This document shows positions 1 to 64,000 of a stretch of 64,000 nt of DNA, piece after piece. The notes beneath the pieces are model-generated. The model was given only the letters and a program-made list of their open reading frames with translations. It was not told where the DNA came from and searched no databases. Source of the stretch: Oceanococcus sp. (lineage in GTDB: Bacteria; Pseudomonadota; Gammaproteobacteria; Nevskiales; Oceanococcaceae); NCBI GenBank assembly GCA_030147945.1, contig JASBUL010000103.1, positions 1 to 64,000 of the forward strand, given 5' to 3'. Within the stretch, counting starts at the first letter, position 1. Each line of letters begins with the position of its first letter. Both the position numbers and the translations under genes were made by a program.

Positions 1-946
1 TGCGAGCCAGCACGCGTTCAATGCCAAAGCGCTCGCTGATCAGCGCAATATCGACCACGGCAATTGAGCCGAAGATCAACAGGGCTTTGAGAAAATTGGC
101 GCTTTTACGGGTCTGCAGCAACCAGATCACGGCGAGTACGCTGAGACCAATGGCCAGGCTGGTGTTGCCCATGCGTGAACGCGACAACACCACGCCGACC
201 ACAAGGGCTATCAGCATCATGCGGTAGAGCAGAACCGGGCTGGCCAGCAGGTTGAGCAGGCTCAGCAGCTTGCCGCGCAAGGTTTGACGTGATTCGCTGG
301 GCCGTCCCAGCAGCAGAGCCAGGATGGTCGCTGCACCGAGCACCAGATAAGCGGCGAAATGATTGCGGTTGGGGAATGAACCGGTGGCCCCGTGGCGGTG
401 GGCATTGGCCGGATCAAGCAGGCTGATGGTGAAGCCGGTGATTTCGTGCAGGGCGCCATACATGGCCTGCAGAGTCGTCATCACGGCTATCGCAATGAGC
501 AGGATCTTGAAGTCCCTGCGTTCGCGCACATGCCAGAGCACGGCAAGATACAGCGTGAAATAGGCCAGCGACCACTGCAGCAGGCGCAGCGAGTCCAGCG
601 GCGCCGTCGACAGCCGGTAGACCGGCTGGGCACCCACCGCGCTGATGGCCTGATGCACGCTGTAGCTGTAGGGCGCGATCTGCTCAAGCAGCTCGGCGGG
701 AAGCGGGATGAGCTGGATGACCTGCCAGCCCAGCCACAAAAACCACAGCGCCAGAGGCAGGGTGGCGCGACGAGACATCATCAGCTGGGTGGTGCTGGAC
801 CGCGCCGATGCCCATGCCGCCATGACCAGGCTGAGCGCCGCGCTGAGTGCCAGCAAGGCTGGCGGCCAGTCCGCATTGCCCCCACGAAAAACCGGGATCA
901 GGGCCAAGGCCACAATCAGCAGCGACATGCCGGTCCAGTGGATCAT
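1..946 (-). CDS. O-antigen ligase/polymerase-type membrane protein (partial, runs off the left edge)
   Basis: About 315 residues are visible, starting at an ATG at 946 that overlaps the stop of the upstream gene (ATGA). The protein is a chain of hydrophobic segments (about 7-22, 31-47, 63-82, 124-141, 147-163, 195-214 and 240-256), as in inner-membrane Wzy/WaaL enzymes. It carries GSFPNRNHFAAYL at 189-200 and SRSRMG at 255-260, both of which I recognise from O-antigen ligase (Wzy_C) proteins of exopolysaccharide loci. It is the last visible gene of the leftward exopolysaccharide operon, so it probably polymerises or ligates undecaprenyl-linked repeat units. The C-terminal part lies outside the window, and sequence alone does not separate a ligase from a polymerase. 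Confidence 0.85.
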   Translation of the reverse strand, partial: MIHWTGMSLLIVALALIPVFRGGNADWPPALLALSAALSLVMAAWASARSSTTQLMMSRRATLPLALWFLWLGWQVIQLIPLPAELLEQIAPYSYSVHQAISAVGAQPVYRLSTAPLDSLRLLQWSLAYFTLYLAVLWHVRERRDFKILLIAIAVMTTLQAMYGALHEITGFTISLLDPANAHRHGATGSFPNRNHFAAYLVLGAATILALLLGRPSESRQTLRGKLLSLLNLLASPVLLYRMMLIALVVGVVLSRSRMGNTSLAIGLSVLAVIWLLQTRKSANFLKALLIFGSIAVVDIALISERFGIERVLAR

Positions 947-1620
947 GGCGCCACTCGCATGCCGGTGTTGAGGCAGAAACGCAGCTGGCGCGGGCGCAGC
1001 TCGGGGCGAGCGCACAGCTGTGCCATGGCCGGGCGAATGCGGCAATATTCGTTGGGGCGTGACGCAGCCGGCATTGCGGCGCACAGCTGCTCGCCCACAC
1101 CGGCCTGGTTGGCGCTGTAGATCAGCGAGTTGTGCGCCAGGGCGGCGGTGTTAAACGCGGCCAGCCAGGTTTCGCGCAGGGCCGGCGAGGCGCGCTCCCA
1201 GTTGTAGGCCGCAATGATGCTCTGGGTGATGGCGATCGAACGAGAATGGGGCGCCAGCGCCAGCGCTCTTTCAACCGCCTGGCGCATGCGCTCGTCCAAT
1301 CGGCCCTGCAGATGCAGGTCGACTGCCAGGCGGTTCCAGGCTTCGGCATCGGCTGGAGCCAGCGCCAGTCGATGCAGATGCGCAGCGGTGAGTTGGCTGC
1401 GGTCGCCGTTCTTGCTGATGGCAATTGGTACGTCGACGGCCGGCCAGGTCAGCCAGGGCGAACTGCTGTCGAGGATTTCTCGGGCGGTTTCAGGTGACTG
1501 GCGGGCCCAGCCGGTGAGCGAATCGAGATAAAGCAGCTGGCTGGCGTGCAGAGTTGCCGTGGCCAGCAGCACGAGGCTGAGTGTCCAGCGCAGGAGGAGG
1601 GAAGGCCGGCTCAGTGGCAT
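943..1620 (-). CDS. Exopolysaccharide-operon membrane-anchored protein, unknown function
   Basis: This 225-residue protein has one N-terminal hydrophobic segment (about 10-26, a signal anchor or signal peptide). A helical Ala/Leu-rich body follows, and the stretch around 80-125 resembles a degenerate TPR unit. The C-terminal part has several cysteines, near 175, 200 and 214. I do not recognise a named family. Its stop overlaps the start of the O-antigen-ligase-type gene by four bases, and it lies 11 bases after the tyrosine autokinase gene, so it is co-translated with polysaccharide machinery. A periplasmic accessory role in polymerisation or export is inferred from position only. Confidence 0.75.
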   Translation of the reverse strand: MPLSRPSLLLRWTLSLVLLATATLHASQLLYLDSLTGWARQSPETAREILDSSSPWLTWPAVDVPIAISKNGDRSQLTAAHLHRLALAPADAEAWNRLAVDLHLQGRLDERMRQAVERALALAPHSRSIAITQSIIAAYNWERASPALRETWLAAFNTAALAHNSLIYSANQAGVGEQLCAAMPAASRPNEYCRIRPAMAQLCARPELRPRQLRFCLNTGMRVAP

Positions 1621-1631
1621 GGCGCACGTCG

Positions 1632-3821
1632 TCAGTAACGATAGCCGTAATAGCCGTAGTACTTGGCGCCACGACTGAAATTGGCGCCATTGAGGATCTT
1701 GCCGAACACGCTGGCATTGACCACCGACAACTGCTTGATGCTGTTCTTGAAGCCCTGCTTCTGGGTCTGCTCGGCACGCGCGACCAGGATAAAGGCATCG
1801 CAGCTGGGGACCAGATGCAGGGCATCACTTGATGCGCCCAGCGGTGGTGTGTCGATGATGATGTAGCGATAGCGTTCGCGCATCGCTCGCATCAGGTCGG
1901 CAAAAGCTTTGGAATCCAGCAGCAGCGCCGGATTGGCCGGAGCCGCTCCAGCCGGGATGAAGTCCACGCCGGTCACCTCATCGTGGACCAGCACCTCATC
2001 GACATCGGCTTGGCCAGCCAGCACGGCACTCAGGCCCTGGCGGCCTTTGCGCTGCTTGAACTGGGCTGACAGCTTGGAGCGGCGCATGTCCGTATCCACG
2101 ATCAGGACTCGCTCGCTGGCCGCCAGCGACGAGGCCAGCCCGGCGCTGATGGTGGTTTTGCCTTCGGCCGGGTTGGTCGATGTGATGGCGATGCACTTGA
2201 GCTTTTCGCCATGGCTGGTCAGCACGATGGCGGTCTTGATGCTGCGAATGCTCTCCGCAAACGGCGACTTGGGATCGTTGGCGATGAAGTGCCCGGCAGC
2301 CGCCAGTGCGGCTTTCTTGCGGATCACCGGAATGGTTCCGATCAGCGGCACATTGGGGGCCAGATCCTCAAGATCTTCCGGCGTTTCCAGGCGTGTGTTC
2401 AGCACCTCGCGCAGCAGCACAATGGCCAGCGCGACAACGCCGCCCAGTGCGAAGGCCAGGATCACGATCTTGCGGGTGTTGGGTTCAAACGATTTGCGCG
2501 GTGCGTAGGCGGGGTCCGCGATACGTGCGTTGATGGCCGAGTTGGAGCTGTCGGTCTGGGTTTCCTTGAATTTGGACAGGAACAGATCGTAGAGCTGCTG
2601 GTTGCTGGTGACCTCACGCTCCAGGCGGCTCAGCTCGAACTGCTTGCGATCAAGTTGCTGCAGCTTGCCGCGCACCTGGGCAACCTGACGTGCGAGCTGC
2701 TGCTCACTGCGACGTGCGATGTTCAGTTCCGACTCGATGCTCTGTTTCTTGATGTTGAGCTGGGTCAGGTAGCTGCGCTCTGCGGTCTGCAGGCTGGCCT
2801 GGGCCGAAGCCATTTGCGGATGGCGACGACCGTAGCGCTCCTCCATGGCACGCACCTGATTGAGTGCGGCGAGGTAGTTGTCGGTGGCTTCGGTGATCAC
2901 CGGATCATTGAGCAGAGAGCTGATGCTTGCCAGCGCGGCCGGTTGCTGACCGGCTTGCTGCAGCTCGGTGTAAAGACTCTGAAGCCGTGTGGTTTCACGT
3001 TGCGATTCCCGCAGACGCTTGCTCAGGTCGATCAGCTCGTCCTCGGACAGACCGCGCGAGCCGCCGACATTGATCAGGTTGGCATCTTCGCGAAATGCCT
3101 GCAGTTCGGCTTCTGCGGATTTGAGATCACCCGCCACGTTGCCGAGCTTCTCGGTCAGCCAACTGGTCGCTTTCTGGTAGATGTCCAGACGCGCCTGCAG
3201 CAGCTCTTCGATATACAGATCGGCCAGCGCGTTGGCCGCATTGGCGGCGAACTCCGGATCTTCCGACTTGAAGTGCACCATGAACATGGTTGACGCGGTG
3301 GCCAGTTCAACCGAGATGGCTTTGCTGACCCGGTCGAGCACGATCTCATGGTGTTCGGCGTCGCTCAGCGCTTCGCGCGGCGGCGGTGGCGGAATAAAGG
3401 GCAGCATGGCCAAGCTGCTGTGCAGACGGCGCAGCGGCCCCGGTTCGATGGCGGCGAACTCGTCACGGTTGGTCATGTCGAGGCGTTCGACCAGACGCTC
3501 GGTCAGCTTGCGTGAGGTGAGCAGCAAGGACTGCGTGACGTAATACTGGGTTGAGCCGTAGCCTGGGTTGTAGACCTCGTCAAACTCGGACACCGCCTTG
3601 ACGGGGCCGGGGTCGACCTGCAGCCACGCGGTGGCGCGGTAGACCGGCGTTTGCGACAGGGCGTAATACAAGGCGGCGAGGGCGAATGCCAGGGGCAGGC
3701 ATACCAGGGCCAGAATGTTCTTGCGCAGCACGCCAAGGAGATCGGCCAGACCGATGTCCCGGGCGCGCGCGAGGTCGAGCTGTTCCACGATCGCCGGATT
3801 CTCTTGAGTTGGGAGTCGCAC
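1632..3821 (-). CDS. Wzc-type polysaccharide co-polymerase and tyrosine autokinase (BY-kinase)
   Basis: This 729-residue inner-membrane protein sets polysaccharide chain length and autophosphorylates on tyrosine. An N-terminal Wzz domain starts with a membrane segment near 36-55. A long periplasmic coiled-coil region rich in Glu, Gln and Arg follows, then a second membrane segment near 430-452. The cytoplasmic BY-kinase domain has Walker A STNPAEGKTT (about 548), Walker A' VDTDMRR (about 576) and Walker B IIIDTPP (about 654). The last nine residues, YYGYYGYRY, hold six tyrosines, the autophosphorylation cluster of this family. The start is GTG, five bases after the export lipoprotein gene. 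No partner low-molecular-weight tyrosine phosphatase is visible. Confidence 0.93.
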   Translation of the reverse strand: MRLPTQENPAIVEQLDLARARDIGLADLLGVLRKNILALVCLPLAFALAALYYALSQTPVYRATAWLQVDPGPVKAVSEFDEVYNPGYGSTQYYVTQSLLLTSRKLTERLVERLDMTNRDEFAAIEPGPLRRLHSSLAMLPFIPPPPPREALSDAEHHEIVLDRVSKAISVELATASTMFMVHFKSEDPEFAANAANALADLYIEELLQARLDIYQKATSWLTEKLGNVAGDLKSAEAELQAFREDANLINVGGSRGLSEDELIDLSKRLRESQRETTRLQSLYTELQQAGQQPAALASISSLLNDPVITEATDNYLAALNQVRAMEERYGRRHPQMASAQASLQTAERSYLTQLNIKKQSIESELNIARRSEQQLARQVAQVRGKLQQLDRKQFELSRLEREVTSNQQLYDLFLSKFKETQTDSSNSAINARIADPAYAPRKSFEPNTRKIVILAFALGGVVALAIVLLREVLNTRLETPEDLEDLAPNVPLIGTIPVIRKKAALAAAGHFIANDPKSPFAESIRSIKTAIVLTSHGEKLKCIAITSTNPAEGKTTISAGLASSLAASERVLIVDTDMRRSKLSAQFKQRKGRQGLSAVLAGQADVDEVLVHDEVTGVDFIPAGAAPANPALLLDSKAFADLMRAMRERYRYIIIDTPPLGASSDALHLVPSCDAFILVARAEQTQKQGFKNSIKQLSVVNASVFGKILNGANFSRGAKYYGYYGYRY

Positions 3822-3826
3822 GGCCC

Positions 3827-4411
3827 TCAGAACAGCCGCTCATGCACGACGATGGTATCCCCCGGGAAAACCTGCACATCAGGTGTCGCGCGGAATTGAT
3901 CATCAGGCCCGGTGCCGGCGCGCTGAACGTAATACTTCTCCGCCGCGAAACGGGTCAGACCACCGGCCAGGGTGATCGCCTGGTGAACGGTCAAGCCGGG
4001 TTTGAAGGGATACTCGCCGGGTGACTTGACCGAGCCACCGACGAAAATCGGGGTGTAGCCGATGATGGTGGCACGCACATCCGGCTTGACCAGATAACCG
4101 TTGGACAGGCCGCGGGTGATCTGAGCTTCGACCTGGCTGGTGGTTTGTCGTGCGACCTGGATGCGGCCGAGCAAGGGATAGTTGATCTTGCCGTCGGAAT
4201 CCACCGTGAACTCACCACTGAGGTCGTCCTCCTGAAACACGTTGATGTGCAGGCGGTCGCCGACATTCAGGTAATAGACCGAGGGTTGAAACGCTGCGCT
4301 GCTGGTCGTGCTTTTGGCCGGCGGTGGGCTATCCGGTGCAACCGGTGCAGAACTGCATCCGCACAGTGCCGCACCGACCAGGCCGGGGACGAGGAAACGT
4401 GCTATTGGCAT
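3827..4411 (-). CDS. Outer-membrane polysaccharide export lipoprotein (Wza/OPX family, short form)
   Basis: This 194-residue protein has a lipoprotein signal with lipobox LCGC near residues 16-19. Next comes the polysaccharide-export domain (YYLNVGDRLHINVFQEDDLS and IQVARQTTSQVEAQI), then an SLBB-like stretch including FVGGSVKSPGEYPF and LTVHQAITLAGGLT. Family members form or anchor the outer-membrane channel for secreted polysaccharide. At 194 residues it is much shorter than E. coli Wza and matches the short GumB/EpsD-like type that lacks the large extra domains, so it probably needs the beta-barrel encoded just upstream. Its ATG overlaps the stop of that gene (ATGA). Confidence 0.9.
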   Translation of the reverse strand: MPIARFLVPGLVGAALCGCSSAPVAPDSPPPAKSTTSSAAFQPSVYYLNVGDRLHINVFQEDDLSGEFTVDSDGKINYPLLGRIQVARQTTSQVEAQITRGLSNGYLVKPDVRATIIGYTPIFVGGSVKSPGEYPFKPGLTVHQAITLAGGLTRFAAEKYYVQRAGTGPDDQFRATPDVQVFPGDTIVVHERLF

Positions 4412-5604
4412 CAGTTGAACTTGGCTTCCAGCCCGATGGTGGCGATGGTGGCATCAAACTGCTCGTTGGCGGCTACAGCGTCGCGGTCGAGGAAGCGTGA
4501 CTGCAGATAAACGTGCAGATCACGATCAAGCTGGTAGGAGTAGCGCCCGGTGACGCTGAGCAACTCATGCTTTTCTCCGGCGCCGACGAAATCACGATCC
4601 GAATACCCGACGGTGATCTTGGTGCTGCTGCGGTAGGTCCACAGTTGTGCCCATTCCAGGGCCACATTGTTGCTGTCGATGTAGACCGCATCGAAGCGGT
4701 AGGTCGGACTGTACTCACGGCCCCCGCTGAGGCGCCAGGTGCTGCGGCGGGTGGGTTCCCAGGTCAGCGACGCCTGATAGAACACGGTGTTGGTGTCTTC
4801 GGTCGACGGATCGTCGGGCTTCCATTGCCCGCGACCAGCACGCAGGTCGCCCGAGGTTTTGGCGGTGGCCGCCCAGCGCAGGCCAAGCATGCCAATGACC
4901 GCTTCGCCGGAGCGGTCGATGCCGCCGGTTCGGACCTGGTCGTAGTCAAGCGTGTAATGCAGGCCCTGAGCCAGCACCGACAGCTTGGGGCTGAAGTGGT
5001 AGAGCAGGGTGGCCGAGCCGGTATTGAACTGGCGGTCAAGGAACTGGGTGCTCGCCAGATTGGTTTCGTACTCGCGCGTTTTCACGCTGTACTTGAGCTC
5101 GTAGCCGATACGCGTGGTGCCATCCTGACCGCCAACCAGCGCGACATTGCCGGAGTATTCCGACCATTCGTCGAGTTTCTGATTGATCGAACTCTGGCCT
5201 TCGGTGCGATTGGTCCCGAACGGATCGTGGCCGTACTCCGCGATTGCGGTGAAACCCAAAATGGTCTGTCGCGGCAACTTCAGGTTGACCGTGCCCGATC
5301 CGAACCAGTCGGCGTAGTTGTCCTGCTTGCCGTAACTGTGTGCGGCAAACTCACCTTTGGCGGTGGCGCCGAAATCAGCAGCCGGAGCGGTTCGCGTGTA
5401 CTCGATCACGGGGCTCAGTACAGCACCCGAAACGGCGCGTTCGTTGGCGCTTTCGTAGTAGAAGTTGTTTGAGTAGGTGCCCTGCAGGCCAAGTTTGAAA
5501 TCAAACTCGTCAGCGGCTTCGGCCCATGCGTTCGGCGCGCATGCCAGCAGCGCCGTTGCCAGTACCGGGATCGTCCATGATTGCCGTGAAAATTCCAGCT
5601 GCAT
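4411..5604 (-). CDS. Outer-membrane beta-barrel protein of the exopolysaccharide operon
   Basis: The ATG at 5604 is chosen because AAGGAGAAC lies about ten bases upstream. A longer frame to 5631 would lack a signal peptide at its N-terminus. The 397-residue product has a signal peptide ending near ACAPNAWAEA. The rest is alternating polar and aromatic beta strands, with many Tyr/Trp/Phe girdle residues (GYSDRDFVG, GRYSYQLDRD), and it ends in F-N like a barrel terminal strand. Such barrels accompany short OPX lipoproteins in several exopolysaccharide loci and are thought to supply the outer-membrane pore. The exact subfamily is not certain. Confidence 0.85.
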   Translation of the reverse strand: MQLEFSRQSWTIPVLATALLACAPNAWAEAADEFDFKLGLQGTYSNNFYYESANERAVSGAVLSPVIEYTRTAPAADFGATAKGEFAAHSYGKQDNYADWFGSGTVNLKLPRQTILGFTAIAEYGHDPFGTNRTEGQSSINQKLDEWSEYSGNVALVGGQDGTTRIGYELKYSVKTREYETNLASTQFLDRQFNTGSATLLYHFSPKLSVLAQGLHYTLDYDQVRTGGIDRSGEAVIGMLGLRWAATAKTSGDLRAGRGQWKPDDPSTEDTNTVFYQASLTWEPTRRSTWRLSGGREYSPTYRFDAVYIDSNNVALEWAQLWTYRSSTKITVGYSDRDFVGAGEKHELLSVTGRYSYQLDRDLHVYLQSRFLDRDAVAANEQFDATIATIGLEAKFN

Positions 5605-5634
5605 GGCGTTCGTTCTCCTTTCTTGATGCATGGG

Positions 5635-6666
5635 CTAGGACGGGCTCAATGACGGATCGGGGGACGGTGTGGGGTCCGGCGGGGTCGATGTCGGCGTTGG
5701 CGTCGGCGTTGCACTGGGCGAGGCCGTGGGTGTTGGCGTAGCGCTGGGTGAGGCCGTCGGGGTCGCCGTCGGCGAGCTCGTCGGCGTTGCACTGGGTGTT
5801 GCCGATGGGGTCGCCGTCGGGGTTGGCGTGCTGCTCGCGGTCGGCGTCGGGCTGGTCGTCGGCTGCGGCGAGCTTGTCGCCGTCGGCGTCGGTGTTACCG
5901 TGCTGCCAGGGGTCGGTGTCGGCCCCGGGGTGGCCGGCGAACTGGTGGGGGCCGGCGTTTCGTCGATCGGTTGATCGGGGTCAGGAATGCCGGTGTCCGG
6001 ATCGCCGATGTCGATATCAATGTCCACATCGATATCAATGCCCGGGGGCAGGGTGTCCGGCGTGCTCGGCGGGGCACCGTTATTGGGCACGAAGATCAGG
6101 TCGCCCGGTTCCAGCAGGTGAACGCCGGAGTCATTGGAGAACAGCACGATGCCGCCAACCACGTTGATGTAGACACCGACATCCGCGCCGCTGACCTGGA
6201 CATTGCCAGGCATGCTCTGAGTCAGCACCAGAACGCTGAACTCGCCCTGCATGGCATTGATAATGCCGCTGGGGGTGTTGATGATGAAATTGGCCGGATC
6301 AACGCTGCCGATTGCACCGGTGACCACACTCAGACCACCCTGGATCAGGTCTATGACGAGTCGGCCAAAGCCGCTCTCGCCGCCACCCGGGGTGTATTGG
6401 AATTCATCCAGGCGAAGGACGCTGCCGCTTTTCATGCGGATCAGTGCGCCATCGTTGAGACGGATGCCCTTGCGCGCCAGCGCAGCGGTGCTCAGCGTAT
6501 CGCCGACTTGCACATTCATGCCTGCAACGCTGTTCAGCACCTGGCCGCCACGCTGCGTGGTCGCGGACCCGGACACCGACTGGATCTGGCCGATCTGGGC
6601 CGATGCTGTTGCACTGAATGCCAGCATGGCCAAGGCCAGCACGTTGGGCGTGATCAAATTCCGCAT
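5635..6666 (-). CDS. Secreted FecR-domain protein with a Pro/Thr/Ser-rich tail
   Basis: This 343-residue protein has a signal peptide ending at ASAQ (about 1-23). A FecR-like beta domain follows (about 35-195): [20 protein letters not shown], then [12 protein letters not shown], then [17 protein letters not shown]. An acidic Ile-Asp repeat (210-220) comes next, then about 105 residues made almost only of Pro, Thr, Ser and Ala. The last part looks like a flexible or glycosylated stalk; that is inference. AAAAGGAGAGG sits before the ATG. It is the first gene of the exopolysaccharide operon, with 30 bases to the beta-barrel gene. It lacks the cytoplasmic antisigma helices and membrane segment of true FecR, so a structural or adhesive role is more likely than sigma control. 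Confidence 0.85.
5640..5945 (-). repeat. Degenerate tandem repeat encoding the Pro/Thr/Ser tail
   Basis: The DNA is a run of imperfect short repeats built from GGCGTCGGC, GTTGGCGT and related words, inside the FecR-domain gene. It encodes [11 protein letters not shown]-like units. Such tracts can change length by slippage, so the stalk length may vary between strains. Reads across it could also mis-assemble. Confidence 0.85.
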
Positions 6667-6850
6667 GGCGCCTCTCCTTTTCGCCGGGCTACTTCGCCGT
6701 CATGGACGAAGTAACGGATGTATACCGCTGGCGGCTGTCAGTCCCCCTGTGGATCACAGCGCGCCGTGTGCTTACGTAGTCCCGATGCTCAGGCTGGCAT
6801 CAGATTTTTCGCACAGTACTGCAAGTATAGACACATTCATGCAGGCCCGG

Positions 6851-9286
6851 CTATTCGCTCAAAACGTAGCTTTCCAGCACGCGTGCGTTGGCGATCTGTT
6901 GTGCGGTGAAGGGGTAGTCCACCCACTGTTTGGCCGAATAGGCCTGGGTGAGGTCGTTGTAGTACGGCGACGCCGGGTCGGTGGACTGAGAGTAGGTGAC
7001 GAAACCCTGCGCCCTGGGGGCGCCGCTTTGCAGGTCCCAGGTCACCGCCTGGATGTAGCTGTTGCCGTAGGTCACCGGATAGCCGGACTCTCCAAGTGCG
7101 CCTGACGATGCGATGGTGAACGAACCTTCAAAGCCTTCGCCACCGAAGACCGGGATATCGCCGTTGACCCCGGAGCGTTGCATTTCGCCCATTGGCGTAT
7201 TCAGCGCGTAAGGGGAATTGGTGACGCTGGCCACGGCGTCAGCGAAAGCGGTTTCGACGAAGGGGTCGAGCACATTGAGGGTCCGCGGCGTGTTGACCGG
7301 ATCAGCGCTGCTGAACGGTGTCAGCCATTTCAGACTGACCACGTCGACCGGCAGCGGACTGTTTGAATTGCGCCAGAATTCGCGCCAGATATGGCCGCCG
7401 ACCGCGTCCAGATTGTTGCTGCGGTCCCAGTTCTGAAGCACCTCGCAGGCGGCGCTGATGTTGACCGGTCCAGCGGTGCCCAGAGCGATGCCGAGCGGGC
7501 AGTAGGTCGACAGCACGCTATCCAGGCCCAGCTCTGCGGTGTACACCTGCGAGTTCAGCACGATCTGCTTGAGCAGATCGAAGGTGAAGCCGGGCGTATC
7601 ATCCAGGCCGTCGCTGTTATCCAGTCGGCGCTGGACCTGCAGCATGCACAGGCGGGTGCGCATGGAACGCGCGCTGTCCTCGTCACCGATGATGGCCGCG
7701 TAGCCGGTGATGGGCTCGTCGGGATTGCTCAGCCAGTAGGAATCGTTGCAGTTGTGAACCCAGTCGTTGCGGCGCAGCGTGGGCAGATTGGCGGGGCCGA
7801 AGATGCCGGAGACCGGCGCATCCGGATCATCGTCCCACTCGCAGGCCGAGCGTGAGCCCTGCAGGATGGGCAAACCCGGCATGAGCAGGCCGAGTGCGGT
7901 TTGCAGAGGTTGCGCGCCGCAACTGGTGACCTTGCTGTCCGGTACGTTTGGCACCACGGTGACGTCGCCGTAATACACCCCCTGGCCGGGGCCGGTCGCC
8001 ACCGTGTTGACCCAGGGTACGCCGAGCACCGAGGCGTGCAGATCGATGAACTCATCCAGGCTCTTGGCGCGGTTCCAGCGGAAGAACTGGTTCATCAGGC
8101 GGTAGTTCTCGGCGTTGGCGTCGCGCAGGGTATAAGCCTTGAGCGGGGTCCATTCCAGGATCGGCAGTCCGGAGACCTGCATCTCCAGCATGGGGCCGTA
8201 GTGCGAGCTGTACAGGGTGCGGGTTTCGCTGCTCAGGCTGCCGTCCTGCTCGAGAATTTCGACCGTGATTTCGCTGGCCTGCATGTCACGCAGTTCGCCG
8301 TCGTAGAAGTATTGCGTCGGATTCAACGGGTTCAGATCAAGCTCGTAGAAGCTGAAACGAAACGCGGTGGAGACCGTGTGACTCCATGCGAAATGCTGAT
8401 TGAAACCGATCAGGGCAGCAGGCACGCCATACAGGCCCGCACCCATAATGTTGGTGTCGGGCAGGATGCCGTGCGCCAGATACAGGCGCTCGGTGCCCTG
8501 CCACGGGAAATGCGGGTTGCCGAACAGCATGGACGAACCGTCCTGGGTTGCTTGCGGGCCGAGGGCGTACATGTTTGAGCCGATGGGCAGACCGCCGGCC
8601 AGGGGCACGTCGGCCGGATCGAGCTGGCCGATCTGTTCGGCGCTGGCTGGCACCAGTGGCAGGTTGTCCGGTCCGGGAGGCGCGGCCGTTGCAATTTCGC
8701 TGACAAACACCGACGAGGAGGCCAGCACGGCCAGGCGATAAAAGCGCCGGAACATGTCATCTTCGCTGATCGGGCCAATCCATTCGGCATCACGGCAGCT
8801 GGCGTGGCGGCCGGGATGCTGGCCAGCGCGCAGTTCGCGCACGTAGCGGTTATAGCCGGCCACGAAACCACGGGTTGCCTGCAGGGCTTCCGGGTCCGAA
8901 TTGTCCCGTATGGTGGCGATCGCCTGCGGCGTGGCGAGCAGTGACCAGAAGAAGTCCGAATCGACATTGCTGCTGGTGTTGCCGTTGGCCGGAATGGTGT
9001 AGGTGCCGTCGCGACCCAGATAGCGCGCACGTTGGCCGCGTATGGTCAGCAGGTCCTCGGCCAGGACGCACAGATTGTCCTCGGCGTGAACATAGCCGTA
9101 GCCGTACCCGTAACTGGAAAAATTGTCCGCCGTGATGTGCGGAATGCCGTACTCGGTGCGTTTGATGCTGGCGTGGTAGGCACCGCTGCCGGCGCTGTCG
9201 TCGCGACCGCCGTTGCAGGCGCTCAGGCCGAGGGTAAATACAGCAGCAGTGGCCAGCACTCGGCCGGCGTGTGACGTCCTTGACAT
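6851..9286 (-). CDS. Penicillin/acyl-homoserine-lactone acylase family lipoprotein (Ntn hydrolase)
   Basis: This 811-residue precursor has a lipoprotein signal (LGLSAC, Cys24). The alpha-chain motif YGYGYVHAEDNLC is near 59-73. The autocleavage site lies at about Gly236-Ser237 in GGLPIGSNMYALG; Ser237 would become the N-terminal nucleophile of the beta chain. GNPHFPW follows, as in the family. Members hydrolyse amide-linked acyl chains of penicillins, AHL signals (PvdQ, QuiP), aculeacin or related lipids. The lipid anchor places it in the envelope. GAGGAG precedes the ATG. The next gene in the same direction is 123 bases upstream, so it may be a separate unit. The substrate cannot be read from sequence. 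Confidence 0.9.
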   Translation of the reverse strand: MSRTSHAGRVLATAAVFTLGLSACNGGRDDSAGSGAYHASIKRTEYGIPHITADNFSSYGYGYGYVHAEDNLCVLAEDLLTIRGQRARYLGRDGTYTIPANGNTSSNVDSDFFWSLLATPQAIATIRDNSDPEALQATRGFVAGYNRYVRELRAGQHPGRHASCRDAEWIGPISEDDMFRRFYRLAVLASSSVFVSEIATAAPPGPDNLPLVPASAEQIGQLDPADVPLAGGLPIGSNMYALGPQATQDGSSMLFGNPHFPWQGTERLYLAHGILPDTNIMGAGLYGVPAALIGFNQHFAWSHTVSTAFRFSFYELDLNPLNPTQYFYDGELRDMQASEITVEILEQDGSLSSETRTLYSSHYGPMLEMQVSGLPILEWTPLKAYTLRDANAENYRLMNQFFRWNRAKSLDEFIDLHASVLGVPWVNTVATGPGQGVYYGDVTVVPNVPDSKVTSCGAQPLQTALGLLMPGLPILQGSRSACEWDDDPDAPVSGIFGPANLPTLRRNDWVHNCNDSYWLSNPDEPITGYAAIIGDEDSARSMRTRLCMLQVQRRLDNSDGLDDTPGFTFDLLKQIVLNSQVYTAELGLDSVLSTYCPLGIALGTAGPVNISAACEVLQNWDRSNNLDAVGGHIWREFWRNSNSPLPVDVVSLKWLTPFSSADPVNTPRTLNVLDPFVETAFADAVASVTNSPYALNTPMGEMQRSGVNGDIPVFGGEGFEGSFTIASSGALGESGYPVTYGNSYIQAVTWDLQSGAPRAQGFVTYSQSTDPASPYYNDLTQAYSAKQWVDYPFTAQQIANARVLESYVLSE

Positions 9287-9409
9287 GGTCTCCTCGCGTC
9301 CGACTCTGTGTGGCCGGTCTTGTGCGTTTTTTAATGCGCCGCAGCCCGCTGGGCTGCGACGTGTGCAGCGGCGCGCCGGGCCTGATCCGCCGGGCGCGCG
9401 TTGGTTGGG

Positions 9410-11101
9410 TTACTGGTCCCAGATGACCTTCTGACGGGCCGCGTACCAGGTTTCGATCTTGGGCTCGTAGTGCTGCTCCAGCACGTTGCGCTTGATCTTC
9501 ATGGTCGGGGTCAGGAAACCGTTCTCGATACCCCACTGCTCTTTCACCACCACTGCGAACTGCATGCGTTCGTGGTGGTCCAGCGTGGTGTTGACCTCAT
9601 CGATCAGCTGCGAGATTTCCTGTTCCAGCTCGGCACGCCCTTCGCTGCTGGTTGCCTGGGCCTGGGCCTCCTCGCACAGCATGATCTGGGCAAAGGTGGC
9701 TGGCTGATTGGCTCCGGCCACGCACACGGCCTCGATGGCCGGATGGTTGACGATCTTGTTCTCGATCGGTGCCGGAGCCACGTACTTGCCCTTGCTGATC
9801 TTGAACAGTTCCTTGACCCGGCCAGTGATCTTGAGACGACCGCTGGCGTCGATCTGACCCATGTCGCCGGTCTTGAGGAAACCGTCTTCGGTGAAGCTCT
9901 CGCGGGTTTTTTCCTCGTCCTTGAAGTAGCCGACCATGTCGGCCGGACTCTTGATCAGAATCTCGCCGTTGTCGCCGATCTTGGTGACCACGCCGGGGTT
10001 GTTGGTGCCGACCGTGCCGACCTGCGCCTCACCCGGTTTGTTGAAGTGCGAATAGGCCATGTTTTCGCTCATGCCATAGCCTTCGAGCAGCTCCAGACCC
10101 AGGCTGCGATACCAGTTGATGGTATCGGCCGACAGCGGGGCCGAGCCGGTGCCGGCGAAGCGCACATGCTGCAGACCCAGCTGGGTCAGGATCTTGTTCT
10201 TGACCTTGCTGCCGAGCAGCGGAATCTTGAACAGCACTTTCTGCTTCTTCAGCGGCAGCTTGGCGCACACACCGGCCTGGAATTTGGTCCACAGGCGCGG
10301 CACCGAGAAGAAGATGGTCGGGCGGGCGCGCTGCAAATCCTGCACGAAGGTGTCCAGCGATTCGGCGAAGAACACCTGGCAGCCGCGGTAGATGGAGAGG
10401 TTCTCCACGCACACGCGTTCAAACACGTGTGCCAGCGGCAGGTAGGACAGCAGGCGGTCATCTTCACCCACGCGCAAGCCCTTGGTTTCCATCAGGTCGG
10501 TCATGCTGCTGCCGCATACGCGAAAAGCGTTGAAATTGTGCATGACCCCTTTGGGCTGACCGGTGGAGCCCGAGGTGTAGACGATGGTGGCGAGCTCTTC
10601 CATGCCGCGGTCGGGTTCGCCTTGCAACGGCGCATTGGCGGCGACGATGTCATCCCAGGACTGGCCGTTGTTGGGCGGCGCCAGCGGCAGGTCGATCATC
10701 GGCATACCTTCGGGCACGCCGGGTTTCATGTGATCCCAGTCATCCAGCTTGCCGACAAACAGCAGTTTGGATTCGCTGTGATCAAGGATGTAGGCCACGG
10801 TTTCCGCGTTCAGCGTGGGATAGATCGGCACGGTGCAGTGGCCGGCCATCCAGATGGCCCAGTCGGCCATCATCCAGTGCGCCGAATTCTTGCCGATCAG
10901 AGCAATTTGCGAGCCCGCCGGCAGATCCAGTGATTGCAGATAGGCGGCCATGCTGCGGACTTGGCGCATGGCCTCTTTCCAGGTGTATTCGACAACCTGG
11001 CCATTGCCCACCGGTTGGGTGAAATGGACCTTGTCGCCTGAGGTTTTTTCCCAGTGATAGAGTCGTGCCAGCGGCGTCTGGTTTTCCAGCGCTGTGCCCA
11101 T
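9410..11101 (-). CDS. Long-chain acyl-CoA synthetase (AMP-binding family)
   Basis: This 563-residue adenylate-forming enzyme activates fatty acids with ATP and CoA. The A3 loop YTSGSTGQPKGVMHNF is near 175-190. The A5-like GYGMSEN, A7-like FLKTGDMG and A8/A10 regions (ELFKISKGKYVAP) are all present in order. The length and the KISKGKYVAPAPIE segment fit the FadD15/eukaryote-like long-chain ligases better than E. coli FadD. The ATG at 11101 gives a complete N-terminus, starting MGTALENQTPLARLYHWEK. It lies between the acylase and ptsI genes with clear gaps on both sides, so it is probably transcribed alone. Exact chain-length preference is unknown. Confidence 0.9.
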   Translation of the reverse strand: MGTALENQTPLARLYHWEKTSGDKVHFTQPVGNGQVVEYTWKEAMRQVRSMAAYLQSLDLPAGSQIALIGKNSAHWMMADWAIWMAGHCTVPIYPTLNAETVAYILDHSESKLLFVGKLDDWDHMKPGVPEGMPMIDLPLAPPNNGQSWDDIVAANAPLQGEPDRGMEELATIVYTSGSTGQPKGVMHNFNAFRVCGSSMTDLMETKGLRVGEDDRLLSYLPLAHVFERVCVENLSIYRGCQVFFAESLDTFVQDLQRARPTIFFSVPRLWTKFQAGVCAKLPLKKQKVLFKIPLLGSKVKNKILTQLGLQHVRFAGTGSAPLSADTINWYRSLGLELLEGYGMSENMAYSHFNKPGEAQVGTVGTNNPGVVTKIGDNGEILIKSPADMVGYFKDEEKTRESFTEDGFLKTGDMGQIDASGRLKITGRVKELFKISKGKYVAPAPIENKIVNHPAIEAVCVAGANQPATFAQIMLCEEAQAQATSSEGRAELEQEISQLIDEVNTTLDHHERMQFAVVVKEQWGIENGFLTPTMKIKRNVLEQHYEPKIETWYAARQKVIWDQ

Positions 11102-11216
11102 GGATATCCCCCGAATTGAATATTAATTAGTGATAGACAAGCCGTGACACCGGCGTGTGCTGAAACCCGCCTAAAGTGCCATGGCGCTGCGGTTGTTGTC
11201 CATACGCCGCGACCGT

Positions 11217-12977
11217 TCAGGCCGTGTCGGCGCTTTGTGGCAGGGTGGCCAGTTGTTCGATCAGCGCCTGCACCTCATCCGGATCATGGGTGTCGATCAG
11301 GCGCTGGCCGACGGCACGCAGCTCGGCCAGATTGGATTCGCGGATGAGCTTCTTGACCTCCAGCACGCTGGAGGGGTGCATGGAAAACTCGGTCAGCCCC
11401 AGGGCCAGCAGCAGGCGCGTGTAGCGTGTATCGCTGGCCATCTCGCCACACATTGACACCGCGATGCCGCGCCGCTGCCCGGCTGCAATGGTCATGTAGA
11501 TCAGGTTGAGCACCGCCGGGTGCAGCGGGTCGTACAGATAGTTGACCTCATCATCCACACGGTCGATGGCCAGGGTGTACTGGATCAGGTCATTGGTCCC
11601 GATCGAAAAGAAATCGGCGTGCGGGGCCAGCATGTTGGCCGCCAGTGCCGCAGCCGGCACCTCGATCATGGCGCCAACCTGCAGCTGTTCGTCAAAGGCC
11701 CGCCCTTCGTTGCGCAGCTCCTGCTTGAGCTCGTCGATCAGGGCGCGTGCGCGCAGCAGCTCATTGAGGTTGGAGATCATCGGCAGCATGACCTTGACCT
11801 GGCCGTGCGCCGAGGCGCGCAGCAGCGCGCGCAATTGGACCCGGAACAACTCCTCGTCCTTGAGACACAGGCGAATGGCGCGCAAGCCCAATGCCGGATT
11901 GTTGGGGGTCGGGCCCTGAATGCGGCCTGAATCAACCTGTTTGTCGGCGCCCAGGTCCAGGGTACGGATGGTGATCGGACCCTGCACCGCCTGGATGACG
12001 CTGAGGTAAGCCTGATACTGCTCGTCCTCGTCCGGCGTGTCCTCGCGGTTCATGTACAGGAACTCGGTGCGGTACAGGCCGACACCGGCGGCGCCGACAC
12101 CGTGCGCATGGGCGGTGTCGGCGGGCAGTTCGATATTGCACAACAACTCGATGGGATGACCGTCGGCGGTCACCGAGGGCACGTCGCGCAACTGCTCCAA
12201 AATGGCCCGAAAGCGGGCTTCGGCGCGGTGGCGCTCCTCGTACTCGGCGCGTTCGCTGGCGCCGGGTGTGCCGATGGCTTCGCCGCGCTGGCCATCGATG
12301 ACGATCTCGTCGCCGTCGTTGACCTGACGGCGGGCATTGTGGACGCCGACGATGGCCGGCAGCCCCAGGCTGCGGGCCAGAATCGCGGTGTGCGACAGCG
12401 GGCCGCCATATTCGGTGACGAAGCCGGCCACACCCTGCTGGTTGAGCAGAATCACATCGGCCGGCGTGATGTCGTCGGCCACCACCACGGCGGCTTCGTT
12501 CTGGGTCGACACATCCAGGGTTTTATCGCCCTTGAGCAGGATGCGCTGGATGCGCACCACCACATGCTCGACATCGTCCCGGCGGCTGCGCAGGTAGGCG
12601 TCGTCCATCTGCTCGAACACCGCGACCAGATTTTCGCGCTGCCGGTTGAGGGCGCATTCCGCGTTGATGTGCTCGCTGCGAATCATGTCGGTGACCGCAT
12701 CCGATAAGGTGCGGTCATCCAGCATCAAAAGGTGGGTGTCGATGAAAGAGGCAATGTCGCGCGGGGTGTCGGCCGGAATGCGCTCACGGATGTTGCGCAG
12801 TTGCAGCTTGGCTTTCTGCCGGGCTGCGGTGTAGCGCTCGCATTCGTCCTCGACCTCGGCCGCTGTGAGCTGGCGTTCGGGGACATCGAAGTCATCGCCA
12901 TGCAGCTTGTGCACGCGGCCCAGTGCAATCCCGCGCGAAACGCCGATGCCCTGCAGATGCACGTTGCTGCCGCCCAT
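11217..12977 (-). CDS. ptsI: Phosphoenolpyruvate-protein phosphotransferase, enzyme I
   Basis: This 586-residue cytoplasmic enzyme transfers phosphate from PEP to HPr. The phosphohistidine is His196 in GGPLSHTAILARSLGLPA. The C-terminal PEP barrel shows FSIGTNDLIQYTLAIDR and the acid/base cysteine in VSMCGEMASD. There is no N-terminal GAF domain, so it is plain EI rather than PtsP (EI-Ntr). It follows HPr by six bases and is the last gene of the leftward ptsN-hprK-rapZ-EIIA-HPr-ptsI series. No sugar permease genes are nearby, so the chain probably serves regulation (EIIA-Ntr, EIIA-Man, HprK) rather than sugar uptake. Confidence 0.95.
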   Translation of the reverse strand: MGGSNVHLQGIGVSRGIALGRVHKLHGDDFDVPERQLTAAEVEDECERYTAARQKAKLQLRNIRERIPADTPRDIASFIDTHLLMLDDRTLSDAVTDMIRSEHINAECALNRQRENLVAVFEQMDDAYLRSRRDDVEHVVVRIQRILLKGDKTLDVSTQNEAAVVVADDITPADVILLNQQGVAGFVTEYGGPLSHTAILARSLGLPAIVGVHNARRQVNDGDEIVIDGQRGEAIGTPGASERAEYEERHRAEARFRAILEQLRDVPSVTADGHPIELLCNIELPADTAHAHGVGAAGVGLYRTEFLYMNREDTPDEDEQYQAYLSVIQAVQGPITIRTLDLGADKQVDSGRIQGPTPNNPALGLRAIRLCLKDEELFRVQLRALLRASAHGQVKVMLPMISNLNELLRARALIDELKQELRNEGRAFDEQLQVGAMIEVPAAALAANMLAPHADFFSIGTNDLIQYTLAIDRVDDEVNYLYDPLHPAVLNLIYMTIAAGQRRGIAVSMCGEMASDTRYTRLLLALGLTEFSMHPSSVLEVKKLIRESNLAELRAVGQRLIDTHDPDEVQALIEQLATLPQSADTA

Positions 12978-12983
12978 GCGCGA

Positions 12984-13271
12984 TCAGGCCTCTTCGCCGA
13001 AGCGCTCGGCGATCAGCTGGGCGATGGCGTCGAGCGCCTGCTCGGCATCGGGGCCGTGGGCATCGACCTGAACCTGAGTGCCCTGAGCGGCGGCCAACAT
13101 CAGAACGCCCATCATGCTTTTGCCGTTGACCTGGCGGTCACCGCGGCGCAGCACCACGTCCGCATCAAACTGTCCGGCCAGGGTGACCAGCTTGGCCGCT
13201 GCCCGGGCATGCAGGCCGAGCTTGTTGACGATGGTCAGTTCACGGCTGAGGGCAGGGGTAGGGTTGCTCAT
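12984..13271 (-). CDS. ptsH: HPr phosphocarrier protein
   Basis: The 95-residue product carries the phosphohistidine in NKLGLHARAAAKLV (His21) and the regulatory serine in VNGKSMMGVLML (Ser52), the site used by HPr kinase. Both phosphorylation sites are therefore kept, which fits the hprK gene three genes upstream. The ATG at 13271 overlaps the stop of the EIIA-Man gene (ATGA), which fixes the start. HPr receives phosphate from enzyme I, encoded next, and passes it to EIIA proteins. The Gly/Ala-rich C-terminal half is typical of NPr/HPr of proteobacterial regulatory chains. Confidence 0.95.
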   Translation of the reverse strand: MSNPTPALSRELTIVNKLGLHARAAAKLVTLAGQFDADVVLRRGDRQVNGKSMMGVLMLAAAQGTQVQVDAHGPDAEQALDAIAQLIAERFGEEA

Positions 13272-13669
13272 TGGTGCCGCTCCTCGCACAGCATGACCCC
13301 GCGCTGTCCGCCTTCGACGGCGGTTCGGGCAAGGGCGTCCAGCTTGAGTTTGGGGTAGTTGTAGATGCGGATCAGCATCGGCAGGTTGACCCCCGCCACC
13401 ATCCGGCAGCGGCCCGCCTGGGCGACCTTGTTGGCGATGTTGCTGGGGGTGGAGCCGAACGCATCGGTGAGCAGCAGCACGCCATCGCCCTGATCGAGCT
13501 TCTCCGTCAGGCGCAGGCCCTGCTTGACCAGCAGTTCCGTGTCCTGAACGGTGCGCACCTCCAGCACATCGGTGGCCAGGCTGAGGCGCCCGCCGAGCAT
13601 CTCGGTGACGGTTTCGACCAGGTTCTGGCTCAAGCGGCCATGGGTGATCAGGAGTACGGCAACAGCCAT
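13268..13669 (-). CDS. PTS mannose-family EIIA protein
   Basis: This 133-residue soluble EIIA-Man fold protein has its phosphorylation site at His10 in LLITHGRLSQNL. The ATG at 13669 is used; it follows the rapZ stop by two bases. Features of the fold include LLLTDAFGSTPSNIANKVA and AGVNLPMLIRI. No EIIB, EIIC or EIID genes accompany it, so it is an orphan EIIA, as found in many beta- and gammaproteobacteria within the rapZ/HPr/EI cluster. Its output is therefore probably regulatory. The stop overlaps the HPr start by four bases. Confidence 0.93.
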   Translation of the reverse strand: MAVAVLLITHGRLSQNLVETVTEMLGGRLSLATDVLEVRTVQDTELLVKQGLRLTEKLDQGDGVLLLTDAFGSTPSNIANKVAQAGRCRMVAGVNLPMLIRIYNYPKLKLDALARTAVEGGQRGVMLCEERHQ

Positions 13670-13671
13670 GG

Positions 13672-14547
13672 TTATCGAATCTCGGTGTGGCGAACGAGAA
13701 TTTTGAGGTCGGCATCGGCCAGTTCGCTGGCCAGTCGTTCGACCAGATAGACCGAACGGTGCTGACCACCGGTGCAGCCAATCGCCACGGTCAGGTAATT
13801 GCGGTTTTGTTGCTGATAGGCCGGCAGCCAGTTCTGCAGAAAACTCAGAATGTCGCGGGCCATGGCTTGAACCGGGGCCTGTTGTTCGAGCCACTGACGA
13901 ATGGCCGGATCACGCCCGGTCAGCTTGCGCAGTGAAGGTTCCCAGTGCGGGTTGGGCAGACAGCGCACATCGAACACCAGGTCGACCCCGTCGGGTACGC
14001 CGTATTTGAAGCCGAAGGACTGCAGTTGCAGCATCATCTGGCTTTCGCTGTCGCTGGCCAGCGTGGTGCGGATACGCTCGCGCAGCTCGTGCAGATTGGT
14101 CAGGCTGGTGTCCAGCGTGAAGTCGGCGATTTCCGCCACTGGCTCAAGCAGCTGCCGTTCCGCCGCTAGGGCATCGCTGAGGCTGGTCTGGGCATTGGTC
14201 AGCGGATGCTTGCGCCGGGTTTCGGAGAAACGTCGCAGCAGCACGTCGGTGTCGGCATGCAGGAACATCACCCGGGTGTGGAAGTTCGGGTTGGCCGCAC
14301 GCAGGTTGCTGAGCAAATCCGGCACCTGTTCGATGTGCCCGCCGGTGCGGGCGTCGATGCCTATGGCCATGCGATTGCAGCGCACATCGGTCTGCGCCAG
14401 GGCGCGTGGATGCAGGGTGCCGAGCATGCTCAGCGGCAGGTTGTCGATGCAGTAGTAGTTGAGGTCCTCAAGCATGTCGAGCACGATGCTCTTGCCCGCC
14501 CCCGACAGGCCGCTGACGATCAGCAGTTCCTGGCGTTGATCGACCAT
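13672..14547 (-). CDS. rapZ: RNase adapter protein RapZ
   Basis: This 291-residue protein has an N-terminal P-loop domain (GLSGAGKSIVLDMLEDLNYY, about 13-32). The C-terminal domain has GCTGGQHRSVYLVERLA near 262-278, the hallmark of RapZ (YvcJ/YhbJ). In enterobacteria RapZ binds GlmZ and GlmY small RNAs and directs RNase E to control glucosamine-6-phosphate synthase. Whether that RNA pair exists here is unknown. Its start overlaps the hprK stop (ATGA), and its stop is two bases before the EIIA start, so the proteins are made together. Confidence 0.95.
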   Translation of the reverse strand: MVDQRQELLIVSGLSGAGKSIVLDMLEDLNYYCIDNLPLSMLGTLHPRALAQTDVRCNRMAIGIDARTGGHIEQVPDLLSNLRAANPNFHTRVMFLHADTDVLLRRFSETRRKHPLTNAQTSLSDALAAERQLLEPVAEIADFTLDTSLTNLHELRERIRTTLASDSESQMMLQLQSFGFKYGVPDGVDLVFDVRCLPNPHWEPSLRKLTGRDPAIRQWLEQQAPVQAMARDILSFLQNWLPAYQQQNRNYLTVAIGCTGGQHRSVYLVERLASELADADLKILVRHTEIR

Positions 14548-15050
14548 CAGAGGGTCGCGTTGAGACGTGCGGCCTGGCGGGCGGCGAGGTCGGCGGCCGC
14601 GTCATAACCGGACTGCACGTCATGCCAGTGACGCACCAGCGCTTCGACCGTTTCGGCCGAGCCGGGCAGGGTGGCGAGGAAATGATGCGGGCGTTTGAGG
14701 CCGAGGATGTCGTATTGCGGAATCGGCTCGCTCGGCAGCAGGGCCGGGCCGGGGCTTACCACCAGATCAATGCGGGCCTGTGCGCGCAAACGCTCAGGGC
14801 CAAACTGGCGGGCCACGTTGACCACAACACCGCAACGCAGGGCGAGAAATTCGGCGCATTCTTCAAGCCCCTGACCGCTGAGCTGCTCACCGTCGCGTTC
14901 GACCTGCACGGCATCGTCGCCGACAAAGGCGTGCCCGCGGCTGATCAGTTCCAGACCCAGCTGGCTTTTTCCGGCGCCGGCCGGGCCGCTGATCAGCACG
15001 CCGCAACCGTTCACTTCAATGAGAACGCCATGCACCTGGCCGCTGGCCAT
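14547..15050 (-). CDS. hprK: HPr kinase/phosphorylase, short form
   Basis: This 167-residue protein matches only the C-terminal catalytic domain of HprK/P. The Walker A loop GPAGAGKS is at about 22-29, followed by the catalytic acid pair in GHAFVGDD. LKRPHHFLA and a helical tail follow. Full-length enzymes in Neisseria, Xanthomonas or Firmicutes have about 310 residues, with an N-terminal domain that is missing here; the short form is best known from alphaproteobacteria. There is no upstream coding sequence to restore it, because ptsN ends one base before the ATG. It should phosphorylate the conserved serine of the HPr encoded downstream. Confidence 0.88.
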   Translation of the reverse strand: MASGQVHGVLIEVNGCGVLISGPAGAGKSQLGLELISRGHAFVGDDAVQVERDGEQLSGQGLEECAEFLALRCGVVVNVARQFGPERLRAQARIDLVVSPGPALLPSEPIPQYDILGLKRPHHFLATLPGSAETVEALVRHWHDVQSGYDAAADLAARQAARLNATL

Positions 15051-15051
15051 G

Positions 15052-15510
15052 TCAGGCGCCCTGCGGGCTGGTCAGCAATTTGTGCAGGGTTTCGCTGTCG
15101 TCGGCCTGGCGGATGGCGACCAGATTGTTTTCATCGCGAAACATCTCCGCGATCTTGGCCAGAATCTGCAGGTGCTCTGCCGTCGCCTCCTGCGGCACCA
15201 GCAGACCAAAGACCAGGTCAACCGGCTGTTCGTCGTTGGCGTCGTAATCGATCGGCTGGCCCAGTTTGACGAAGGCGGCCACGGCCGACTCCAGACCCTT
15301 GAGGCGCCCGTGCGGGATGGCCACGCCGGCACCCAGGCCGGTGCTACCCAGCTTTTCGCGATTGATCAGACTGGTCAGCACGTCCTTTTCCGAGACCAGC
15401 TCGGCGTGCGCGGTGAGCAGGCGGCTGACTTCTTCCAGTGCGCGCTTCTTGCTGGTGATGTCCGCATTGATAGTCACGGCACTGGGCTTGAGAAACTCGG
15501 CGAGATTCAT
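15052..15510 (-). CDS. ptsN: PTS IIA-like nitrogen regulatory protein (EIIA-Ntr)
   Basis: This 152-residue EIIA of the fructose/mannitol fold is phosphorylated at His66 in GVAIPHGRL. MNLAEFLKPSAVTI at the start and LKGLESAVAAFVKL after the active site match PtsN. In relatives it reports PEP and nitrogen state and modulates potassium transport and kinases. It is the first gene of the leftward PTS series. The strong terminator at 15562-15598 separates it from hpf, so it must have its own promoter in the roughly 50 bases upstream. I could not pick out a convincing one there. AAGGAT precedes the ATG. Confidence 0.95.
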   Translation of the reverse strand: MNLAEFLKPSAVTINADITSKKRALEEVSRLLTAHAELVSEKDVLTSLINREKLGSTGLGAGVAIPHGRLKGLESAVAAFVKLGQPIDYDANDEQPVDLVFGLLVPQEATAEHLQILAKIAEMFRDENNLVAIRQADDSETLHKLLTSPQGA

Positions 15511-15561
15511 GATGGATCCTTCGGTCGGGCTATCCTGTGTACGGCTTTATTCTGCCATCGG

Positions 15562-15598
15562 AAATAAAAAACGGTGGACATGATGCCATGTCCACCGT
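15562..15598 (-). terminator. Rho-independent terminator after hpf
   Basis: A perfect 11-bp inverted repeat (15571-15581 and 15588-15598, ACGGTGGACAT) with a six-base loop is followed, in the leftward direction, by TTTTTATTT. It ends the rpoN-hpf transcript before ptsN. A separate 16-bp palindrome, GACGCTTTAAAGCGTC, lies at 15610-15625 just after the hpf stop. Confidence 0.93.
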
Positions 15599-15628
15599 CG
15601 CGGTTTGATGACGCTTTAAAGCGTCGGC

Positions 15629-15958
15629 TTACTGCAGCTGTCCAGCGGCGGCGCGCAGGCCTTCACGCTGATGATGATCGGTGTGCTTTTCCTTGTGTTT
15701 ACAGGTCTGGCGGTCGAGCTTGTCAATCAGCTTGTCGACGGCCTTGTACATGTTGTCCGACTCTGCCTCGGCATGGAGGTTGGCACCGCGGGCATGAAGC
15801 GTGGCTTCTGCGATGTGGCGGTCTCTCTCCACGGTGAGGATCACGTTGGCATCAATCATATTCTCGAAGTGTCGCTCGATGCGCTGCAGCTTGTTCTCGA
15901 CAAACTCGCGCATGGGCGGCGTGAGATCGACGTGATGACCGGTGATATTCAGATTCAT
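15629..15958 (-). CDS. hpf: Ribosome hibernation promoting factor (short HPF)
   Basis: The 109-residue product starts MNLNITGHHVDLTPPMREFV. The ATG at 15958 follows AGGAGAGCAACAC, so it is preferred over the upstream ATG at 16012. The body has VENKLQRIERHFE and ATLHARGANLHAEAESDNMY, followed by the conserved AVDKLIDKLDRQ helix of the HPF/RaiA family and a His/Lys-rich tail. Short HPF binds the 30S decoding centre and promotes 100S dimers in stationary phase. The gene sits directly after rpoN, its usual neighbour in proteobacteria. Confidence 0.95.
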   Translation of the reverse strand: MNLNITGHHVDLTPPMREFVENKLQRIERHFENMIDANVILTVERDRHIAEATLHARGANLHAEAESDNMYKAVDKLIDKLDRQTCKHKEKHTDHHQREGLRAAAGQLQ

Positions 15959-16036
15959 GTGTTGCTCTCCTGTAACGAGACGGATTCCGCAACCAGTACC
16001 GGTCATGCTCAACCGGTGAAACCGGCTGCGGTCTGT

Positions 16037-17500
16037 TTAGGCCATGCGTTTGCGCTCGTGCGACGGAGGAATGTTCATGCCTTCACGGTACTTGGCGACC
16101 GTGCGTCGAGCGACCTGAATGCCCTCATCTTTCAATATTTGGGTCAGACGGTTGTCGCTCAAGGGTTTGGCTGGATTTTCCTCATTGACGAGCCTGCGGA
16201 TCATGGCCTGGATCGCAGTTGCCGAGCAGCTACCTCCTTCTGCCGTGCTCACGGCGCTAGAGAAAAAGTACTTGAGTTCATACAACCCACGCGGTGTATG
16301 CATGTACTTGTGCGCGGTGGCCCGGGACACGGTGGATTCGTGTATTCCGAGCTGTCCGGCGATGTCACGCAGCACCAGCGGGCGCATGGCCTCAGGTCCA
16401 TATTCCAGGAAACCCCGCTGCCGATCAACTATTTCCTGTGCGACTTTCAGCAGGGTCTCGTTGCGGCTCTTGAGACTGTGCAAAAAGTACCGGGCTTCCT
16501 GCAGATGCTGTTTCAGCAGCTTCTGATCCGGACTGTTATCGGCACGTTTGACCAGATCTTGATAGGTGCCGTTGATTCGCAATTTGGGCGCAATATCCGG
16601 GTTGATGCTGGCCTGCCAGCGGCCTTCGATCTTGCGCACATAGACATCCGGTGCGACATATTGCTGCTCGTGCGGAATAAAACCCGCACCCGGATCCAGG
16701 GTCAGCCCGCGCAGCAGGCTCAGGGCCTGCTCGAACGCCTCTTCGCTGACCTCCGGCCCCGGCAGGATATGACGCAGGCGCTGGTAAGGATTGGGCTGCC
16801 CCAGAGCATCCAGATGATCACGCACCAGGCAACGCGCCAGCGCCCGGCTGGGTGACTCCGGCAGGCTGGCCAGCTGGATCAGCAGGCATTCGCTGAGGTC
16901 GCGGGCGCCCACGCCGGAGGGGTCGCAAGCCTGCAGGCGCGCGAGCAGGGCATCCATGGCGTCTTCGCTCAGGCCACAGCGGGTCGCGATCTCGTCCAGC
17001 GAGATGTCTTCACCGGACAGAAAACCACGCTCATCCAGCGCATCAATCAGATGATCCATGGCCAGCGCTTCGGCGTCGCTGAGATCTTCCAGCGCAACCT
17101 GGTCCTGCAGATGGGTCTTGAGATCCGGGCCGCTGTGAATATTGGCCTGGCGGTAATCGTAAAGGGCCTGATCGGCTTCGCGGTCACCGCTGCTGGAGCC
17201 GGTGTAGACATCGTCCCACTCGAAATCGTTGGGCAGCTCATCAGGAATCTGGTCGCTTTCGCCGACTTCGGCGTTTTCACGCGTTTCGCTGCTCGGGCGT
17301 TCCTCGCGCTCCTCATTGCTGGCGGCGACTTCGACCTCGCCATCAGCGTCCTCGCGCTCGAGCATCAAATTGCCTTCCAGCGCATCCTGGATCTCCTGTT
17401 GCAGATCCAGCGTCGACATCTGTAGCAGCTTGATGGCTTGCTGCAACGCCGGGGTCAGACTCAAACCCTGGCTGAGTTTCAGGCCCAGAGCGTGTTTCAT
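16037..17500 (-). CDS. rpoN: RNA polymerase sigma-54 factor
   Basis: This 487-residue protein has all three regions of sigma-54. The glutamine-rich N-terminus that contacts enhancer activators is LKLSQGLSLTPALQQAIKLL. An acidic linker (about 50-110) follows. The core-binding and DNA-binding parts end in the RpoN box VARRTVAKYREGMNIP, near 463-478. It directs genes that need ATP-driven enhancer-binding activators. The neighbouring ptsN/HPr chain is the classical nitrogen-PTS partner. The expected upstream lptB gene is absent; trmL precedes it instead, so the usual lptA-lptB-rpoN linkage is broken here. Confidence 0.96.
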   Translation of the reverse strand: MKHALGLKLSQGLSLTPALQQAIKLLQMSTLDLQQEIQDALEGNLMLEREDADGEVEVAASNEEREERPSSETRENAEVGESDQIPDELPNDFEWDDVYTGSSSGDREADQALYDYRQANIHSGPDLKTHLQDQVALEDLSDAEALAMDHLIDALDERGFLSGEDISLDEIATRCGLSEDAMDALLARLQACDPSGVGARDLSECLLIQLASLPESPSRALARCLVRDHLDALGQPNPYQRLRHILPGPEVSEEAFEQALSLLRGLTLDPGAGFIPHEQQYVAPDVYVRKIEGRWQASINPDIAPKLRINGTYQDLVKRADNSPDQKLLKQHLQEARYFLHSLKSRNETLLKVAQEIVDRQRGFLEYGPEAMRPLVLRDIAGQLGIHESTVSRATAHKYMHTPRGLYELKYFFSSAVSTAEGGSCSATAIQAMIRRLVNEENPAKPLSDNRLTQILKDEGIQVARRTVAKYREGMNIPPSHERKRMA

Positions 17501-17586
17501 GCAGGCAGTAGATGAGTGGACATGAGCCTATTCTACCGGGCAGCTGGCTCGGGTTGGCAAGGTTTTTGTATGCACAAACCGCAGGT

Positions 17587-18072
17587 TCAGGCGCTGCCGC
17601 AAAAGCCCTGTTGTCGCCACGCTTCGTAGACCACCACCGCAACCGCATTGGACAGATTGAGGCTGCGGTTGTCCGGGCGCAGCGGGATGCGCAGACGCTG
17701 CCCTGCAGGCAGGCTGTCGATCAGCGCCTGATCAAGGCCGCGGGTTTCCGGCCCGAACAGCAGGGCATCACCCGGCTGATAGGTGGTGGCGTGGCTGCTC
17801 GCCGTGCCGCGAGTGGTCAGGGCGAACAGGCGTGCCGGATGGCCCTGTTCGGCTTCGATGGCGTGCAGGCAGTGCTCAAGGTCAGGGTGCAGCTGCAGGC
17901 TGGCGAATTCGTGATAGTCCAGGCCGGCACGGCGCAAGCGTTTGTCATCAACCTCGAAACCCAGCGGTTCGATCAGATGCAGACGCGCGCCGGTGTTGGC
18001 GCACAGCCGGATGACATTGCCGGTGTTGGGCGGAATTTCCGGCTGAAACAGGATGACGTGAAGCCAGGCCAT
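17587..18072 (-). CDS. trmL: tRNA (cytidine/uridine-2'-O-)-methyltransferase TrmL
   Basis: This 161-residue SPOUT methyltransferase shows the trefoil-knot motifs PEIPPNTGNVIRLCANTG, LFGPETRGL and RIPLRPDNRSLNLSNAVA. It methylates the wobble ribose (position 34) of certain leucine tRNAs, using S-adenosylmethionine. Length and motifs fit the TrmL/YibK family well. It follows the small membrane protein gene by three bases and is the last gene of a leftward group with the M16 protease. Confidence 0.95.
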   Translation of the reverse strand: MAWLHVILFQPEIPPNTGNVIRLCANTGARLHLIEPLGFEVDDKRLRRAGLDYHEFASLQLHPDLEHCLHAIEAEQGHPARLFALTTRGTASSHATTYQPGDALLFGPETRGLDQALIDSLPAGQRLRIPLRPDNRSLNLSNAVAVVVYEAWRQQGFCGSA

Positions 18073-18075
18073 AGG

Positions 18076-18411
18076 TCAGGCCAGCGCCCATGCGGCCAGC
18101 GCCACGGCGAGGCTGCCGAGCAGGCCGTGCAGCAGCATCAGGGCGCCGGGAAAGGCTTGCTGACGCTGGCGTTTGAGAAACAGCAGCATGCCGGTGGCCA
18201 GGCTGAGGAAGATCATCAGCAGGCCTGCGCCATGAGTCGGTTCGTGCTGATCCAGGCCGAGCACCAGCAGGCCCAGCACCAGTGCGGCGGCGGCGCCGTG
18301 GGCGAAGATGCGCGCATCGTCCATGCGCATGGGTTGCTGGCGCCATTGGCGCCAGACCCACAGGCCGCTGAGTGCGGCTGCGCCGAGTGCAAGCAGTAGC
18401 GCAACAGCCAT
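18076..18411 (-). CDS. Small four-helix membrane protein, unknown function
   Basis: The ATG at 18411 gives 111 residues with about four hydrophobic segments (2-18, 38-52, 60-76 and 88-108) and short charged loops such as RQWRQQPMR and KRQRQQ. I do not recognise a family. It starts two bases after the M16 protease stop and ends three bases before trmL, so it is translated within that operon. Nothing in the sequence points to a substrate or partner. Confidence 0.75.
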   Translation of the reverse strand: MAVALLLALGAAALSGLWVWRQWRQQPMRMDDARIFAHGAAAALVLGLLVLGLDQHEPTHGAGLLMIFLSLATGMLLFLKRQRQQAFPGALMLLHGLLGSLAVALAAWALA

Positions 18412-18413
18412 GG

Positions 18414-21164
18414 TCAATCGAGGGACAACTCGGTCACCGGACCCCAACCAAGCGATTCGAGTGCCTCGCGGTGGGCCGCCATGTCGCCAATCAGGACCCA
18501 GGTCAGGGCATCCGGATGGACCAGTTTGCGCGCCCCGGCGCGCACTTCGTCCAGGCTCATGGCATTGAGCTGATCAACCAGCTGGTTGTAGTAGTCGTCG
18601 GGCAGGTCGAGGCTGAGGATGCGGGTGGCGGAGCCGGCCAGCTGACCCAGCGATTCATTGCGTCCGGGCAACGACAAGGTCTCATTGCGGACCACCGCGC
18701 GCAGCTCCTCAGCACGGATCGGGCGCTTGCCGGTGAGCTCGCGCAGTTCACGCTGGACTTCACGCATCGCCGCCACGGTCTTGTCGCCCTGAACCCGGCT
18801 GTAGACGATGAACGGGCGTTGATCGTGGGCGCTGAAGATCGCGCTGCCAGCCCCGTAGGACCAGTGTTTGTCTTCGCGCAGATTCATGTTGATACGCGAG
18901 GTGAACATGCCGCCGAATGCGGTGTTGGCGGCCTGCATGGCGAGATCGTCGGGATCACGCGGCGAGGGCGCCAGATGGCCGGCCAGGATCACGGTCTGCG
19001 GTGCGCCGGGCTTGTCGACCAGATAGATGCGTTGCCCGGAAGCCAGCGCTTGCGTGGTGGCGCTGGGCGGTGCGCTGGCCTGGCTGCTGCGCCAGTCGCC
19101 AAAGCGCGCTTCCAGCAGCGGTTGCAGGCGGGCCATATCGATGTCGCCGACCACCAGCAGCTGACTGTTCTGCGGTGCAATGCGCTGCTGGTAGAAGCGC
19201 ACGACATCATCGCGCTGGATGGCTTCAACGCTGTGCACATAGCCGCTGCCGGTCATGGGCACGCCGTAAGGGTGATCTTCGTCGTAGAGCAGCGGCGGCA
19301 GGATGCGCAAGGCGGCCTGGAACGGGCTGGCTTTTTCCTGGGCGATGCCGGCGAGTATGCGCGGGCGCAGACGCTCGATCTCTGCCGCCGGGAAGGTCGG
19401 GTTGCGGATGATGTCGCGGTAGATGTCGAGGGCGGGTTCAAGGCGCGTGCTGACCGCCGACAGGCTGACGCTGGCCAGATCCAGTGAGGCGCCGCTGGAG
19501 ACGCTCGCCCCGAGGCTGTCGAGTTCACTGGCGATGTCCAGTGCGCTGCGCGTGGTAGTGCCTTCGTCGAGCATGCCCATGCTCAGCGTGGCCAGGCCTT
19601 CCATGCCTTTGGGATCGGCTGCGTAGCCGCCGCGGCTGAGCAGGCGCACCTCGACCAGCGGCAACTCGCGGCGTTCCAGCAAGACCACTTCCAGGCCGTT
19701 GGACAGGCGCGCGCGCTGCATCGGCGGCAAGGTCAGCGGTTTGGCCTGGCCCGGTTCGGGCAGTTGACTGCGGTCGACATCCTGGCCGCTGGTGCGTCCG
19801 GGCGTGCTGGGTTCGACCCGCAGGCGCAGGTGGCCCTGGCCGAGCCAGGTTTTCAGGCTGTTCTGAACGCTGTGCGGTGTGGCCTCGCGCAGCCAGTTGA
19901 GCTCGTCCTTCCAGGCGCCCGGGTCGCCTGCAATAACGGCGGCGCTGGCCAGCAGATCGGATTTACCGCCGAAGCCACCGACCTGCTGCATGCCGCGCAG
20001 CATGCCGACATACAGCCCGGTGCGGCTGCGTTCCAGTTCTTCGCGGCTGGGGCCCTGAGCGATCAGTGTGTCGACCGCGTCAATGACGTGTTGCTCCAGC
20101 TCGGCAATGTCCTCGCCAGGGCGTGCGGTGACCCAGACCATGAACTGGGAGCCGAGCTCGCGCGGCAGCACGAAGGCACCGACATCGGTTGCGCGCTGCT
20201 GTTCGTGCACCAAGCTGCGATACAGACGGCTGGTCTTGCCATTGGCCAGCGCATCGGCAGCGGTCTGCAAGTGAATCAGGTCGCGGCTGAAGTTGGGGGC
20301 CACATTCCAGACAAAGTAGCTGCGTGCCTGCGGCACGTCGTCCTGCACGGTGACTTCACGGGTATCGGTCATCGGCGCGGGCCAGCTCTCGGCGCGTTGC
20401 AGGCGTGGCCCCGCCGGAATGTCGCCGAAGTAGGCCTCGACCTTGGCCTTGGCCGTCTGCGCGTCGATATCACCGGCGATCACGATGACCGCATTGGCCG
20501 CGCCGTACCAGGTTTTGAACCAGTGTTTGACGTCATCCAGCGTGGCGGCGTCGAGATCCTGCATCGAGCCAATCACGCTCCAGGAATAGGGATGGCCTTC
20601 GGGATAGCTGTACTGCGGGATCAGATCCCAGATCTTGCCGTAGGGCTGATTTTCACGCTGGCGTTTCTCGTTCTGGACCACGCCACGCTGCTCATCCAGC
20701 TTGGCCTGGTCGATGGCGCCCAGTAGGTGCCCCATGCGATCTGATTCCAGCCACAGCAGGGTGTCGAGCGAGGGTGTCGGCACATTGGCAAAGTAGTTGG
20801 TGCGATCCGCGTTGGTCGTGCCGTTGAGGCCGGTGGCGCCGACATTCTCCAGCGGGCGGAAGAACTCGTCGTTGTAGTTCTCCGAGCCGTTGAACATGAG
20901 GTGTTCGAACAGGTGGGCGAAGCCGGTGCGGCCGGCTTGCTCGTTCTTGGAGCCAACGTGGTACCACACGTTCACCGCGACAATCGGCGTCTTGCGGTCT
21001 TCGTGCACGATCAGGGTCAGCCCGTTGTCGAGCACGAAGGTCTGGTAGTCGATGTCGGGCAGCGGCAGTTCGGCCGGTGCGTTTGCACTTGGCATCAGGC
21101 TGCAGGCCGAAACACTCAGCACGGCGGTGAGGCCGGCAAGACGGATCAGGGTTTTTGCAATCAT
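18414..21164 (-). CDS. M16 zinc peptidase, two-domain lipoprotein (pitrilysin-like)
   Basis: This 916-residue protein has a lipoprotein signal (LSVSAC, Cys21). The N-terminal M16 domain carries the inverted zinc motif HLFEH (His84, Glu87, His88), with the distal acidic residue in NEKRQRENQPYG. The second domain lacks HxxEH and begins around LSNGLEVVLLERREL, as in fused pairs with one active and one inactive half. Such proteins degrade peptides in the periplasm. The start overlaps the DUF4105 stop region by four bases, so the genes are linked. Its signal and length fit PqqL-like or processing-peptidase-like lipoproteins. Confidence 0.93.
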   Translation of the reverse strand: MIAKTLIRLAGLTAVLSVSACSLMPSANAPAELPLPDIDYQTFVLDNGLTLIVHEDRKTPIVAVNVWYHVGSKNEQAGRTGFAHLFEHLMFNGSENYNDEFFRPLENVGATGLNGTTNADRTNYFANVPTPSLDTLLWLESDRMGHLLGAIDQAKLDEQRGVVQNEKRQRENQPYGKIWDLIPQYSYPEGHPYSWSVIGSMQDLDAATLDDVKHWFKTWYGAANAVIVIAGDIDAQTAKAKVEAYFGDIPAGPRLQRAESWPAPMTDTREVTVQDDVPQARSYFVWNVAPNFSRDLIHLQTAADALANGKTSRLYRSLVHEQQRATDVGAFVLPRELGSQFMVWVTARPGEDIAELEQHVIDAVDTLIAQGPSREELERSRTGLYVGMLRGMQQVGGFGGKSDLLASAAVIAGDPGAWKDELNWLREATPHSVQNSLKTWLGQGHLRLRVEPSTPGRTSGQDVDRSQLPEPGQAKPLTLPPMQRARLSNGLEVVLLERRELPLVEVRLLSRGGYAADPKGMEGLATLSMGMLDEGTTTRSALDIASELDSLGASVSSGASLDLASVSLSAVSTRLEPALDIYRDIIRNPTFPAAEIERLRPRILAGIAQEKASPFQAALRILPPLLYDEDHPYGVPMTGSGYVHSVEAIQRDDVVRFYQQRIAPQNSQLLVVGDIDMARLQPLLEARFGDWRSSQASAPPSATTQALASGQRIYLVDKPGAPQTVILAGHLAPSPRDPDDLAMQAANTAFGGMFTSRINMNLREDKHWSYGAGSAIFSAHDQRPFIVYSRVQGDKTVAAMREVQRELRELTGKRPIRAEELRAVVRNETLSLPGRNESLGQLAGSATRILSLDLPDDYYNQLVDQLNAMSLDEVRAGARKLVHPDALTWVLIGDMAAHREALESLGWGPVTELSLD

Positions 21165-23041
21165 GGGGCGTAATAGTAGTGATAGCGCAGCGTTGCCCGG
21201 GTGCTGTGATGGACATCACCCCAGTGGCGCTCAAACTCCAGCGAGAGGGCGTGAGCGGCACTCAGGGCGATGCCATGACGGTAGACAGCGCGTCGGCGCG
21301 ACACACCATTGGCAAATTTCTCCGCGCCAAGTTCCAGACGCGCCGTGTGCTGCTCGAAATGCCACAGCAAACCGGTGAGCAGGCCGGCTGCGGGTTCCAG
21401 ATCGTGGGAGAACTGGCTGTTGTGTTCCAGGCGGGCCATGGCCAGGGCGAAAGTTTGCACGCCCGGCGCCAGTTCGGTGGCGTATCCGGCGCCACCATTG
21501 ACGTGTACAACCTGACGCTCGCGGCCATTGATCCATTCCCGCTCAAGTCCGGTGATGACCTTCCATGACAGCGGTTTGAAGAATCGGTCACGCGGGCTCA
21601 GGGAAAAGATGTCGACCAGATCGATGCGCTCGATACGCAAGTGGCCATCTTCATCCAGGCGGCCCTGGAAATTGCCCAGATTGATCTGCGCGCCTTGCAG
21701 GAAACCGTAGCCACGTTCTTCCAGGCTGTGCAGCGACAGGCGCAGGCCAAAATTGAGGTAGTCCAGGTTTTCAGCCTGTCCCAGCCCGATGCTGAGACGG
21801 CGACTGCCATGGCCCAGATCCGGCGGGCCGGGGGCTATGGTGTCTTCGCGGGGCAGCGCCTGGGCATGCTGGCGCAGCGCGCCGAGCAGGGCGAAGCTGG
21901 TCTTGGCCGCCGCAGGATCACGCTCAAGACCGACCTGACGGTAGCGCAGGTATTTGTAGGCGGCCTCGATCACGCGCGCCTGCATTGGTGCATCCAGTGC
22001 GGTAAACCAGTCCTGCTGCATTTCATCGGTGCTGTGGCTCAGGGCGATGACCCTGGGGTGCAGGTATTCGGGGATGTAACGCAGCCGTTCCTTCAATTCG
22101 CTGGCTTTGGATGGACGGTAAACGCGACTGTTGCCCAGGCCGTTTTCCAGCGCGCCACGCACGGTGTCGATGGGGATGGCGGTGTTTTCGAAGCGCTCGG
22201 TCAGCTCCAGGCCGGGGCGGGCCACCTCAAGCAGTTCCATGACCCGGTAGGAGCAGTTTTCGTCGAAGAAGTAGTAATCGAAATCGATTTCTTTGAGCTC
22301 CCACAGATGCAGCACCATGCGTTCGGTTTCCTGTGTACTGAGGTTGAGCGGGTACTCCCAGATGTCGCGGTTCTCGTCGCGGTTGTACTCCTGGATCTTG
22401 CGATAGTACTGCTCCACGTTGAAACGCCCCGGGTAGCCGCCGGTCAGCCCTTTGAAGGCGTAGAACATGGAGTTGTCACCCGGCACCACCTCGGCGCCGA
22501 AATTGACGGCCCACGAGAGCCATTCGGAATGGCTTTCATCCGCCGGGTCCAGACGCAGCAAGGTGTGCCCGAACATCGAGGAGGGGCTGTTGAGGTAGTA
22601 GGAGGGGAAGATCAGGGTGACCCGCTCCGCTTTGACGATGCTGCGCCACTCGGCATAGTCCGGGCAGCTGAGCTCGGGCAGTTGCTCGGCGCCGAAGGCG
22701 AGCTGCTCCTGCAGCCAGGCGGTGCGGGCGGGGAAGCGGCAGCGGGCATGCTGGTTGCCTTGCGGCTGCTCGGCAAACAGGCCGCGCAGGGTGGCTTCAA
22801 GTTCTGCCACGCTGTCACGGCGGCCGTTTTCGGCAAGGAAGAACTTGTCGTCATCGACCTGGCTGCGGTACTGCGGTGTGTCGGCTGGGCCGGTGCGGTC
22901 GTAGTGGACCAGGTTGAGCCACACCGGCTCATGCGCGAGACCCTGCTCCTTGGCCTGACGCAGGTAGTCCTCAAGCGTGGGTGTCTGTGCCAGCAGGGCA
23001 GAAGACAGCATCAGTCCAACAGCAAGGGTCAATGTCCGCAT
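21161..23041 (-). CDS. DUF4105 (Lnb N-terminal periplasmic domain) protein, first paralogue
   Basis: The ATG at 23041 (626 residues, signal peptide MRTLTLAVGLMLSSALLAQ) is chosen because a longer frame would begin inside the terminator of the preceding gene. The DUF4105 domain is clear: SSMFGHTLLRLD with His159, AFKGLTGGYPGRF, and FFDENCSYR with Cys263. The conserved His and Cys suggest a thiol-dependent reaction. The family has been linked to lipoprotein N-acylation (Lnb), but that role is not shown for proteins of this type. The C-terminal half (about 400-626) looks beta-rich, like an outer-membrane or beta-sheet domain, and ends RYHYYYAP. The plus-strand gene at 23871 is a paralogue. Confidence 0.88.
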   Translation of the reverse strand: MRTLTLAVGLMLSSALLAQTPTLEDYLRQAKEQGLAHEPVWLNLVHYDRTGPADTPQYRSQVDDDKFFLAENGRRDSVAELEATLRGLFAEQPQGNQHARCRFPARTAWLQEQLAFGAEQLPELSCPDYAEWRSIVKAERVTLIFPSYYLNSPSSMFGHTLLRLDPADESHSEWLSWAVNFGAEVVPGDNSMFYAFKGLTGGYPGRFNVEQYYRKIQEYNRDENRDIWEYPLNLSTQETERMVLHLWELKEIDFDYYFFDENCSYRVMELLEVARPGLELTERFENTAIPIDTVRGALENGLGNSRVYRPSKASELKERLRYIPEYLHPRVIALSHSTDEMQQDWFTALDAPMQARVIEAAYKYLRYRQVGLERDPAAAKTSFALLGALRQHAQALPREDTIAPGPPDLGHGSRRLSIGLGQAENLDYLNFGLRLSLHSLEERGYGFLQGAQINLGNFQGRLDEDGHLRIERIDLVDIFSLSPRDRFFKPLSWKVITGLEREWINGRERQVVHVNGGAGYATELAPGVQTFALAMARLEHNSQFSHDLEPAAGLLTGLLWHFEQHTARLELGAEKFANGVSRRRAVYRHGIALSAAHALSLEFERHWGDVHHSTRATLRYHYYYAP

Positions 23042-23060
23042 GGTGGGGCACGGGAAGTTG

Positions 23061-23100
23061 AAAATGAAAAGGCCCGGCATCCTGCGCGGATGTCGGGCCT
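23061..23100 (-). terminator. Rho-independent terminator after the DUF3015 gene
   Basis: The leftward strand reads an 11-bp stem with one mismatch (arms 23090-23100 and 23070-23080), a nine-base loop, then TTTTCATTTTC. It lies between the DUF3015 stop and the first DUF4105 start, so the small gene is also made as its own short transcript. Confidence 0.85.
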
Positions 23101-23142
23101 GACATCAGCCGGTTTTGGCCGGCCGCTGATTGTACGCAGGAA

Positions 23143-23619
23143 TTAGGCGGCGTACTTGGCCAGCTGCGGATCAGCCTTGATCAGGCTTTCCAGGCTGGCG
23201 ATGACGTGATCAGCGGTGACGTCGGCGCTCGGGAAGATCACTTCGAAGTTGTCGTGAGCAACGCGGGCGAAGGTGGCGCGGTCATCGGCTTCGATGCCGA
23301 AAGCCACGGCCACGGCGGTCAGGGCGTCGCCTTCACCACGTGCCACGTCTTCGGAGAACTCGTCGAGCATGGCGCTGACCATGGCCTTGCCACCGTAGGT
23401 CAGGGTGCCGTCGGTGGAACAGCCGTTGGTGCCGGAGGTCATGCCGAAGGTGTTGTTACCCGAGGTGCCGTTGGTGGTCGACGCCAGGAAGTGATACACA
23501 ATGCCGGACTGGCCAGCGAACAGCATGTTGCCCCAGCCGCAGTTCGGGCCGCCCGGTGCCACAGCCGAAGCCGTGCTGGCAGCACCCAGAAGTACAGCAC
23601 CCGTGATCAGTTTCTTCAT
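23143..23619 (-). CDS. DUF3015 family small secreted protein
   Basis: The ATG at 23619 follows GGGGAG at a good distance. It gives 158 residues beginning with a signal peptide (MKKLITGAVLLGAASTASA). The mature part starts PGGPNCGWGNMLFAGQSG and contains NTFGMTSGTNGCSTDG, two Gly/Asn-rich motifs typical of DUF3015. A helical half follows (MVSAMLDEFSEDVARGEGD, TFARVAHDNFEVIF). Two cysteines may form a disulfide. Function is unknown in the family. It sits between two divergent DUF4105 genes and has its own terminator, and I infer that it works with them. Confidence 0.88.
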   Translation of the reverse strand: MKKLITGAVLLGAASTASAVAPGGPNCGWGNMLFAGQSGIVYHFLASTTNGTSGNNTFGMTSGTNGCSTDGTLTYGGKAMVSAMLDEFSEDVARGEGDALTAVAVAFGIEADDRATFARVAHDNFEVIFPSADVTADHVIASLESLIKADPQLAKYAA

Positions 23620-23676
23620 GTTTTGCAACTCCCCTACTGAAATTCAGTGAATGAACCGGAAAAATGGTCCGCCGCC

Positions 23677-23706
23677 ATACTATGCCCGCCGTGTTGGCGC
23701 TCGCAA
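23677..23706 (-). promoter_or_regulatory. Likely sigma-70 promoter of the DUF3015 gene
   Basis: Reading leftward there is TTGCGA (23706-23701), an 18-base spacer and TAGTAT (23682-23677). A 13-bp palindrome, ACTGAA-A-TTCAGT, lies at 23636-23648 between the start point and the ribosome-binding site and could be an operator. Confidence 0.45.
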
Positions 23707-23870
23707 GTTGCGCCGGGGCATCGCGATCCCCCTGATTGGGGGTGGCGCGCGGGCGCTGCGGTTGCCGTTTGTACCGGTTCTACGGGGCTGTCTGGCAGCC
23801 TTTCGTTAACGACCATGGCTTTGAGCGCTGCCGTGAAGGCTGCTGATGGCCTTGGAAGCCGGGTGCAGCT

Positions 23871-25697
23871 GTGACCCAGTTCACACATTGGCAGGGGGCA
23901 GCAGCGGGCCTTGTGCGGGACTTCGCTCGCAGCTGGCTGGCTGTCGCGCTATTCGTTTTGCCGTGCTCGGTGGCAGCCACGCCAGCACCATCATCCAGTG
24001 CAGCCTGGCTGGCCTTGCTGCATGCCGACCAGGACGGCCACAGTCGTATCGACAGTGCGGGCTTCTTCATCAGCGCTGAGGGGGCGCGTGATCCTGAGGC
24101 CGAGTGGCAAGCCACCCTGGACGGCTTTCGGGATGATCCAGCGCTGGCCTGTCGCTACCCTGCACGCTGGCAGTTGATGCGGGCTCATGAGCCGCAATTG
24201 GCAGATCTGCCGCCTGACGCATGTGCCGACTACGCCCGCTGGCGTGAACGGCTTGGAACCCGGGGTGTCACCCTGGTGCTGGCGTCGGCCTATCTGGGCA
24301 ATCCCTCGTCGACCTTCGGGCACACCTTCTTGCGTCTGGATGCAGACGGCAGTCCGTTGCTGGCCTGGGCCGTCAACTTTGCCGCGCAAACCCAGGATCA
24401 GCCCGGCCCCAGCTACGCCATCAAGGGTCTGGCCGGGGGCTACACCGGGCGCTTCAGCCTGGGGCCGTACTACGACAAGGTGGCCGAATACGCCTATCTG
24501 GAGCAGCGCAACCTGTGGGAATACCCCCTCAAGCTGGATGCGGCGGAACTCGATCACCTGCTTGCCCACTTGTGGGAGCTGCAGCACGCCGGCTTCGATT
24601 ATTTTTTTCTTGACGAGAATTGCAGTTTTCAACTCCTCGCCCTGATTCAGGCCAGCCGGCCGGAGTTGCCGCTGACCCGTGGGTTTGATCTGTTTGCTGC
24701 GCCGGTGGATACGATTCGGCGCCTGCAGGCCCATGGCCTGATCGACGCGGTGGCTTACCGACCGGCCCTGCGCGACACCCTGGAGGCGCGACGGCAACAG
24801 CTCGACGCCGAACAGCAGGCTGCCGTGCAGGCCATATTGAACAGTCCGGGCGCGGTCCTGCCCGAGCAGCCGCGTGTGCTGGATGTGGTGGCTGATCTGG
24901 CCCGCTATCGCAGCGCTGTCGGGGTGCTGGGACGCAGACCGGATGCAGCCCGCAAAGCCCGCTGGCTGGCACTTGAAGAGCAGGCGTTGAGTACGCGCAG
25001 CGGGTTGCAGCAAGCGTCTGGCTGGTTGCCTGCGCCAGCACCGCCAGCGCCTGATCAGAGTCATCTGAGTCAGCGTCTTGGCGCCGGGGGGCTGGCCCTG
25101 GACGGTGTCTCGCAGCTCGTGCTGGACTGGCGTCCGGCCTTGCATGACCTGCTTGATGGGGCGCGCGGGCTTGCCGCGGACAGTGAGATCGCGATTCTGG
25201 ACACCCGGTTGAGCGTGCGAAGTGGCACTTGGCGGCTGCAGCGGCTGAGCCTGATTGATGTGCGTTCGCTGCCGCCGCGCGATGCCTGGTTCAGCCCCTG
25301 GTCGTGGCAGGTGGCGGCTGGTTATCGGCGTGATCTGGCCGATGGGCAAGGCCTGTGGCGCCTTGCTGGCGGCCTCGGCTTGAGCCGTACGCTGGGTGTG
25401 TCGGCGTCGCTGCTGGGCCAGGCTGCAGCGGTGCTGGGTGAGGGCGGCCAGCGCGGCCTGGAGTATGGTGCCGAGCTGGTGCTGCGAGAGCGCTGGCATG
25501 CCAACGCGCCGTGGCAGATTTCTGTGCAGCACACGCGCCGGGTGGGGCGGATTGTGGATGATGGCGATGATCGAACCTGGTTGCGAGTGGGCCAGCACTG
25601 GCAGATCAACCCGCGCTGGGGGCTGCGCGTGCAGTTTGCGCACGAGCACCGCAGCCGGCGTGACGCGCTCGAGGCTCAGCTGATGAGGTACTTCTGA
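23871..25697 (+). CDS. DUF4105 (Lnb N-terminal periplasmic domain) protein, second paralogue
   Basis: Up to 608 residues are encoded from a GTG. A later GTG near 23916 would give a cleaner signal peptide (RSWLAVALFVLPCSVAA), so the exact start is open. The family motifs are SSTFGHTFLRLDADG (His151), AIKGLAGGYTGRF and FLDENCSF (Cys251). They align one-to-one with the paralogue on the other strand at 21161-23041. The last third is beta-rich, with GLGLSRTLGVSASLLGQ and WGLRVQFAHEHRSRRD. It is the first gene of a rightward operon; the next gene overlaps its stop (TGATG). Similarity to the paralogue is only moderate, so the two have probably diverged in role. Confidence 0.87.
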   Translation: MTQFTHWQGAAAGLVRDFARSWLAVALFVLPCSVAATPAPSSSAAWLALLHADQDGHSRIDSAGFFISAEGARDPEAEWQATLDGFRDDPALACRYPARWQLMRAHEPQLADLPPDACADYARWRERLGTRGVTLVLASAYLGNPSSTFGHTFLRLDADGSPLLAWAVNFAAQTQDQPGPSYAIKGLAGGYTGRFSLGPYYDKVAEYAYLEQRNLWEYPLKLDAAELDHLLAHLWELQHAGFDYFFLDENCSFQLLALIQASRPELPLTRGFDLFAAPVDTIRRLQAHGLIDAVAYRPALRDTLEARRQQLDAEQQAAVQAILNSPGAVLPEQPRVLDVVADLARYRSAVGVLGRRPDAARKARWLALEEQALSTRSGLQQASGWLPAPAPPAPDQSHLSQRLGAGGLALDGVSQLVLDWRPALHDLLDGARGLAADSEIAILDTRLSVRSGTWRLQRLSLIDVRSLPPRDAWFSPWSWQVAAGYRRDLADGQGLWRLAGGLGLSRTLGVSASLLGQAAAVLGEGGQRGLEYGAELVLRERWHANAPWQISVQHTRRVGRIVDDGDDRTWLRVGQHWQINPRWGLRVQFAHEHRSRRDALEAQLMRYF

Positions 25698-26335
25698 TGC
25701 GTCGCATCTGGGTTTGTCGGGTGCCGCAACTGACGCCGCGGCGTTTGCGCCCGCTGGCTCATGCCCTGCGCGATCGCGTGCTCGGAGAGGTGCTGGGCGA
25801 GGATTGTCGCTGGGCGCCGGACGCGCGCGGCAAGCCGCAGGTGCTGCATCCCCGCGGCTGGCATATGAGTCTGAGTCACAGCCGCGATGCGGTGGCGCTG
25901 ATGCTGGCCGACCAGCCGGCCGGCATCGACATCGAGCCGCGGGCGCGCAAGGCCCGCTGGGCGGCGCTGGCCCGGCGCCAGTTCCATGCCGACGAATGTG
26001 CACAGCTTGAGGCGCAAGCGGCATCGGGCTTCGCATCTGCAGCGCTGGCCTTGTGGACGGCCAAGGAGGCCTGGGCCAAGGCCAGTGGCGAGGGCGTGGT
26101 GGGCATGGCGCGGGCCCCGTCGCTGCGCTGGCAAGACGGGCGTTGGGCTCTGTCGGCCGGACACGCCGACAGCCTGCAGCAATTTGTGCTGTGGGATGAG
26201 ATGGTTGTGAGTGTGTATCTGATGCACAGCGCCGCCCAGGCGCTGGATTGGGTCTGCCTGAGCGCGCGTGCGCAAGACGGGGCCTGGTGTTTCGAGCCGA
26301 CGCTGCCGTGCCCTGTGGCAGAATTTCGCGCATGA
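25697..26335 (+). CDS. 4'-phosphopantetheinyl transferase, Sfp type
   Basis: This 212-residue enzyme transfers phosphopantetheine from CoA to a serine of acyl or peptidyl carrier proteins. The two signature motifs are present: GIDIEPRARKARW (Asp78 and Glu80 bind magnesium) and WTAKEAWAK (120-128, Glu124 and Lys128). HMSLSHSRDAVAL matches the substrate-binding SxSH element. The length fits compact Sfp/AcpT-like enzymes. The start overlaps the preceding stop and the end overlaps ampD. No polyketide or non-ribosomal peptide genes are in the window, so its carrier protein is elsewhere; AcpT-type use on a fatty-acid-like carrier is possible. Confidence 0.9.
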   Translation: MRRIWVCRVPQLTPRRLRPLAHALRDRVLGEVLGEDCRWAPDARGKPQVLHPRGWHMSLSHSRDAVALMLADQPAGIDIEPRARKARWAALARRQFHADECAQLEAQAASGFASAALALWTAKEAWAKASGEGVVGMARAPSLRWQDGRWALSAGHADSLQQFVLWDEMVVSVYLMHSAAQALDWVCLSARAQDGAWCFEPTLPCPVAEFRA

Positions 26336-26883
26336 GAATCTTGTCTGATGGCTGGTTGACCGGGGTGAGGCGCTGCGTGTCACCCAACTGTGATGAGCGC
26401 CCGGCGCCGGATGACATCAGCCTGCTGGTGATTCACGCCATCAGCCTGCCGCCGGACTGTTTTGGTGGGCCGCATGTGCGTGAACTGTTCTGCAACACCC
26501 TGGATCCGCAGGCCCACCCTTTCTTTGACGAGATCAAGGATCTGCGGGTGTCGGCCCATCTGTTCGTACGTCGAACCGGGCAGATCCAGCAGTTCGTGCC
26601 ACTCATCGCACGGGCCTGGCATGCCGGGCAGTCGCAGTTCGACGGGCGCGAGCGCTGCAACGATTTTTCCATTGGTATCGAGCTGGAGGGTACGGATCGT
26701 CATCCCTTCACCGCCGCGCAATACCGCGCGCTGATTCGCCTGACCCGGCGCATTCAGGCGCGCTGGCCAGCGATTACCGCCCAGCGCATCGCCGGGCACA
26801 GCGATATCGCGCCGGGGCGCAAGACCGACCCCGGACCCTGTTTCGACTGGGCGCGCTATCGCGCCGGCTTGCGCCGCGCATGA
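26332..26883 (+). CDS. ampD: 1,6-anhydro-N-acetylmuramyl-L-alanine amidase AmpD
   Basis: The ATG at 26332 overlaps the previous stop (ATGA) and gives 183 residues, the usual AmpD size. Zinc ligands are His35 (LLVIHAISLPP), His156 (AGHSDIAPGRK) and Asp166 (TDPGPCFDW). IGIELEG carries the catalytic glutamate. It is a cytoplasmic amidase that removes peptides from anhydromuropeptides during cell-wall recycling; its loss raises AmpC expression in species with AmpR. No ampE, ampC or ampR is visible nearby. Confidence 0.95.
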   Translation: MRILSDGWLTGVRRCVSPNCDERPAPDDISLLVIHAISLPPDCFGGPHVRELFCNTLDPQAHPFFDEIKDLRVSAHLFVRRTGQIQQFVPLIARAWHAGQSQFDGRERCNDFSIGIELEGTDRHPFTAAQYRALIRLTRRIQARWPAITAQRIAGHSDIAPGRKTDPGPCFDWARYRAGLRRA

Positions 26884-27863
26884 CCCACGGACGTATTGTC
26901 GAATCCGACTTCAGGCCGCATCCGTTGCTGCGCAATGCGCACGCACAGACGGTTGTTCCCACGCTGCTGCGTCCGCTGCCCACCTTGATGCTGGATGTCG
27001 AGCGCTGGGAGCTGGACGACGGTGATTTTGTCGACCTCGGCTGGTTTGCGCGCCCGCAGCCGGGTCAACCGCTTGCGGTGCTGGTGCATGGCCTGACCGG
27101 GGGCTTTGAATCCAAGTACCTGCGCGGTACGGCGCGGCAATTGATGCAGCGGGGCTGGGCGGGCCTGATCCTGCAGCTGCGCGGTGCAGGCGATACCCCC
27201 AACCGGCTGGCGCGCAATTACCATCAGGGCGATACCGCGGATCTGCGTGCACTGCTTGGGCGTCTGCGGGCCCAATATCCGGATGCCATGGTGGCCAACA
27301 TTGGCTGGTCGCTGGGCGGCAATATTACGCTCAAGGCGGCAGCCGAGGGCGGGGCTGATCATCCGGCGGATCTGGTCGTGGCGGCGAGTGTGCCGTTTCA
27401 GCTGGAGCCTTGCGCCGAGCGTCTGCGCGAGGGTGTCTCGCGGGTTTATCAGCGGCGTTTGCTCGGTGATCTCAAGGCCATGGCTCAGCGCAAGGCCGCG
27501 CATGTGCGCCTGCCCGCGGATGTGGATCTGGCCTCAGCCATGAGCGCTGCGGATTTCTTTGCCTTTGATGATGCCTGGACGGCGCCACTTAACGGCTTTG
27601 AGGATGCGCTGGATTATTACCGGCGCTGCGAGTGCGGCCCGTTGCTGCAGGCGATCGAAAAACCCTGTCTGATCGTGCACAGCCAGGACGATCCGTTCAT
27701 GCGGCCGCAGATTATTCCGACGGCGCAGGAACTCGCCCCACAGGTTGAGCTGGAGCTAAGCCGCCACGGTGGTCATGTGGGCTTTGTGGCGCGTACCCCG
27801 GCAGGCGCTCTGGATTACTGGCTGGAGCGCCGGATCAGCTCATGGCTGAGCGCTAGGCTTTGA
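26880..27863 (+). CDS. YheT-family alpha/beta hydrolase
   Basis: This 327-residue alpha/beta hydrolase has the nucleophile elbow GWSLGGN (Ser144), the oxyanion segment VHGLTGGFES, LRGAGDTPN, and a C-terminal acid and histidine in HSQDDPFMRP and GGHVGFV. The opening FRPHPLLRNAHAQTVVPTLLR is typical of YheT/EMB8 carboxylesterases. It is the last gene of the operon with DUF4105, the PPTase and AmpD; its ATG overlaps the ampD stop. Its 3' end overlaps the convergent unknown gene by 11 bases. The substrate is unknown. Confidence 0.93.
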   Translation: MTHGRIVESDFRPHPLLRNAHAQTVVPTLLRPLPTLMLDVERWELDDGDFVDLGWFARPQPGQPLAVLVHGLTGGFESKYLRGTARQLMQRGWAGLILQLRGAGDTPNRLARNYHQGDTADLRALLGRLRAQYPDAMVANIGWSLGGNITLKAAAEGGADHPADLVVAASVPFQLEPCAERLREGVSRVYQRRLLGDLKAMAQRKAAHVRLPADVDLASAMSAADFFAFDDAWTAPLNGFEDALDYYRRCECGPLLQAIEKPCLIVHSQDDPFMRPQIIPTAQELAPQVELELSRHGGHVGFVARTPAGALDYWLERRISSWLSARL

Positions 27864-28863
27864 GCAGCTTGGTGCAGGCGCTGGAGCGATAAAACGGCTC
27901 CAGTTGCAGGCGCAAGGCGCTTTCCAGCAAGCCGGTGTCGCAGGCGTGCTTGAGTAGGTCCGGGGCCAGCGTGCGGATCTCCGTGTCCAGGGTCTCGCGA
28001 TCCAGGCCCAGGTGCTTGAGCAGTTCGGCCAGCGACTGGCTGCCATAGACTTCGTAGAAACCCTGGATGCCTTCGCGCACCAGTTCCTGGATGTATTCGG
28101 TCTGGCGCAATTCGTGCCACACCTGCAGCCCGAAGCTGGCCAGGCGGTCGATGTCTTCGTCGCTGACCATGTCGGACACGCTCAGGCGGGCATCCTTGGC
28201 ATCGCGCCAGATTTCGTCCGACAGTTCGCGAATCTGTTCGGGGCCCAGGGCGTCGAGCAGAAACTGCTGACTGTTGCGGATGCTCTTTTCGGTGTTGCCG
28301 CGGATGAAGTTACGCAGCCGGTCCTCGATGGCGGATTCCAGCCCGGGCATGCGCTTGTTCAGTGCCGCGCTGCCCTTGCTCAGCAGCGAACCCATGCCCG
28401 GCACTTTCTGCACGGCGCCGCTGCTGGAGGACAGGTAGTCGCGGATGCCGCTGTACAGCACGTTGGAAATCAGCATGGCGTAAAGCGGGCTTTCGGTGGC
28501 CTGCTTGATCAGGTTCTCACGCAACTGATCCATGTCCACGATCAGCTCAACGCCGGCCTCATACAGCTCATCGTCAACCACATCGCCGATGCGGGTTTCG
28601 GTGTTGACCGGCAGCTGCACCAGGCGTTTGGCGATCGAACCGACCAGGACGGTCAGGGTGTCCGGCAGATACCAGTCGTCGAGCCAGCGCAGGGCGGTGT
28701 CGACCGCCGTGTCCGCCTCCAGCATGGCCGACACATGGGTGTTCTCAAGCCACGCCCAGAGACCGTCGAGCAGCGGTTCGAGCTCCTTGGTCATCTTGCT
28801 TGATGTCCAGCGTTTGAGTTCGAAGGCGATGTGCGCCTCAAGCAGCTTGTCGGCCTGATCCAT
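27853..28863 (-). CDS. Conserved protein of unknown function beside rdgC
   Basis: The ATG at 28863 follows CGGAGACACCCC and gives 336 residues, almost wholly helical. It has no signal peptide and no clear membrane segment; the most hydrophobic stretch is near 130-150 (YAMLISNVLYSGIRDYL). It begins MDQADKLLEAHIAFELKRW, and acidic pairs and amphipathic helices repeat throughout. I do not recognise the family. It starts 16 bases after the rdgC stop, so it is read on the same transcript, and it may be linked to nucleoid or recombination work. That is inference from position. It has no enzyme signature. Confidence 0.75.
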   Translation of the reverse strand: MDQADKLLEAHIAFELKRWTSSKMTKELEPLLDGLWAWLENTHVSAMLEADTAVDTALRWLDDWYLPDTLTVLVGSIAKRLVQLPVNTETRIGDVVDDELYEAGVELIVDMDQLRENLIKQATESPLYAMLISNVLYSGIRDYLSSSSGAVQKVPGMGSLLSKGSAALNKRMPGLESAIEDRLRNFIRGNTEKSIRNSQQFLLDALGPEQIRELSDEIWRDAKDARLSVSDMVSDEDIDRLASFGLQVWHELRQTEYIQELVREGIQGFYEVYGSQSLAELLKHLGLDRETLDTEIRTLAPDLLKHACDTGLLESALRLQLEPFYRSSACTKLLKA

Positions 28864-28879
28864 GGGGTGTCTCCGTGTG

Positions 28880-29779
28880 CTATTCGGCACCAATGATGGC
28901 GCAAAGCTCGCCCAGCATCATGCGCAATTCGTTGCTCATCAGGGTGAAGTCGATTTCGAAACGCTGTTCTTCGTCCACATCGCTGCCTTCGGCGCCGTCA
29001 TCGCGGTCCATGTCGAGGAACTTGAGCTTCTTGATCTGCAGGGTGTCGTTGAGCACGAAAGACAGCTTGTCACCCCACGACATGCCCAGCTTGCTGACCC
29101 GCTTGCCGGAGGTGATGTGCTTGCGGATTTCCTCGGTGTTGAGCGGATGACGCAGGTAACGCACCGTGGATTTGGTTTCCTCGCTGCCGTTGAGTTCGCA
29201 TTCGTCCTCGATCAGGAAAGCGCCCGGTGCGGCGTTTTTGGCCAGCCACTCGGTCATGGTCACGGCCAGCGCCATATTGGGTTCGACCAGCTTGACCGGC
29301 GGCAGATCTTCGACCGTGGCGCGCAGGTGCTCGATCAGGTTTTCCGCGGCGGCGGCGGTCGAGGTGTCGACGATCAGCCAGCCCTGTTCGCAGTCGATCC
29401 AGGCGCGCACCCGTTTGCGCCGCACAAAGGCGCGCGGCAGCAAGGTCATGGTGATCTCGTCCTTGATATCACGCATCTGCTTGCGCCCCGGCTTGTAGCC
29501 GCGCTGAGCTTCGAATTCGCGCGCCTTGTCCTTGGCTTCTTCATTGATCACGCTGGCCGGCAGCAGTTTTTCCTCGCTGCCGTGCGCGATCATCAGATGT
29601 GGCAGCAGGGCTTCGACCAGCGCGCCGTCATCGTCCTTGGGTGCAACCCAGCCGCGGCTCAGGGCGGCCTGGCCGGTGCACGGCAGCAAAGGCTTGCGTG
29701 CCAGCTGTTCCTCCAGGGCGGCCGGGGTGATGGACCAGGGTTTTTCCAGACGGAACAGGCACAGATTCTTGAACCACAT
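28880..29779 (-). CDS. rdgC: Recombination-associated protein RdgC
   Basis: This 299-residue protein starts MWFKNLCLFRLEKPW and contains LPHLMIAHGSEEKLLPASVI, GYKPGRKQMRDIKDE and TLLPRAFVRRKRVRAWID, the well-known RdgC signature segments. RdgC forms a ring-shaped dimer around DNA and limits RecA loading; in Neisseria it affects pilin variation. The basic patch RRKRVRAWID lies in the DNA-binding ring in known members. It is the first gene of a two-gene leftward unit with the 336-residue unknown protein. Confidence 0.95.
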   Translation of the reverse strand: MWFKNLCLFRLEKPWSITPAALEEQLARKPLLPCTGQAALSRGWVAPKDDDGALVEALLPHLMIAHGSEEKLLPASVINEEAKDKAREFEAQRGYKPGRKQMRDIKDEITMTLLPRAFVRRKRVRAWIDCEQGWLIVDTSTAAAAENLIEHLRATVEDLPPVKLVEPNMALAVTMTEWLAKNAAPGAFLIEDECELNGSEETKSTVRYLRHPLNTEEIRKHITSGKRVSKLGMSWGDKLSFVLNDTLQIKKLKFLDMDRDDGAEGSDVDEEQRFEIDFTLMSNELRMMLGELCAIIGAE

Positions 29780-29918
29780 GGTGTAGGGCGGGCTTTGAAA
29801 AAACGGTCGCGGATCATATCAGGCTCGAACCGGGCATCGTCGCGTTGCAGGGCCGCCGTCTTGGTTTGTCGCCCGCCTGGTGGTGTAATGCAGCTTCCAT
29901 GAATATCGGGGGAGATCC

Positions 29919-30467
29919 ATGGAGCAACAGCACAATGCAGGGGATTTGACCCGGCAGGGGGCAGGTGCGCTTTACCAGGCGCTGTATCAGGAGCTCAAGA
30001 CGCGAGCGCATCGCGAGCGACGCAAACTGGTGGCCGGCCAGACCTTTGTCACCACGGCGCTGGTCAATGAAGCGTTCTTCAAGCTCGCGGCGGGCAATCA
30101 GGATTACGCCAGTCGTGCGCATTTCCTGAACACCGCGGCGGCGGCCATGCGCCAGGTGCTGGTCGACAGTGCCAGGGCAACCCTGGCGGAAAAACGTGGC
30201 AGCGGCCAGAAGCCTTTGTCGCTGGATGATTCCGGGCTCGGCCTGATGCCGGCTGATCCATCTGAAGGGGCCGACTTCCTGCTCGAGTTGAACCAGCATC
30301 TGGAACAGCTTGCGACGCTCAGCCCGCGGCTGGCCAAGGTGGTGGAGTGCCGCTTCTTCAGCGGTTATACCGACGCCGAAACAGCCGAAGCACTGGATGT
30401 GACCGAGCGTACGGTCCGGCGCGACTGGCTCAAGGCCAAGGCCTGGCTGTATGACGCCATGAGCTGA
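29919..30467 (+). CDS. ECF sigma factor paired with a Ser/Thr kinase (ECF43-like)
   Basis: This 182-residue sigma factor has region 2 near 17-85 (ALYQALYQELKTRAHRER) and region 4 near 125-175 (RLAKVVECRFFSGYTDAET followed by the helix-turn-helix LDVTERTVRRDW). GGGGGAG precedes the ATG. The ALVNEAFFKL and AHFLNTAAAAMRQVLVD segments are typical of the ECF group found beside Hanks-type kinases, where kinase phosphorylation of the sigma factor replaces an antisigma factor. The convergent gene encodes such a kinase. Confidence 0.88.
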   Translation: MEQQHNAGDLTRQGAGALYQALYQELKTRAHRERRKLVAGQTFVTTALVNEAFFKLAAGNQDYASRAHFLNTAAAAMRQVLVDSARATLAEKRGSGQKPLSLDDSGLGLMPADPSEGADFLLELNQHLEQLATLSPRLAKVVECRFFSGYTDAETAEALDVTERTVRRDWLKAKAWLYDAMS

Positions 30468-30480
30468 ACGGCGGTGCGGC

Positions 30481-33126
30481 TCAGCGCGAGTTTGCGAACA
30501 GCACGCTGATCGGGTGCTCCGCGCCGAGCTGGGCCAGCGCCTGTTCTCGACTTTGCTGCCACAGCGTTCGTGCCGCATCGTCCAGGCCCTGCGCACGCAG
30601 CAGATCGACCTTGCGACGGTTCATGCTGAGCACCTCGTAATGGGCCGCATGGCGAGCACGGGTCTTGTGTGTGATCGCCTGATCCAGCACATCAAGAGCC
30701 TGTGCCGTTGCGCCCTGTTCCTGCAGCCAGGTCGCGTGCAGCGCGAGGGCATCGGCATATTGGCTGAGCGCGGCATCGCCGCTGGCCGCAAGACCCTGCA
30801 AAGCGGTTGAGAACAGTGCCTCGGCGCTGGCCGCATCGGGGCTGAGGCGGGCCAGCAAAGCCCGGTTGAGGTGGTGCCAGCTGGTGGGTGTGGTGGTCTG
30901 CTGCGTCAGAGATGCGCGCAGGCGCTGTTGCGCTTCCTCGATCAGGCCGTCCTCGCTCAAGGCGCGGGCCAGCGCATACACTGCGCTGGCGTGCAGGCGC
31001 CCGCCGGCACCGGCGTATTTTTCGGCCATCCATTCGCCCTGTTCAAGCAGGCGCATGCCGGCGTTACGCAGACCATTGATACGGTGAGCCACGCCCAGAT
31101 TCTTCATCAGCGTGGCCTGGGCTGCCGAGGCGCCATACAGCGCAGTGCGCAACTCCAGTGCCGCGGCCAGTCGTTTCTCGCCCTCGTAAGGGTCGCCATG
31201 GCGCAGGGCGAACAGACCCCAGTTGGCCAGCAGATTGAGCGCATCGGGGGAGTTCTGCTTGCCGATGGCCTGCCACACGGTCCAGGCCTCAGCACAGGCC
31301 GTAAGCGCCTCAGCCAGGCGGTTGTCGTAGTACAGCGCCACGGCCAGATTGATCAGCACGATGCCGGTTTCCTCATGCGCCTCACCCCAGTAGGCACGCG
31401 CACGCCCGGCGGCATCACGCAGATGTTCAACCGCAGCTGCGGTATGCCCCTGAGCCCGGGCCAGCTGTGAGGCCAGTGTGGCGGCCCAGATCAGTTCCGA
31501 GGGATAGCGCTGGGGCGCGACCTGCCATACCGCGACGGCCTGGTCGTAGAGCTGGCGTGCCTGCAGGTAATCACCATCGCGGTAGGCCAGATGGGCCAGA
31601 TTGATGTCGATGCTGGCGCGCACCTCGGCGTCGATCTGATCCTGCGGCAGGGCCCGGGCGCGCTGCAGCAGTTCGCGTGCGCCGGCATAGTCCTCGGTGA
31701 ACAGTTGCAGTTCACCGAGCATTTGCATCAGCGCGGCCGCGGTGGCCGGATCATTGCCGAAGTCACGTTCGATGTTGCCGGCGCTCTGGGAAAACAGTTC
31801 GCGCGCGGTTAACTGGTCGGTGTCGAGTTCACTGGCTGCGCTGCGGAACAGGCGCAGTATGGAGCCGCGCATGGTCGACAGGCGCGCCGCCTCGCGGCGT
31901 GCAATGTCGCGCTCAAGCGCGGCCTGATGTGCTTGCCAGGTGGTTGCGGCAAGGCCGATGGCGAGGCTTGCCAGAACGGCCAGGGCGGCGCTGGCGGCCA
32001 GTGCGTGGCGGCGCAGCAGGCGTCCGGCACGGTAGCTGAATCGGGGCGCCCGGGCCTGGATCGGTTCATTGTTCAGATGGCGGCGCAGATCGTCGGCCAG
32101 GGCCTGCGCGCTGGCGTAGCGTTGCGACGCATCGCGCGCCAGGGCTTTGTCGCAAATCGCATCGAGATCGCCGCGCAGCAGCGTTGCCTCCGGACCACAC
32201 ATGCGCTGGCTCGGTGGCCTGGGCTGGGCATGACAGATGCGGTCGAGCATGCGCGGCAGGCTGAGCCCTTCGAGCTCGACCGGAGGCTGCCCGCACAGCA
32301 GGAAATACAAGGTGGCGCCGAGGCCGTAGACATCGGTCACGGTGGTGATGGCCTCGCCGCTGAACTGTTCGGGTGCGGCGTAATTGGGCGTGGCCAGTGC
32401 CTGTGTGGCGTTGGCGCTCAAGGCTTCCGGGTTGAGCTTGGCAATCCCGAAATCGAGCAGGTGAGGGCGGCCATCGCGATCGACCAGAATGTTGTCCGGC
32501 TTGATGTCGCGGTGAACCACCAGACGGCTGTGGGCATAGCTGACGGCCGGGCAAAGCTCGAGAAACAGCTCCAGACGTTGTCCTACAGTGGGGTGTGACT
32601 CGACCAGCCAGCGGGCCAAGGGTTGGCCGTCGATATATTCCATGGCCATGTAAGGGCGGCCATCGGGGCTCAAGCCGCCATCAATCAGTCGGGCAATGCC
32701 AGGGTGATGCAGGTCGGCGAGAATCTGCCGTTCGCTTTCGAAGCGCGCCAGCATGGCGTCCTGATCACCGCGCAGAAGCTTGAGTGCCACGGTCTGGTTG
32801 TATACGCCATCGTCGCGGCGTGCCTTGTAGACCTCGCCCATGCCGCCACGCCCGATCAGCTGGATGATGCGCCAGGGCCCGATCTGGCCAGTGGCTTCGC
32901 TCAGAGCCGCATCATCGGCCGTGGCGTTGTCGCCTAGTGGCCCGGTTTCCATGAAATCACCGGCGTCATCGCCCGCGCTGAGCAGGTCGATCACGCGCTT
33001 GCGCACAGCCGGTCGGTCCTTGGTGCGGGCCTGCACGTAAGCCAGCCGCTCGTTCGGCGCGCGGTCCAGCGCCGCATCAAGCAGGCTTTCGATCTCTTGC
33101 CACAGGGCGGCGTCATCTGTGCTCAT
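30481..33126 (-). CDS. Hanks-type serine/threonine protein kinase with TPR-like C-terminal domain
   Basis: This 881-residue protein has an N-terminal kinase domain (about 82-350). It shows the glycine loop IGRGGMGEVYKARR, the VALKLLRG lysine, the catalytic HRDIKPDN and the LLDFGIAKL DFG motif. A single membrane segment lies near 378-400 (AASAALAVLASLAIGLAATTW), followed by a large helical domain of TPR-like repeats up to the C-terminus. The kinase domain would be cytoplasmic and the repeats periplasmic. It converges with the ECF sigma gene 13 bases away and probably controls that sigma factor by phosphorylation. The signal it senses is unknown. Confidence 0.93.
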   Translation of the reverse strand: MSTDDAALWQEIESLLDAALDRAPNERLAYVQARTKDRPAVRKRVIDLLSAGDDAGDFMETGPLGDNATADDAALSEATGQIGPWRIIQLIGRGGMGEVYKARRDDGVYNQTVALKLLRGDQDAMLARFESERQILADLHHPGIARLIDGGLSPDGRPYMAMEYIDGQPLARWLVESHPTVGQRLELFLELCPAVSYAHSRLVVHRDIKPDNILVDRDGRPHLLDFGIAKLNPEALSANATQALATPNYAAPEQFSGEAITTVTDVYGLGATLYFLLCGQPPVELEGLSLPRMLDRICHAQPRPPSQRMCGPEATLLRGDLDAICDKALARDASQRYASAQALADDLRRHLNNEPIQARAPRFSYRAGRLLRRHALAASAALAVLASLAIGLAATTWQAHQAALERDIARREAARLSTMRGSILRLFRSAASELDTDQLTARELFSQSAGNIERDFGNDPATAAALMQMLGELQLFTEDYAGARELLQRARALPQDQIDAEVRASIDINLAHLAYRDGDYLQARQLYDQAVAVWQVAPQRYPSELIWAATLASQLARAQGHTAAAVEHLRDAAGRARAYWGEAHEETGIVLINLAVALYYDNRLAEALTACAEAWTVWQAIGKQNSPDALNLLANWGLFALRHGDPYEGEKRLAAALELRTALYGASAAQATLMKNLGVAHRINGLRNAGMRLLEQGEWMAEKYAGAGGRLHASAVYALARALSEDGLIEEAQQRLRASLTQQTTTPTSWHHLNRALLARLSPDAASAEALFSTALQGLAASGDAALSQYADALALHATWLQEQGATAQALDVLDQAITHKTRARHAAHYEVLSMNRRKVDLLRAQGLDDAARTLWQQSREQALAQLGAEHPISVLFANSR

Positions 33127-33243
33127 GAACGCGCGGGCCTTGTCGGGGTCTCAGGCCTTCAGTGTAGCCGCTGTGCATAGCGGCGCCAGCGCGGCGACCG
33201 TATGCTTGGCCACCACAACAGAAATCACGCCGGAGGCACCTGA

Positions 33244-33996
33244 ATGAATCTGTCCCGTCTTTTGCTCGCGCCAGCCTTGCTGGCATCCAGCGCTACGGCG
33301 CTCGCGGCCGGTACGCTGTCCTATGCCAGCCCGGAAAATGAGGGGCATCAACAGCTGGAGATCGGGGCCAGTGCGGTGCGCATGTCACAGCAGGGCCAGC
33401 CGCAGTGGCTGCTGTATCAGGACGCCGACAAGACCCTGTACATCGTTGATGACACGCAGCGCAGTTACAACCGGGTCACCGAGCAGGCGGCTGAAGCCCT
33501 GGCCAAGCAGGTTGCCGCGTTGCAGAAACAGATCGAGCAGCAGCTCGCCATGCTGCCGCCGGAACAGCGCGAAATGATGAAAGGCATGCTGCCGCAGGTG
33601 CCGGATATGTCCAAACGCAACTTCCGCGTGGAGAAAACGCAGGGCACCCGCAAGGTCGGTGATTACACCTGTCAGCCGGTGACCGTTTACGACAACGACA
33701 AGGCCAGCGAGGAGCTGTGTCTGGCCGATGTCAGCGCGGTGGGGCTCAAACCCGCCGACCTCAAGTTGCTCAAGCGCATGGGCGAAACCATGAGTGCGAT
33801 GGCCTCGCAGTTCGGGGCCGGCTCCATGGCCGCGGTGCTGGATCAGATGGATGGTGTGCCGGTTGAACATCGCGCGCCGGGTGCGCAGCAGGCCAAGGCC
33901 ACCCTGGTCAAGGTCGACACCGCAGCGCCGGACGCTGCGCGTCTGAGTCTGCCAGAGGGCTACAGCGAACGACCGCTGTTCCCGGGGATGAATTGA
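33244..33996 (+). CDS. Periplasmic protein of unknown function (DUF4412-like)
   Basis: This 250-residue protein has a signal peptide (MNLSRLLLAPALLASSATALA). A beta-rich segment is near 25-75 (LEIGASAVRMSQQGQPQWLLYQ). Then comes a Gln/Met-rich helix, and a conserved-looking YTCQPVTVYDN segment. The layout resembles DUF4412-type proteins, which have a LolA-like shell, but I am not certain of the family. The fragment KVGDYTCQPV recalls the 'isGyxCk' element of those proteins. Its stop overlaps the yceH ATG, suggesting co-translation. Confidence 0.72.
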   Translation: MNLSRLLLAPALLASSATALAAGTLSYASPENEGHQQLEIGASAVRMSQQGQPQWLLYQDADKTLYIVDDTQRSYNRVTEQAAEALAKQVAALQKQIEQQLAMLPPEQREMMKGMLPQVPDMSKRNFRVEKTQGTRKVGDYTCQPVTVYDNDKASEELCLADVSAVGLKPADLKLLKRMGETMSAMASQFGAGSMAAVLDQMDGVPVEHRAPGAQQAKATLVKVDTAAPDAARLSLPEGYSERPLFPGMN

Positions 33997-34610
33997 TGAG
34001 CGAACTGACACTGACGCCGGTTCAGGCGCGGGTGATCGGCGCGCTGGTGGAGAAATCCCTGAGCACGCCGCAGTACTACCCGATGACGGTGAACGGCCTG
34101 ATGGCCGCGTGCAATCAGAAAAACTGCCGTCATCCGGTGATGAGCCTGCGTGAAGGTGAAGTCGGCTCGGCCTTGCTTGATCTGCTCGAGCTGGACTTGG
34201 TGGCCGAGGAGGTCGGGGCGCGCGCGCCGCGCTGGCGGCATCGCTTCAAACATCAGTTTTTGCTCAACGAAACCACCCTCGGTGTGCTGGTCGCGCTGAT
34301 GTTGCGTGGGCCTCAGACCGTTGCCGAACTGCGTGCCAACACCTCCAATCTGGGCGGGCCGTTCGAGCCTGAGGCCATCGCGGCCGCGCTGGAAGATCTG
34401 GCGGACCGCGGCCAGCCGCTGGTCAAACGTTTGGGTGAGGGCGGCCACAAAGGCACCCGTTATGCCCATTTGCTGTGCGGCGAGGATACAATCGTCGAGC
34501 CGGCCGCAAGTGGCGGGCGAGGTGGTGAGGGCAGTGCATCACGTCTGGATGCATTGGAAGCTCGGGTGGACGAGCTGGAAGCGCAGATCGCGCGGCTGCT
34601 GGAGAGCTGA
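33996..34610 (+). CDS. yceH: YceH family protein (DUF480)
   Basis: The ATG at 33996 overlaps the preceding TGA and gives 204 residues. The DUF480 core is clear: RVIGALVEKSLSTPQYYPM, NQKNCRHPVM, RWRHRFKHQF and LLRGPQTVAELRANT. The fold is two winged-helix domains. The C-terminal tail ends in a short coiled coil (LDALEARVDELEAQIARLL). The family is widespread in gammaproteobacteria, with no settled function. Two wings suggest nucleic-acid or protein binding. Confidence 0.95.
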   Translation: MSELTLTPVQARVIGALVEKSLSTPQYYPMTVNGLMAACNQKNCRHPVMSLREGEVGSALLDLLELDLVAEEVGARAPRWRHRFKHQFLLNETTLGVLVALMLRGPQTVAELRANTSNLGGPFEPEAIAAALEDLADRGQPLVKRLGEGGHKGTRYAHLLCGEDTIVEPAASGGRGGEGSASRLDALEARVDELEAQIARLLES

Positions 34611-34625
34611 GGTGCGCAGGCCGCT

Positions 34626-34850
34626 TTAGTAGTGCGGCGGCCTTTCGTCGGCGGCTTCGCCACCGCCGCCACCACCCACATCACGCAGTGATTGCAGCTG
34701 GCGGGCGAGCTTCTTGACCGCCTTGGTCAGCTCGGCTATTTCGTGCTGCTGGCTGGCGACGATGTCATTGAGTTTCAGCACCGTGTCGTCCTGATGGGCG
34801 ACACGGGCTTGCAGATCAACCAGCTGGTCTGAAAGATCGGCTTGATTCAT
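34626..34850 (-). CDS. slyX: SlyX family protein
   Basis: This 74-residue protein is one long coiled coil (about 6-52), followed by a Gly-rich linker and the typical C-terminus DERPPHY. SlyX is found next to slyD in enterobacteria and its role is not settled. Here it lies 16 bases after the parvulin-type peptidyl-prolyl isomerase gene, which keeps a prolyl-isomerase association. The glycine run (six in a row) is longer than in E. coli. Confidence 0.92.
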   Translation of the reverse strand: MNQADLSDQLVDLQARVAHQDDTVLKLNDIVASQQHEIAELTKAVKKLARQLQSLRDVGGGGGGEAADERPPHY

Positions 34851-34866
34851 CAGCGTGTCGCAGGCC

Positions 34867-35148
34867 TCAGGCGTTGCGGCTGGTGATTTCCAGCAGGTGA
34901 TAGCCGAACTGGGTCTTGATCGGGCCGTGCACGGTGTTCAGCTCATCGCGGAAGACCACCTGGTCGAACTCCGGCACCATCATGCCCTGGCTGAAGCTGC
35001 CCAGATCACCACCGGAACGGCCGGAGGGGCAGGTCGAATGTTCTTTGGCGATCGCAGCGAAGTCTTCACCGTCGGCGATGCGCTGTTTGAGGTCGTTGCA
35101 CTGCTCTTCGCTGGCGACGAGGATGTGACGGGCCGTTGCGGTCGGCAT
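34867..35148 (-). CDS. ppiC: Parvulin-type peptidyl-prolyl cis-trans isomerase
   Basis: The ATG at 35148 follows AGGAGAAAGCCC and gives 93 residues starting MPTATARHILV. Parvulin motifs are ARHILV, STCPSGRSGGDLGSF, MVPEFDQVVF and TQFGYHLLEI. There is no signal peptide, so it is the small cytoplasmic PpiC form. An upstream start at 35178 would add a ten-residue basic leader that is not typical. It is followed by slyX on the same strand. Confidence 0.95.
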   Translation of the reverse strand: MPTATARHILVASEEQCNDLKQRIADGEDFAAIAKEHSTCPSGRSGGDLGSFSQGMMVPEFDQVVFRDELNTVHGPIKTQFGYHLLEITSRNA

Positions 35149-35276
35149 GGGCTTTCTCCTGAAAAGGTTTCTGAGCATGGAGGCGTGACAGCACCGCGTG
35201 GCGCCGTCTCCGATAGATTGAAACGGCGATTATGCCTGCCCGTGTCCCGCCCGCGCCAACCGTGTGACGTCGCCAC

Positions 35277-35660
35277 TCACTGTGGCGAAGGTCGATCCTC
35301 CGCACGCATGCGTGTGCTGCCGCCAGTGATGCGTGAATCCTGGCGCTGACTGGCCTTGTGCAGGCTGAGCTTGTCGCGGGTGTCGCGCAGCACGCTGCCC
35401 AGGTGCAGTTCGCTGTCATTCATCATGCTGGCCCCGTGCGGCGTGACCACCACGGACAAACCCTGACCATCATTCTGAAAATCGATGGCGTTCTGTTCGA
35501 ACATGTAGCGCAAGGCATCGCGCAGATCGCTCTGGCGCAATCCGGTGTAGGCCCACAAGCCTTGCAGCTCGCGGAATGGCAAGGACGAATAGCGCGTCAT
35601 ATGCTGCTCGCGGAAGACGCGCAGCAGCGCTTTTTCCAAAGTGCTGTGAGTTACGATCAC
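35277..35660 (-). CDS. Small protein of unknown function, possibly winged-helix
   Basis: The GTG at 35660 follows GGGAGATCCGTC at ideal spacing, which fixes the start. The 127-residue product has helices and a strand pair ([39 protein letters not shown]) that could form a winged helix, and a basic, flexible tail ([19 protein letters not shown]). I do not recognise a family and there is no membrane segment. It is divergent from fabH with 67 bases between the start codons, so the promoters must lie close together. Confidence 0.72.
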
Positions 35661-35727
35661 GACGGATCTCCCGTGCGGTGTGTGCGCGGGTATGCTCTCA
35701 GCCGGATGGCAAACAAAAAGTGAAGCG

Positions 35728-36687
35728 ATGGTGTATTCGAAAATTGTCGCGACAGGCAGCTACCTCCCCGCGCGTGTGGTCAGCAATGCCGACCTCAAGA
35801 CAACGGTTGAAACCTCGGATGAATGGATCGTTTCGCGCACCGGTATAGAGGCGCGTCATGTCGCCGCCGATGACGAAATGACCAGTGATCTGGCCGAGAA
35901 AGCAGCCCGCGCCGCCATGGCTGCGGGCGGGATCAAGGCTGAGGATATCGACCTGATCGTAGTGGCCACGACCACGCCGGACATGGTCTTTCCGTCCACC
36001 GCCTGCCTGTTGCAGAACAAGCTGGGTGTGCGTCAGGGTGCGGCGTTTGACGTGCAGGCGGTGTGCACCGGTTTCATCTACGCCCTGTCCACCGCCAATG
36101 CCCTGATTCGCTGCGGCCAGCATCGCCGCGCCCTAGTGGTTGGGGCCGAGGTCTTTTCCCGCATTCTGGACTGGAATGATCGGCGCACCTGCGTCTTGTT
36201 TGGTGATGGCGCCGGGGCGGTCATTCTGGAGGCCAGCGAGGAGCCGGGCATTCTGTCGGCACATTTGCACGCGGATGGCAGCCAGGGCGACATCCTGCGC
36301 GTGTCGGCCAGTCTGTCACGCGGCGAGTTGACCGGGCACCCGTTTCTGGAAATGGACGGTCAGGCGGTGTTCAAGCTGGCCGTGAGGGTGCTGCACGATG
36401 TCGCCAACGAGGCCCTTGGCCACAACAACATGTGCGGGGCTGATCTCGACTGGTTCATTCCGCATCAGGCCAATTTGCGCATCATCAAGGCGATGGCCAA
36501 CAAGCTCGGCGTGCCTGACGACAAAGTGGTGACCACGGTTCACCGTCATGGCAATACCTCGGCCGCATCGGTGCCGCTGGCCCTGGACACCGCAGTGCGC
36601 GATGGGCGCGTGCAGCGCGGGCATCAGGTCATGCTGGAAGGCGTTGGGGGTGGCATGACCTGGGGCGCGGTGCTGTTGCGTTACTGA
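35728..36687 (+). CDS. fabH: 3-oxoacyl-ACP synthase III
   Basis: The ATG at 35728 gives 319 residues beginning [18 protein letters not shown]. The catalytic triad is Cys113 (AVCTGF), His246 ([10 protein letters not shown]) and Asn276 (HGNTSAAS). [15 protein letters not shown] is the typical C-terminus. It condenses acetyl-CoA with malonyl-ACP to start fatty-acid synthesis. It is not in a plsX-fabH-fabD-fabG cluster; its neighbours are unrelated genes. It may be the only FabH of the genome or a second copy, which the window cannot show. Confidence 0.95.
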
Positions 36688-36688
36688 A

Positions 36689-37330
36689 TCAGACCGCTTC
36701 GTACAGCCCTGCGGCCTGATCCATGCTGATGTGGCCGGGCTGGGCCTGAACGCGTGCCAACCAGGTCCGAATATGCGGGTAGTCGGCCAGCGAAAAGCCG
36801 CCCTCATCGGCGACATGGGTGTAGGCGTAGAGGCTGATGTCGGCCAGGCTGAACTGCTCGGCAACGAAGAAGGCGCGGGTGCGCAGGTGCTGTTCCATCA
36901 CATCCAGGGCGGCGTAACCCTTGGGCAGGCAGGCGGCATGACGGGCCTTCTCAGCCTCCGGCAAGCCCAGATAGCGCTGGATGTAGCGGGCCACGGCAAT
37001 GGCCGGTTCATGGCTGTATTGCTCGAAAAACTGCCATTGCAGTATCTGTGCGTGGGCCCAGTCATCCTGCGGCAGCAAGGCGCTACCACGAGCCAGATAG
37101 TGAAGAATCGCATTCGATTCGGCCAGGGTCTGCTGCTGCGCGGTGACCAGCAGCGGGATACGACCATTGGGGTTCAAACGCAGAAATTCCGCCGTGCGGC
37201 TCTGGCCACGGAGAATATCGATGCGTTTCCAGTCAAACGGCAGGTCGAGCGCCCGACAACACAGAATCAGCTTGTAGCAATTGCCGGAATACACGTCGCC
37301 ATACAGGGTGACGGTTGCGGGAGTGGTCAT
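36689..37330 (-). CDS. Glutathione S-transferase family protein
   Basis: This 213-residue protein has the N-terminal thioredoxin-like domain (VTLYGDVYSGNCYKLILC, then NGRIPLLV with the cis-proline, and LAESNAILHYLA) and an all-helical C-terminal domain with FFVAEQFSLADISLYAYTHVA. The catalytic position is probably Ser15, in YSGN. Proteins like this conjugate or reduce electrophiles with glutathione. Its stop is one base from the convergent fabH stop, so the two share the terminator region. Confidence 0.93.
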   Translation of the reverse strand: MTTPATVTLYGDVYSGNCYKLILCCRALDLPFDWKRIDILRGQSRTAEFLRLNPNGRIPLLVTAQQQTLAESNAILHYLARGSALLPQDDWAHAQILQWQFFEQYSHEPAIAVARYIQRYLGLPEAEKARHAACLPKGYAALDVMEQHLRTRAFFVAEQFSLADISLYAYTHVADEGGFSLADYPHIRTWLARVQAQPGHISMDQAAGLYEAV

Positions 37331-37422
37331 GGCAGATCAGCCTGGGTCAGGTGCATGCGGATTATGCGACGGAATTGGCGCAGGTCCGCATTAAAGCTCG
37401 CGAAACCCGATGAAATCGAGCC

Positions 37423-38034
37423 TTGCCCTTGTCTCACCTTGACTCCGCACAGCCTGACGTTGCGTCCACCAGCGTGGACGATCCGGATGCGGCGCTGCTG
37501 GCGCGTATCGCCGTGGGTGACACGCGAGCCTTTGATCGTCTGGTCAGTCGTCATATCGACCGCATCGTGGCTTTCGCCCAGCGCATGCTGGGATCGCGTG
37601 AAGACGCCGAGGATGTTGCTCAGGAGGTGTTTCTCAAGGCCTGGCAGTGGGCCGGTCGCTGGCGCCCGGGGCAGGCGCGTTTCGCGACCTGGCTGCACAC
37701 CGTGGCGCTGAATGCCTGTCGCCAGCGCTGGCGCCGCTTTACTCCGCAAACCGATGAGTTGTCCGCCCATCTGGTCAGCCCGCTGCCGCAACCGGACGAT
37801 GCCCTGGATGCGGACATGCAGGCCGCGCGGGTGCGCCAGGCCCTGGCGGCACTGCCTGAGCGTCAGCGCGCTGCGATGGTCCTGAGTCATTATCAGGGCA
37901 TGAGCAATATCGAGTCCGCCGAAATCCTTGATGTCAGCGTCGAGGCCGTTGAATCCTTGCTCGGGCGTGCCCGGCGCAGTTTGCGCCAGCGCCTGCTGGC
38001 CGAGCATCAAACTCTTTCCAAGTGTGAACGATGA
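37423..38034 (+). CDS. ECF RNA polymerase sigma factor (RpoE/CnrH-like)
   Basis: Up to 203 residues are encoded from a TTG; a later GTG near 37475 is a possible alternative, so the start is open. Region 2 includes HIDRIVAFAQRMLGSREDAEDVAQEVFLKAWQ, cited only by its ends: about 43-76. WRPGQARFATWLHTVALNACRQRWRR follows at about 80-105. Region 4 is LPERQRAAMVLSHYQGMSN, then the helix-turn-helix LDVSVEAVESLLGRARRSLR. The gene overlaps the next ORF (ATGA), which encodes a single-pass protein of antisigma type. A periplasmic metal-sensor-like protein gene follows, an order resembling cnrH/Y/X. Confidence 0.9.
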   Translation: MPLSHLDSAQPDVASTSVDDPDAALLARIAVGDTRAFDRLVSRHIDRIVAFAQRMLGSREDAEDVAQEVFLKAWQWAGRWRPGQARFATWLHTVALNACRQRWRRFTPQTDELSAHLVSPLPQPDDALDADMQAARVRQALAALPERQRAAMVLSHYQGMSNIESAEILDVSVEAVESLLGRARRSLRQRLLAEHQTLSKCER

Positions 38035-38369
38035 GCATGAATCCACCTGATTATCGTCCCGATCCAGACGACCCGGACAAGGTCCTGGATCAGCTCCTCG
38101 AGAGCTATCGTGTCGAACCGGCATCGGCGGCTTTGCGTGCCCGGATTCGGGGTCAAATTCGTCCCGGCTGGCGCCATGCACTGCATGAGCTGGTTCAGGC
38201 GCTGGGCGGCTGGCGCGTGCTTGCGCCGGCTCTGGCGTTCAGCCTGTGCCTGGGGGTGGTCATGCCGCTGCTGGCCCCCGCCGGCACCGCGTCCACGGCG
38301 CTCAGCAGTGACAGCCTGAGTCTGTGGGAGCTGGGCCAGCTCAGCGAAAATACGGAGTTTGCGTTATGA
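38031..38369 (+). CDS. Single-pass membrane protein, probable antisigma factor
   Basis: This 112-residue protein has an acidic cytoplasmic head (YRPDPDDPDKVLDQLLES) and helices around 25-60. One membrane segment follows near 63-83 (VLAPALAFSLCLGVVMPLL), then a short periplasmic tail. That plan, right after an ECF sigma gene and overlapping it by four bases, is what an antisigma factor looks like. Its start codon overlaps the sigma stop and its stop overlaps the next start. It shows no sequence similarity I can name, so the call rests on topology and context. Confidence 0.75.
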   Translation: MSMNPPDYRPDPDDPDKVLDQLLESYRVEPASAALRARIRGQIRPGWRHALHELVQALGGWRVLAPALAFSLCLGVVMPLLAPAGTASTALSSDSLSLWELGQLSENTEFAL

Positions 38370-38830
38370 CTATCCAGCGTCCTGTTGCCCTGCTTCTTGT
38401 CGCCTCGCTGATGATCAATGTGTTCTGTGTCGGGGCTTTGGTCAGTCACTGGATTCGGCCGCAGCCGCCGATGGTGGGCCCCTTCGGACCGCCCATGAAG
38501 CATCAGCTGCCGCCACCGGCGATTGAGCTTTTTCGCACCCTGCGCAAGGCGCCGGATGGGCCGATGGGCGAAGCCATGGCCGTGGCGCGTGAGGCACGCA
38601 ACGCGGTGCAGACGGCCATGCTCGCCGAGCCCTTTGACAAGGCAGCCTTGCTGCAGGCGTTTGATGCCTTGCGTGAAGCCGAGAGCGAGCTGGCGCGCCG
38701 GGCCCAGCAGCGTATCGCCGAGCTGGCGTCACAGCTGACGGCTGAGGAACGCGCCGATCTGGCCCGCTTCAGAGCCGGGCGCATGGGGCCGATTTCCGGG
38801 CGTTTTCCACCGCCACCGATGCAGCCATGA
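38366..38830 (+). CDS. Periplasmic heavy-metal-sensor-like protein (CnrX/CpxP-like)
   Basis: The 154-residue product from the ATG at 38366 begins with an uncleaved-looking anchor (MTIQRPVALLLVASLMINVF). A Pro-rich linker follows, and then two long helices (about 55-135) with REARNAVQTAMLAEPFDKAA and LREAESELARRAQQRIAELA. This is the pattern of the periplasmic heavy-metal sensor (Metal_resist) fold, a helical hairpin. His is scarce (about two), Met fairly common. In Cupriavidus CnrX it relieves the antisigma factor when metal binds. The ligand here cannot be told from sequence. Confidence 0.8.
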   Translation: MTIQRPVALLLVASLMINVFCVGALVSHWIRPQPPMVGPFGPPMKHQLPPPAIELFRTLRKAPDGPMGEAMAVAREARNAVQTAMLAEPFDKAALLQAFDALREAESELARRAQQRIAELASQLTAEERADLARFRAGRMGPISGRFPPPPMQP

Positions 38831-39615
38831 CAGCTGCGAAGATGTTTCGATGGGCGGGCGGTCCTGGCGTAAGCCGGCGGACCGCGCTGGCCATGCTGGG
38901 TTCGAGCGGCCTGTTCATGGCCGGTTGCGGCTCGTCGTCATCCAGCGCCGAGGGCGACTCGACCGACCAGGCGCCGGACCAGCAGGCCTGTCTGATCGTG
39001 CCCGACGAATCTTCCGGGTCTTATCCGGCTGATGGCTCGGACAGCGCCAACGTGCTGGCCAATGCGGCGGTGTTTCGTCGCGACATCCGTTCCGATTTCG
39101 GTGGCGACAACACCCAGGACGGCGTGCCGCTGCAGCTGGATTTGACCCTGCTCGATGCGGACGGCTGCGCGCCGCTGGTCGGCGCCGCCGTGTATGTGTG
39201 GCATTGCAATGCCGCCGGTGCCTATTCCGCCTATGCCGGCCTGCATCAGGCCGATCACCGCAGTGCCAGCTTTCTGCGTGGTGTGCAGATCAGCGATGGC
39301 GATGGTCGCCTGAGCTTCGCCACCATTTATCCCGGCCGTCATGCCGGGCGTGCCACCCACATCTACGCGCGCGTCTATCGTGATGACAGCCTCAATCAGG
39401 TTCTGCTCACCACCCAGCTGGCGCTTGACGAGGACACCAGCGAAGCGGTGTACGCCTCGCGGGTCAGCTATGAAGACAGCGCCGCAACCCCGGCCACCGA
39501 CCATACGCAGGACGAAGCCTTCGGTGACGGTGATCAGGCCCAGCGCCTGAGCCTGGCAGACGATGGCGCGGGCGGATATGTTGGCCGGCTCAGCGCCGCC
39601 CTCAGCGTGCTGTGA
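38827..39615 (+). CDS. Tat-type lipoprotein with intradiol ring-cleavage dioxygenase fold
   Basis: This 262-residue protein has a Tat motif SRRTALAMLG (Arg17, Arg18) and a lipobox ending at Cys34. Motifs of the dioxygenase superfamily follow: CLIVPDESSGSYPADGSD, YVWHCNAAGAYSAYAG (ligand Tyr133) and FLRGVQISDGDGRLSFATIYPG. At 168-184 it reads TIYPGRHAGRATHIYAR, where relatives usually read PGWY and HIH. The Tyr and one His ligand therefore appear exchanged (His172, Tyr180). It is the last gene of the sigma operon and overlaps the sensor gene. Catalysis is uncertain. Confidence 0.85.
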   Translation: MTAAKMFRWAGGPGVSRRTALAMLGSSGLFMAGCGSSSSSAEGDSTDQAPDQQACLIVPDESSGSYPADGSDSANVLANAAVFRRDIRSDFGGDNTQDGVPLQLDLTLLDADGCAPLVGAAVYVWHCNAAGAYSAYAGLHQADHRSASFLRGVQISDGDGRLSFATIYPGRHAGRATHIYARVYRDDSLNQVLLTTQLALDEDTSEAVYASRVSYEDSAATPATDHTQDEAFGDGDQAQRLSLADDGAGGYVGRLSAALSVL

Positions 39616-40362
39616 TCAGCCGCCGGCCAGTTTGTCCATGTAGCGCTGGATGCCATCCAGGGTGTCTTGCTCGGCCCAGCGTGCGAACACCTCAGGGTTG
39701 AAGCGCTCGGCGGCGTTGTGCATGCGCTGCAGGCTTTCGTCACGCAGCATGGCTTTGGTCAGGCGGAAATTCTTGCGGTCGATGCCGCCCAGTTTGGCGG
39801 CCATGCGCTGGGCCCGCTCCATCAGCTGATCCGCTTCGCAGGCCTCGTCGATCAAGCCCTTGCTCACGGCGTCATCGGCCAGCAGGGTCTCGCCGCTGTA
39901 CAGGTGTTTTTGCAGATGCTGACGCGGCATGGCAAAGCGCATGAGTTCCAGCGGGGCCATTGGAAACGGCACGCTGACCATCAGCTCGGGTGCGCCAATG
40001 CAGCCTTTGCCGCGGGCCATGATGCGGTAATCCCCGGCCACGGCGAACATGCAGCCGCCGGCGATGGCATGGCCATTGACCGCGGTGATTAGCGGGGCCG
40101 GGAAAGCAAACATTTCGCGGATCACGCGATCCAGCAGGGGGCCAAATTCGGCGGCATAGGCGCGGCCGCCCTTGACCAGACGCGCCAGGTCCACGCCGGC
40201 CGAGAAAATGCTGCCGCTCGAGGTCAGAATCACCGCGCGCGCTTCGCTTAGCTCGGCGAACGTCTGCGACAGGGCGGTAAGCATCTCGATATCCGCGGCA
40301 TTGGCTTTGCCGTGATTGAGGGTGAGGGTGACGATGTCGTTGTCGGTGGTCTGTTCGATCAT
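39616..40362 (-). CDS. Crotonase-fold enoyl-CoA hydratase/isomerase
   Basis: This 248-residue crotonase has the oxyanion-hole segment SSGSIFSAGVDL and the second loop NGHAIAGGCMFAVAGDYRIM. The catalytic glutamate region GAPELMVSVPF has one Glu; the second Glu of true hydratases is not seen, so isomerase or related chemistry is also possible. It starts at an ATG at 40362 and its stop abuts that of the convergent dioxygenase-like gene. It is transcribed away from the VanX-like gene's end. Exact substrate is unknown; a role in fatty-acid breakdown is likely. Confidence 0.9.
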   Translation of the reverse strand: MIEQTTDNDIVTLTLNHGKANAADIEMLTALSQTFAELSEARAVILTSSGSIFSAGVDLARLVKGGRAYAAEFGPLLDRVIREMFAFPAPLITAVNGHAIAGGCMFAVAGDYRIMARGKGCIGAPELMVSVPFPMAPLELMRFAMPRQHLQKHLYSGETLLADDAVSKGLIDEACEADQLMERAQRMAAKLGGIDRKNFRLTKAMLRDESLQRMHNAAERFNPEVFARWAEQDTLDGIQRYMDKLAGG

Positions 40363-40425
40363 GCTCGGGCCAGATGGAAAGTTGGGGGCAGTTAAACGTG
40401 TGCAGGGCGTGCTGGCTTGCTCATT

Positions 40426-41106
40426 TCAGATGAGGTCGGCGCGGCCGTAGTGGGCCTGCGCCGCGCCGTGGCGCCAGGCCCACAGTTGATCACCGTAGCT
40501 GAAATGCCACCACTCGGCGGGATGCTGGACGAAACCTTCAGCGTGCATCAGGTCGAAAAGCAGCGTCCGGCGGGCTTGTACGTCGGCATGCTGCGGCTGG
40601 TCGCGGAAAAAATCCGGATGCGCGCGGGCGCTGAAATCATCGATGGGCGTGCCCATGTCCAGCTCTTCGCCGGCCGCGTTTTCCAGGGTCAGATCGATGG
40701 CCGCGCCGGTGCTGTGTGGCGGCGGTGTCGCGGGATCGTCACTGGGCTGGGCCCAGAAGGTGTAGACCCGCTCCCAGATCTGCGCCTCGCTGGCATGCGG
40801 GGTTTCCGCACGCATCGTGGCGTAGGTGTGATCGACCATGAACTGTTGAACCGCGTTGGGGCGGTAGGCATCAAACACCCGCAGTCGCCATCCGGGATGT
40901 TGACGCTGCAACGCCTCATGCACCCGGATCAGCCGCTGCAAGACACCCCGTCGCAGACTATGTGGCGTGCTGTCGGGGTAGGCGGCGCCCAGCGCCAGAT
41001 AGGGGTGAGGCTCCACCCGGGCAATCTCCGCAGGCAGCGCGTCCAGCGGTTCCGCGCAATCCTGAATTGGTATCGCTTGCCAGCTTTTTTTGTCCAACAG
41101 CTTCAA
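40426..41106 (-). CDS. VanX/DdpX-family D-Ala-D-Ala dipeptidase
   Basis: This 226-residue M15D zinc peptidase has the substrate-binding DAYRP (Arg82), zinc ligands His131 and Asp138 (PPHSTGAAIDLTL), and the catalytic Glu198 with His201 (AEWWHFSYGDQ). No signal peptide is visible, so it is cytoplasmic, like DdpX and VanX. It hydrolyses D-alanyl-D-alanine for reuse of wall material. No vanH or vanA ligase is nearby, so glycopeptide resistance is not implied. Its ATG overlaps the stop of the metallo-beta-lactamase-fold gene. Confidence 0.93.
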   Translation of the reverse strand: MKLLDKKSWQAIPIQDCAEPLDALPAEIARVEPHPYLALGAAYPDSTPHSLRRGVLQRLIRVHEALQRQHPGWRLRVFDAYRPNAVQQFMVDHTYATMRAETPHASEAQIWERVYTFWAQPSDDPATPPPHSTGAAIDLTLENAAGEELDMGTPIDDFSARAHPDFFRDQPQHADVQARRTLLFDLMHAEGFVQHPAEWWHFSYGDQLWAWRHGAAQAHYGRADLI

Positions 41107-42050
41107 AACCCGGCTTTGAAGACACCGCGCTCCAGCATAGTTTTCATCACCTCGGCATCGTGACCGGGCACCATAGCCAGCTCCGGCTCGCGCTTTTGCA
41201 GGGCGTTCAGAGCCTGAAACTGGTTGATAACCTGGGAGCGGTTTTCACGCACGATGGCGGTGATGAACAGCGGTCGTTCGCGCACCGCGTGGATGTTGCG
41301 CATCTGCCAGCTGACATCTCCGAGCAGCAGCACTTCGCGTCCGTCGGCCAGCTCGACGTAGACCATCTGGCTGCCAGGGGTGTGCCCCGGCGCCTTGATC
41401 AGCACCACGCCGGGGGCCAGCGCATGCAGGCTGTCATAGCGCAGAGGCTGATAATTTTCGAACACGCCCTCGGGGTAACGCAGCGGGATCATGCGGTCGG
41501 GGTGGGCGAATTGCTCTTCGGTGAGCTGGATACGGGGCAGCAACTCGGCCACCCGCGGATGATCGACGATGCCGCCGATGTGATCGAAATGTTCGTGGGT
41601 GATGACGATGCGCTCGGCATCGTCCATGGCTTTGAGCATGCGCTGGTAGGCGCCTTCATCAAAGCTGTTGACCATGAAGCCGGGCACGCCCTTGACGCTG
41701 CTCATCGCGGTATCCACCACGATGCTGCGTTCGGGGAACACCAGCTTGTAGGAGTAAATCGGGATGGGGGTGCCGCGCCAGGCTTCACCGGCCATGACCA
41801 TGGCTTCGGCAAAGCTGAACTCCGCCACCTGCTCAACCCGGATGTCCTGCACTTTGGGGCCGGGCAGGCTGGCTGCGGCCTGACGCACCGCGTTCATGTC
41901 CAGGTCATAACCGGGCGCCTCAGGTTGCGGGCTGTGCAGGACCAGCGGGTAGTAGCCGGCGGCCACCAGCAGAATCAGCACAACGGCTGTTTTGAACACA
42001 AAGCGCAGCAGACCGATCATCAAAGGGCTCGAAGATTGCAAAGCAGGCAT
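41103..42050 (-). CDS. Membrane-anchored metallo-beta-lactamase-fold hydrolase
   Basis: The ATG at 42050 follows CAGGTGCGAAAAG and gives 315 residues. The ATG at 42020 is an alternative. A membrane anchor spans about 20-38 (TAVVLILLVAAGYYPLVL). The metal motif is THEHFDH (His152, His154, Asp156, His157), with KAPGHTPGSQMVYV and LLLGDVSW, so the metal site is intact. The domain would face the periplasm. The substrate is not predictable; such proteins may act as lactonases, esterases or nucleases. Its stop overlaps the VanX-like start (ATGA). Confidence 0.88.
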   Translation of the reverse strand: MPALQSSSPLMIGLLRFVFKTAVVLILLVAAGYYPLVLHSPQPEAPGYDLDMNAVRQAAASLPGPKVQDIRVEQVAEFSFAEAMVMAGEAWRGTPIPIYSYKLVFPERSIVVDTAMSSVKGVPGFMVNSFDEGAYQRMLKAMDDAERIVITHEHFDHIGGIVDHPRVAELLPRIQLTEEQFAHPDRMIPLRYPEGVFENYQPLRYDSLHALAPGVVLIKAPGHTPGSQMVYVELADGREVLLLGDVSWQMRNIHAVRERPLFITAIVRENRSQVINQFQALNALQKREPELAMVPGHDAEVMKTMLERGVFKAGF

Positions 42051-42136
42051 CTTTTCGCACCTGCGCACGTGACGCAAGGGCGCAGGCGGGCTCGCGGATC
42101 GTGCGACAATCATTCGCCAGCGGAGGATCAACACAC

Positions 42137-42373
42137 GTGGAACTGGACAAGCTCAGTCGGTATTTCCCCAATCGCGTCATACGCCGGCGTATTCGCATGG
42201 CGGCGGTGCGGCGGGTGCGCAAGGATCTGATCCTGCATGGCAAGAATGAAGCCGAGTTGAGCGAAGACGATCTGGAATACCTGCTGGCCGATGCCGAGAA
42301 AGACGTCATCGCCGACATCAAACAGACCGGTTTGCTCGGTACCTTGGCCTTGCTGGGACTGAGCCTGTTCTGA
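42137..42373 (+). CDS. Small basic protein with C-terminal membrane segment
   Basis: The GTG at 42137 follows GGAGG at nine bases, giving 78 residues. The first part is very basic (YFPNRVIRRRIRMAAVRRVRK), the middle acidic (SEDDLEYLLADAEKDVIAD). The end is hydrophobic (LLGTLALLGLSLF), so it may be tail-anchored. I do not know the family. The stop TGA overlaps the start of the next ORF (TGATG). The pair could form a small membrane complex; that is inference. Confidence 0.72.
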   Translation: MELDKLSRYFPNRVIRRRIRMAAVRRVRKDLILHGKNEAELSEDDLEYLLADAEKDVIADIKQTGLLGTLALLGLSLF

Positions 42374-42759
42374 TGTCCTTGTACCGTTTTGCCCGCCTGA
42401 CCGCGATTCTGACCCTGCTGCGACGCTACCGCAGCCAGCTGTTTCGCATGCTGTTCGCTGCGCTGTTTGCGCTCATCACGGCCTGGCAGTATCAGGATGT
42501 GGCGCGTTTTCTAGATCAGCACCATCCGCAATGGGCGGCGCTGGCCTTGTTGCTCAAAACCCTGATTGTGTACGCGGCCTTGCTGTGGGTGTTCTGGGAG
42601 TTCAGCCGCATGCTGCGCGGGCCTCAGGAGCGCGCCCCGGCGCCGTCATCGCGCCCGGCTGCGCAATCCGCCACGCCGACATCTACGCCGAGTCGGCTGG
42701 ATCAGCTGATCGACAAGCCGCGTCTGCGCTCGCGCCGTCAGGACATCCTTGACGACTAG
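42373..42759 (+). CDS. Small two-helix membrane protein, unknown function
   Basis: This 128-residue protein has two hydrophobic segments (about 24-43 and 55-76), short loops, and a Pro/Ser/Thr-rich cytoplasmic tail with QLIDKPRLRSRRQDILDD. No family recognised. It is translationally coupled to the preceding 78-residue protein. Its 3' end overlaps the PepSY gene stop by four bases on the other strand. Confidence 0.72.
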   Translation: MSLYRFARLTAILTLLRRYRSQLFRMLFAALFALITAWQYQDVARFLDQHHPQWAALALLLKTLIVYAALLWVFWEFSRMLRGPQERAPAPSSRPAAQSATPTSTPSRLDQLIDKPRLRSRRQDILDD

Positions 42760-43490
42760 CGCTTGCGTGGCGCGGAGCGCAGCCACAGCCACAGTCCGCT
42801 TGCGGCGAGCAGGCCCAGAATGACGCTGGCGATGTCCATCACCAGCACGCCCCAGCGACCGGCGATGCGCCCGCTGTGCAGATCGGCGATGACCCGTTGC
42901 CAGGTCAGTTCATTGTGGCGCGCATGACGTGCAATGCGCGCGCCCAGCTCGGCTGGCAGCGCCGCCGGGGCGACATGCTCAAGCGCGGGGGCGTCACTGG
43001 GCGACCAGCTGAGCAGGCCGTCACGGCTCAGCCACCATTGGTTGCCGCTGCGCAGCCACAGCTGCTGGCCCTGGGCGCGCAGTGCCGCAACCGGGCCGGG
43101 CAGGGCGGTGCTGTCGAGCTTTTCGATGATCTCGCCTTGGGCGGTGGTCAGCAGGATCGTATTGCGGCTGGCCATCACGATCATGGGGGGCAGCCAGGCC
43201 ACATCAACCAGCGATTCAGCGGGACTGATCGCTCGCTCATTGAAATAAATCCGGCCGGCTGCATGGCTGACCCAGTGTCCATCGAGTGTCCAGCCCTGCT
43301 GCGGTGGCGTGATGTCGATGCCGTAAAGATCAAGAATGCTGTCGACCGCCACATAGCGCTGGTGCAGGCCCAGCGTGGCCGCGTGATTCATGAGGATGCC
43401 GGTGGCCACCAGCAACAGCACGAAGAGGCCGACCAGGGCGCCGGCACTGCGGTGCCAGCGGCGCACCCGCACGCGCAGGCTGTGGCTCAT
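42756..43490 (-). CDS. PepSY-associated transmembrane protein
   Basis: This 244-residue protein begins RVRVRRWHRSAGALVGLFVL, the pattern of PepSY_TM domains (W/H near the first helix). Membrane segments are near 17-35 and 215-237. The loop between them is a beta-rich periplasmic domain of about 175 residues. PepSY_TM proteins act in envelope electron transfer and iron reduction, often with an FMN-binding partner. The ATG overlaps the FMN-binding gene stop (ATGA). It is the last gene of the operon starting with a porin and a Fur-like promoter site. Confidence 0.88.
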   Translation of the reverse strand: MSHSLRVRVRRWHRSAGALVGLFVLLLVATGILMNHAATLGLHQRYVAVDSILDLYGIDITPPQQGWTLDGHWVSHAAGRIYFNERAISPAESLVDVAWLPPMIVMASRNTILLTTAQGEIIEKLDSTALPGPVAALRAQGQQLWLRSGNQWWLSRDGLLSWSPSDAPALEHVAPAALPAELGARIARHARHNELTWQRVIADLHSGRIAGRWGVLVMDIASVILGLLAASGLWLWLRSAPRKR

Positions 43491-44038
43491 GAGTGTGGGC
43501 GGTGACGATCGAGCAGCAAGGCCACCCGGGCCATGCGTCGCGCGGCCGAAACCGACAGGGTGGCGCCGGAGATGTTGTCGACCGGGCCGCTGAGGCGGTG
43601 TTGCTCGGTCAGGCGCAGGCGCTCGAACTGGCGGGTGAAGAAGTCATGGCGGATTTCCCAGCCACGGCTCTCACGATAGATCAGCACCCGGGTCGCGTGC
43701 AGCTCGCCGTTGTCGACCACAAAGCCCATGGTGATGGGCTGTTCCTTGCCGATTTCTTCAAGCACCCAGGCCGAGCGCTGGGCATTTGACCAGTAGCGCA
43801 CACGCGCGGCTCGGGGCGGATGCCCGAGGATGTCGCTGACCTGCTCGCGCAGCGGGCCGGTCAGCCACATCAGTTGCGCAGGTGGCGGCTCGCCGTCAAA
43901 GGATTCGGCGAGAAACTGATCCTGGCTGAGGTAAACGCCTTCAGCAAAGGCTGAAGGCGTAAACGCACAGGCCAGGATCAGGCACAGCAGCGCCCGGGGG
44001 CGCTTAGAACTGATAGCCGATGCCAAGATCGAAGCCAT
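43487..44038 (-). CDS. Secreted FMN-binding domain protein (covalent flavin)
   Basis: The start at 44038 overlaps the porin stop by about 35 bases; a TTG at 44029 or the ATG at 44053 are alternatives. The signal peptide includes LLCLILACAFTPSAFA. The FMN-binding domain ends with VDNISGATLS, the DxxSGAT-type motif whose threonine receives FMN from ApbE. QPITMGFVVDNGEL and RESRGWEIRHDFFTRQF are typical of the fold. An ApbE gene is not in the window, so it must be elsewhere. The next gene is the PepSY partner. Confidence 0.88.
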   Translation of the reverse strand: MASILASAISSKRPRALLCLILACAFTPSAFAEGVYLSQDQFLAESFDGEPPPAQLMWLTGPLREQVSDILGHPPRAARVRYWSNAQRSAWVLEEIGKEQPITMGFVVDNGELHATRVLIYRESRGWEIRHDFFTRQFERLRLTEQHRLSGPVDNISGATLSVSAARRMARVALLLDRHRPHS

Positions 44039-45167
44039 CGAAGTCGCGGCCACTGTCGCCAGCCTGCTCGTGTTCGCGCATGCGGTAGTCGACCTTGATC
44101 ACGACCTGCTCATGCGGATAGAAGTTGGCGCCGAATTCCCACTGGCTGAACTCGTCCTGGCTGCGTGCGCCATCGAGATCTTCGTAGCGGGTGTACAGCC
44201 CCAGCCACCAGCACGGTTTCCAGCTCGGCTCGACATACCAGCCGTTCTGGCTGTCGGCATCAGCCGCCTCGACCGCATCGCCGGCCAGATCCCAGGCCCC
44301 GTACAGCGCGCGCAGGGAGAACAGGCCGCTGGTCCAGGCCGCGTGAGCGGTGTACAGCAGACCTTCATCAAGACCGTCATTGGCGACCTGGCTCATGTCG
44401 CCCTGGTACTGCACGCTGGCGGCCAGCTCCAGTCCGGCTACGCCGGTATAGCGCAGGCGCGTGGTGTAAGCCAGTTCCTTGGCATTGGCGTTGGAGGTTT
44501 TCTGACGGCCGGAGCGAATGCGGAAGGCGCTGCTGCCGGCGGTGGGCACCTGCAGGCCTTCGTGGATCACCAGATCCCACTGCAGGCCGGGCGCCAGGCG
44601 TGCGGTCAGCGAGGCCGCGCCGCCCCACCAGGTGGTCGGCACGATGATGTTTTCCACATCGTTGCGTTCCACCCCGTAGAAGGTCGGCGGTTCGTGGGTT
44701 TCATTGAGAATGCCGATGGGCAGCAGCATCAGACCGCCGCGCGCGATCAGGTTGTCGCTCAGGTCGAACTCGATATACGCCTGCTCCAGCTCGACTTCGC
44801 CATTGGCGCCGTCACCGGCCAGGGCGTGCTCCAGCTCCAGTTCGGAGACGAAGCGGATCTTGTCACTGAAGGCGTAGCTGGCGAACAGGACAAAGCGGTG
44901 GAAATCCATTTCCTTGAGGTCGTTGGCGCTGTCGTCGGCGCTCAGATTGTTGTAGTGCAGTTCTCCATAACCGCCCCAATGCACTTTCTGGCTTGAGCTT
45001 GCGCTGGACTGTGCGTCCGCGATTTGCGCCAGCGCGTCGATCTGTGCCTGCTGGGCTTCGATTTGCGCCTGCAGCTCGGCAAGGGTGGCCTCATCGTTTG
45101 CTGCCACCGTGAAGCTGGCAGACAGCATCAGGCCCAGCGTGATTCCGCGCACGCGACCGTGGATCAT
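44004..45167 (-). CDS. Outer-membrane porin, coiled-coil N-terminus
   Basis: This 387-residue protein has a signal peptide (MIHGRVRGITLGLMLSASFTVA). A short coiled coil is near 27-50 (LAELQAQIEAQQAQIDALAQ), as in trimeric porins. A beta-barrel follows from KVHWGGYGELHYN to the terminal strand DGFDLGIGYQF, ending in Phe. Segments such as GGLMLLPIGILNETHEPPTFYGVERN and VEPSWKPCWWLGLYTRYED are typical of phosphate-selective O/P-like porins. It is the first gene behind the Fur-like promoter, so the substrate may be an iron-related anion or chelate; this is inference. Confidence 0.88.
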   Translation of the reverse strand: MIHGRVRGITLGLMLSASFTVAANDEATLAELQAQIEAQQAQIDALAQIADAQSSASSSQKVHWGGYGELHYNNLSADDSANDLKEMDFHRFVLFASYAFSDKIRFVSELELEHALAGDGANGEVELEQAYIEFDLSDNLIARGGLMLLPIGILNETHEPPTFYGVERNDVENIIVPTTWWGGAASLTARLAPGLQWDLVIHEGLQVPTAGSSAFRIRSGRQKTSNANAKELAYTTRLRYTGVAGLELAASVQYQGDMSQVANDGLDEGLLYTAHAAWTSGLFSLRALYGAWDLAGDAVEAADADSQNGWYVEPSWKPCWWLGLYTRYEDLDGARSQDEFSQWEFGANFYPHEQVVIKVDYRMREHEQAGDSGRDFDGFDLGIGYQF

Positions 45168-45201
45168 GGATTTACCTCATCGTTTTTGTGTGGGGAAGGC
45201 C

Positions 45202-45217
45202 ATGCGATACATCGCGT
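45202..45217. repeat. Imperfect palindrome in the porin leader
   Basis: ATGCGAT-AC-ATCGCGT, 7-bp arms with one mismatch, lies between the promoter and the porin start. It could be an operator or an RNA hairpin in the leader. No family is assigned. Confidence 0.35.
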
Positions 45218-45252
45218 ATGGCTCATCAGTCATTTCTGCGACTGATCAGAGA

Positions 45253-45281
45253 ATACTAATAGAAATGAGAATGACTACCAA
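45253..45281 (-). promoter_or_regulatory. Promoter with a Fur-like site for the porin-FMN-PepSY operon
   Basis: Reading leftward: TTGGTA (45281-45276), a 17-base spacer, then TAGTAT (45258-45253). The spacer and its right flank read AATACTAATAGAAATGAGAATGAC on the plus strand, a run of NATNNN hexamers like the AT-rich repeats of Fur boxes (cited as hexamers). A repressor bound there would cover the promoter. The match is partial, so other iron or metal regulators are possible. Confidence 0.6.
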
Positions 45282-45422
45282 GCGTTGCTTGGGCTTGTGG
45301 CGGGTGCTTGCAGATTGACCCGCAGGTGTCACATCGGGGCGCTAGGCTGTATCGATTTTGTCGGGCGCCGTGACCGTGCGCATGGCCTGGCGAACTGATC
45401 ATTTGCTGCGAGCGATTCGAAC

Positions 45423-47444
45423 ATGAGGATTCCGACTACCCTGCGCGCCGTGTGTCTGGCTGCCTGCAGCGTGCTGTACTCGCCGGTTTTCGCGGCCGCG
45501 TTGCCGTTTCATGGCTGGACGCTGACCCACGACGATCTGGACTACAACCTTGGCGTGATCCGTCGCATGGGTGAGTTCGGCGTGACCCATGTGCAGTTGT
45601 CGCATCGCATCGTGACCCGGGTGGATCAGCTGCAGAATGAACCCGAGGTTGTAGCCCGCGTGCGTACCCTGGCCGACGCCATCCATGCTCAGGGCGGTCA
45701 GGCCATTGTGTGGATGCAGGAGCTCAACACGTCTGATACGTACAGCTACTGCTTCGACCCGGAGGGCGAGCAGATGCAGGCCAAGATGCAGGCTTATCGC
45801 GATGCGCTAGCTGGGGCGCCCGAGATCGATGGCGTGATGATCAGTTTTGGCAGTGCCCCAACTGAGCTGCAATACATCGTGCCGAGCTGTCAGGTTGCCC
45901 GTTTTGCCCAGCCCAAAGAGCGCTACAAGGCCATGATCGAAGCGATTTCACGCGTGGTCATGGATGAGTTCGGCAAGCAGGTTTATGTCCGCACCTTCTA
46001 TCACAAAGCTCACGAAATCCCGATTCTGCGGGATGCGCTGAAAGAGACCGCGCGTCCTTTGGTGGTGATGTCAAAGTCCGAACCCAATGACTTTGAGCCC
46101 TACTATCCACTCAATCCGCTGATCGCCGATGTCGGGCCGCATGACCAGGTGTTCGAGCTGGACTGTGCCGGCGAGTACTGGGGGCGGGGTGCCATTCCAT
46201 TCGTTGCGGTCGAATATTTCGTGCAGCGGTTTCGTCAGGCGCTGGAGCGTCAGCAGGACAACGTGGGTCGCTTTATCGGCAGCACCTGCCGTGTCGACCG
46301 CTATGAGTACTCGGCCATGGGCAGCCTCAATGAAGCCAATCTGTTTGCCCAGGCCCAGCTGGTGGCGGACCCCTTGGTGGATGCCGCCAGCATACTCAGC
46401 CGTTACGTGGAAAAGGCCTTTGCCGTGCAGGCCGACCGCCAGGCGCACCAGCAGCTGGTGAACATCCTGCGCCGGACGTACTGGGTTGGACGCAAGATGT
46501 ACTACGCCAAAGGTGAGTGGGCGTTCAAGAAAGGCAGCGATCTGCCGGCCAGCAATGCTGACGCCCTGTCCAACATGGTCAACAAAACCATCACCCAGTG
46601 GGATCCCGCCTACACCCTGATCACGGCAGGCCTGCTGGTGCCGACTGAGCGCAATTTGACCGAGCTGCTGCAGGAAAAATACGAGGCTCTCGACATCGCC
46701 GAACGCAATCTGATGGCGCTGTCCGCCTTGCAAGGCGAGCTGGCTGACCATGACTACGCACGCCTCGAAGCGCTGCTGCTCAAGCAGCGTCTGGCCAGCG
46801 AAGTGTGGCTGCATATGGCCGGCGCCGTTTTTGCGGCGCGCAATCTGGCCCTGACGTCCTCCCGCTGGGTGGCCTGGCATCTGGATCAAATGGAGGCCAT
46901 TGCCGATGCCCTGGATCAGGGTGCCTACAGCCAGATTGCAGATCTTTATCCGGTCTCGAGTGACGACATCCGTGCGTTTGTGGCGAATGAGCGTGGTGCT
47001 CTGGTGCCTGATGATGGCGTGGCACTGAGCGGGCCTGTGATCGCGGGCATTGATGTGACAGAGCTCGCGGCAGAGCAGGTCCGTATCGCTTGGCAGACGG
47101 AGCCTGGCGTGAGTTATCGGATCGAGCTCACCCAGCAACTTCCGGCGTATTCACAGCGCTACCCATATGCGTCAGAGGGTGTGGCGCCAGGGCCCGGTGC
47201 CGTGTTCACCATCACCGACCTGCAGCCGGACAGCCCCTACTGGTTCCGCCTGGTCGCGCAGACAGCCGACGGCGAGGTGGCGTCCGGCGACTACCCGGTT
47301 TGGACGGCCAAGGCGGACGAGGGTGTCACCAAGGCCCGTGGCGGTGGCGGCGTCCTGGAGCCGGACAGCTTGTGGATAGCGTTGCTGGCACTCGCCTGGC
47401 GACGGCGCCGTCGACGGGCCGGCATGCACGAACGGCGGGTGTGA
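45423..47444 (+). CDS. Secreted TIM-barrel-like protein with Fn3-like domain and GlyGly-CTERM-type tail
   Basis: This 673-residue protein has a signal peptide (VCLAACSVLYSPVFAAALP). A glycoside-hydrolase-like N-terminal domain follows (GWTLTHDDLDYNLGVIRRMG, QAIVWMQELNT, APEIDGVMISFGSAPTELQ), then helices to about 540. A fibronectin-III-like segment lies near 545-630 (VRIAWQTEPGVSYRIELTQ, ITDLQPDSPYWFRLVA). The C-terminus is GGGG, a short hydrophobic stretch LWIALLALAW and six arginines (640-665), the plan of GlyGly-CTERM signals cut by rhombosortase. The barrel resembles alpha-glucuronidase-like enzymes, but I cannot name the family. No RBS is strong before the ATG. Confidence 0.78.
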   Translation: MRIPTTLRAVCLAACSVLYSPVFAAALPFHGWTLTHDDLDYNLGVIRRMGEFGVTHVQLSHRIVTRVDQLQNEPEVVARVRTLADAIHAQGGQAIVWMQELNTSDTYSYCFDPEGEQMQAKMQAYRDALAGAPEIDGVMISFGSAPTELQYIVPSCQVARFAQPKERYKAMIEAISRVVMDEFGKQVYVRTFYHKAHEIPILRDALKETARPLVVMSKSEPNDFEPYYPLNPLIADVGPHDQVFELDCAGEYWGRGAIPFVAVEYFVQRFRQALERQQDNVGRFIGSTCRVDRYEYSAMGSLNEANLFAQAQLVADPLVDAASILSRYVEKAFAVQADRQAHQQLVNILRRTYWVGRKMYYAKGEWAFKKGSDLPASNADALSNMVNKTITQWDPAYTLITAGLLVPTERNLTELLQEKYEALDIAERNLMALSALQGELADHDYARLEALLLKQRLASEVWLHMAGAVFAARNLALTSSRWVAWHLDQMEAIADALDQGAYSQIADLYPVSSDDIRAFVANERGALVPDDGVALSGPVIAGIDVTELAAEQVRIAWQTEPGVSYRIELTQQLPAYSQRYPYASEGVAPGPGAVFTITDLQPDSPYWFRLVAQTADGEVASGDYPVWTAKADEGVTKARGGGGVLEPDSLWIALLALAWRRRRRRAGMHERRV

Positions 47445-47461
47445 ACACGACAGGCCCGCAA

Positions 47462-48238
47462 TCATGGCCCTGGCTGTTGCAACACGCGGATCATTTCTTC
47501 GGCCACTAGCGCAGCCGATGGCAGGAACATGGTTGAAACAATACGCTGATCGACAACCACGGCGTGCTTGTCGGTGAGGGTTTGCTTGTTCTCGACGTGT
47601 GCCCCGTTCTTGCGCAACTGGTCCTCGACCAGAAAGGGCAACAGGCTGCCTTGCTTGGCCCAGTCTTTGGTGTACTCCGTCGAATTCGGAAAGCCGGCCA
47701 CCCGCTTGCCGCTCACCATGTAGTCACCGTTCCCGAGCGTGGCATTGGCGAAGCCGCCGGGGCCATGGCCGCTACCACCCACGACACCGCCGTGATCGTA
47801 GACGCGCCCGATGAGAGCCATCAGGGCCTTATCCGCAGCCACGTCGAAGAGCGTGCCGTAGCCGCCGCCGACATACACGGCCTGGTATTCAGAGGCATGG
47901 ATTTGCTCGGGCTTCAGGCTGTTGCCAGCCTTGCCGAGGAAGTTCTCGTAGCGAATGGCATAGCTGCTGATGCCCAGCGGATCCATCATGAACTCAACAC
48001 GGCCGCCTTGCGGTGATACGAAATCCACCTCGTAACCGTGCATCACGAAGATGTGGAAGGGCGGGGCATATTCCCAGAGATTGTTACGCGCATCGTGCTT
48101 CGCGGCATCGCCCATATCGAGCGCATTCGAGGCCACAAAGAGAACCTTGCCCTTAGTCGCGGAAAAGGCAGCAAGCGGGGTCAGCGCCGACGCGATCAGA
48201 AAGCAGGCGAGCGTCAATGCATGCGATGTCTTTGCCAT
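47462..48238 (-). CDS. Secreted DJ-1/PfpI-fold protein lacking the catalytic cysteine
   Basis: This 258-residue protein has a signal peptide (ALTLACFLIASALTPLAAFSA). The DJ-1/PfpI class I amidotransferase-like fold follows: KVLFVASNALDMGD, GYEVDFVSPQGG, AVYVGGGYGTLFDVAADKA. At the nucleophile elbow relatives read A-x-C-H-G-P; here it reads GSGHGP, with Gly157 at the cysteine position (codon GGC at 47770-47768, one base from TGC). The protein therefore probably lacks the usual thiol chemistry, though His158 is kept. It converges with the GlyGly-CTERM gene and is transcribed separately. Confidence 0.88.
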   Translation of the reverse strand: MAKTSHALTLACFLIASALTPLAAFSATKGKVLFVASNALDMGDAAKHDARNNLWEYAPPFHIFVMHGYEVDFVSPQGGRVEFMMDPLGISSYAIRYENFLGKAGNSLKPEQIHASEYQAVYVGGGYGTLFDVAADKALMALIGRVYDHGGVVGGSGHGPGGFANATLGNGDYMVSGKRVAGFPNSTEYTKDWAKQGSLLPFLVEDQLRKNGAHVENKQTLTDKHAVVVDQRIVSTMFLPSAALVAEEMIRVLQQPGP

Positions 48239-48553
48239 AAGTCTGCGCTCAAGCGAGGCCCGTGTTCGGGGTTCCCAACCTTGTAACCTGAAAACCGACT
48301 GCTGTCATGCGCCCTGTTTTCCGGAAGGCGACAGTGTTGGTGGCGTAAAACAAAAAAGGCGACCTCCGATGAATCGGAGATCGCCTAGCGGCTTCATGTC
48401 ACAAGCCTTGGGTTGGCCAGAGGTCAGGGGCCAAAAAGAATCACCAGTCAAAGACCCGGCGATTCGAGTGCTGCTCTTTGTCAGATCAGGTTTGCCGCTT
48501 CACTCGGCTTACCAGATGCTGTTTTTTGTTGACGCTATGCGCGGCCTTACGCA
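48239..48553. other. Intergenic stretch between the DJ-1-fold and nrdB genes
   Basis: It holds the nrdB terminator (48349-48385) and, to its left, the promoter region of the DJ-1-fold gene. To its right lie about 170 bases of nrdB 3' untranslated sequence, in which I see no gene, repeat or further hairpin that I can support. Confidence 0.6.
48349..48385 (-). terminator. Rho-independent terminator after nrdAB
   Basis: A 13-bp stem (48373-48385 and 48358-48370, one mismatch) with a two-base gap (so effectively a tight loop) is followed leftward by TTTTTTGTTTT. It lies 170 bases past the nrdB stop, the only terminator-like structure for that transcript. Confidence 0.9.
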
Positions 48554-49717
48554 TCAATCCCAGTTCAGTGCACCGCCAGTCTGGTACTCGGTGACGCGGG
48601 TTTCGAAGAAGTTTTTCTCCTTGCGCAGATTGGCTTGCTCAGCCAGCCAGGGCAGGGCTTCTTCAGCGCCGGGGAAGGGTTTCTCTACACCCAGCTGTGC
48701 GGCGCGCGTATTGGCGATATGGCGGAACTGCTCGACGTGCTGCTCGGCCGAGTAACCCAGAATCGGATCGCGCAGGATGTAGCTGGCGTAGCCGGCTTCG
48801 GCCGCTTCGGCCTGGTCCCACATCTCGCGCAGAGCCTGCGGGTCGGGGCGGATGTTTTCCTCTTCCATCAAGGCCTTGGCCACGCGAATGCCGAAGCTGG
48901 CATGCATGACTTCGTCGCGCATGATGTATTGCAGCTGTTCGGCCGTGCCTTTCATCATGCCGCGGCGCTGCAGCGCGAAGATGGGGCTGAAGCCGTTGTA
49001 GAACCAGCTGCCTTCAAACACGGCGGCAAAGAAGATGTAGGACATCAGGAAGGTGTGCAGCTGCTCACGATCCTTGAGGTCGATGTCCGCGCTGCACACC
49101 GCATCCAGGCGCTGCTGGGTCATGCGAATCTTGGCGTTGATCTCCGGCACCACGCGATAGCGGTTGTAGATCTCGCTCTGATCCAGGCCGATGGTTTCGA
49201 TGCAATGCTGGTAGGTCCAGGTGTGCAACGCTTCCTCGTAGGTCTGACGCGCCTGATAGATCTGCAATTCCGGGGCGGACATCTTTTCCATCACCGCGAT
49301 GGCGACATTGCGCATGGCCAGGATGTCGGCGGTGGTCAGGTAGGCCAGCACGTTGGTGTAGACGTGGCGTTCTTCGACCGTCAGCTTGTGGTGATAGTCG
49401 TGAACGTCCTGGGCCATGTTGATGTCCAGCGGCGTCCAGTGGTTCTTGTTGGCGTTGAGGAAGTACTTCCACGCCCACGGATACTTGAACGGTGCCAGCT
49501 GGTTGATGTCGGCCATGCCGTTGACAATGCGTTTGTCCTCGGCGCGCACCGGTTTGGCGCTGATCACCGACTCCGGCATGGGCTGATTGGTCTGCGCAGA
49601 TTCCAGCGCGCTTCTTGCCACGGCGGCCTCGGCAGGGGACGGTTCGCGCTTGGCGGCCGGAGCGGAGGCGGGTGACGGCGTCGGGGAGGAATTTAAGGGG
49701 TCATCCCAGTTCAACAT
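48554..49717 (-). CDS. nrdB: Ribonucleoside-diphosphate reductase class Ia, beta subunit (R2)
   Basis: This 387-residue subunit makes the tyrosyl radical for deoxynucleotide synthesis. The diiron ligands are Asp131 (TTADILAM), Glu162 and His165 (YEEALHTWTY), Glu235 (AAVFEGSWF), and Glu269 and His272 (RDEVMHASF). The radical Tyr169 is present. The first 60 residues are a Pro/Ala/Ser-rich extension that begins LNWDD, and the C-terminus ends GALNWD, so the same motif appears at both ends. Such tails in R2 bind R1. AAGGAAAGC precedes the ATG. It follows nrdA by 68 bases. Confidence 0.96.
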   Translation of the reverse strand: MLNWDDPLNSSPTPSPASAPAAKREPSPAEAAVARSALESAQTNQPMPESVISAKPVRAEDKRIVNGMADINQLAPFKYPWAWKYFLNANKNHWTPLDINMAQDVHDYHHKLTVEERHVYTNVLAYLTTADILAMRNVAIAVMEKMSAPELQIYQARQTYEEALHTWTYQHCIETIGLDQSEIYNRYRVVPEINAKIRMTQQRLDAVCSADIDLKDREQLHTFLMSYIFFAAVFEGSWFYNGFSPIFALQRRGMMKGTAEQLQYIMRDEVMHASFGIRVAKALMEEENIRPDPQALREMWDQAEAAEAGYASYILRDPILGYSAEQHVEQFRHIANTRAAQLGVEKPFPGAEEALPWLAEQANLRKEKNFFETRVTEYQTGGALNWD

Positions 49718-49753
49718 CGTTTGCTTTCCTTAAAATTCGGTGCCTTGAAAGGA

Positions 49754-49773
49754 CCGGCGCGGTGAGGCGCCGG
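49754..49773. other. GC hairpin between nrdA and nrdB
   Basis: CCGGCGC and GCGCCGG (49754-49760, 49767-49773) form a perfect 7-bp stem with a six-base loop in the nrdA-nrdB gap. It lacks a T tract, so it is not a terminator; it may protect RNA or tune subunit ratio. Confidence 0.45.
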
Positions 49774-49785
49774 CCGTTCGGCTTG

Positions 49786-52686
49786 TTACTGGCAGGCTTC
49801 GCAGTCCGGCTCGAGGATGGAGCAGACCTTGGGGCCTTCCTGACGCGTCGAGCTCATGGCGTCGGTGGTGACCGCGGCCGCGCTGTAATCCTCGGCGCTG
49901 GAGCCTGTCTGTTCCACCGCGGTGGACTTGCCCGCGTGGGTCGCACCCATGGAGCGCAGGTAGTAGGTGGTCTTCAGACCGCGCACCCAGGCCAGTTTGT
50001 ACAGGCTGTCCAGTGCGCGACCGGAAGGCTGTGCCATGTAGAGGTTCAGGGACTGCGCCTGGTCGATCCACTTCTGACGGCGGGACGCGGCTTCGATCAG
50101 CCAGCGAGAATCGAGTTCAAACGCGGTGGCATACAGGGCCTTGATGTCTTCGGGCACGCGGTCGATGGCCTGCACCGAGCCGTCGTAGTACTTCAGATCG
50201 TTGACCATCACCGAATCCCACAGGCCACGCTCTTTGAGGTCGTTGACCAGATACGGGTTGATGACCGTGAACTCACCCGACAGGTTCGATTTGACGAACA
50301 GGTTCTGATAGGTCGGTTCGATCGACTGAGACACACCACAGATGTTGGAAATGGTCGCCGTCGGGGCGATCGCCATGGTGTTGGAGTTGCGCAGGCCGTG
50401 GGTCGTGATCTGCACGCGCAGGCTGTCCCAGTCGAGGGTCTGGCTGCGATCCACTTCGAGATAGCCGCCACGACCTTCTTCCAGCTTGCTGATGGAGTCG
50501 ATCGGTAGGATGCCCTGGCTCCACAGCGAACCATCAAAGGTGGCGTAGCTGCCGCGCTCCTGAGCCAGCTGGCTGGAGGCCTGCAGGGCGTAGTACGACA
50601 CCGCTTCCATGGAACGGTCAGCAAACTCCACCGCTTCCATGCTGGCGTAGGGCAGGCGCTGTTTGTACAGCGCATCCTGGAAGCCCATGATGCCGATGCC
50701 GACCGGGCGGTGGCGCATGTTGGAGCGGCGCGCCTGCGGCACGCTGTAGTAGTTGTAGTCGATCACGTTGTCGAGCATGCGCATCGCTGTGGTGATGGTG
50801 CGCTCGAGCTTGGCCGTGTCCAGACCGTTTTCGTTGATGTGCTGGGCCAGGTTGATCGAACCTAAGTTGCACACGGCAATTTCATCGGCCGAGGTGTTCA
50901 GCGTGATTTCGGTGCACAGGTTGGAACTGTGAACCACGCCGATGTGCTGCTGCGGCGAGCGCAGGTTGCACGGGTCCTTGAAGGTCACCCAGGGGTGGCC
51001 GGTCTCGAACAGCATGCCGAGCATCTTGCGCCACAGATCGACCGCCTTGATGGTGCGGAACACCTTGATCTCGCCACGCGCGGCCTTTTCTTCGTACGCC
51101 ACATAGCGTTGCTCGAAGGCCTGGCCAACCAGATCATGCAGGTCCGGCGTTTCGTTGGGCGAGAACAGCGTCCAGTTGCCTTCCTGTGCGACGCGCTTCA
51201 TGAACAGGTCGGGAATCCAGTTCGCCGTGTTCATGTCGTGGGTGCGACGGCGGTCGTCGCCGGTGTTCTTGCGCAGCTCGATGAACTCCTCGACATCAAT
51301 GTGCCAGGTTTCGAGATAGGCGCAGACTGCACCTTTGCGCTTGCCGCCCTGATTCACCGCAACCGCCGTGTCGTTGGCGACTTTGAGGAACGGCACAACA
51401 CCCTGGCTCTTGCCGTTGGTGCCCTTGATGTGGGCGCCAAGACCACGCACGGCGCTCCAGTCGTTGCCCAGACCGCCAGCGAATTTGGACAGCAGTGCGT
51501 TGTCCTTGATGGCGCTGTAGATGCCGTCGAGGTCATCCGGAACGGTGGTCAAATAGCAGCTGGACAGCTGCGGGCGCAGGGTGCCGGAGTTGAACAGCGT
51601 CGGCGTCGAGCTCATGAAATCGAAGCTGGAGAGCAGCTCGTAGAACTCGATGGCGCGGCCTTCGCGGTCGATCTCGTTGATCGCCAGACCCATGGCCACA
51701 CGCATGAAGAAGGCCTGCGGCAATTCAAAGCGCTGGTCGTCTTCGCTGTGGATGAAGTAACGGTCGTAGAGTGTCTGCAGGCCGAGGTAGGTGAACTGCT
51801 GGTCGCGCTCGGGTTTGAGCGCAGCGCCGAGACGGGCGAGGTCGTAGCGGGTCAGTTCGTCGGAGACCAGCTCCAGGTCGGCTGCACGGCGGATGTAGGC
51901 GTCGAAGTACTCGCCATAACGGCCGCTCATCTGTTCGGCCGTGGCCGAATCCGGCAGGCCGGCGATGAAGCTCAGGGCTTCGCTGCGCAGGGTGTCGAGC
52001 AGCAGGCGGGCAGCGACATAGGTGTAGTTCGGCTCGCGCTCGATCAGCACGCGCGCGCTCATGGCCATGGCCTGACCGACGTCTTTTTCGGCGATGCCAT
52101 CGAACAGGTTGCGCAGGGTGTCTTTGAGCACTAGGGCTTCATCGACATTGTCGATGCCAGCGCAGGCCTCACCGATGACCTTGCGCAGGCGCGCCTCATC
52201 CAGCGGACGACGGCTGCCGTCAGCCGCCGTGACGTTGAGACCGGATTCGGCTTTCTTGGGCTTCTTGGCCGCCGATTCGGCTTCGCGCTTGGCCGCCTGG
52301 CGCTCGCGGTAGAGCACGTAGTCGCGCGCGACCTTCTGTTCACCGGCACGCATCAGGGCCAGTTCAACCTGATCCTGAATGTCTTCGATATGCAGGGTGC
52401 CGCCCACGTCGATGTTGCGGGTGATTTTTTCGGTGACCTGCTTGGTCAGCTTGGCGACCACTTCGTGGACGCGCTTGGATTCTGCCGCGCCGCCACCTTC
52501 AACCGCGAGGAAGGCCTTGGTCATGGCGACCTTGATCTTGCTCGCGTCAAAAGGCGTGACCTTGCCGTTACGGCGAATCACTTTGAAACCGCCGGGCGCG
52601 GAGGCGCTCACGTCAGCGGATTGTGTGTCTGGGTTTGCAGGCGATGCGCTGGAGCGCTCCGCTGCTTCACTGATCTGGGCTTCCAT
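49786..52686 (-). CDS. nrdA: Ribonucleoside-diphosphate reductase class Ia, alpha subunit (R1)
   Basis: The ATG at 52686 follows GGGGAGGG, giving 966 residues. Two ATP-cone domains stand in a row: about 35-130 (KVIRRNGKVTPFDASKIKVA) and 145-225 (LNVTAADGSRRPLDEARLRK), as in Pseudomonas NrdA. The catalytic barrel has the radical-transfer and active-site segments SSCYLTTVPDDLDGIY, NLCTEITLN, CNLGSINLA and the two C-terminal tyrosines region MGATHAGKSTA. The C-terminus carries the exchange cysteines in CSILEPDCEAC. It is the first gene of the operon, with NrdR boxes upstream. Confidence 0.96.
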   Translation of the reverse strand: MEAQISEAAERSSASPANPDTQSADVSASAPGGFKVIRRNGKVTPFDASKIKVAMTKAFLAVEGGGAAESKRVHEVVAKLTKQVTEKITRNIDVGGTLHIEDIQDQVELALMRAGEQKVARDYVLYRERQAAKREAESAAKKPKKAESGLNVTAADGSRRPLDEARLRKVIGEACAGIDNVDEALVLKDTLRNLFDGIAEKDVGQAMAMSARVLIEREPNYTYVAARLLLDTLRSEALSFIAGLPDSATAEQMSGRYGEYFDAYIRRAADLELVSDELTRYDLARLGAALKPERDQQFTYLGLQTLYDRYFIHSEDDQRFELPQAFFMRVAMGLAINEIDREGRAIEFYELLSSFDFMSSTPTLFNSGTLRPQLSSCYLTTVPDDLDGIYSAIKDNALLSKFAGGLGNDWSAVRGLGAHIKGTNGKSQGVVPFLKVANDTAVAVNQGGKRKGAVCAYLETWHIDVEEFIELRKNTGDDRRRTHDMNTANWIPDLFMKRVAQEGNWTLFSPNETPDLHDLVGQAFEQRYVAYEEKAARGEIKVFRTIKAVDLWRKMLGMLFETGHPWVTFKDPCNLRSPQQHIGVVHSSNLCTEITLNTSADEIAVCNLGSINLAQHINENGLDTAKLERTITTAMRMLDNVIDYNYYSVPQARRSNMRHRPVGIGIMGFQDALYKQRLPYASMEAVEFADRSMEAVSYYALQASSQLAQERGSYATFDGSLWSQGILPIDSISKLEEGRGGYLEVDRSQTLDWDSLRVQITTHGLRNSNTMAIAPTATISNICGVSQSIEPTYQNLFVKSNLSGEFTVINPYLVNDLKERGLWDSVMVNDLKYYDGSVQAIDRVPEDIKALYATAFELDSRWLIEAASRRQKWIDQAQSLNLYMAQPSGRALDSLYKLAWVRGLKTTYYLRSMGATHAGKSTAVEQTGSSAEDYSAAAVTTDAMSSTRQEGPKVCSILEPDCEACQ

Positions 52687-52803
52687 GGATGTCGATTTCC
52701 CTCCCCGGTGGTGCAACACGACTGCACGAAAACAAAGCGAACTGCACGTCAGCTGTGCAGGCCTTATGAAGGCCGCATATCGTGTGGCAGTGACGTGACG
52801 GAC

Positions 52804-52819
52804 ACACTATATAGTGGGT
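52804..52819. promoter_or_regulatory. NrdR box 1, over the -10 element
   Basis: ACACTATATAGTGGGT matches 14 of 16 positions of the NrdR consensus I know (ACACWATATATWGTGT). It covers the -10 hexamer of the nrdA promoter. Confidence 0.88.
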
Positions 52820-52836
52820 CCAGGGGGTGTCGTCAA
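52808..52836 (-). promoter_or_regulatory. Sigma-70 promoter of nrdAB
   Basis: Leftward strand: TTGACG (52836-52831), 17-base spacer, TATATA (52813-52808). Near-consensus. Start point near 52801, leaving a leader of about 115 bases. Confidence 0.85.
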
Positions 52837-52851
52837 CCCAACATATTGTGT
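52836..52851. promoter_or_regulatory. NrdR box 2, just upstream of the -35 element
   Basis: ACCCAACATATTGTGT matches 14 of 16 NrdR consensus positions. The start-to-start distance to box 1 is 32 bp, three helical turns, the usual NrdR pairing. Confidence 0.88.
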
Positions 52852-52859
52852 TTACAAGC

Positions 52860-52890
52860 GGTGCATAAACGTGTGGATAACTGTGGAAAA
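52860..52890 (-). promoter_or_regulatory. Cluster of DnaA-box-like sites upstream of nrdA
   Basis: On the minus strand a perfect DnaA box TTATCCACA (52880-52872) is flanked by TTTTCCACA (52890-52882) and by TTATGCACC (52868-52860, one mismatch). DnaA acts on the nrdAB promoter in E. coli, so a replication-linked control is plausible here. Three sites in 31 bases is more than expected by chance. Confidence 0.75.
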
Positions 52891-53016
52891 ACTGGGTAAA
52901 ACCAGTGTGAATACAAGCAAATTTCGCCTTTGAACAGACGCTTGCCCCGGCATCGCCAAAATGTTCCGGGGACCGGTACACTGAGACCCTCGAAGACGAC
53001 GAAAAATCCTCTAAAA

Positions 53017-54435
53017 ATGTTGATTCCCGTGCTGCTTGCCGGCGGTTCCGGCAGCCGTTTGTGGCCGCTCTCCAGAAAATTGCATCCCAAGCAATTTTTG
53101 CGGCTGACTGACGAACGGTCGCTGCTGGAAAACACCGTGATGCGCGTCATGCGCGCACCTGATGTGGGGCCGGTGCTGGCCATAGGCGGTGAGGATCATC
53201 GCTTCATCATCGCCGAGCACCTGCGGCGCATGGGCCAGGATGGTGCACGCATCCTGCTCGAGCCGGTTGGACGCAACACCGCGCCGGCTGCTGCGGTGGC
53301 GGCACTGGAGGTCGCGGCCCGGCATGGGCCGGATGCCCTGATGATGCTGTGTCCCTCGGATCATGTGATCACCGACGTGCAGGCTTTTGCCGATGCCGTG
53401 GCGATTGCGGCGGCGGCGGCTGAACCCGGCGTGATGGTGACCTTCGGGATTCGTGCCGAGCGGCCTGAAACCGGTTACGGCTATATCAAGGTCGGTGCCG
53501 CGCGAGGCGCGGGTGCGTTTGATCTGGAAGGCTTTGTAGAAAAGCCGGATCTGGCGACCGCCCAGGCCTATGTGGCCGACGGGGGCTATTTCTGGAATGG
53601 CGGCATGTTCGTGTTTCGGGCCCAGACCTTGCTGGATGAGCTGGCGCAACATGCGCCGCAGATGCTTGCCGCGTGTCGTGCCGCACACGCAGGGGCGGCC
53701 GAGGATGGCCAGTTTCTGCGCTTGCAGGCTGAAGCCTTCACGGCATGCCCGGAGGATTCCATCGACTACGCGGTGATGGAAAAAACCCGCGGCGCCGTGG
53801 TCGTGCCGCTGGACTGCGGTTGGGACGATGTCGGTTCCTGGACCTATCTGAACACCCTGGGCGAGAGCGATCAGGATGGCAATGTGGCGCAGGGTGACGT
53901 CCTGCTCGAGGGCGCCAGGAACACCTGGGTGCGGGCCCAGAATCGCCTGGTGGTGGCGATCGGGACGCAGGATCTGGTGATCGTTGAAACCAAGGATGCG
54001 GTGTTGGTCAGCGATGCGGCCCAGGTGCAGCAGGTCAAGGCCATCGTCAAACAGCTGGAAACCCAGCAACGTCAGGAGGCGGTACTGCATCCGCGGGTTT
54101 ACCGGCCATGGGGGTCTTACGAGGGGGTTGATGACGGCGCCCGTCATCAGGTCAAACGTATCGTGGTGCAACCCGGCGCCAAGCTGTCCTTGCAGATGCA
54201 CCACCACCGCGCCGAGCACTGGATCGTGGTCAAAGGCACCGCGCGGGTGACCCGCGGTGACGAAACTTTCCTGCTTGGCGAGGATGAATCCACATACATT
54301 CCCATCGGCACCACGCACCGTCTGGAAAATCCCGGCACGATTCCGCTGGAGTTGATTGAGGTGCAGACCGGGTCTTATCTGGGGGAGGACGACATCGTGC
54401 GATTTGAAGACGACTACGGGCGGAACAAGTCATGA
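53017..54435 (+). CDS. manC: Mannose-1-phosphate guanylyltransferase/mannose-6-phosphate isomerase
   Basis: The ATG at 53017 gives 472 residues, starting LIPVLLAGGSGSRLWPLSR with the nucleotidyltransferase loop. LLEPVGRNTAPA, LCPSDHVI, FVEKPD and SIDYAVMEKT belong to the GMP-PP domain. The C-terminal cupin (about 350-470) has YRPWGSYEGVDDG and the zinc-binding QMHHHRAEHW. It makes GDP-mannose from mannose-6-phosphate, for polysaccharide precursors. It probably feeds the exopolysaccharide or lipopolysaccharide made by genes elsewhere. The next ORF overlaps its stop. Confidence 0.95.
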   Translation: MLIPVLLAGGSGSRLWPLSRKLHPKQFLRLTDERSLLENTVMRVMRAPDVGPVLAIGGEDHRFIIAEHLRRMGQDGARILLEPVGRNTAPAAAVAALEVAARHGPDALMMLCPSDHVITDVQAFADAVAIAAAAAEPGVMVTFGIRAERPETGYGYIKVGAARGAGAFDLEGFVEKPDLATAQAYVADGGYFWNGGMFVFRAQTLLDELAQHAPQMLAACRAAHAGAAEDGQFLRLQAEAFTACPEDSIDYAVMEKTRGAVVVPLDCGWDDVGSWTYLNTLGESDQDGNVAQGDVLLEGARNTWVRAQNRLVVAIGTQDLVIVETKDAVLVSDAAQVQQVKAIVKQLETQQRQEAVLHPRVYRPWGSYEGVDDGARHQVKRIVVQPGAKLSLQMHHHRAEHWIVVKGTARVTRGDETFLLGEDESTYIPIGTTHRLENPGTIPLELIEVQTGSYLGEDDIVRFEDDYGRNKS

Positions 54436-55238
54436 GGCGGTCACTGGCGGCGCTTGGCGCCTGGCTGGTCCTCAGTGGCGTGCCGATGCTGGTGCAGGCG
54501 GATGAGGCCAGGGCCCTGCTGGACTGCGCCGCGCGCAATGTGCCGGCGCGCAGCTTTACCCAGGCGGCGGAATTCGAGGTGATGCAGGACGGTGCGGCGC
54601 AGCGGCGTATCGGCGCATCGCTGGCCGGCTTGCGCGATGCCGACAGTATCAGCCTGAACATTGTGGTGAGCGCGCCGTCCGATGTGGCCGGAACGGCCGT
54701 GTTGCTGCGACAAAATGATGCCGGACGTGAAGACATGCGCATGTACCTGCCGGCTTTGCAGCGGGTTCGACCGATCACCGGCGGGATGGCCAACCAGGGC
54801 ATTCTGGGCACCGATTTCAGCTACCGCGACATCCGTGACATTTACGGTGCGCTGCGCGAGGGGCAGGCGAGGGTGCTGGGTGCGGGCAAGATTGCTGGCA
54901 AGGACACGCAACGCATGGAGCTGATTCCGGCGGCAGAGCAGGAATCGCCTTACCAGCGCATGGTTGTCGATCTGGATGCGTCCAGCTGCGTGGTGCTGGC
55001 CGTGGATTTTGAATCGCCCGGTCGCGGGGTCACCAAGCGGTTGCTGGGTGATGTGGACTCAGTGACCAGCATCGGTGAGCGCCGCATACTGCTGCGTTAC
55101 ACCATGGATGATCTGGACAAAGGTTCGCAGACCGTGCTCAAACTGGGGGCGCCGGAATATGACGAGGACATCCGGTCGCTGGCGTTTCATCCCAGCTCGT
55201 TCTACCGCTATCGCAACAGTGCGGCGGCGCCGGAGTAA
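54432..55238 (+). CDS. LolA-like outer-membrane lipoprotein-sorting protein
   Basis: This 268-residue secreted protein has a signal peptide (LAALGAWLVLSGVPMLVQA). A LolA-like beta shell follows, with VSAPSDVAGTAVLLRQND, DMRMYLPALQRVRPITG and FSYRDIRDIYG, the signature of the outer-membrane lipoprotein-sorting (PF17131-type) group. In other genomes this group sits with RND/MMPL exporters and DUF1302/DUF1329. Here its ATG overlaps the manC stop, and the convergent neighbour is a DUF1302 protein. It may carry a lipid across the periplasm. Confidence 0.88.
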   Translation: MRRSLAALGAWLVLSGVPMLVQADEARALLDCAARNVPARSFTQAAEFEVMQDGAAQRRIGASLAGLRDADSISLNIVVSAPSDVAGTAVLLRQNDAGREDMRMYLPALQRVRPITGGMANQGILGTDFSYRDIRDIYGALREGQARVLGAGKIAGKDTQRMELIPAAEQESPYQRMVVDLDASSCVVLAVDFESPGRGVTKRLLGDVDSVTSIGERRILLRYTMDDLDKGSQTVLKLGAPEYDEDIRSLAFHPSSFYRYRNSAAAPE

Positions 55239-55252
55239 TCGGCGCCGCCGCA
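55220..55252. other. GC-rich hairpin at the convergent stop codons
   Basis: A perfect 13-bp stem (55220-55232, 55240-55252) with a 7-base loop contains the LolA-like stop codon. Neither side has a T tract, so it may act as a two-way barrier but is not a standard terminator. Confidence 0.6.
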
Positions 55253-55257
55253 TCAAC

Positions 55258-57072
55258 TCAGAAGCTGTAGGCCAGCGAGACGGACACGTTGTCGCGGTCC
55301 TTGATCAGGTTGAAGCTGCCGCCACCCCAGTAGCGCTGGTAGCCCAGGCCCATCTCCCACACGCCGAGATAGGTGGCCTTGACCCCCATGATCAGGGATT
55401 TGCGCCCCTGCACGAAGTTCAGGATCGGAGTGGCTGAGGTGCCGTTGACGTCATGGGCGAACACCACGGTGGGCGAAACCACGTAGCGGTTGAGCACGTT
55501 GTTGTAGGTCAGCTGCGTGGCCACCCGGTAGCCCCAGGAGAAGGCCGTGGCATAGCCACCATTCTGGGTCTGCGGCCCGTTGCCATCAACCAGGCCGAGG
55601 GCGGCCGATACGATCGGGTTGTAGGGCAGGTAGCTGCCCGGGCCTTCAAACAGCAACTCGTCGTTGTCGGGCAGGTCGTGGATATGACTGCCGGCAGCCT
55701 CGACCAGCAGCAAGGCCTGATCGTTTCTCAGCCACTTTGACGGGCCGAAGATTTTGGTCGTGGAAAGATCCCACTGGCTGACATCCAGGCGGCGGTAGCC
55801 TTGAATCTGCTCACCCGGCTGGAACGGTCCGATCTGCGAGGGCAGCGGGGTGCGCAGCCCGGCCAGGAGGACTTCAACATCTTCCAGCTGCAGCGGCTGA
55901 TCCTGCTTGAGGCTGTATTCGCCCTGCAGGGCCAGACCACCAAACGGCAGCGACATATTGAAGCTGATGCCGTACAGGGAGATGTCTTCCGGGTACTCGA
56001 TGAAGTAGCCACCAGCCGGTGCCACGCCTTCAAAACCCAATGGTGCGGCGTAGCCGCTGACCAGCGGCAGACGGCTGTGGTAGTTGGCCGCATACAGACC
56101 CAAATCGATGCCGCCCAGTGCCGGGGTGAAGATGCGCAGAGCGACGCCGCCCTGACCACCGTCATCCGGCTTGTTGTCGGCCTTGCGCGGGATGGCCGAG
56201 CCGCCAGCGGCGGCCGCACAGGTGCCCGGTGCAGACAATTCGGGGCAGCGTCCGAAGCCAATTTCCGCCGTTTCGCCGCTGTAGCCGGCAAAGTCGTTGG
56301 TGGCAAAGAAACTGCCCGACGGGTCGGCTTCGGTGGCCACCCAGTCGTACTGGTAGAAACCTTCGATCGAGATGTTGTCGGTCAAATCCGCCGAAGCCCA
56401 GACCATGCCGGCCGGGATAAAGACTTCCGACAAATCCACGCCAGGCACACGCAGCTGTGAGGCGTCGGCGGCGATGATCGAGTTGATGCCGTTCAGCACC
56501 AGTGCCGATTCACCCCAGTTGAGCACCTGATGCCCGACACGGAAGCTGAGATAGCGTTGACCCAATTGAAGCGTGCCGAAAATGAAGCCTTCAAGCAGGT
56601 CGGCATCGTTGCCGAGGCGCTCATGCAGCAGATCGCGGCGACGCTTGAGGTCGTCCGGGCCGGCCAGTCGGGTGGGTGGCCCGGCATAGTCTTCCTCGTC
56701 GAAGAAGTCGTGGTCGTTGAGGACCAGATCGTAGAGGTAGCTGCCGCGCACCTGGGCGCCGAAATCGCCCCAGTTGAGGTACATGGTCGAGGTCAGCTTG
56801 AGCCCGCCGGAGATCATGTCGCCCTTGTCGAAGGCCAGGTTGCCGTCATCACCATTGGTGGAGAAGGCCTGTCCAGGCGCACCGTCGGCGGTGGTGTTGG
56901 AGCGCCCGATGATCTGGCGGCTTTGTTCTTCCACACGCCAGGCGGCACCGGCCGACACGGTTGAGTCGATGCGCCCGTTGATCGGGCCCAGGTCGAAGCT
57001 TGCAGCCAGCGCTGCGGAGCTGCTTACGCCGGTCACGATCAGGCCGGCCATCAGTTGGTTGATTTTGTGCAT
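55258..57072 (-). CDS. DUF1302 family outer-membrane protein
   Basis: This 604-residue protein has a signal peptide (MAGLIVTGVSSSAALAASF). The DUF1302 pattern follows: TVSAGAAWRVEEQSRQIIG, DKGDMISGGLKLTSTMYLNW, FRVGHQVLNWGESAL and VFIPAGMVWASADLTDNISI. A long beta-rich body ends GLGYQRYWGGGSFN and SLAYSF, a barrel-type last strand. Family members are predicted outer-membrane proteins, often with DUF1329 and RND exporters and with terpene or lipid metabolism. It follows the lipase gene by 15 bases, so it is read on the same transcript. Confidence 0.92.
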   Translation of the reverse strand: MHKINQLMAGLIVTGVSSSAALAASFDLGPINGRIDSTVSAGAAWRVEEQSRQIIGRSNTTADGAPGQAFSTNGDDGNLAFDKGDMISGGLKLTSTMYLNWGDFGAQVRGSYLYDLVLNDHDFFDEEDYAGPPTRLAGPDDLKRRRDLLHERLGNDADLLEGFIFGTLQLGQRYLSFRVGHQVLNWGESALVLNGINSIIAADASQLRVPGVDLSEVFIPAGMVWASADLTDNISIEGFYQYDWVATEADPSGSFFATNDFAGYSGETAEIGFGRCPELSAPGTCAAAAGGSAIPRKADNKPDDGGQGGVALRIFTPALGGIDLGLYAANYHSRLPLVSGYAAPLGFEGVAPAGGYFIEYPEDISLYGISFNMSLPFGGLALQGEYSLKQDQPLQLEDVEVLLAGLRTPLPSQIGPFQPGEQIQGYRRLDVSQWDLSTTKIFGPSKWLRNDQALLLVEAAGSHIHDLPDNDELLFEGPGSYLPYNPIVSAALGLVDGNGPQTQNGGYATAFSWGYRVATQLTYNNVLNRYVVSPTVVFAHDVNGTSATPILNFVQGRKSLIMGVKATYLGVWEMGLGYQRYWGGGSFNLIKDRDNVSVSLAYSF

Positions 57073-57087
57073 GATGGATCTCCGGTC

Positions 57088-59226
57088 TTAGTTCGCAGCT
57101 TGCGGGCAGTTGCCGCCCAGCGGCAGGCAGGCGCCGTCACTGGCCAAGAAGTTGGCCACCTGGCGTTGCATCTCGACAAACACCGGATCCTCGGCCGGAT
57201 TGGCCGTGGTCGGTTGCAGGATGCTGCCGTGGTTGCCAGCGGAGAAGCGCACCAGTTCACGACCGTCAGTCAGCACGCTGGGGCTATCCAGCGGTGGACT
57301 GATGTCGGTTGTGTTCAGGCCCATCACACGAGCCAGCGGCTCGGTGCCCGACAGCAAACCGGGGATGAGTACGTTTTCGTCGGCACGGTTGGGGACCACG
57401 CTGTCACCCACCACCTCGATCATGTGGACAGCGCGATCGCTGGCTGCGGCGGCGGCCCAGTTGATCGGGTCGGCCGGATCCACCGCGAGCTGGGCGAAGC
57501 GCAGGAACATCTCGTAGCTGTCAGTGCCCTTGACGATGCCGGCCGCTTCCAGGCCGCCGGCGACAACCGGACCGAACGTGGCTGACGCGTCGAGCAACTT
57601 GCCGATACCGCCCCCCGGCATGGCCAGGCTGGCGGCCTTGATGTCATCGTTGGCGCCAAGCAGGGTGGTGCCGACGATGCCGCCCAGAGAATGTCCGAGG
57701 AAATGGATGCGATCGGTGTTGATCACATCGTTGGGGTCGGCGCCGAGCACCAGATTGCCCAGTGAGCGGACCAGATGAATCTGGTCTGATACCGATTGCC
57801 GGATGTTGTCACGCGAGGTGATCGGGCTGGTCAGGTTGATGAAGTAGGCACCGGACGCATCGACCGTGCCATCGCCATCAAGATCGGCATCAAAGGTGCG
57901 CTCGGTGGTGCCCGGTACGCGCAGGGGGTGACCCGGCGGCAGGCCATGCAGGGGCTGGTCAATCGCCACGCTGACGAAGCCGGCGGCGGACAGCGCGCCG
58001 GCGATACCGAGCATTTGCGAACGGTCGCCGGTGATGCCGTGCAGGAACACCACGGTGGGCCAGCCGCCGTCAGGTGCCGTGCCTTGCGGGCGAGCCAGAA
58101 TCAGCGGGACCAGTTCATCCGACTGCTGGGCCGGCATCGGGTAACACAAGGTGGTGCTGCTGGGCGGAAGCAGCGCCTCGCAGGGTGCGCCGGTGCCCGG
58201 GTGCACCGCGCCGGCATTGATCACGCCGTCGTTTTGCCACACCGAGGTGTTGATGTTTTCCGCCCCTGGCTGGTGGTAGTACGGCAGGTTGAAAGCGCCG
58301 ACATAAACCAGCGGATTGTTGGCCTCAGGCAGCGGCAGTGGTTCGCTCGGGCTGCCCAGAATCTGGGCCAGGGTCAGCCCGCTGGGCTGGGCCTGAATCA
58401 GCTGGGCCGAGGCCTGTGCATCAATGCTCTTGAGCGTGGGTGTGGTCGACTGGGTGGTGAACGACCAGGCCAGGATCAGATCCTTGCGCGCGATTTCGCC
58501 GCGTGAGTTCGGGGCCAGTGCCGACAGCTGTTGCAGGCCGCCGACCACCGGCGCGACAAAGGCTGACTGCAGCTGGTCGAGTACCGGAATCAGATCCGTG
58601 CGGCCTTGCTGATTGAGTGCAGCCAGCAGGGTGCTGGTGGTTTGTTGGCTGAACGGCGTGTCGCTGTTGAGCGTGTCGAACAGCTCGTTGGGGATGGCCG
58701 GTGCACCGGCGGGGCTGCGGATTTCACGGGTCAGGCCGACCAGATAGCGGGTCGATTCCTGAAGCGGCTTGAGCCAGTGCACAACCAGTCGCGGACTCAG
58801 CACCGAAACCGGCGACAGGGTTACGGCAAAGTCTTCGCCGGGTATGAGTTCCTGGGCGCGCTGGCTGTCGAAGATGCGCACGCCGTTGGCAGCCTGATCC
58901 GGGTCAACCTTGCCTTGCAGGTTGGTGAACAGGGTCGCAGTGGTCGACCAGCCATCCACCAGGCCCCAGCCCGGAATGGCGGCCAGAGAGCCGGCCGGCG
59001 ACAGGGTGCCGTCGGCATTGTTGTCGGGGTTGTCGTCCTGACCGGTTTCGCTGCCGAACAGCAGGTCGATGGGTACGGGGAGAATTGCGCCGGAGGTGTT
59101 GGTGGGCAGAACCACCGGATCGAACAGTGGTTTCGGACCGAAGTCGTCATCCGTGCGCAGTCCGTTGTCATCCGGACTGCATGCAGCCAAAGCCAGCATC
59201 GTGCCGGCAACCAGTATTGCTCTCAT
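57088..59226 (-). CDS. VolA/Pla-1-type lipase lipoprotein
   Basis: This 712-residue protein has a lipoprotein signal (LALAAC, Cys16). An N-terminal domain of the bacterial virulence factor lipase type follows (about 25-330). The alpha/beta hydrolase domain has WPTVVFLHGITGDRSQ and the nucleophile elbow GHSLGGIVG, and the C-terminal His may be in SAGNHGSIL. Related Vibrio VolA is a surface lysophospholipase used to feed on lysophosphatidylcholine. DUF1302 follows in the operon and a long-chain acyl-CoA ligase is elsewhere in the window, which fits lipid use. Two GTCGACGT repeats lie upstream. Confidence 0.9.
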   Translation of the reverse strand: MRAILVAGTMLALAACSPDDNGLRTDDDFGPKPLFDPVVLPTNTSGAILPVPIDLLFGSETGQDDNPDNNADGTLSPAGSLAAIPGWGLVDGWSTTATLFTNLQGKVDPDQAANGVRIFDSQRAQELIPGEDFAVTLSPVSVLSPRLVVHWLKPLQESTRYLVGLTREIRSPAGAPAIPNELFDTLNSDTPFSQQTTSTLLAALNQQGRTDLIPVLDQLQSAFVAPVVGGLQQLSALAPNSRGEIARKDLILAWSFTTQSTTPTLKSIDAQASAQLIQAQPSGLTLAQILGSPSEPLPLPEANNPLVYVGAFNLPYYHQPGAENINTSVWQNDGVINAGAVHPGTGAPCEALLPPSSTTLCYPMPAQQSDELVPLILARPQGTAPDGGWPTVVFLHGITGDRSQMLGIAGALSAAGFVSVAIDQPLHGLPPGHPLRVPGTTERTFDADLDGDGTVDASGAYFINLTSPITSRDNIRQSVSDQIHLVRSLGNLVLGADPNDVINTDRIHFLGHSLGGIVGTTLLGANDDIKAASLAMPGGGIGKLLDASATFGPVVAGGLEAAGIVKGTDSYEMFLRFAQLAVDPADPINWAAAAASDRAVHMIEVVGDSVVPNRADENVLIPGLLSGTEPLARVMGLNTTDISPPLDSPSVLTDGRELVRFSAGNHGSILQPTTANPAEDPVFVEMQRQVANFLASDGACLPLGGNCPQAAN

Positions 59227-59248
59227 GGTGTCTCCCCATGCTGAGATG

Positions 59249-59284
59249 TTGTACGTCGACGTTTTAGTGTCTTGTTGTCGACGT
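59249..59284. promoter_or_regulatory. Paired GTCGACGT repeats upstream of the lipase gene
   Basis: GTCGACGT occurs at 59255-59262 and 59277-59284, 22 bp apart, each preceded by TTGT. The first copy is inside the 10-bp palindrome ACGTCGACGT. The site begins 23 bases before the lipase ATG. It looks like an operator for a dimeric regulator, but I cannot name one. Confidence 0.55.
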
Positions 59285-59351
59285 GAAGAGAATATGAATA
59301 GGCAGCCTCGTCGTATGTCACAAAAACGGCTGTCATGCCGCAGGAAAAATC

Positions 59352-59933
59352 CTACGCCCGGCGCAGGCGAACGGCAAACAGGACCAAAAGCACGGTCAGG
59401 TAGATGAACGGTTCGGGTTCGCTGACCTTGACCTTCCAGATGAAGTGCACGCAGGCCAGCACGGCGGCTGGATAGATCAGGCGGTGCAAACGCTTCCAGT
59501 TGCGCCTGAGGCGTCGTTGCCAGCCACGGGTGGAGGTCACGGCCAGCGGCGTCAGCAGCAACAGGGCGGCAAAACCCACGGTGATGTAGGGCCGCTCAAG
59601 GACTTCTTCGCCCAGGCGCGCCAGCGACAGGCTCAGGTCAAAGACCAGATACACGGCAAAGTGACAGAGCAGGTAAAAGAAGCTCCACAAGCCGAGTTGC
59701 CGGCGGATGTGTAGCGGCCAGCGCCAGCGCGCGAGGCGCTGCAATGGACTCATCGCCAGGGTGACCAGGAGCAGACGCAAAGCCCATTGCCCACTGTGGT
59801 GGGTCAGGGTTTCAATCGGATTCACGCCCAGCTGGGCGCTTGCGATCCACCATGCCGCCTGGCCCAGCGGAATGGCGCACAGAGCAAAGCACAGCAAGCG
59901 GATGTGCCCGGTCGACGGGCGCCACGCAGGCAT
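59352..59933 (-). CDS. msrQ: MsrQ haem-binding membrane subunit
   Basis: This 193-residue protein has about five or six membrane helices and the conserved haem-ligand region FYLLCHFAVYLVFD, plus LHRLIYPAAVLACVHFIWKV. MsrQ passes electrons from the quinone pool or flavin reductase to MsrP. Its ATG overlaps the MsrP stop (ATGA), so both are made together. Confidence 0.95.
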   Translation of the reverse strand: MPAWRPSTGHIRLLCFALCAIPLGQAAWWIASAQLGVNPIETLTHHSGQWALRLLLVTLAMSPLQRLARWRWPLHIRRQLGLWSFFYLLCHFAVYLVFDLSLSLARLGEEVLERPYITVGFAALLLLTPLAVTSTRGWQRRLRRNWKRLHRLIYPAAVLACVHFIWKVKVSEPEPFIYLTVLLVLFAVRLRRA

Positions 59934-60883
59934 CAGTAGTACTTGCGCAGATCCATGCCGTCGTAAAGACCGGCCACCTGTTCAGCGTATCCGTTGAACA
60001 TCAGGGTGTCGCGCTTGAACAGCTCACCAATGCGGCGTTCGCGGGCCTGCGACCAGCGCGGGTGATCGACCGTGGGGTTCACATTGGCGTAAAAGCCGTA
60101 TTCGCGGGGTTGCAGCATGTTCCAGGTGGTCTGCGGTTCGCTCGCGGTAAAGCGGATGCGCACAATCGACTTGATGCTCTTGAAGCCATATTTCCACGGT
60201 ACGACCAGGCGCATGGGCGCGCCGTTCTGGCGCGGCAGCGGTTTGTCGTACAGACCGGTGGCCATGAAGCTGAGCGGGTTCATGGCTTCATCCATGCGCA
60301 GGCCCTCGCGATACGGCCAGTCGATGCCGGAGGCGCTAAGACGCATCTGCTTGGGCTTGACCGCCGTTTCGAAGGCCACGTAGCGGGCTTTGTCGGTGGG
60401 CGCGAAGCGTTGCAGGAAAGGCCCAAGCTCGAAGCCGCGCCAGGGAATGACCATCGACCAACCCTCCACGCAGCGCAGGCGGTAGATGCGTTCCTCACTG
60501 GGCAGCGTGGCGATCAGCTGATGCAGATCGAAGTCACCACCGGCTTCACACTCACCATCCACACGCAGGGTCCAGGGCTTCAGTTCGAGGGTGTGTGCGT
60601 AGCGCGCCGGATCGCTTTTGCCGGTGCCGAACTCGTAGAAGTTGTTATAGCTGGTGATGTCCTCAAAGCTGTTCAAGGCTTCGCCATCGGCATAGTCGAC
60701 ACGACCATCACGCGTGGTGCTGGCCGTTGCGGTTGGCTCGGGCTCTGGCGCGCGGCTCAGACAGGCCGGCGCCGCCAGACTGGCCAGCGACCCGGCGGCC
60801 AGTTGCATGAAGCGGCGGCGATCCCAGAACAGGGCTTCCGGTGTGATGGCGCTGCGTGGCAGCTGGGGGATTTTTGAGCTCAT
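59933..60883 (-). CDS. msrP: MsrP protein-methionine-sulfoxide reductase catalytic subunit
   Basis: This 316-residue molybdoenzyme has a Tat motif DRRRFMQLAAG near 21-31 and the molybdopterin cysteine Cys138 in LRCVEGWSM. VVPWKYGFKSIKSI and GFYANVNP are the family's C-terminal motifs. It is exported folded and repairs oxidised methionine residues in periplasmic proteins. MsrQ follows. The gene reads away from sufE on the other strand with about 50 bases between. Confidence 0.96.
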   Translation of the reverse strand: MSSKIPQLPRSAITPEALFWDRRRFMQLAAGSLASLAAPACLSRAPEPEPTATASTTRDGRVDYADGEALNSFEDITSYNNFYEFGTGKSDPARYAHTLELKPWTLRVDGECEAGGDFDLHQLIATLPSEERIYRLRCVEGWSMVIPWRGFELGPFLQRFAPTDKARYVAFETAVKPKQMRLSASGIDWPYREGLRMDEAMNPLSFMATGLYDKPLPRQNGAPMRLVVPWKYGFKSIKSIVRIRFTASEPQTTWNMLQPREYGFYANVNPTVDHPRWSQARERRIGELFKRDTLMFNGYAEQVAGLYDGMDLRKYY

Positions 60884-60930
60884 GCTGATACAGACCGGCC
60901 AACTCGGGATTGTGTTTCATCACTTACACT

Positions 60931-61338
60931 ATGCGCATGACTTTGGATGACCTGAAAGCCAGTTTTTCCCTGATGGGATCGTGGGAAGAGCGCTACGGAC
61001 TGATTATCGATCTCGGACGCCAGCTTGAGCCGTTGCCGCAAGAGGCCTATGTCGAGGCCAACAAGGTGCGGGGCTGCATGAGCCAGGTCTGGATGATCTC
61101 GCAGACCCAGCCTGACGGTCGCATCGTGATCCGTGGTGATTCCGATGCGCACATCGTCAAGGGGCTGATCGCGGTGTTGCTGATGGTCTACTCGGGCAAG
61201 ACGCCGCAGGAAATCGGCCAGATCGACATCAAGAGCCTGTTTGCTGAGCTTGGGCTGGAGCAGCACATCAGCGCCAATCGCCGCAATGGCTTTTACGCCA
61301 TGGTCGAGTGCATCGGGCAGATGGCCGAATCAAGCTGA
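60931..61338 (+). CDS. sufE: SufE family sulfur acceptor protein
   Basis: This protein of about 135 residues starts at ATG 60931 or 60937; no clear RBS decides. The catalytic Cys lies in KVRGCMSQVWM, and LLMVYSGKTPQEIG and LFAELGLEQHISANRRNGFYAM are typical. SufE accepts persulfide from a cysteine desulfurase (SufS or CsdA) for iron-sulfur cluster assembly. No desulfurase gene is nearby, so CsdE-like use is also possible. Confidence 0.93.
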   Translation: MRMTLDDLKASFSLMGSWEERYGLIIDLGRQLEPLPQEAYVEANKVRGCMSQVWMISQTQPDGRIVIRGDSDAHIVKGLIAVLLMVYSGKTPQEIGQIDIKSLFAELGLEQHISANRRNGFYAMVECIGQMAESS

Positions 61339-61476
61339 TCGCAGCTTGCGACGTTTATGATGTGCTGCGCTGAGTCTTGGCAAACTGTCAGAGGCCTGGA
61401 TGGCCGATGACAAGCGATACACGGACGTACTTGAGCGGGTTTGACAAGACACAGCGCAGCGCATCTGGCACAGCTG

Positions 61477-61932
61477 TCAGGCGTCGACCGCTTCGACCTG
61501 CAACGTCGTGCCATTGACCGCCAGCACCTGCACCACGCTGCCTTGAGGTAGGTCGGGGCCGGTACAGCGCCAGGTGGAGTCGGCGACCTTGACCCGGCCC
61601 ACGCCATCCTGGATCGCCGTGGCCAGCTGCAGCTTGCGACCGACCAGATGCTGGCCGGGGTGATTGAGCTGGCTCGCCGCATCGTCTTCCGGTGAAGGCG
61701 GATTGCGTTTCTGATAAACCTTGAAGACCACTGTGCAGCTCACCGCCAGCACGCTGAAGATGATCATCTGCGCGTTCAGGTCCAGATCGCTGCCCAGGGC
61801 GACAAAGCCGGTCACCAGGGCCGACACCCCGAACCACAGCAGCACCGCGCCAGGCGCGAAGGCCTCCAGCGCAATCAGCAGGATGCCAGCGCTGAACCAG
61901 TACCAGTGCACACTGTCGGCATCGAATTCCAT
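61477..61932 (-). CDS. NfeD family membrane protein, short form
   Basis: This 151-residue protein has membrane segments near 8-25, 28-48 and 52-72, then the C-terminal OB-like NfeD domain (about 90-151: GRVKVADSTWRCTGPDLPQG, VQVLAVNGTTLQVEAV). It lacks the protease domain of long NfeD proteins. It follows the SPFH gene by three bases, the usual partner. Together they form membrane microdomain-like complexes; the precise job is unknown. Confidence 0.95.
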   Translation of the reverse strand: MEFDADSVHWYWFSAGILLIALEAFAPGAVLLWFGVSALVTGFVALGSDLDLNAQMIIFSVLAVSCTVVFKVYQKRNPPSPEDDAASQLNHPGQHLVGRKLQLATAIQDGVGRVKVADSTWRCTGPDLPQGSVVQVLAVNGTTLQVEAVDA

Positions 61933-61935
61933 GGT

Positions 61936-62850
61936 TTAACTCTTGGGCTTGTCGTTGATAGAGCCGAGCAGCTCTTTGACCCCGCCCAGCGAACCGATCA
62001 GGTTGCTCGCTTCCAGCGGCAGCAGGATGACCTTCTGATTGGGCGCGGCACCGATGTCGCGCAGCGCTTCGGTGTACTTCTGGGCGACGAAGTAGTTGAT
62101 CGCGTTGACGTCCCCTTCGGCGATGGCCAGCGACACATCACGGGTTGCCTTGGCTTCGGCCTGGGCCAGGCGCTCGCGTGCTTCGGCGTCGCGTTGGGCA
62201 GCTTCCAGACGCCCTTCGGCCTCCAGAATCATGGCCCGCTTTTCGCCTTCAGCCTTCTTGATTTCGGCCTCACGCAGACCTTCGGCTTCCAGAATGTTGG
62301 CGCGCTTCTCGCGCTCGGCCTTCATCTGCCGGGCCATGGAATCGACCAGATCGGTGGGCGGTGAAATGTCCTTGATCTCCACGCGCTTGACCTGCGTGCC
62401 CCAGGCTTCAGAGGCTTCATCAATGATCTTGAGCAGCTTGATGTTGATCTCGTCACGCCGCGACAGAGCTTCATCCAGGTCCATTTCGCCCAGCACCGAA
62501 CGGATCGAGGTCATGGCCAGGTTAACCACCGCGCGCATCAGATCGCGCACCTCGTAGGCGGCGCGGGCAGCATCGGCAACCACTATGTACACCACGCCGT
62601 CAACGCTAACCTGGGCGTTATCGCGGGTAATGACATCCTGACTGGGGATGTCGATGACCTGTTCCATCACGTTGATCTTGTGCCCGATGCGATCAACGAT
62701 CGGCATGATGAAATGCAAGCCCGGCTCCAGCGTGCGGGTGAAGCGGCCGAAGCGTTCCACGGTGTAACGGTGGCCTTGCGGCACGACCTTGACCCCGAGA
62801 AAGACGCCGACAACGGCGAGCACCAGCATGGCGATAACGAAACTGGTCAT
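61936..62850 (-). CDS. SPFH/stomatin-type protein (QmcA/slipin-like)
   Basis: The ATG at 62850 follows AGGGGATCTTCAG and gives 304 residues. A single N-terminal membrane segment (about 4-22) is followed by the SPFH domain (VPQGHRYTVERFGRF, VDIPSQDVITRDNAQVSVDG) and a coiled-coil tail rich in Glu-Ala (EKRANILEAEGLREAEIKKA). Such proteins form large rings in the inner membrane and control proteases such as FtsH or membrane order. NfeD follows. The phosphatase gene is divergent. Confidence 0.95.
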   Translation of the reverse strand: MTSFVIAMLVLAVVGVFLGVKVVPQGHRYTVERFGRFTRTLEPGLHFIMPIVDRIGHKINVMEQVIDIPSQDVITRDNAQVSVDGVVYIVVADAARAAYEVRDLMRAVVNLAMTSIRSVLGEMDLDEALSRRDEINIKLLKIIDEASEAWGTQVKRVEIKDISPPTDLVDSMARQMKAEREKRANILEAEGLREAEIKKAEGEKRAMILEAEGRLEAAQRDAEARERLAQAEAKATRDVSLAIAEGDVNAINYFVAQKYTEALRDIGAAPNQKVILLPLEASNLIGSLGGVKELLGSINDKPKS

Positions 62851-62994
62851 CTGAAGATCCCCTGTATGTGCGGGCTTGTTGGCCCAGACTGATGTTATAC
62901 CGGCTGAATATCCGGGCGCTCCGGAGTGTAGACTATTTGCAAAATGCAAATGGTTGCCGGCCTGCCCAAGGCTTATACCATCTGATTATGACTG

Positions 62995-64000
62995 GTGTTC
63001 GCAACGGACAGTCGTTTGTCTGATCTTTACCACATCGTGGAAGCCGTGCTGGTTGCCGTGTTCGCGGCGGCGGCGCTGTGGGCGTTGTTCCGCTTGCGTG
63101 AGCATTTGCAGAACTGGACCTTCTACCTGGTGATCGTGGTGCTGGTCGGTGGCGCGCTGGCACCGGTGATCACGCTGGGGCTGCCGCATCATGCCCAGCA
63201 TGTGCTGCTGGGGACATCACGCGTGATGTTCGCGGCCGCCCTGTTCGTCGGCTGTCTTGAAGTCTTGCGCATTACCGGCATTCTGAATCGGCAGCTTGCA
63301 CGCAAGCAGGACGCCGAACGCCAGCTGACCGAAAACCGCGAGCATCTGCAGCGCTTGATCGCCCAGCGAACCGAAGCGCTGCGGCTGGAGATCAGCGAAC
63401 GCAGCAAGTTGCAGGATTCGCTGGCCAACTACAGCCAGTTGCTGGAGAAAGACCTGCAGGCGGCGGCGCAGGCCCAGTCGGCGATGCAGACGGAGCTGCC
63501 CAATTGTCCGCATGTGCGCGTGGCGGCCAACAGTTTTGCCCGGGATCAGGTCAACGGCGACATGTTTCACGTCGACCTGCGCGCCAATGGCGATCTGTTC
63601 CTGATGGTGGGCGATGCGATGGGCCACGGTGCCGCTGCCGGTTTCATGACCGTGCTGGCGCGCACGGCGCTGAAGACTATGGACCTGGAGCGCACGCCGG
63701 CGCAGATCCTGTCGGAGCTCAATCATCTGATGAGCGAGCAGGACAGCGGCGTTTACCTCACCGCAGTGCTGGCCCGGATCAGCCCCGATGGGCGCTGCCA
63801 GATTGCCCATGCCGGGCACCCCTCATCGATCATTCTGCGCGGCCACGAAACCCTGGAGTACCTGCGTGCTGGTGGTTTTGCGCTGGGCATGTTTGATCTG
63901 CCCGGTGTGGAGTACACCCAGCAGGAATTGCAGCTGAACCCCGGCGATCGCGTGCTGCTTTACACCGATGGTGTGACCGAAGTGCGCAACGCCGAGGGCG
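62995..64000 (+). CDS. SpoIIE-type (PP2C-like) Ser/Thr phosphatase with membrane domain (partial)
   Basis: About 335 residues are visible before the window ends. The start is a GTG near 62995 or a TTG at 63016; neither has a strong RBS. About three membrane segments lie in the first 95 residues, then a coiled coil (LTENREHLQRLIAQRTEALR). The PP2C-like domain has VNGDMFHVDLR and GDAMGHGAAAGF, with the metal-binding aspartates, and later AGHPSS and LYTDGVTE. Proteins of this kind dephosphorylate an anti-antisigma factor in partner-switching signalling. The last residues are missing. It is divergent from the SPFH gene. Confidence 0.88.
   Translation, partial: MFATDSRLSDLYHIVEAVLVAVFAAAALWALFRLREHLQNWTFYLVIVVLVGGALAPVITLGLPHHAQHVLLGTSRVMFAAALFVGCLEVLRITGILNRQLARKQDAERQLTENREHLQRLIAQRTEALRLEISERSKLQDSLANYSQLLEKDLQAAAQAQSAMQTELPNCPHVRVAANSFARDQVNGDMFHVDLRANGDLFLMVGDAMGHGAAAGFMTVLARTALKTMDLERTPAQILSELNHLMSEQDSGVYLTAVLARISPDGRCQIAHAGHPSSIILRGHETLEYLRAGGFALGMFDLPGVEYTQQELQLNPGDRVLLYTDGVTEVRNAEG

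Follow-up and report, generated by a model that had tools for sequence, protein, structure and literature searches.

A sparse Nevskiales family of putative uronidase-like enzymes with a divergent GlyGly-CTERM-type tail

Closest described systems and domain plan

The surface display of VesB, a GlyGly-CTERM protein of Vibrio cholerae, requires its GlyGly tail, rhombosortase and the type II secretion system (T2SS). As described in the same source (PMC6219818), cleavage by rhombosortase takes place within the Gly motif, the Gly left at the newly formed C-terminus gains a glycerophosphoethanolamine-containing group, and the protein is carried to the surface by the T2SS. Such a tail is functional on unrelated passengers, provided that a secretion signal, which in VesB is the Ig fold, is present (PMC13393428). 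For the enzymatic part, the most similar described proteins are the GH67 alpha-glucuronidases, among them those of Geobacillus (Bacillus stearothermophilus; PDB 1k9d, 1mqq) and Cellvibrio (Pseudomonas cellulosa; 1gqi, 1h41).

The gene analyzed here is located in a stretch of 64,000 nucleotides of Oceanococcus sp. DNA, referred to as the window (contig C12 of an assembly of 3.14 Mb in 133 contigs, 93.5% complete). The limits of its open reading frame were confirmed as 45423..47444 on the + strand, with an ATG start and a TGA stop, and all the features described below lie on this strand. Based on the list of open reading frames and on AlphaFold2 models, the product of 673 amino acids is composed of a signal peptide, a TIM barrel, a helical domain, a fibronectin type III (FN3) domain, a linker and a GlyGly-type tail. 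The putative N-terminal signal peptide (residues ~1-25; 45423..45497) was judged by eye from the sequence, and a hydrophobic leader was likewise observed by eye in all three aligned orthologs (L020, L021 and L022). A lipoprotein leader (LAAC, residues 12-15) was dropped by eye, because the hydrophobic part before the Cys is short, L020 and L022 have no Cys at that site, and the Cys of L021 is two columns off.

The TIM barrel (residues ~29-303; 45507..46331) was delimited by the model strands and by Foldseek and VIA matches to GH67, and the helical domain (residues ~304-530; 46332..47012), found in both models, lies inside the GH67 structural match. The FN3 domain (residues ~541-627; 47043..47303) was assigned from model strands and from Pfam PF00041, which scores 18.2 bits in the window protein, below its cut-off of 25, and 27.0 bits in ortholog L020. 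The linker (residues 628-639; 47304..47339), with pLDDT below 50 at residues 633-646, has AR as its last two residues and is followed by the Gly run GGGG (residues 640-643; 47340..47351), presumed to be the region of rhombosortase cleavage. Then come the hydrophobic stretch VLEPDSLWIALLALAW (residues 644-659; 47352..47399), covered in part by a model helix at 647-665, and a run of six Arg (residues 660-665; 47400..47417). A preliminary description of this DNA had placed GGGG, a short hydrophobic stretch and six Arg at the C-terminus; all three elements were found (640-665), the Arg run being near the end rather than at it, since eight more residues (AGMHERRV) follow.

The leader (putative in the window protein), the presumably secreted enzyme, the Ig-like or FN3 domain and the loose linker are common to the window protein and to GlyGly-CTERM proteins such as VesB, the FN3 domain standing where VesB has its Ig fold. 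The Gly motif, the hydrophobic stretch and the Arg cluster are also shared, and rhombosortase and a T2SS secretin are encoded in the genome. On the other hand, whereas VesB has SGGS and a Leu-rich stretch, the Gly run of the window tail is four residues long and its hydrophobic stretch contains Glu-Pro-Asp; moreover, it lies under the model cut-off and has an Arg immediately before the Gly run. We consider it rather likely that the window protein is a secreted uronidase-like glycoside hydrolase displayed at the surface by means of a divergent GlyGly-CTERM tail, and the best reading of its family is a sparse Nevskiales group of uronidase-like enzymes displayed at the surface by rhombosortase. 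Both halves are of known kinds, so that the protein is a modest new combination and no new system. Among the open-access papers searched, none paired "GlyGly-CTERM" with "glucuronidase".

GH67-like fold and candidate active site

The AlphaFold2 models were obtained from an input alignment of only four sequences, and reached a pTM of 0.69 and a mean pLDDT of 70.0 for the full length, and 0.79 and 76.3, respectively, for residues 25-530. The full-length model contains eight barrel strands (29-34, 56-59, 93-99, 137-141, 186-191, 214-219, 241-246 and 284-291), and behind the helical domain, which extends to residue ~530, come FN3-like strands (541-627), then a loose linker and finally the helix at 647-665. 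The TIM-barrel-like nature of the protein, already proposed in the preliminary description, was thus recovered by modelling.

In Foldseek searches against the PDB, ranks 1-11 were occupied by GH67 alpha-glucuronidase chains with both models, with E-values from 9.6e-13 to 3.4e-11 for the full-length model and from 3.4e-12 to 5.7e-11 for residues 25-530. The next matches were GH84-type O-GlcNAc hydrolases, starting at 2.6e-9 and 5.2e-8, respectively. When the domain was compared by VIA-align, GH67 1gql reached a Z of 20.5 with an rmsd of 4.1 over 428 residues, GH138 6hzg a Z of 20.3 (rmsd 4.1 over 454) and GH84 2j62 a Z of 20.5 (rmsd 8.8 over 385); Z alone cannot tell these folds apart. The barrels of GH138 (RG-II, 6hzg) and GH84 (VIA Z ~18-20.5) and of GH115 (4c91, 7pxq; Foldseek E 3e-7 to 5e-7) are alike in general fold, but their Foldseek scores are weaker than those of GH67, and none of them is among the eight sequence matches of the active-site profile described below.

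The barrel and the helical domain are common to the window protein and to the GH67 enzymes, and the fold formed by both is predicted to be GH67-like. However, identity in the structure alignments is only 11-14%, and the window protein has an added FN3 domain and tail. It also lacks the GH67 N-terminal domain: the barrel starts directly behind the leader, and no GH67N was found among the Pfam matches at E 1. The Pfam cut-offs of GH67 were missed as well (GH67M, 12.9 versus 23.5 bits; GH67C, 16.0 versus 27 bits), and the highest GH67M score among three scanned orthologs was 18.0 bits. Searching the PDB with the window protein alone (phmmer) detected no GH67 at E 10, and a full-length profile of four rows detected GH67 at E 0.74 and weaker only. 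Profile-profile comparison between the family and one true GH67 gave no result. The Oceanococcus genome has no true GH67 of its own (PF07488, no match at E 0.001). Owing to the missed Pfam cut-offs and the absent N-domain, the enzyme is, from its sequence, classed outside GH67. The earlier suggestion of an alpha-glucuronidase-like enzyme therefore holds as far as the fold and three aligned carboxylates are concerned, and is given up as regards membership of GH67.

The active-site profile was built from four sequences and covers residues 205-340 in 137 columns. Compared with the PDB at E up to 1, it matched eight distinct sequences, six of which belong to GH67, the only enzymes among them; the best GH67 reached E 0.0035 for the whole sequence and 0.29 for the best single stretch. 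Residues were mapped onto GH67 using MAFFT with distant relatives, HMMER alignments and Pfam coordinates, and positions were counted by hand. D223 of the NDF motif (46089..46091) corresponds in the alignments to D364 in the enzyme from Geobacillus (Bacillus stearothermophilus), E245 (46155..46157) aligns in the profile alignment with E386, the residue altered in PDB entry 1mqr according to its title (E386Q), and E251 of the GEYWGR motif (46173..46175) aligns with E392. We take D364, E386 and E392 (Geobacillus numbering) to be the catalytic carboxylates of GH67. The 1mqr sequence scored 18.2 bits with the active-site profile versus 20.4 bits for the unmutated one. All three residues are invariant in the four aligned rows and are present in the fifth family member too. 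The spacing of 28 between D223 and E251 recurs, between domain positions 232 and 260, in L062, a true GH67 encoded by a different genome of the class.

The general-acid Glu of GH67 presumably corresponds to E285 and E292, which PDB entries of mutants name in their titles. In this column the window protein has Ala145, and its candidate Glu is out of register with GH67: E148 (45864..45866), invariant in the four-row alignment, stands three residues later in a loop with pLDDT below 50. The distance from E148 to D223 is 75 residues, compared with 74 from the SEGQP Glu to the IDF Asp in L062. Because the catalytic acid of GH67 sits on a mobile loop (PMC3879575), E148 is a fair candidate for the general acid. 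As for the pair of acidic catalytic residues that the preliminary description had proposed to look for, sequence alignment yielded three residues matched to those of GH67. Their geometry is not checkable from the models, as the active-site loops have pLDDT below 50 in both.

Two distant matches were detected by tblastn. One of them, a relative on plasmid pPHB2 of Pelagibacterium (25.4%, 2e-15), adjoins a GH43 gene, has Gln in the E251 column and corresponds to no listed gene in a gene table that is incomplete. The other is a plasmid gene of Halostagnicola annotated as alpha-glucuronidase (E 7e-3).

The C-terminal tail and the sorting machinery

The tail of the window protein scored 10.2 bits with TIGR03501 against a cut-off of 15.5 (contig C12, 47370-47414), so that by this model, on which the preliminary description had staked its reading, the single tail is unproven. 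At E 10 the model matched ten places in the same genome, the window tail being the lowest. Five other tails were over the cut-off (21.0, 20.0, 19.9, 16.6 and, together with its neighbours, L011 with 15.5 bits), and two more, L010 and L012 (14.8 and 13.7 bits), looked genuine by eye but were below it. Two matches of a non-GlyGly kind also outscored the window tail, namely L009 (15.4 bits), inside a protein, and L013 (12.5 bits), C-terminal and without a Gly pair.

The tripartite plan is nevertheless present, with the Gly motif, the predicted hydrophobic helix and the basic cluster near the C-terminus. Glu-Pro-Asp occurs near the start of the hydrophobic stretch, whose mean Kyte-Doolittle value is 1.37, compared with 1.24-2.24 in the seven other tails of the genome. 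When a filter for this plan was applied to the 348 mechanical ORFs in the window with 60 or more amino acids, the gene itself was the only one to pass; among 20,000 sequences made by shuffling the final 50 residues of the protein, 37 passed. The filter was devised after the tail had been seen and therefore shows only that the plan is uncommon. A Nevskiales tail model, made from 33 tails with no ortholog of the window gene among them, gave 25.4 bits for G026, 23.4 for L022, 11.0 for L021, 5.4 for the window tail and 4.4 for L020. In the controls, the window tail was outscored by one of 338 mechanical-ORF C-termini and by at least 8 of the 2,000 shuffled versions of its own sequence.

The four orthologs share 62, 58 and 55% identity (aligned set of L020, L021 and L022) and 57% (the fourth) with the window protein. 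A Gly run, a hydrophobic stretch and a basic end directly behind FN3 were found in all five family members, and two of the five tails pass TIGR03501: those of Sinimarinibacterium flocculans (G048, 17.8 bits) and G026 (15.8 bits). For the orthologs of G013 and G030, whose tails read GGSG...RSIRRG and GGGG...RPYRRT, respectively, no TIGR03501 match was listed even at E 10. The two orthologs over the cut-off are, judging by their tails, clear GlyGly-CTERM proteins. Orthologous-tail evidence of this kind was used by Haft and Varghese to promote low-scoring tails (PMC3237569). Since the window tail fails the model but two of its orthologs pass and all keep the plan, the GlyGly reading is rescued by orthology, and the tail is best regarded as a drifted GlyGly-CTERM copy on account of orthology and plan, not of its own score.

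The rhombosortase and the other GlyGly-CTERM proteins that the preliminary description had suggested searching for were both found. Outside the window, on contig C131, a rhombosortase scored 150.9 bits with TIGR03902 (cut-off 84), and the type II secretin GspD reached 581.6 bits. A second rhomboid-like gene (C49) was observed with 36.6 bits, under the rhombosortase cut-off. Each of the four other genomes with an ortholog likewise has a rhombosortase over the cut-off; as the enzyme is near-universal in the Nevskiales genomes tested, with or without the window gene (10 of 11), its co-occurrence with the tail is uninformative. The observation from which the analysis started is thus confirmed and its interpretation partly supported: the rhombosortase, the companion tails and the ortholog tails speak for the GlyGly-CTERM reading, and the TIGR03501 score of the window tail itself does not.

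The residue preceding the Gly pair was also compared. An Arg stands immediately before GG in all seven other tails of the genome judged genuine (the ten TIGR03501 matches minus L009, L013 and the window tail, L014; four pass the cut-off singly and L011 does so together with its neighbours, L010 and L012 being below it), and the ARGGGG of the window tail fits this habit. The same was observed in the two tails, of eight matches, that were retrieved from G001, the genome of the same genus, and in none of the 24 tails retrieved from nine other Nevskiales genomes (best few of each; L053, an ortholog of the window gene, was excluded). These are small numbers. In VesB, the substitution S381R, which places Arg before the Gly pair, leaves 2% activity, and S381G (before the pair) and S384G (after it) fall in the lowest class (PMC11389362, Table 1). 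As VesB tolerates Gly at neither S381 nor S384, GGGG departs from a textbook substrate, and by the rules of V. cholerae the window tail should be a poor one for rhombosortase. An acidic residue specific to the rhombosortase of the genus, which could pair with Arg-Gly-Gly, was not found in ten aligned sequences. A reading in which the rhombosortase of the genus has altered its preference towards Arg before the Gly pair, and in which the enzyme founds a new non-GH67 uronidase family displayed by that route, appears improbable to us. The Arg-Gly-Gly motif of the genus nonetheless offers a direct way to test how rhombosortase chooses its substrates.

Alternative readings, proposed route and distribution

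That the barrel is not a uronidase, and acts on another sugar, like the hexosaminidases of similar fold in GH84 and GH20, or only binds a glycan, is a tentative but serious possibility. It is favoured by the VIA Z that GH84 shares with GH67, by the missed GH67 family cut-offs, by the Gln of the Pelagibacterium plasmid relative at the E251 site, and by GH115, which indicates that the same core fold can bear different active-site residues (PMC3879575). However, the best Foldseek E of GH67 is more than three orders of magnitude ahead of that of GH84 in both searches, and the VIA rmsd is lower for GH67 (4.1 versus 8.8). The restriction of the enzymes matched by the active-site profile to GH67, and the tblastn match to the annotated alpha-glucuronidase plasmid gene, also argue for the uronidase-like reading.

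As for the tail, it may have lost the rhombosortase signal in this species, and be a plain C-terminal inner-membrane anchor facing the periplasm, or be released as a soluble protein by a cut of a GlpG-type rhomboid in the linker. The low TIGR03501 score and the Glu-Pro-Asp in the hydrophobic stretch are consistent with such a loss, as are the residues flanking the Gly pair, which VesB does not tolerate, and the rhomboid-like gene at C49; VesB itself is cleaved by GlpG in V. cholerae, within the loop that precedes its tail, which gives a soluble protein (PMC11389362). We regard this loss as unlikely, since the Gly run, the long Arg run and the Arg before the Gly run, as in the seven other tails of the genome, are retained, and two orthologs pass TIGR03501. 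A PEP-CTERM exosortase signal is far harder to credit. The PEP-CTERM signal has a motif of the VPEPSSL type, which VLEPDSL resembles, and the hydrophobic stretch opens with V-x-E-P, behind which come a hydrophobic run and Arg. Yet a search of the genome for an exosortase gave no match up to E 10 (its completeness of 93.5% means that this absence is not absolute), whereas two of eight searched genomes have one over the cut-off; the three places matched by TIGR02595 at E 10 are all below the cut-off and away from the window tail, and the orthologs have TMGL, IGAA, AMPA and AMPS at the VLEP site. MYXO-CTERM was also rejected, as TIGR03901 gave 9.9 versus 20 bits and the window tail lacks the Cys that the motif requires (PMC3237569).

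The preferred reading is therefore that of a GH67-like protein, probably active on uronic acids, with a drifted GlyGly-CTERM tail. We infer its cleavage, lipid attachment and surface location by analogy with VesB of V. cholerae, and also infer its catalysis and substrate. In the proposed route, the protein would be exported by Sec, and the tail would halt in the inner membrane with the Arg cluster inside. Rhombosortase would then cleave within the Gly run, the Gly thereby exposed at the C-terminus would be joined to a lipid head group, and the type II system would deliver the enzyme to the outer face of the cell, where the barrel would use D223, E245, E251 and perhaps E148 to hydrolyse the glycosidic bond beside a uronic acid of a glycan. 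If this is true, the cargo of rhombosortase would include a carbohydrate-active barrel, and the tail would show how far a genuine sorting signal can depart from the curated model when some orthologs are still recognized by it. This small family falls outside the GH67 cut-offs and may constitute a new family of uronidases.

The family was found in five of the 85 genomes of Nevskiales searched; among these 85, the gene is absent from the only same-genus genome and from both same-family genomes. Of 369 genomes drawn across the class, only the Oceanococcus genome itself has the gene, and no phage relatives of the protein were found. Its GC3 (0.74) is within the range of six neighbours in the window (0.73-0.82), so nothing indicates very recent foreign DNA. 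The neighbours in the window are an O/P-type porin, an FMN-binding gene and a PepSY gene. The L020 and L021 loci, by eye, contain unrelated genes only and no phosphatases, and no common theme that would hint at a substrate emerges from the window, L020, L021, L022 and L061 loci. In S. flocculans (L022) and G026 (L061), secreted PhoD-like and purple-acid-like phosphatases, identified with Pfam, surround the gene.

An open reading frame that continues past the GlyGly tail

In Sinimarinibacterium flocculans, the ortholog of the window enzyme is encoded by an ORF at positions 5929-9570 of locus L022 (NZ_QICN01000013.1), and its GlyGly tail scores 17.8 bits with TIGR03501. It was observed that this ORF has no stop codon after the tail, the reading frame remaining open beyond it. 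Downstream and in frame, a short Arg-rich piece is followed by a lipobox-like stretch, LLLSAGLAAGLSAC, and then by a CehA/McbA metallohydrolase (NF038032, 169 bits); the NF058595 "lipo-invert" tail model gives a weak match in this region (14.1 bits versus a cut-off of 37 bits). Read as it stands, the ORF would encode two secreted enzymes with a membrane hairpin between them. The second half is absent from the ortholog of genome G026. The fused ORF may also be the product of a lost stop codon or of a sequencing error, or the second enzyme may begin at an in-frame internal start.

In these two genomes (L022:100-5923 and 9601-11265; L061, G026:C3:175000-192000), the ortholog is flanked by secreted PhoD-like phosphatases and a purple-acid-type metallophosphatase, as assigned with Pfam. 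The surroundings also include a gene for a large lipoprotein, part of which looks PHP-like by eye.

GlyGly tails and rhombosortase

An Arg immediately precedes the Gly pair in seven GlyGly tails from the window's own genome (L005, L006, L007, L008, L010, L011 and L012) and in two from the same genus (L039 and L049), nine out of the nine compared; it does so in none of the 24 tails fetched from nine other Nevskiales genomes. Genome G016 has 17 TIGR03501 matches at an E-value of 10, the highest scoring 25.5 bits, and no rhombosortase above the cut-off of 84 bits was found in its assembly, which is 88% complete (best score, 34.3 bits). Owing to this incompleteness, the rhombosortase gene may simply be absent from the assembly.

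A plasmid-borne relative and other genes of the window

A 530-aa ORF without a listed gene (L063:3-1592) on the 4,050-bp Pelagibacterium halotolerans plasmid pPHB2 shares 25% identity with the window enzyme, matches DUF4838 weakly and is adjoined by a GH43 gene.

Within the window, a TIGR02595 (PEP-CTERM) match at 18163-18243 on the minus strand falls inside an open frame of 165 aa; its score of 11.1 bits is below the cut-off of 16, and it is probably due to chance. Consecutive PepSY_TM, FMN_bind and O/P-type porin genes (42756-45167, minus strand) are divergent from the window enzyme gene. The Dioxygenase_C (catechol/protocatechuate dioxygenase) domain of the protein encoded at 38827-39615 on the plus strand sits behind a leader containing SSGLFMAGC, and the product is therefore perhaps an exported, lipid-anchored, intradiol-dioxygenase-like protein.
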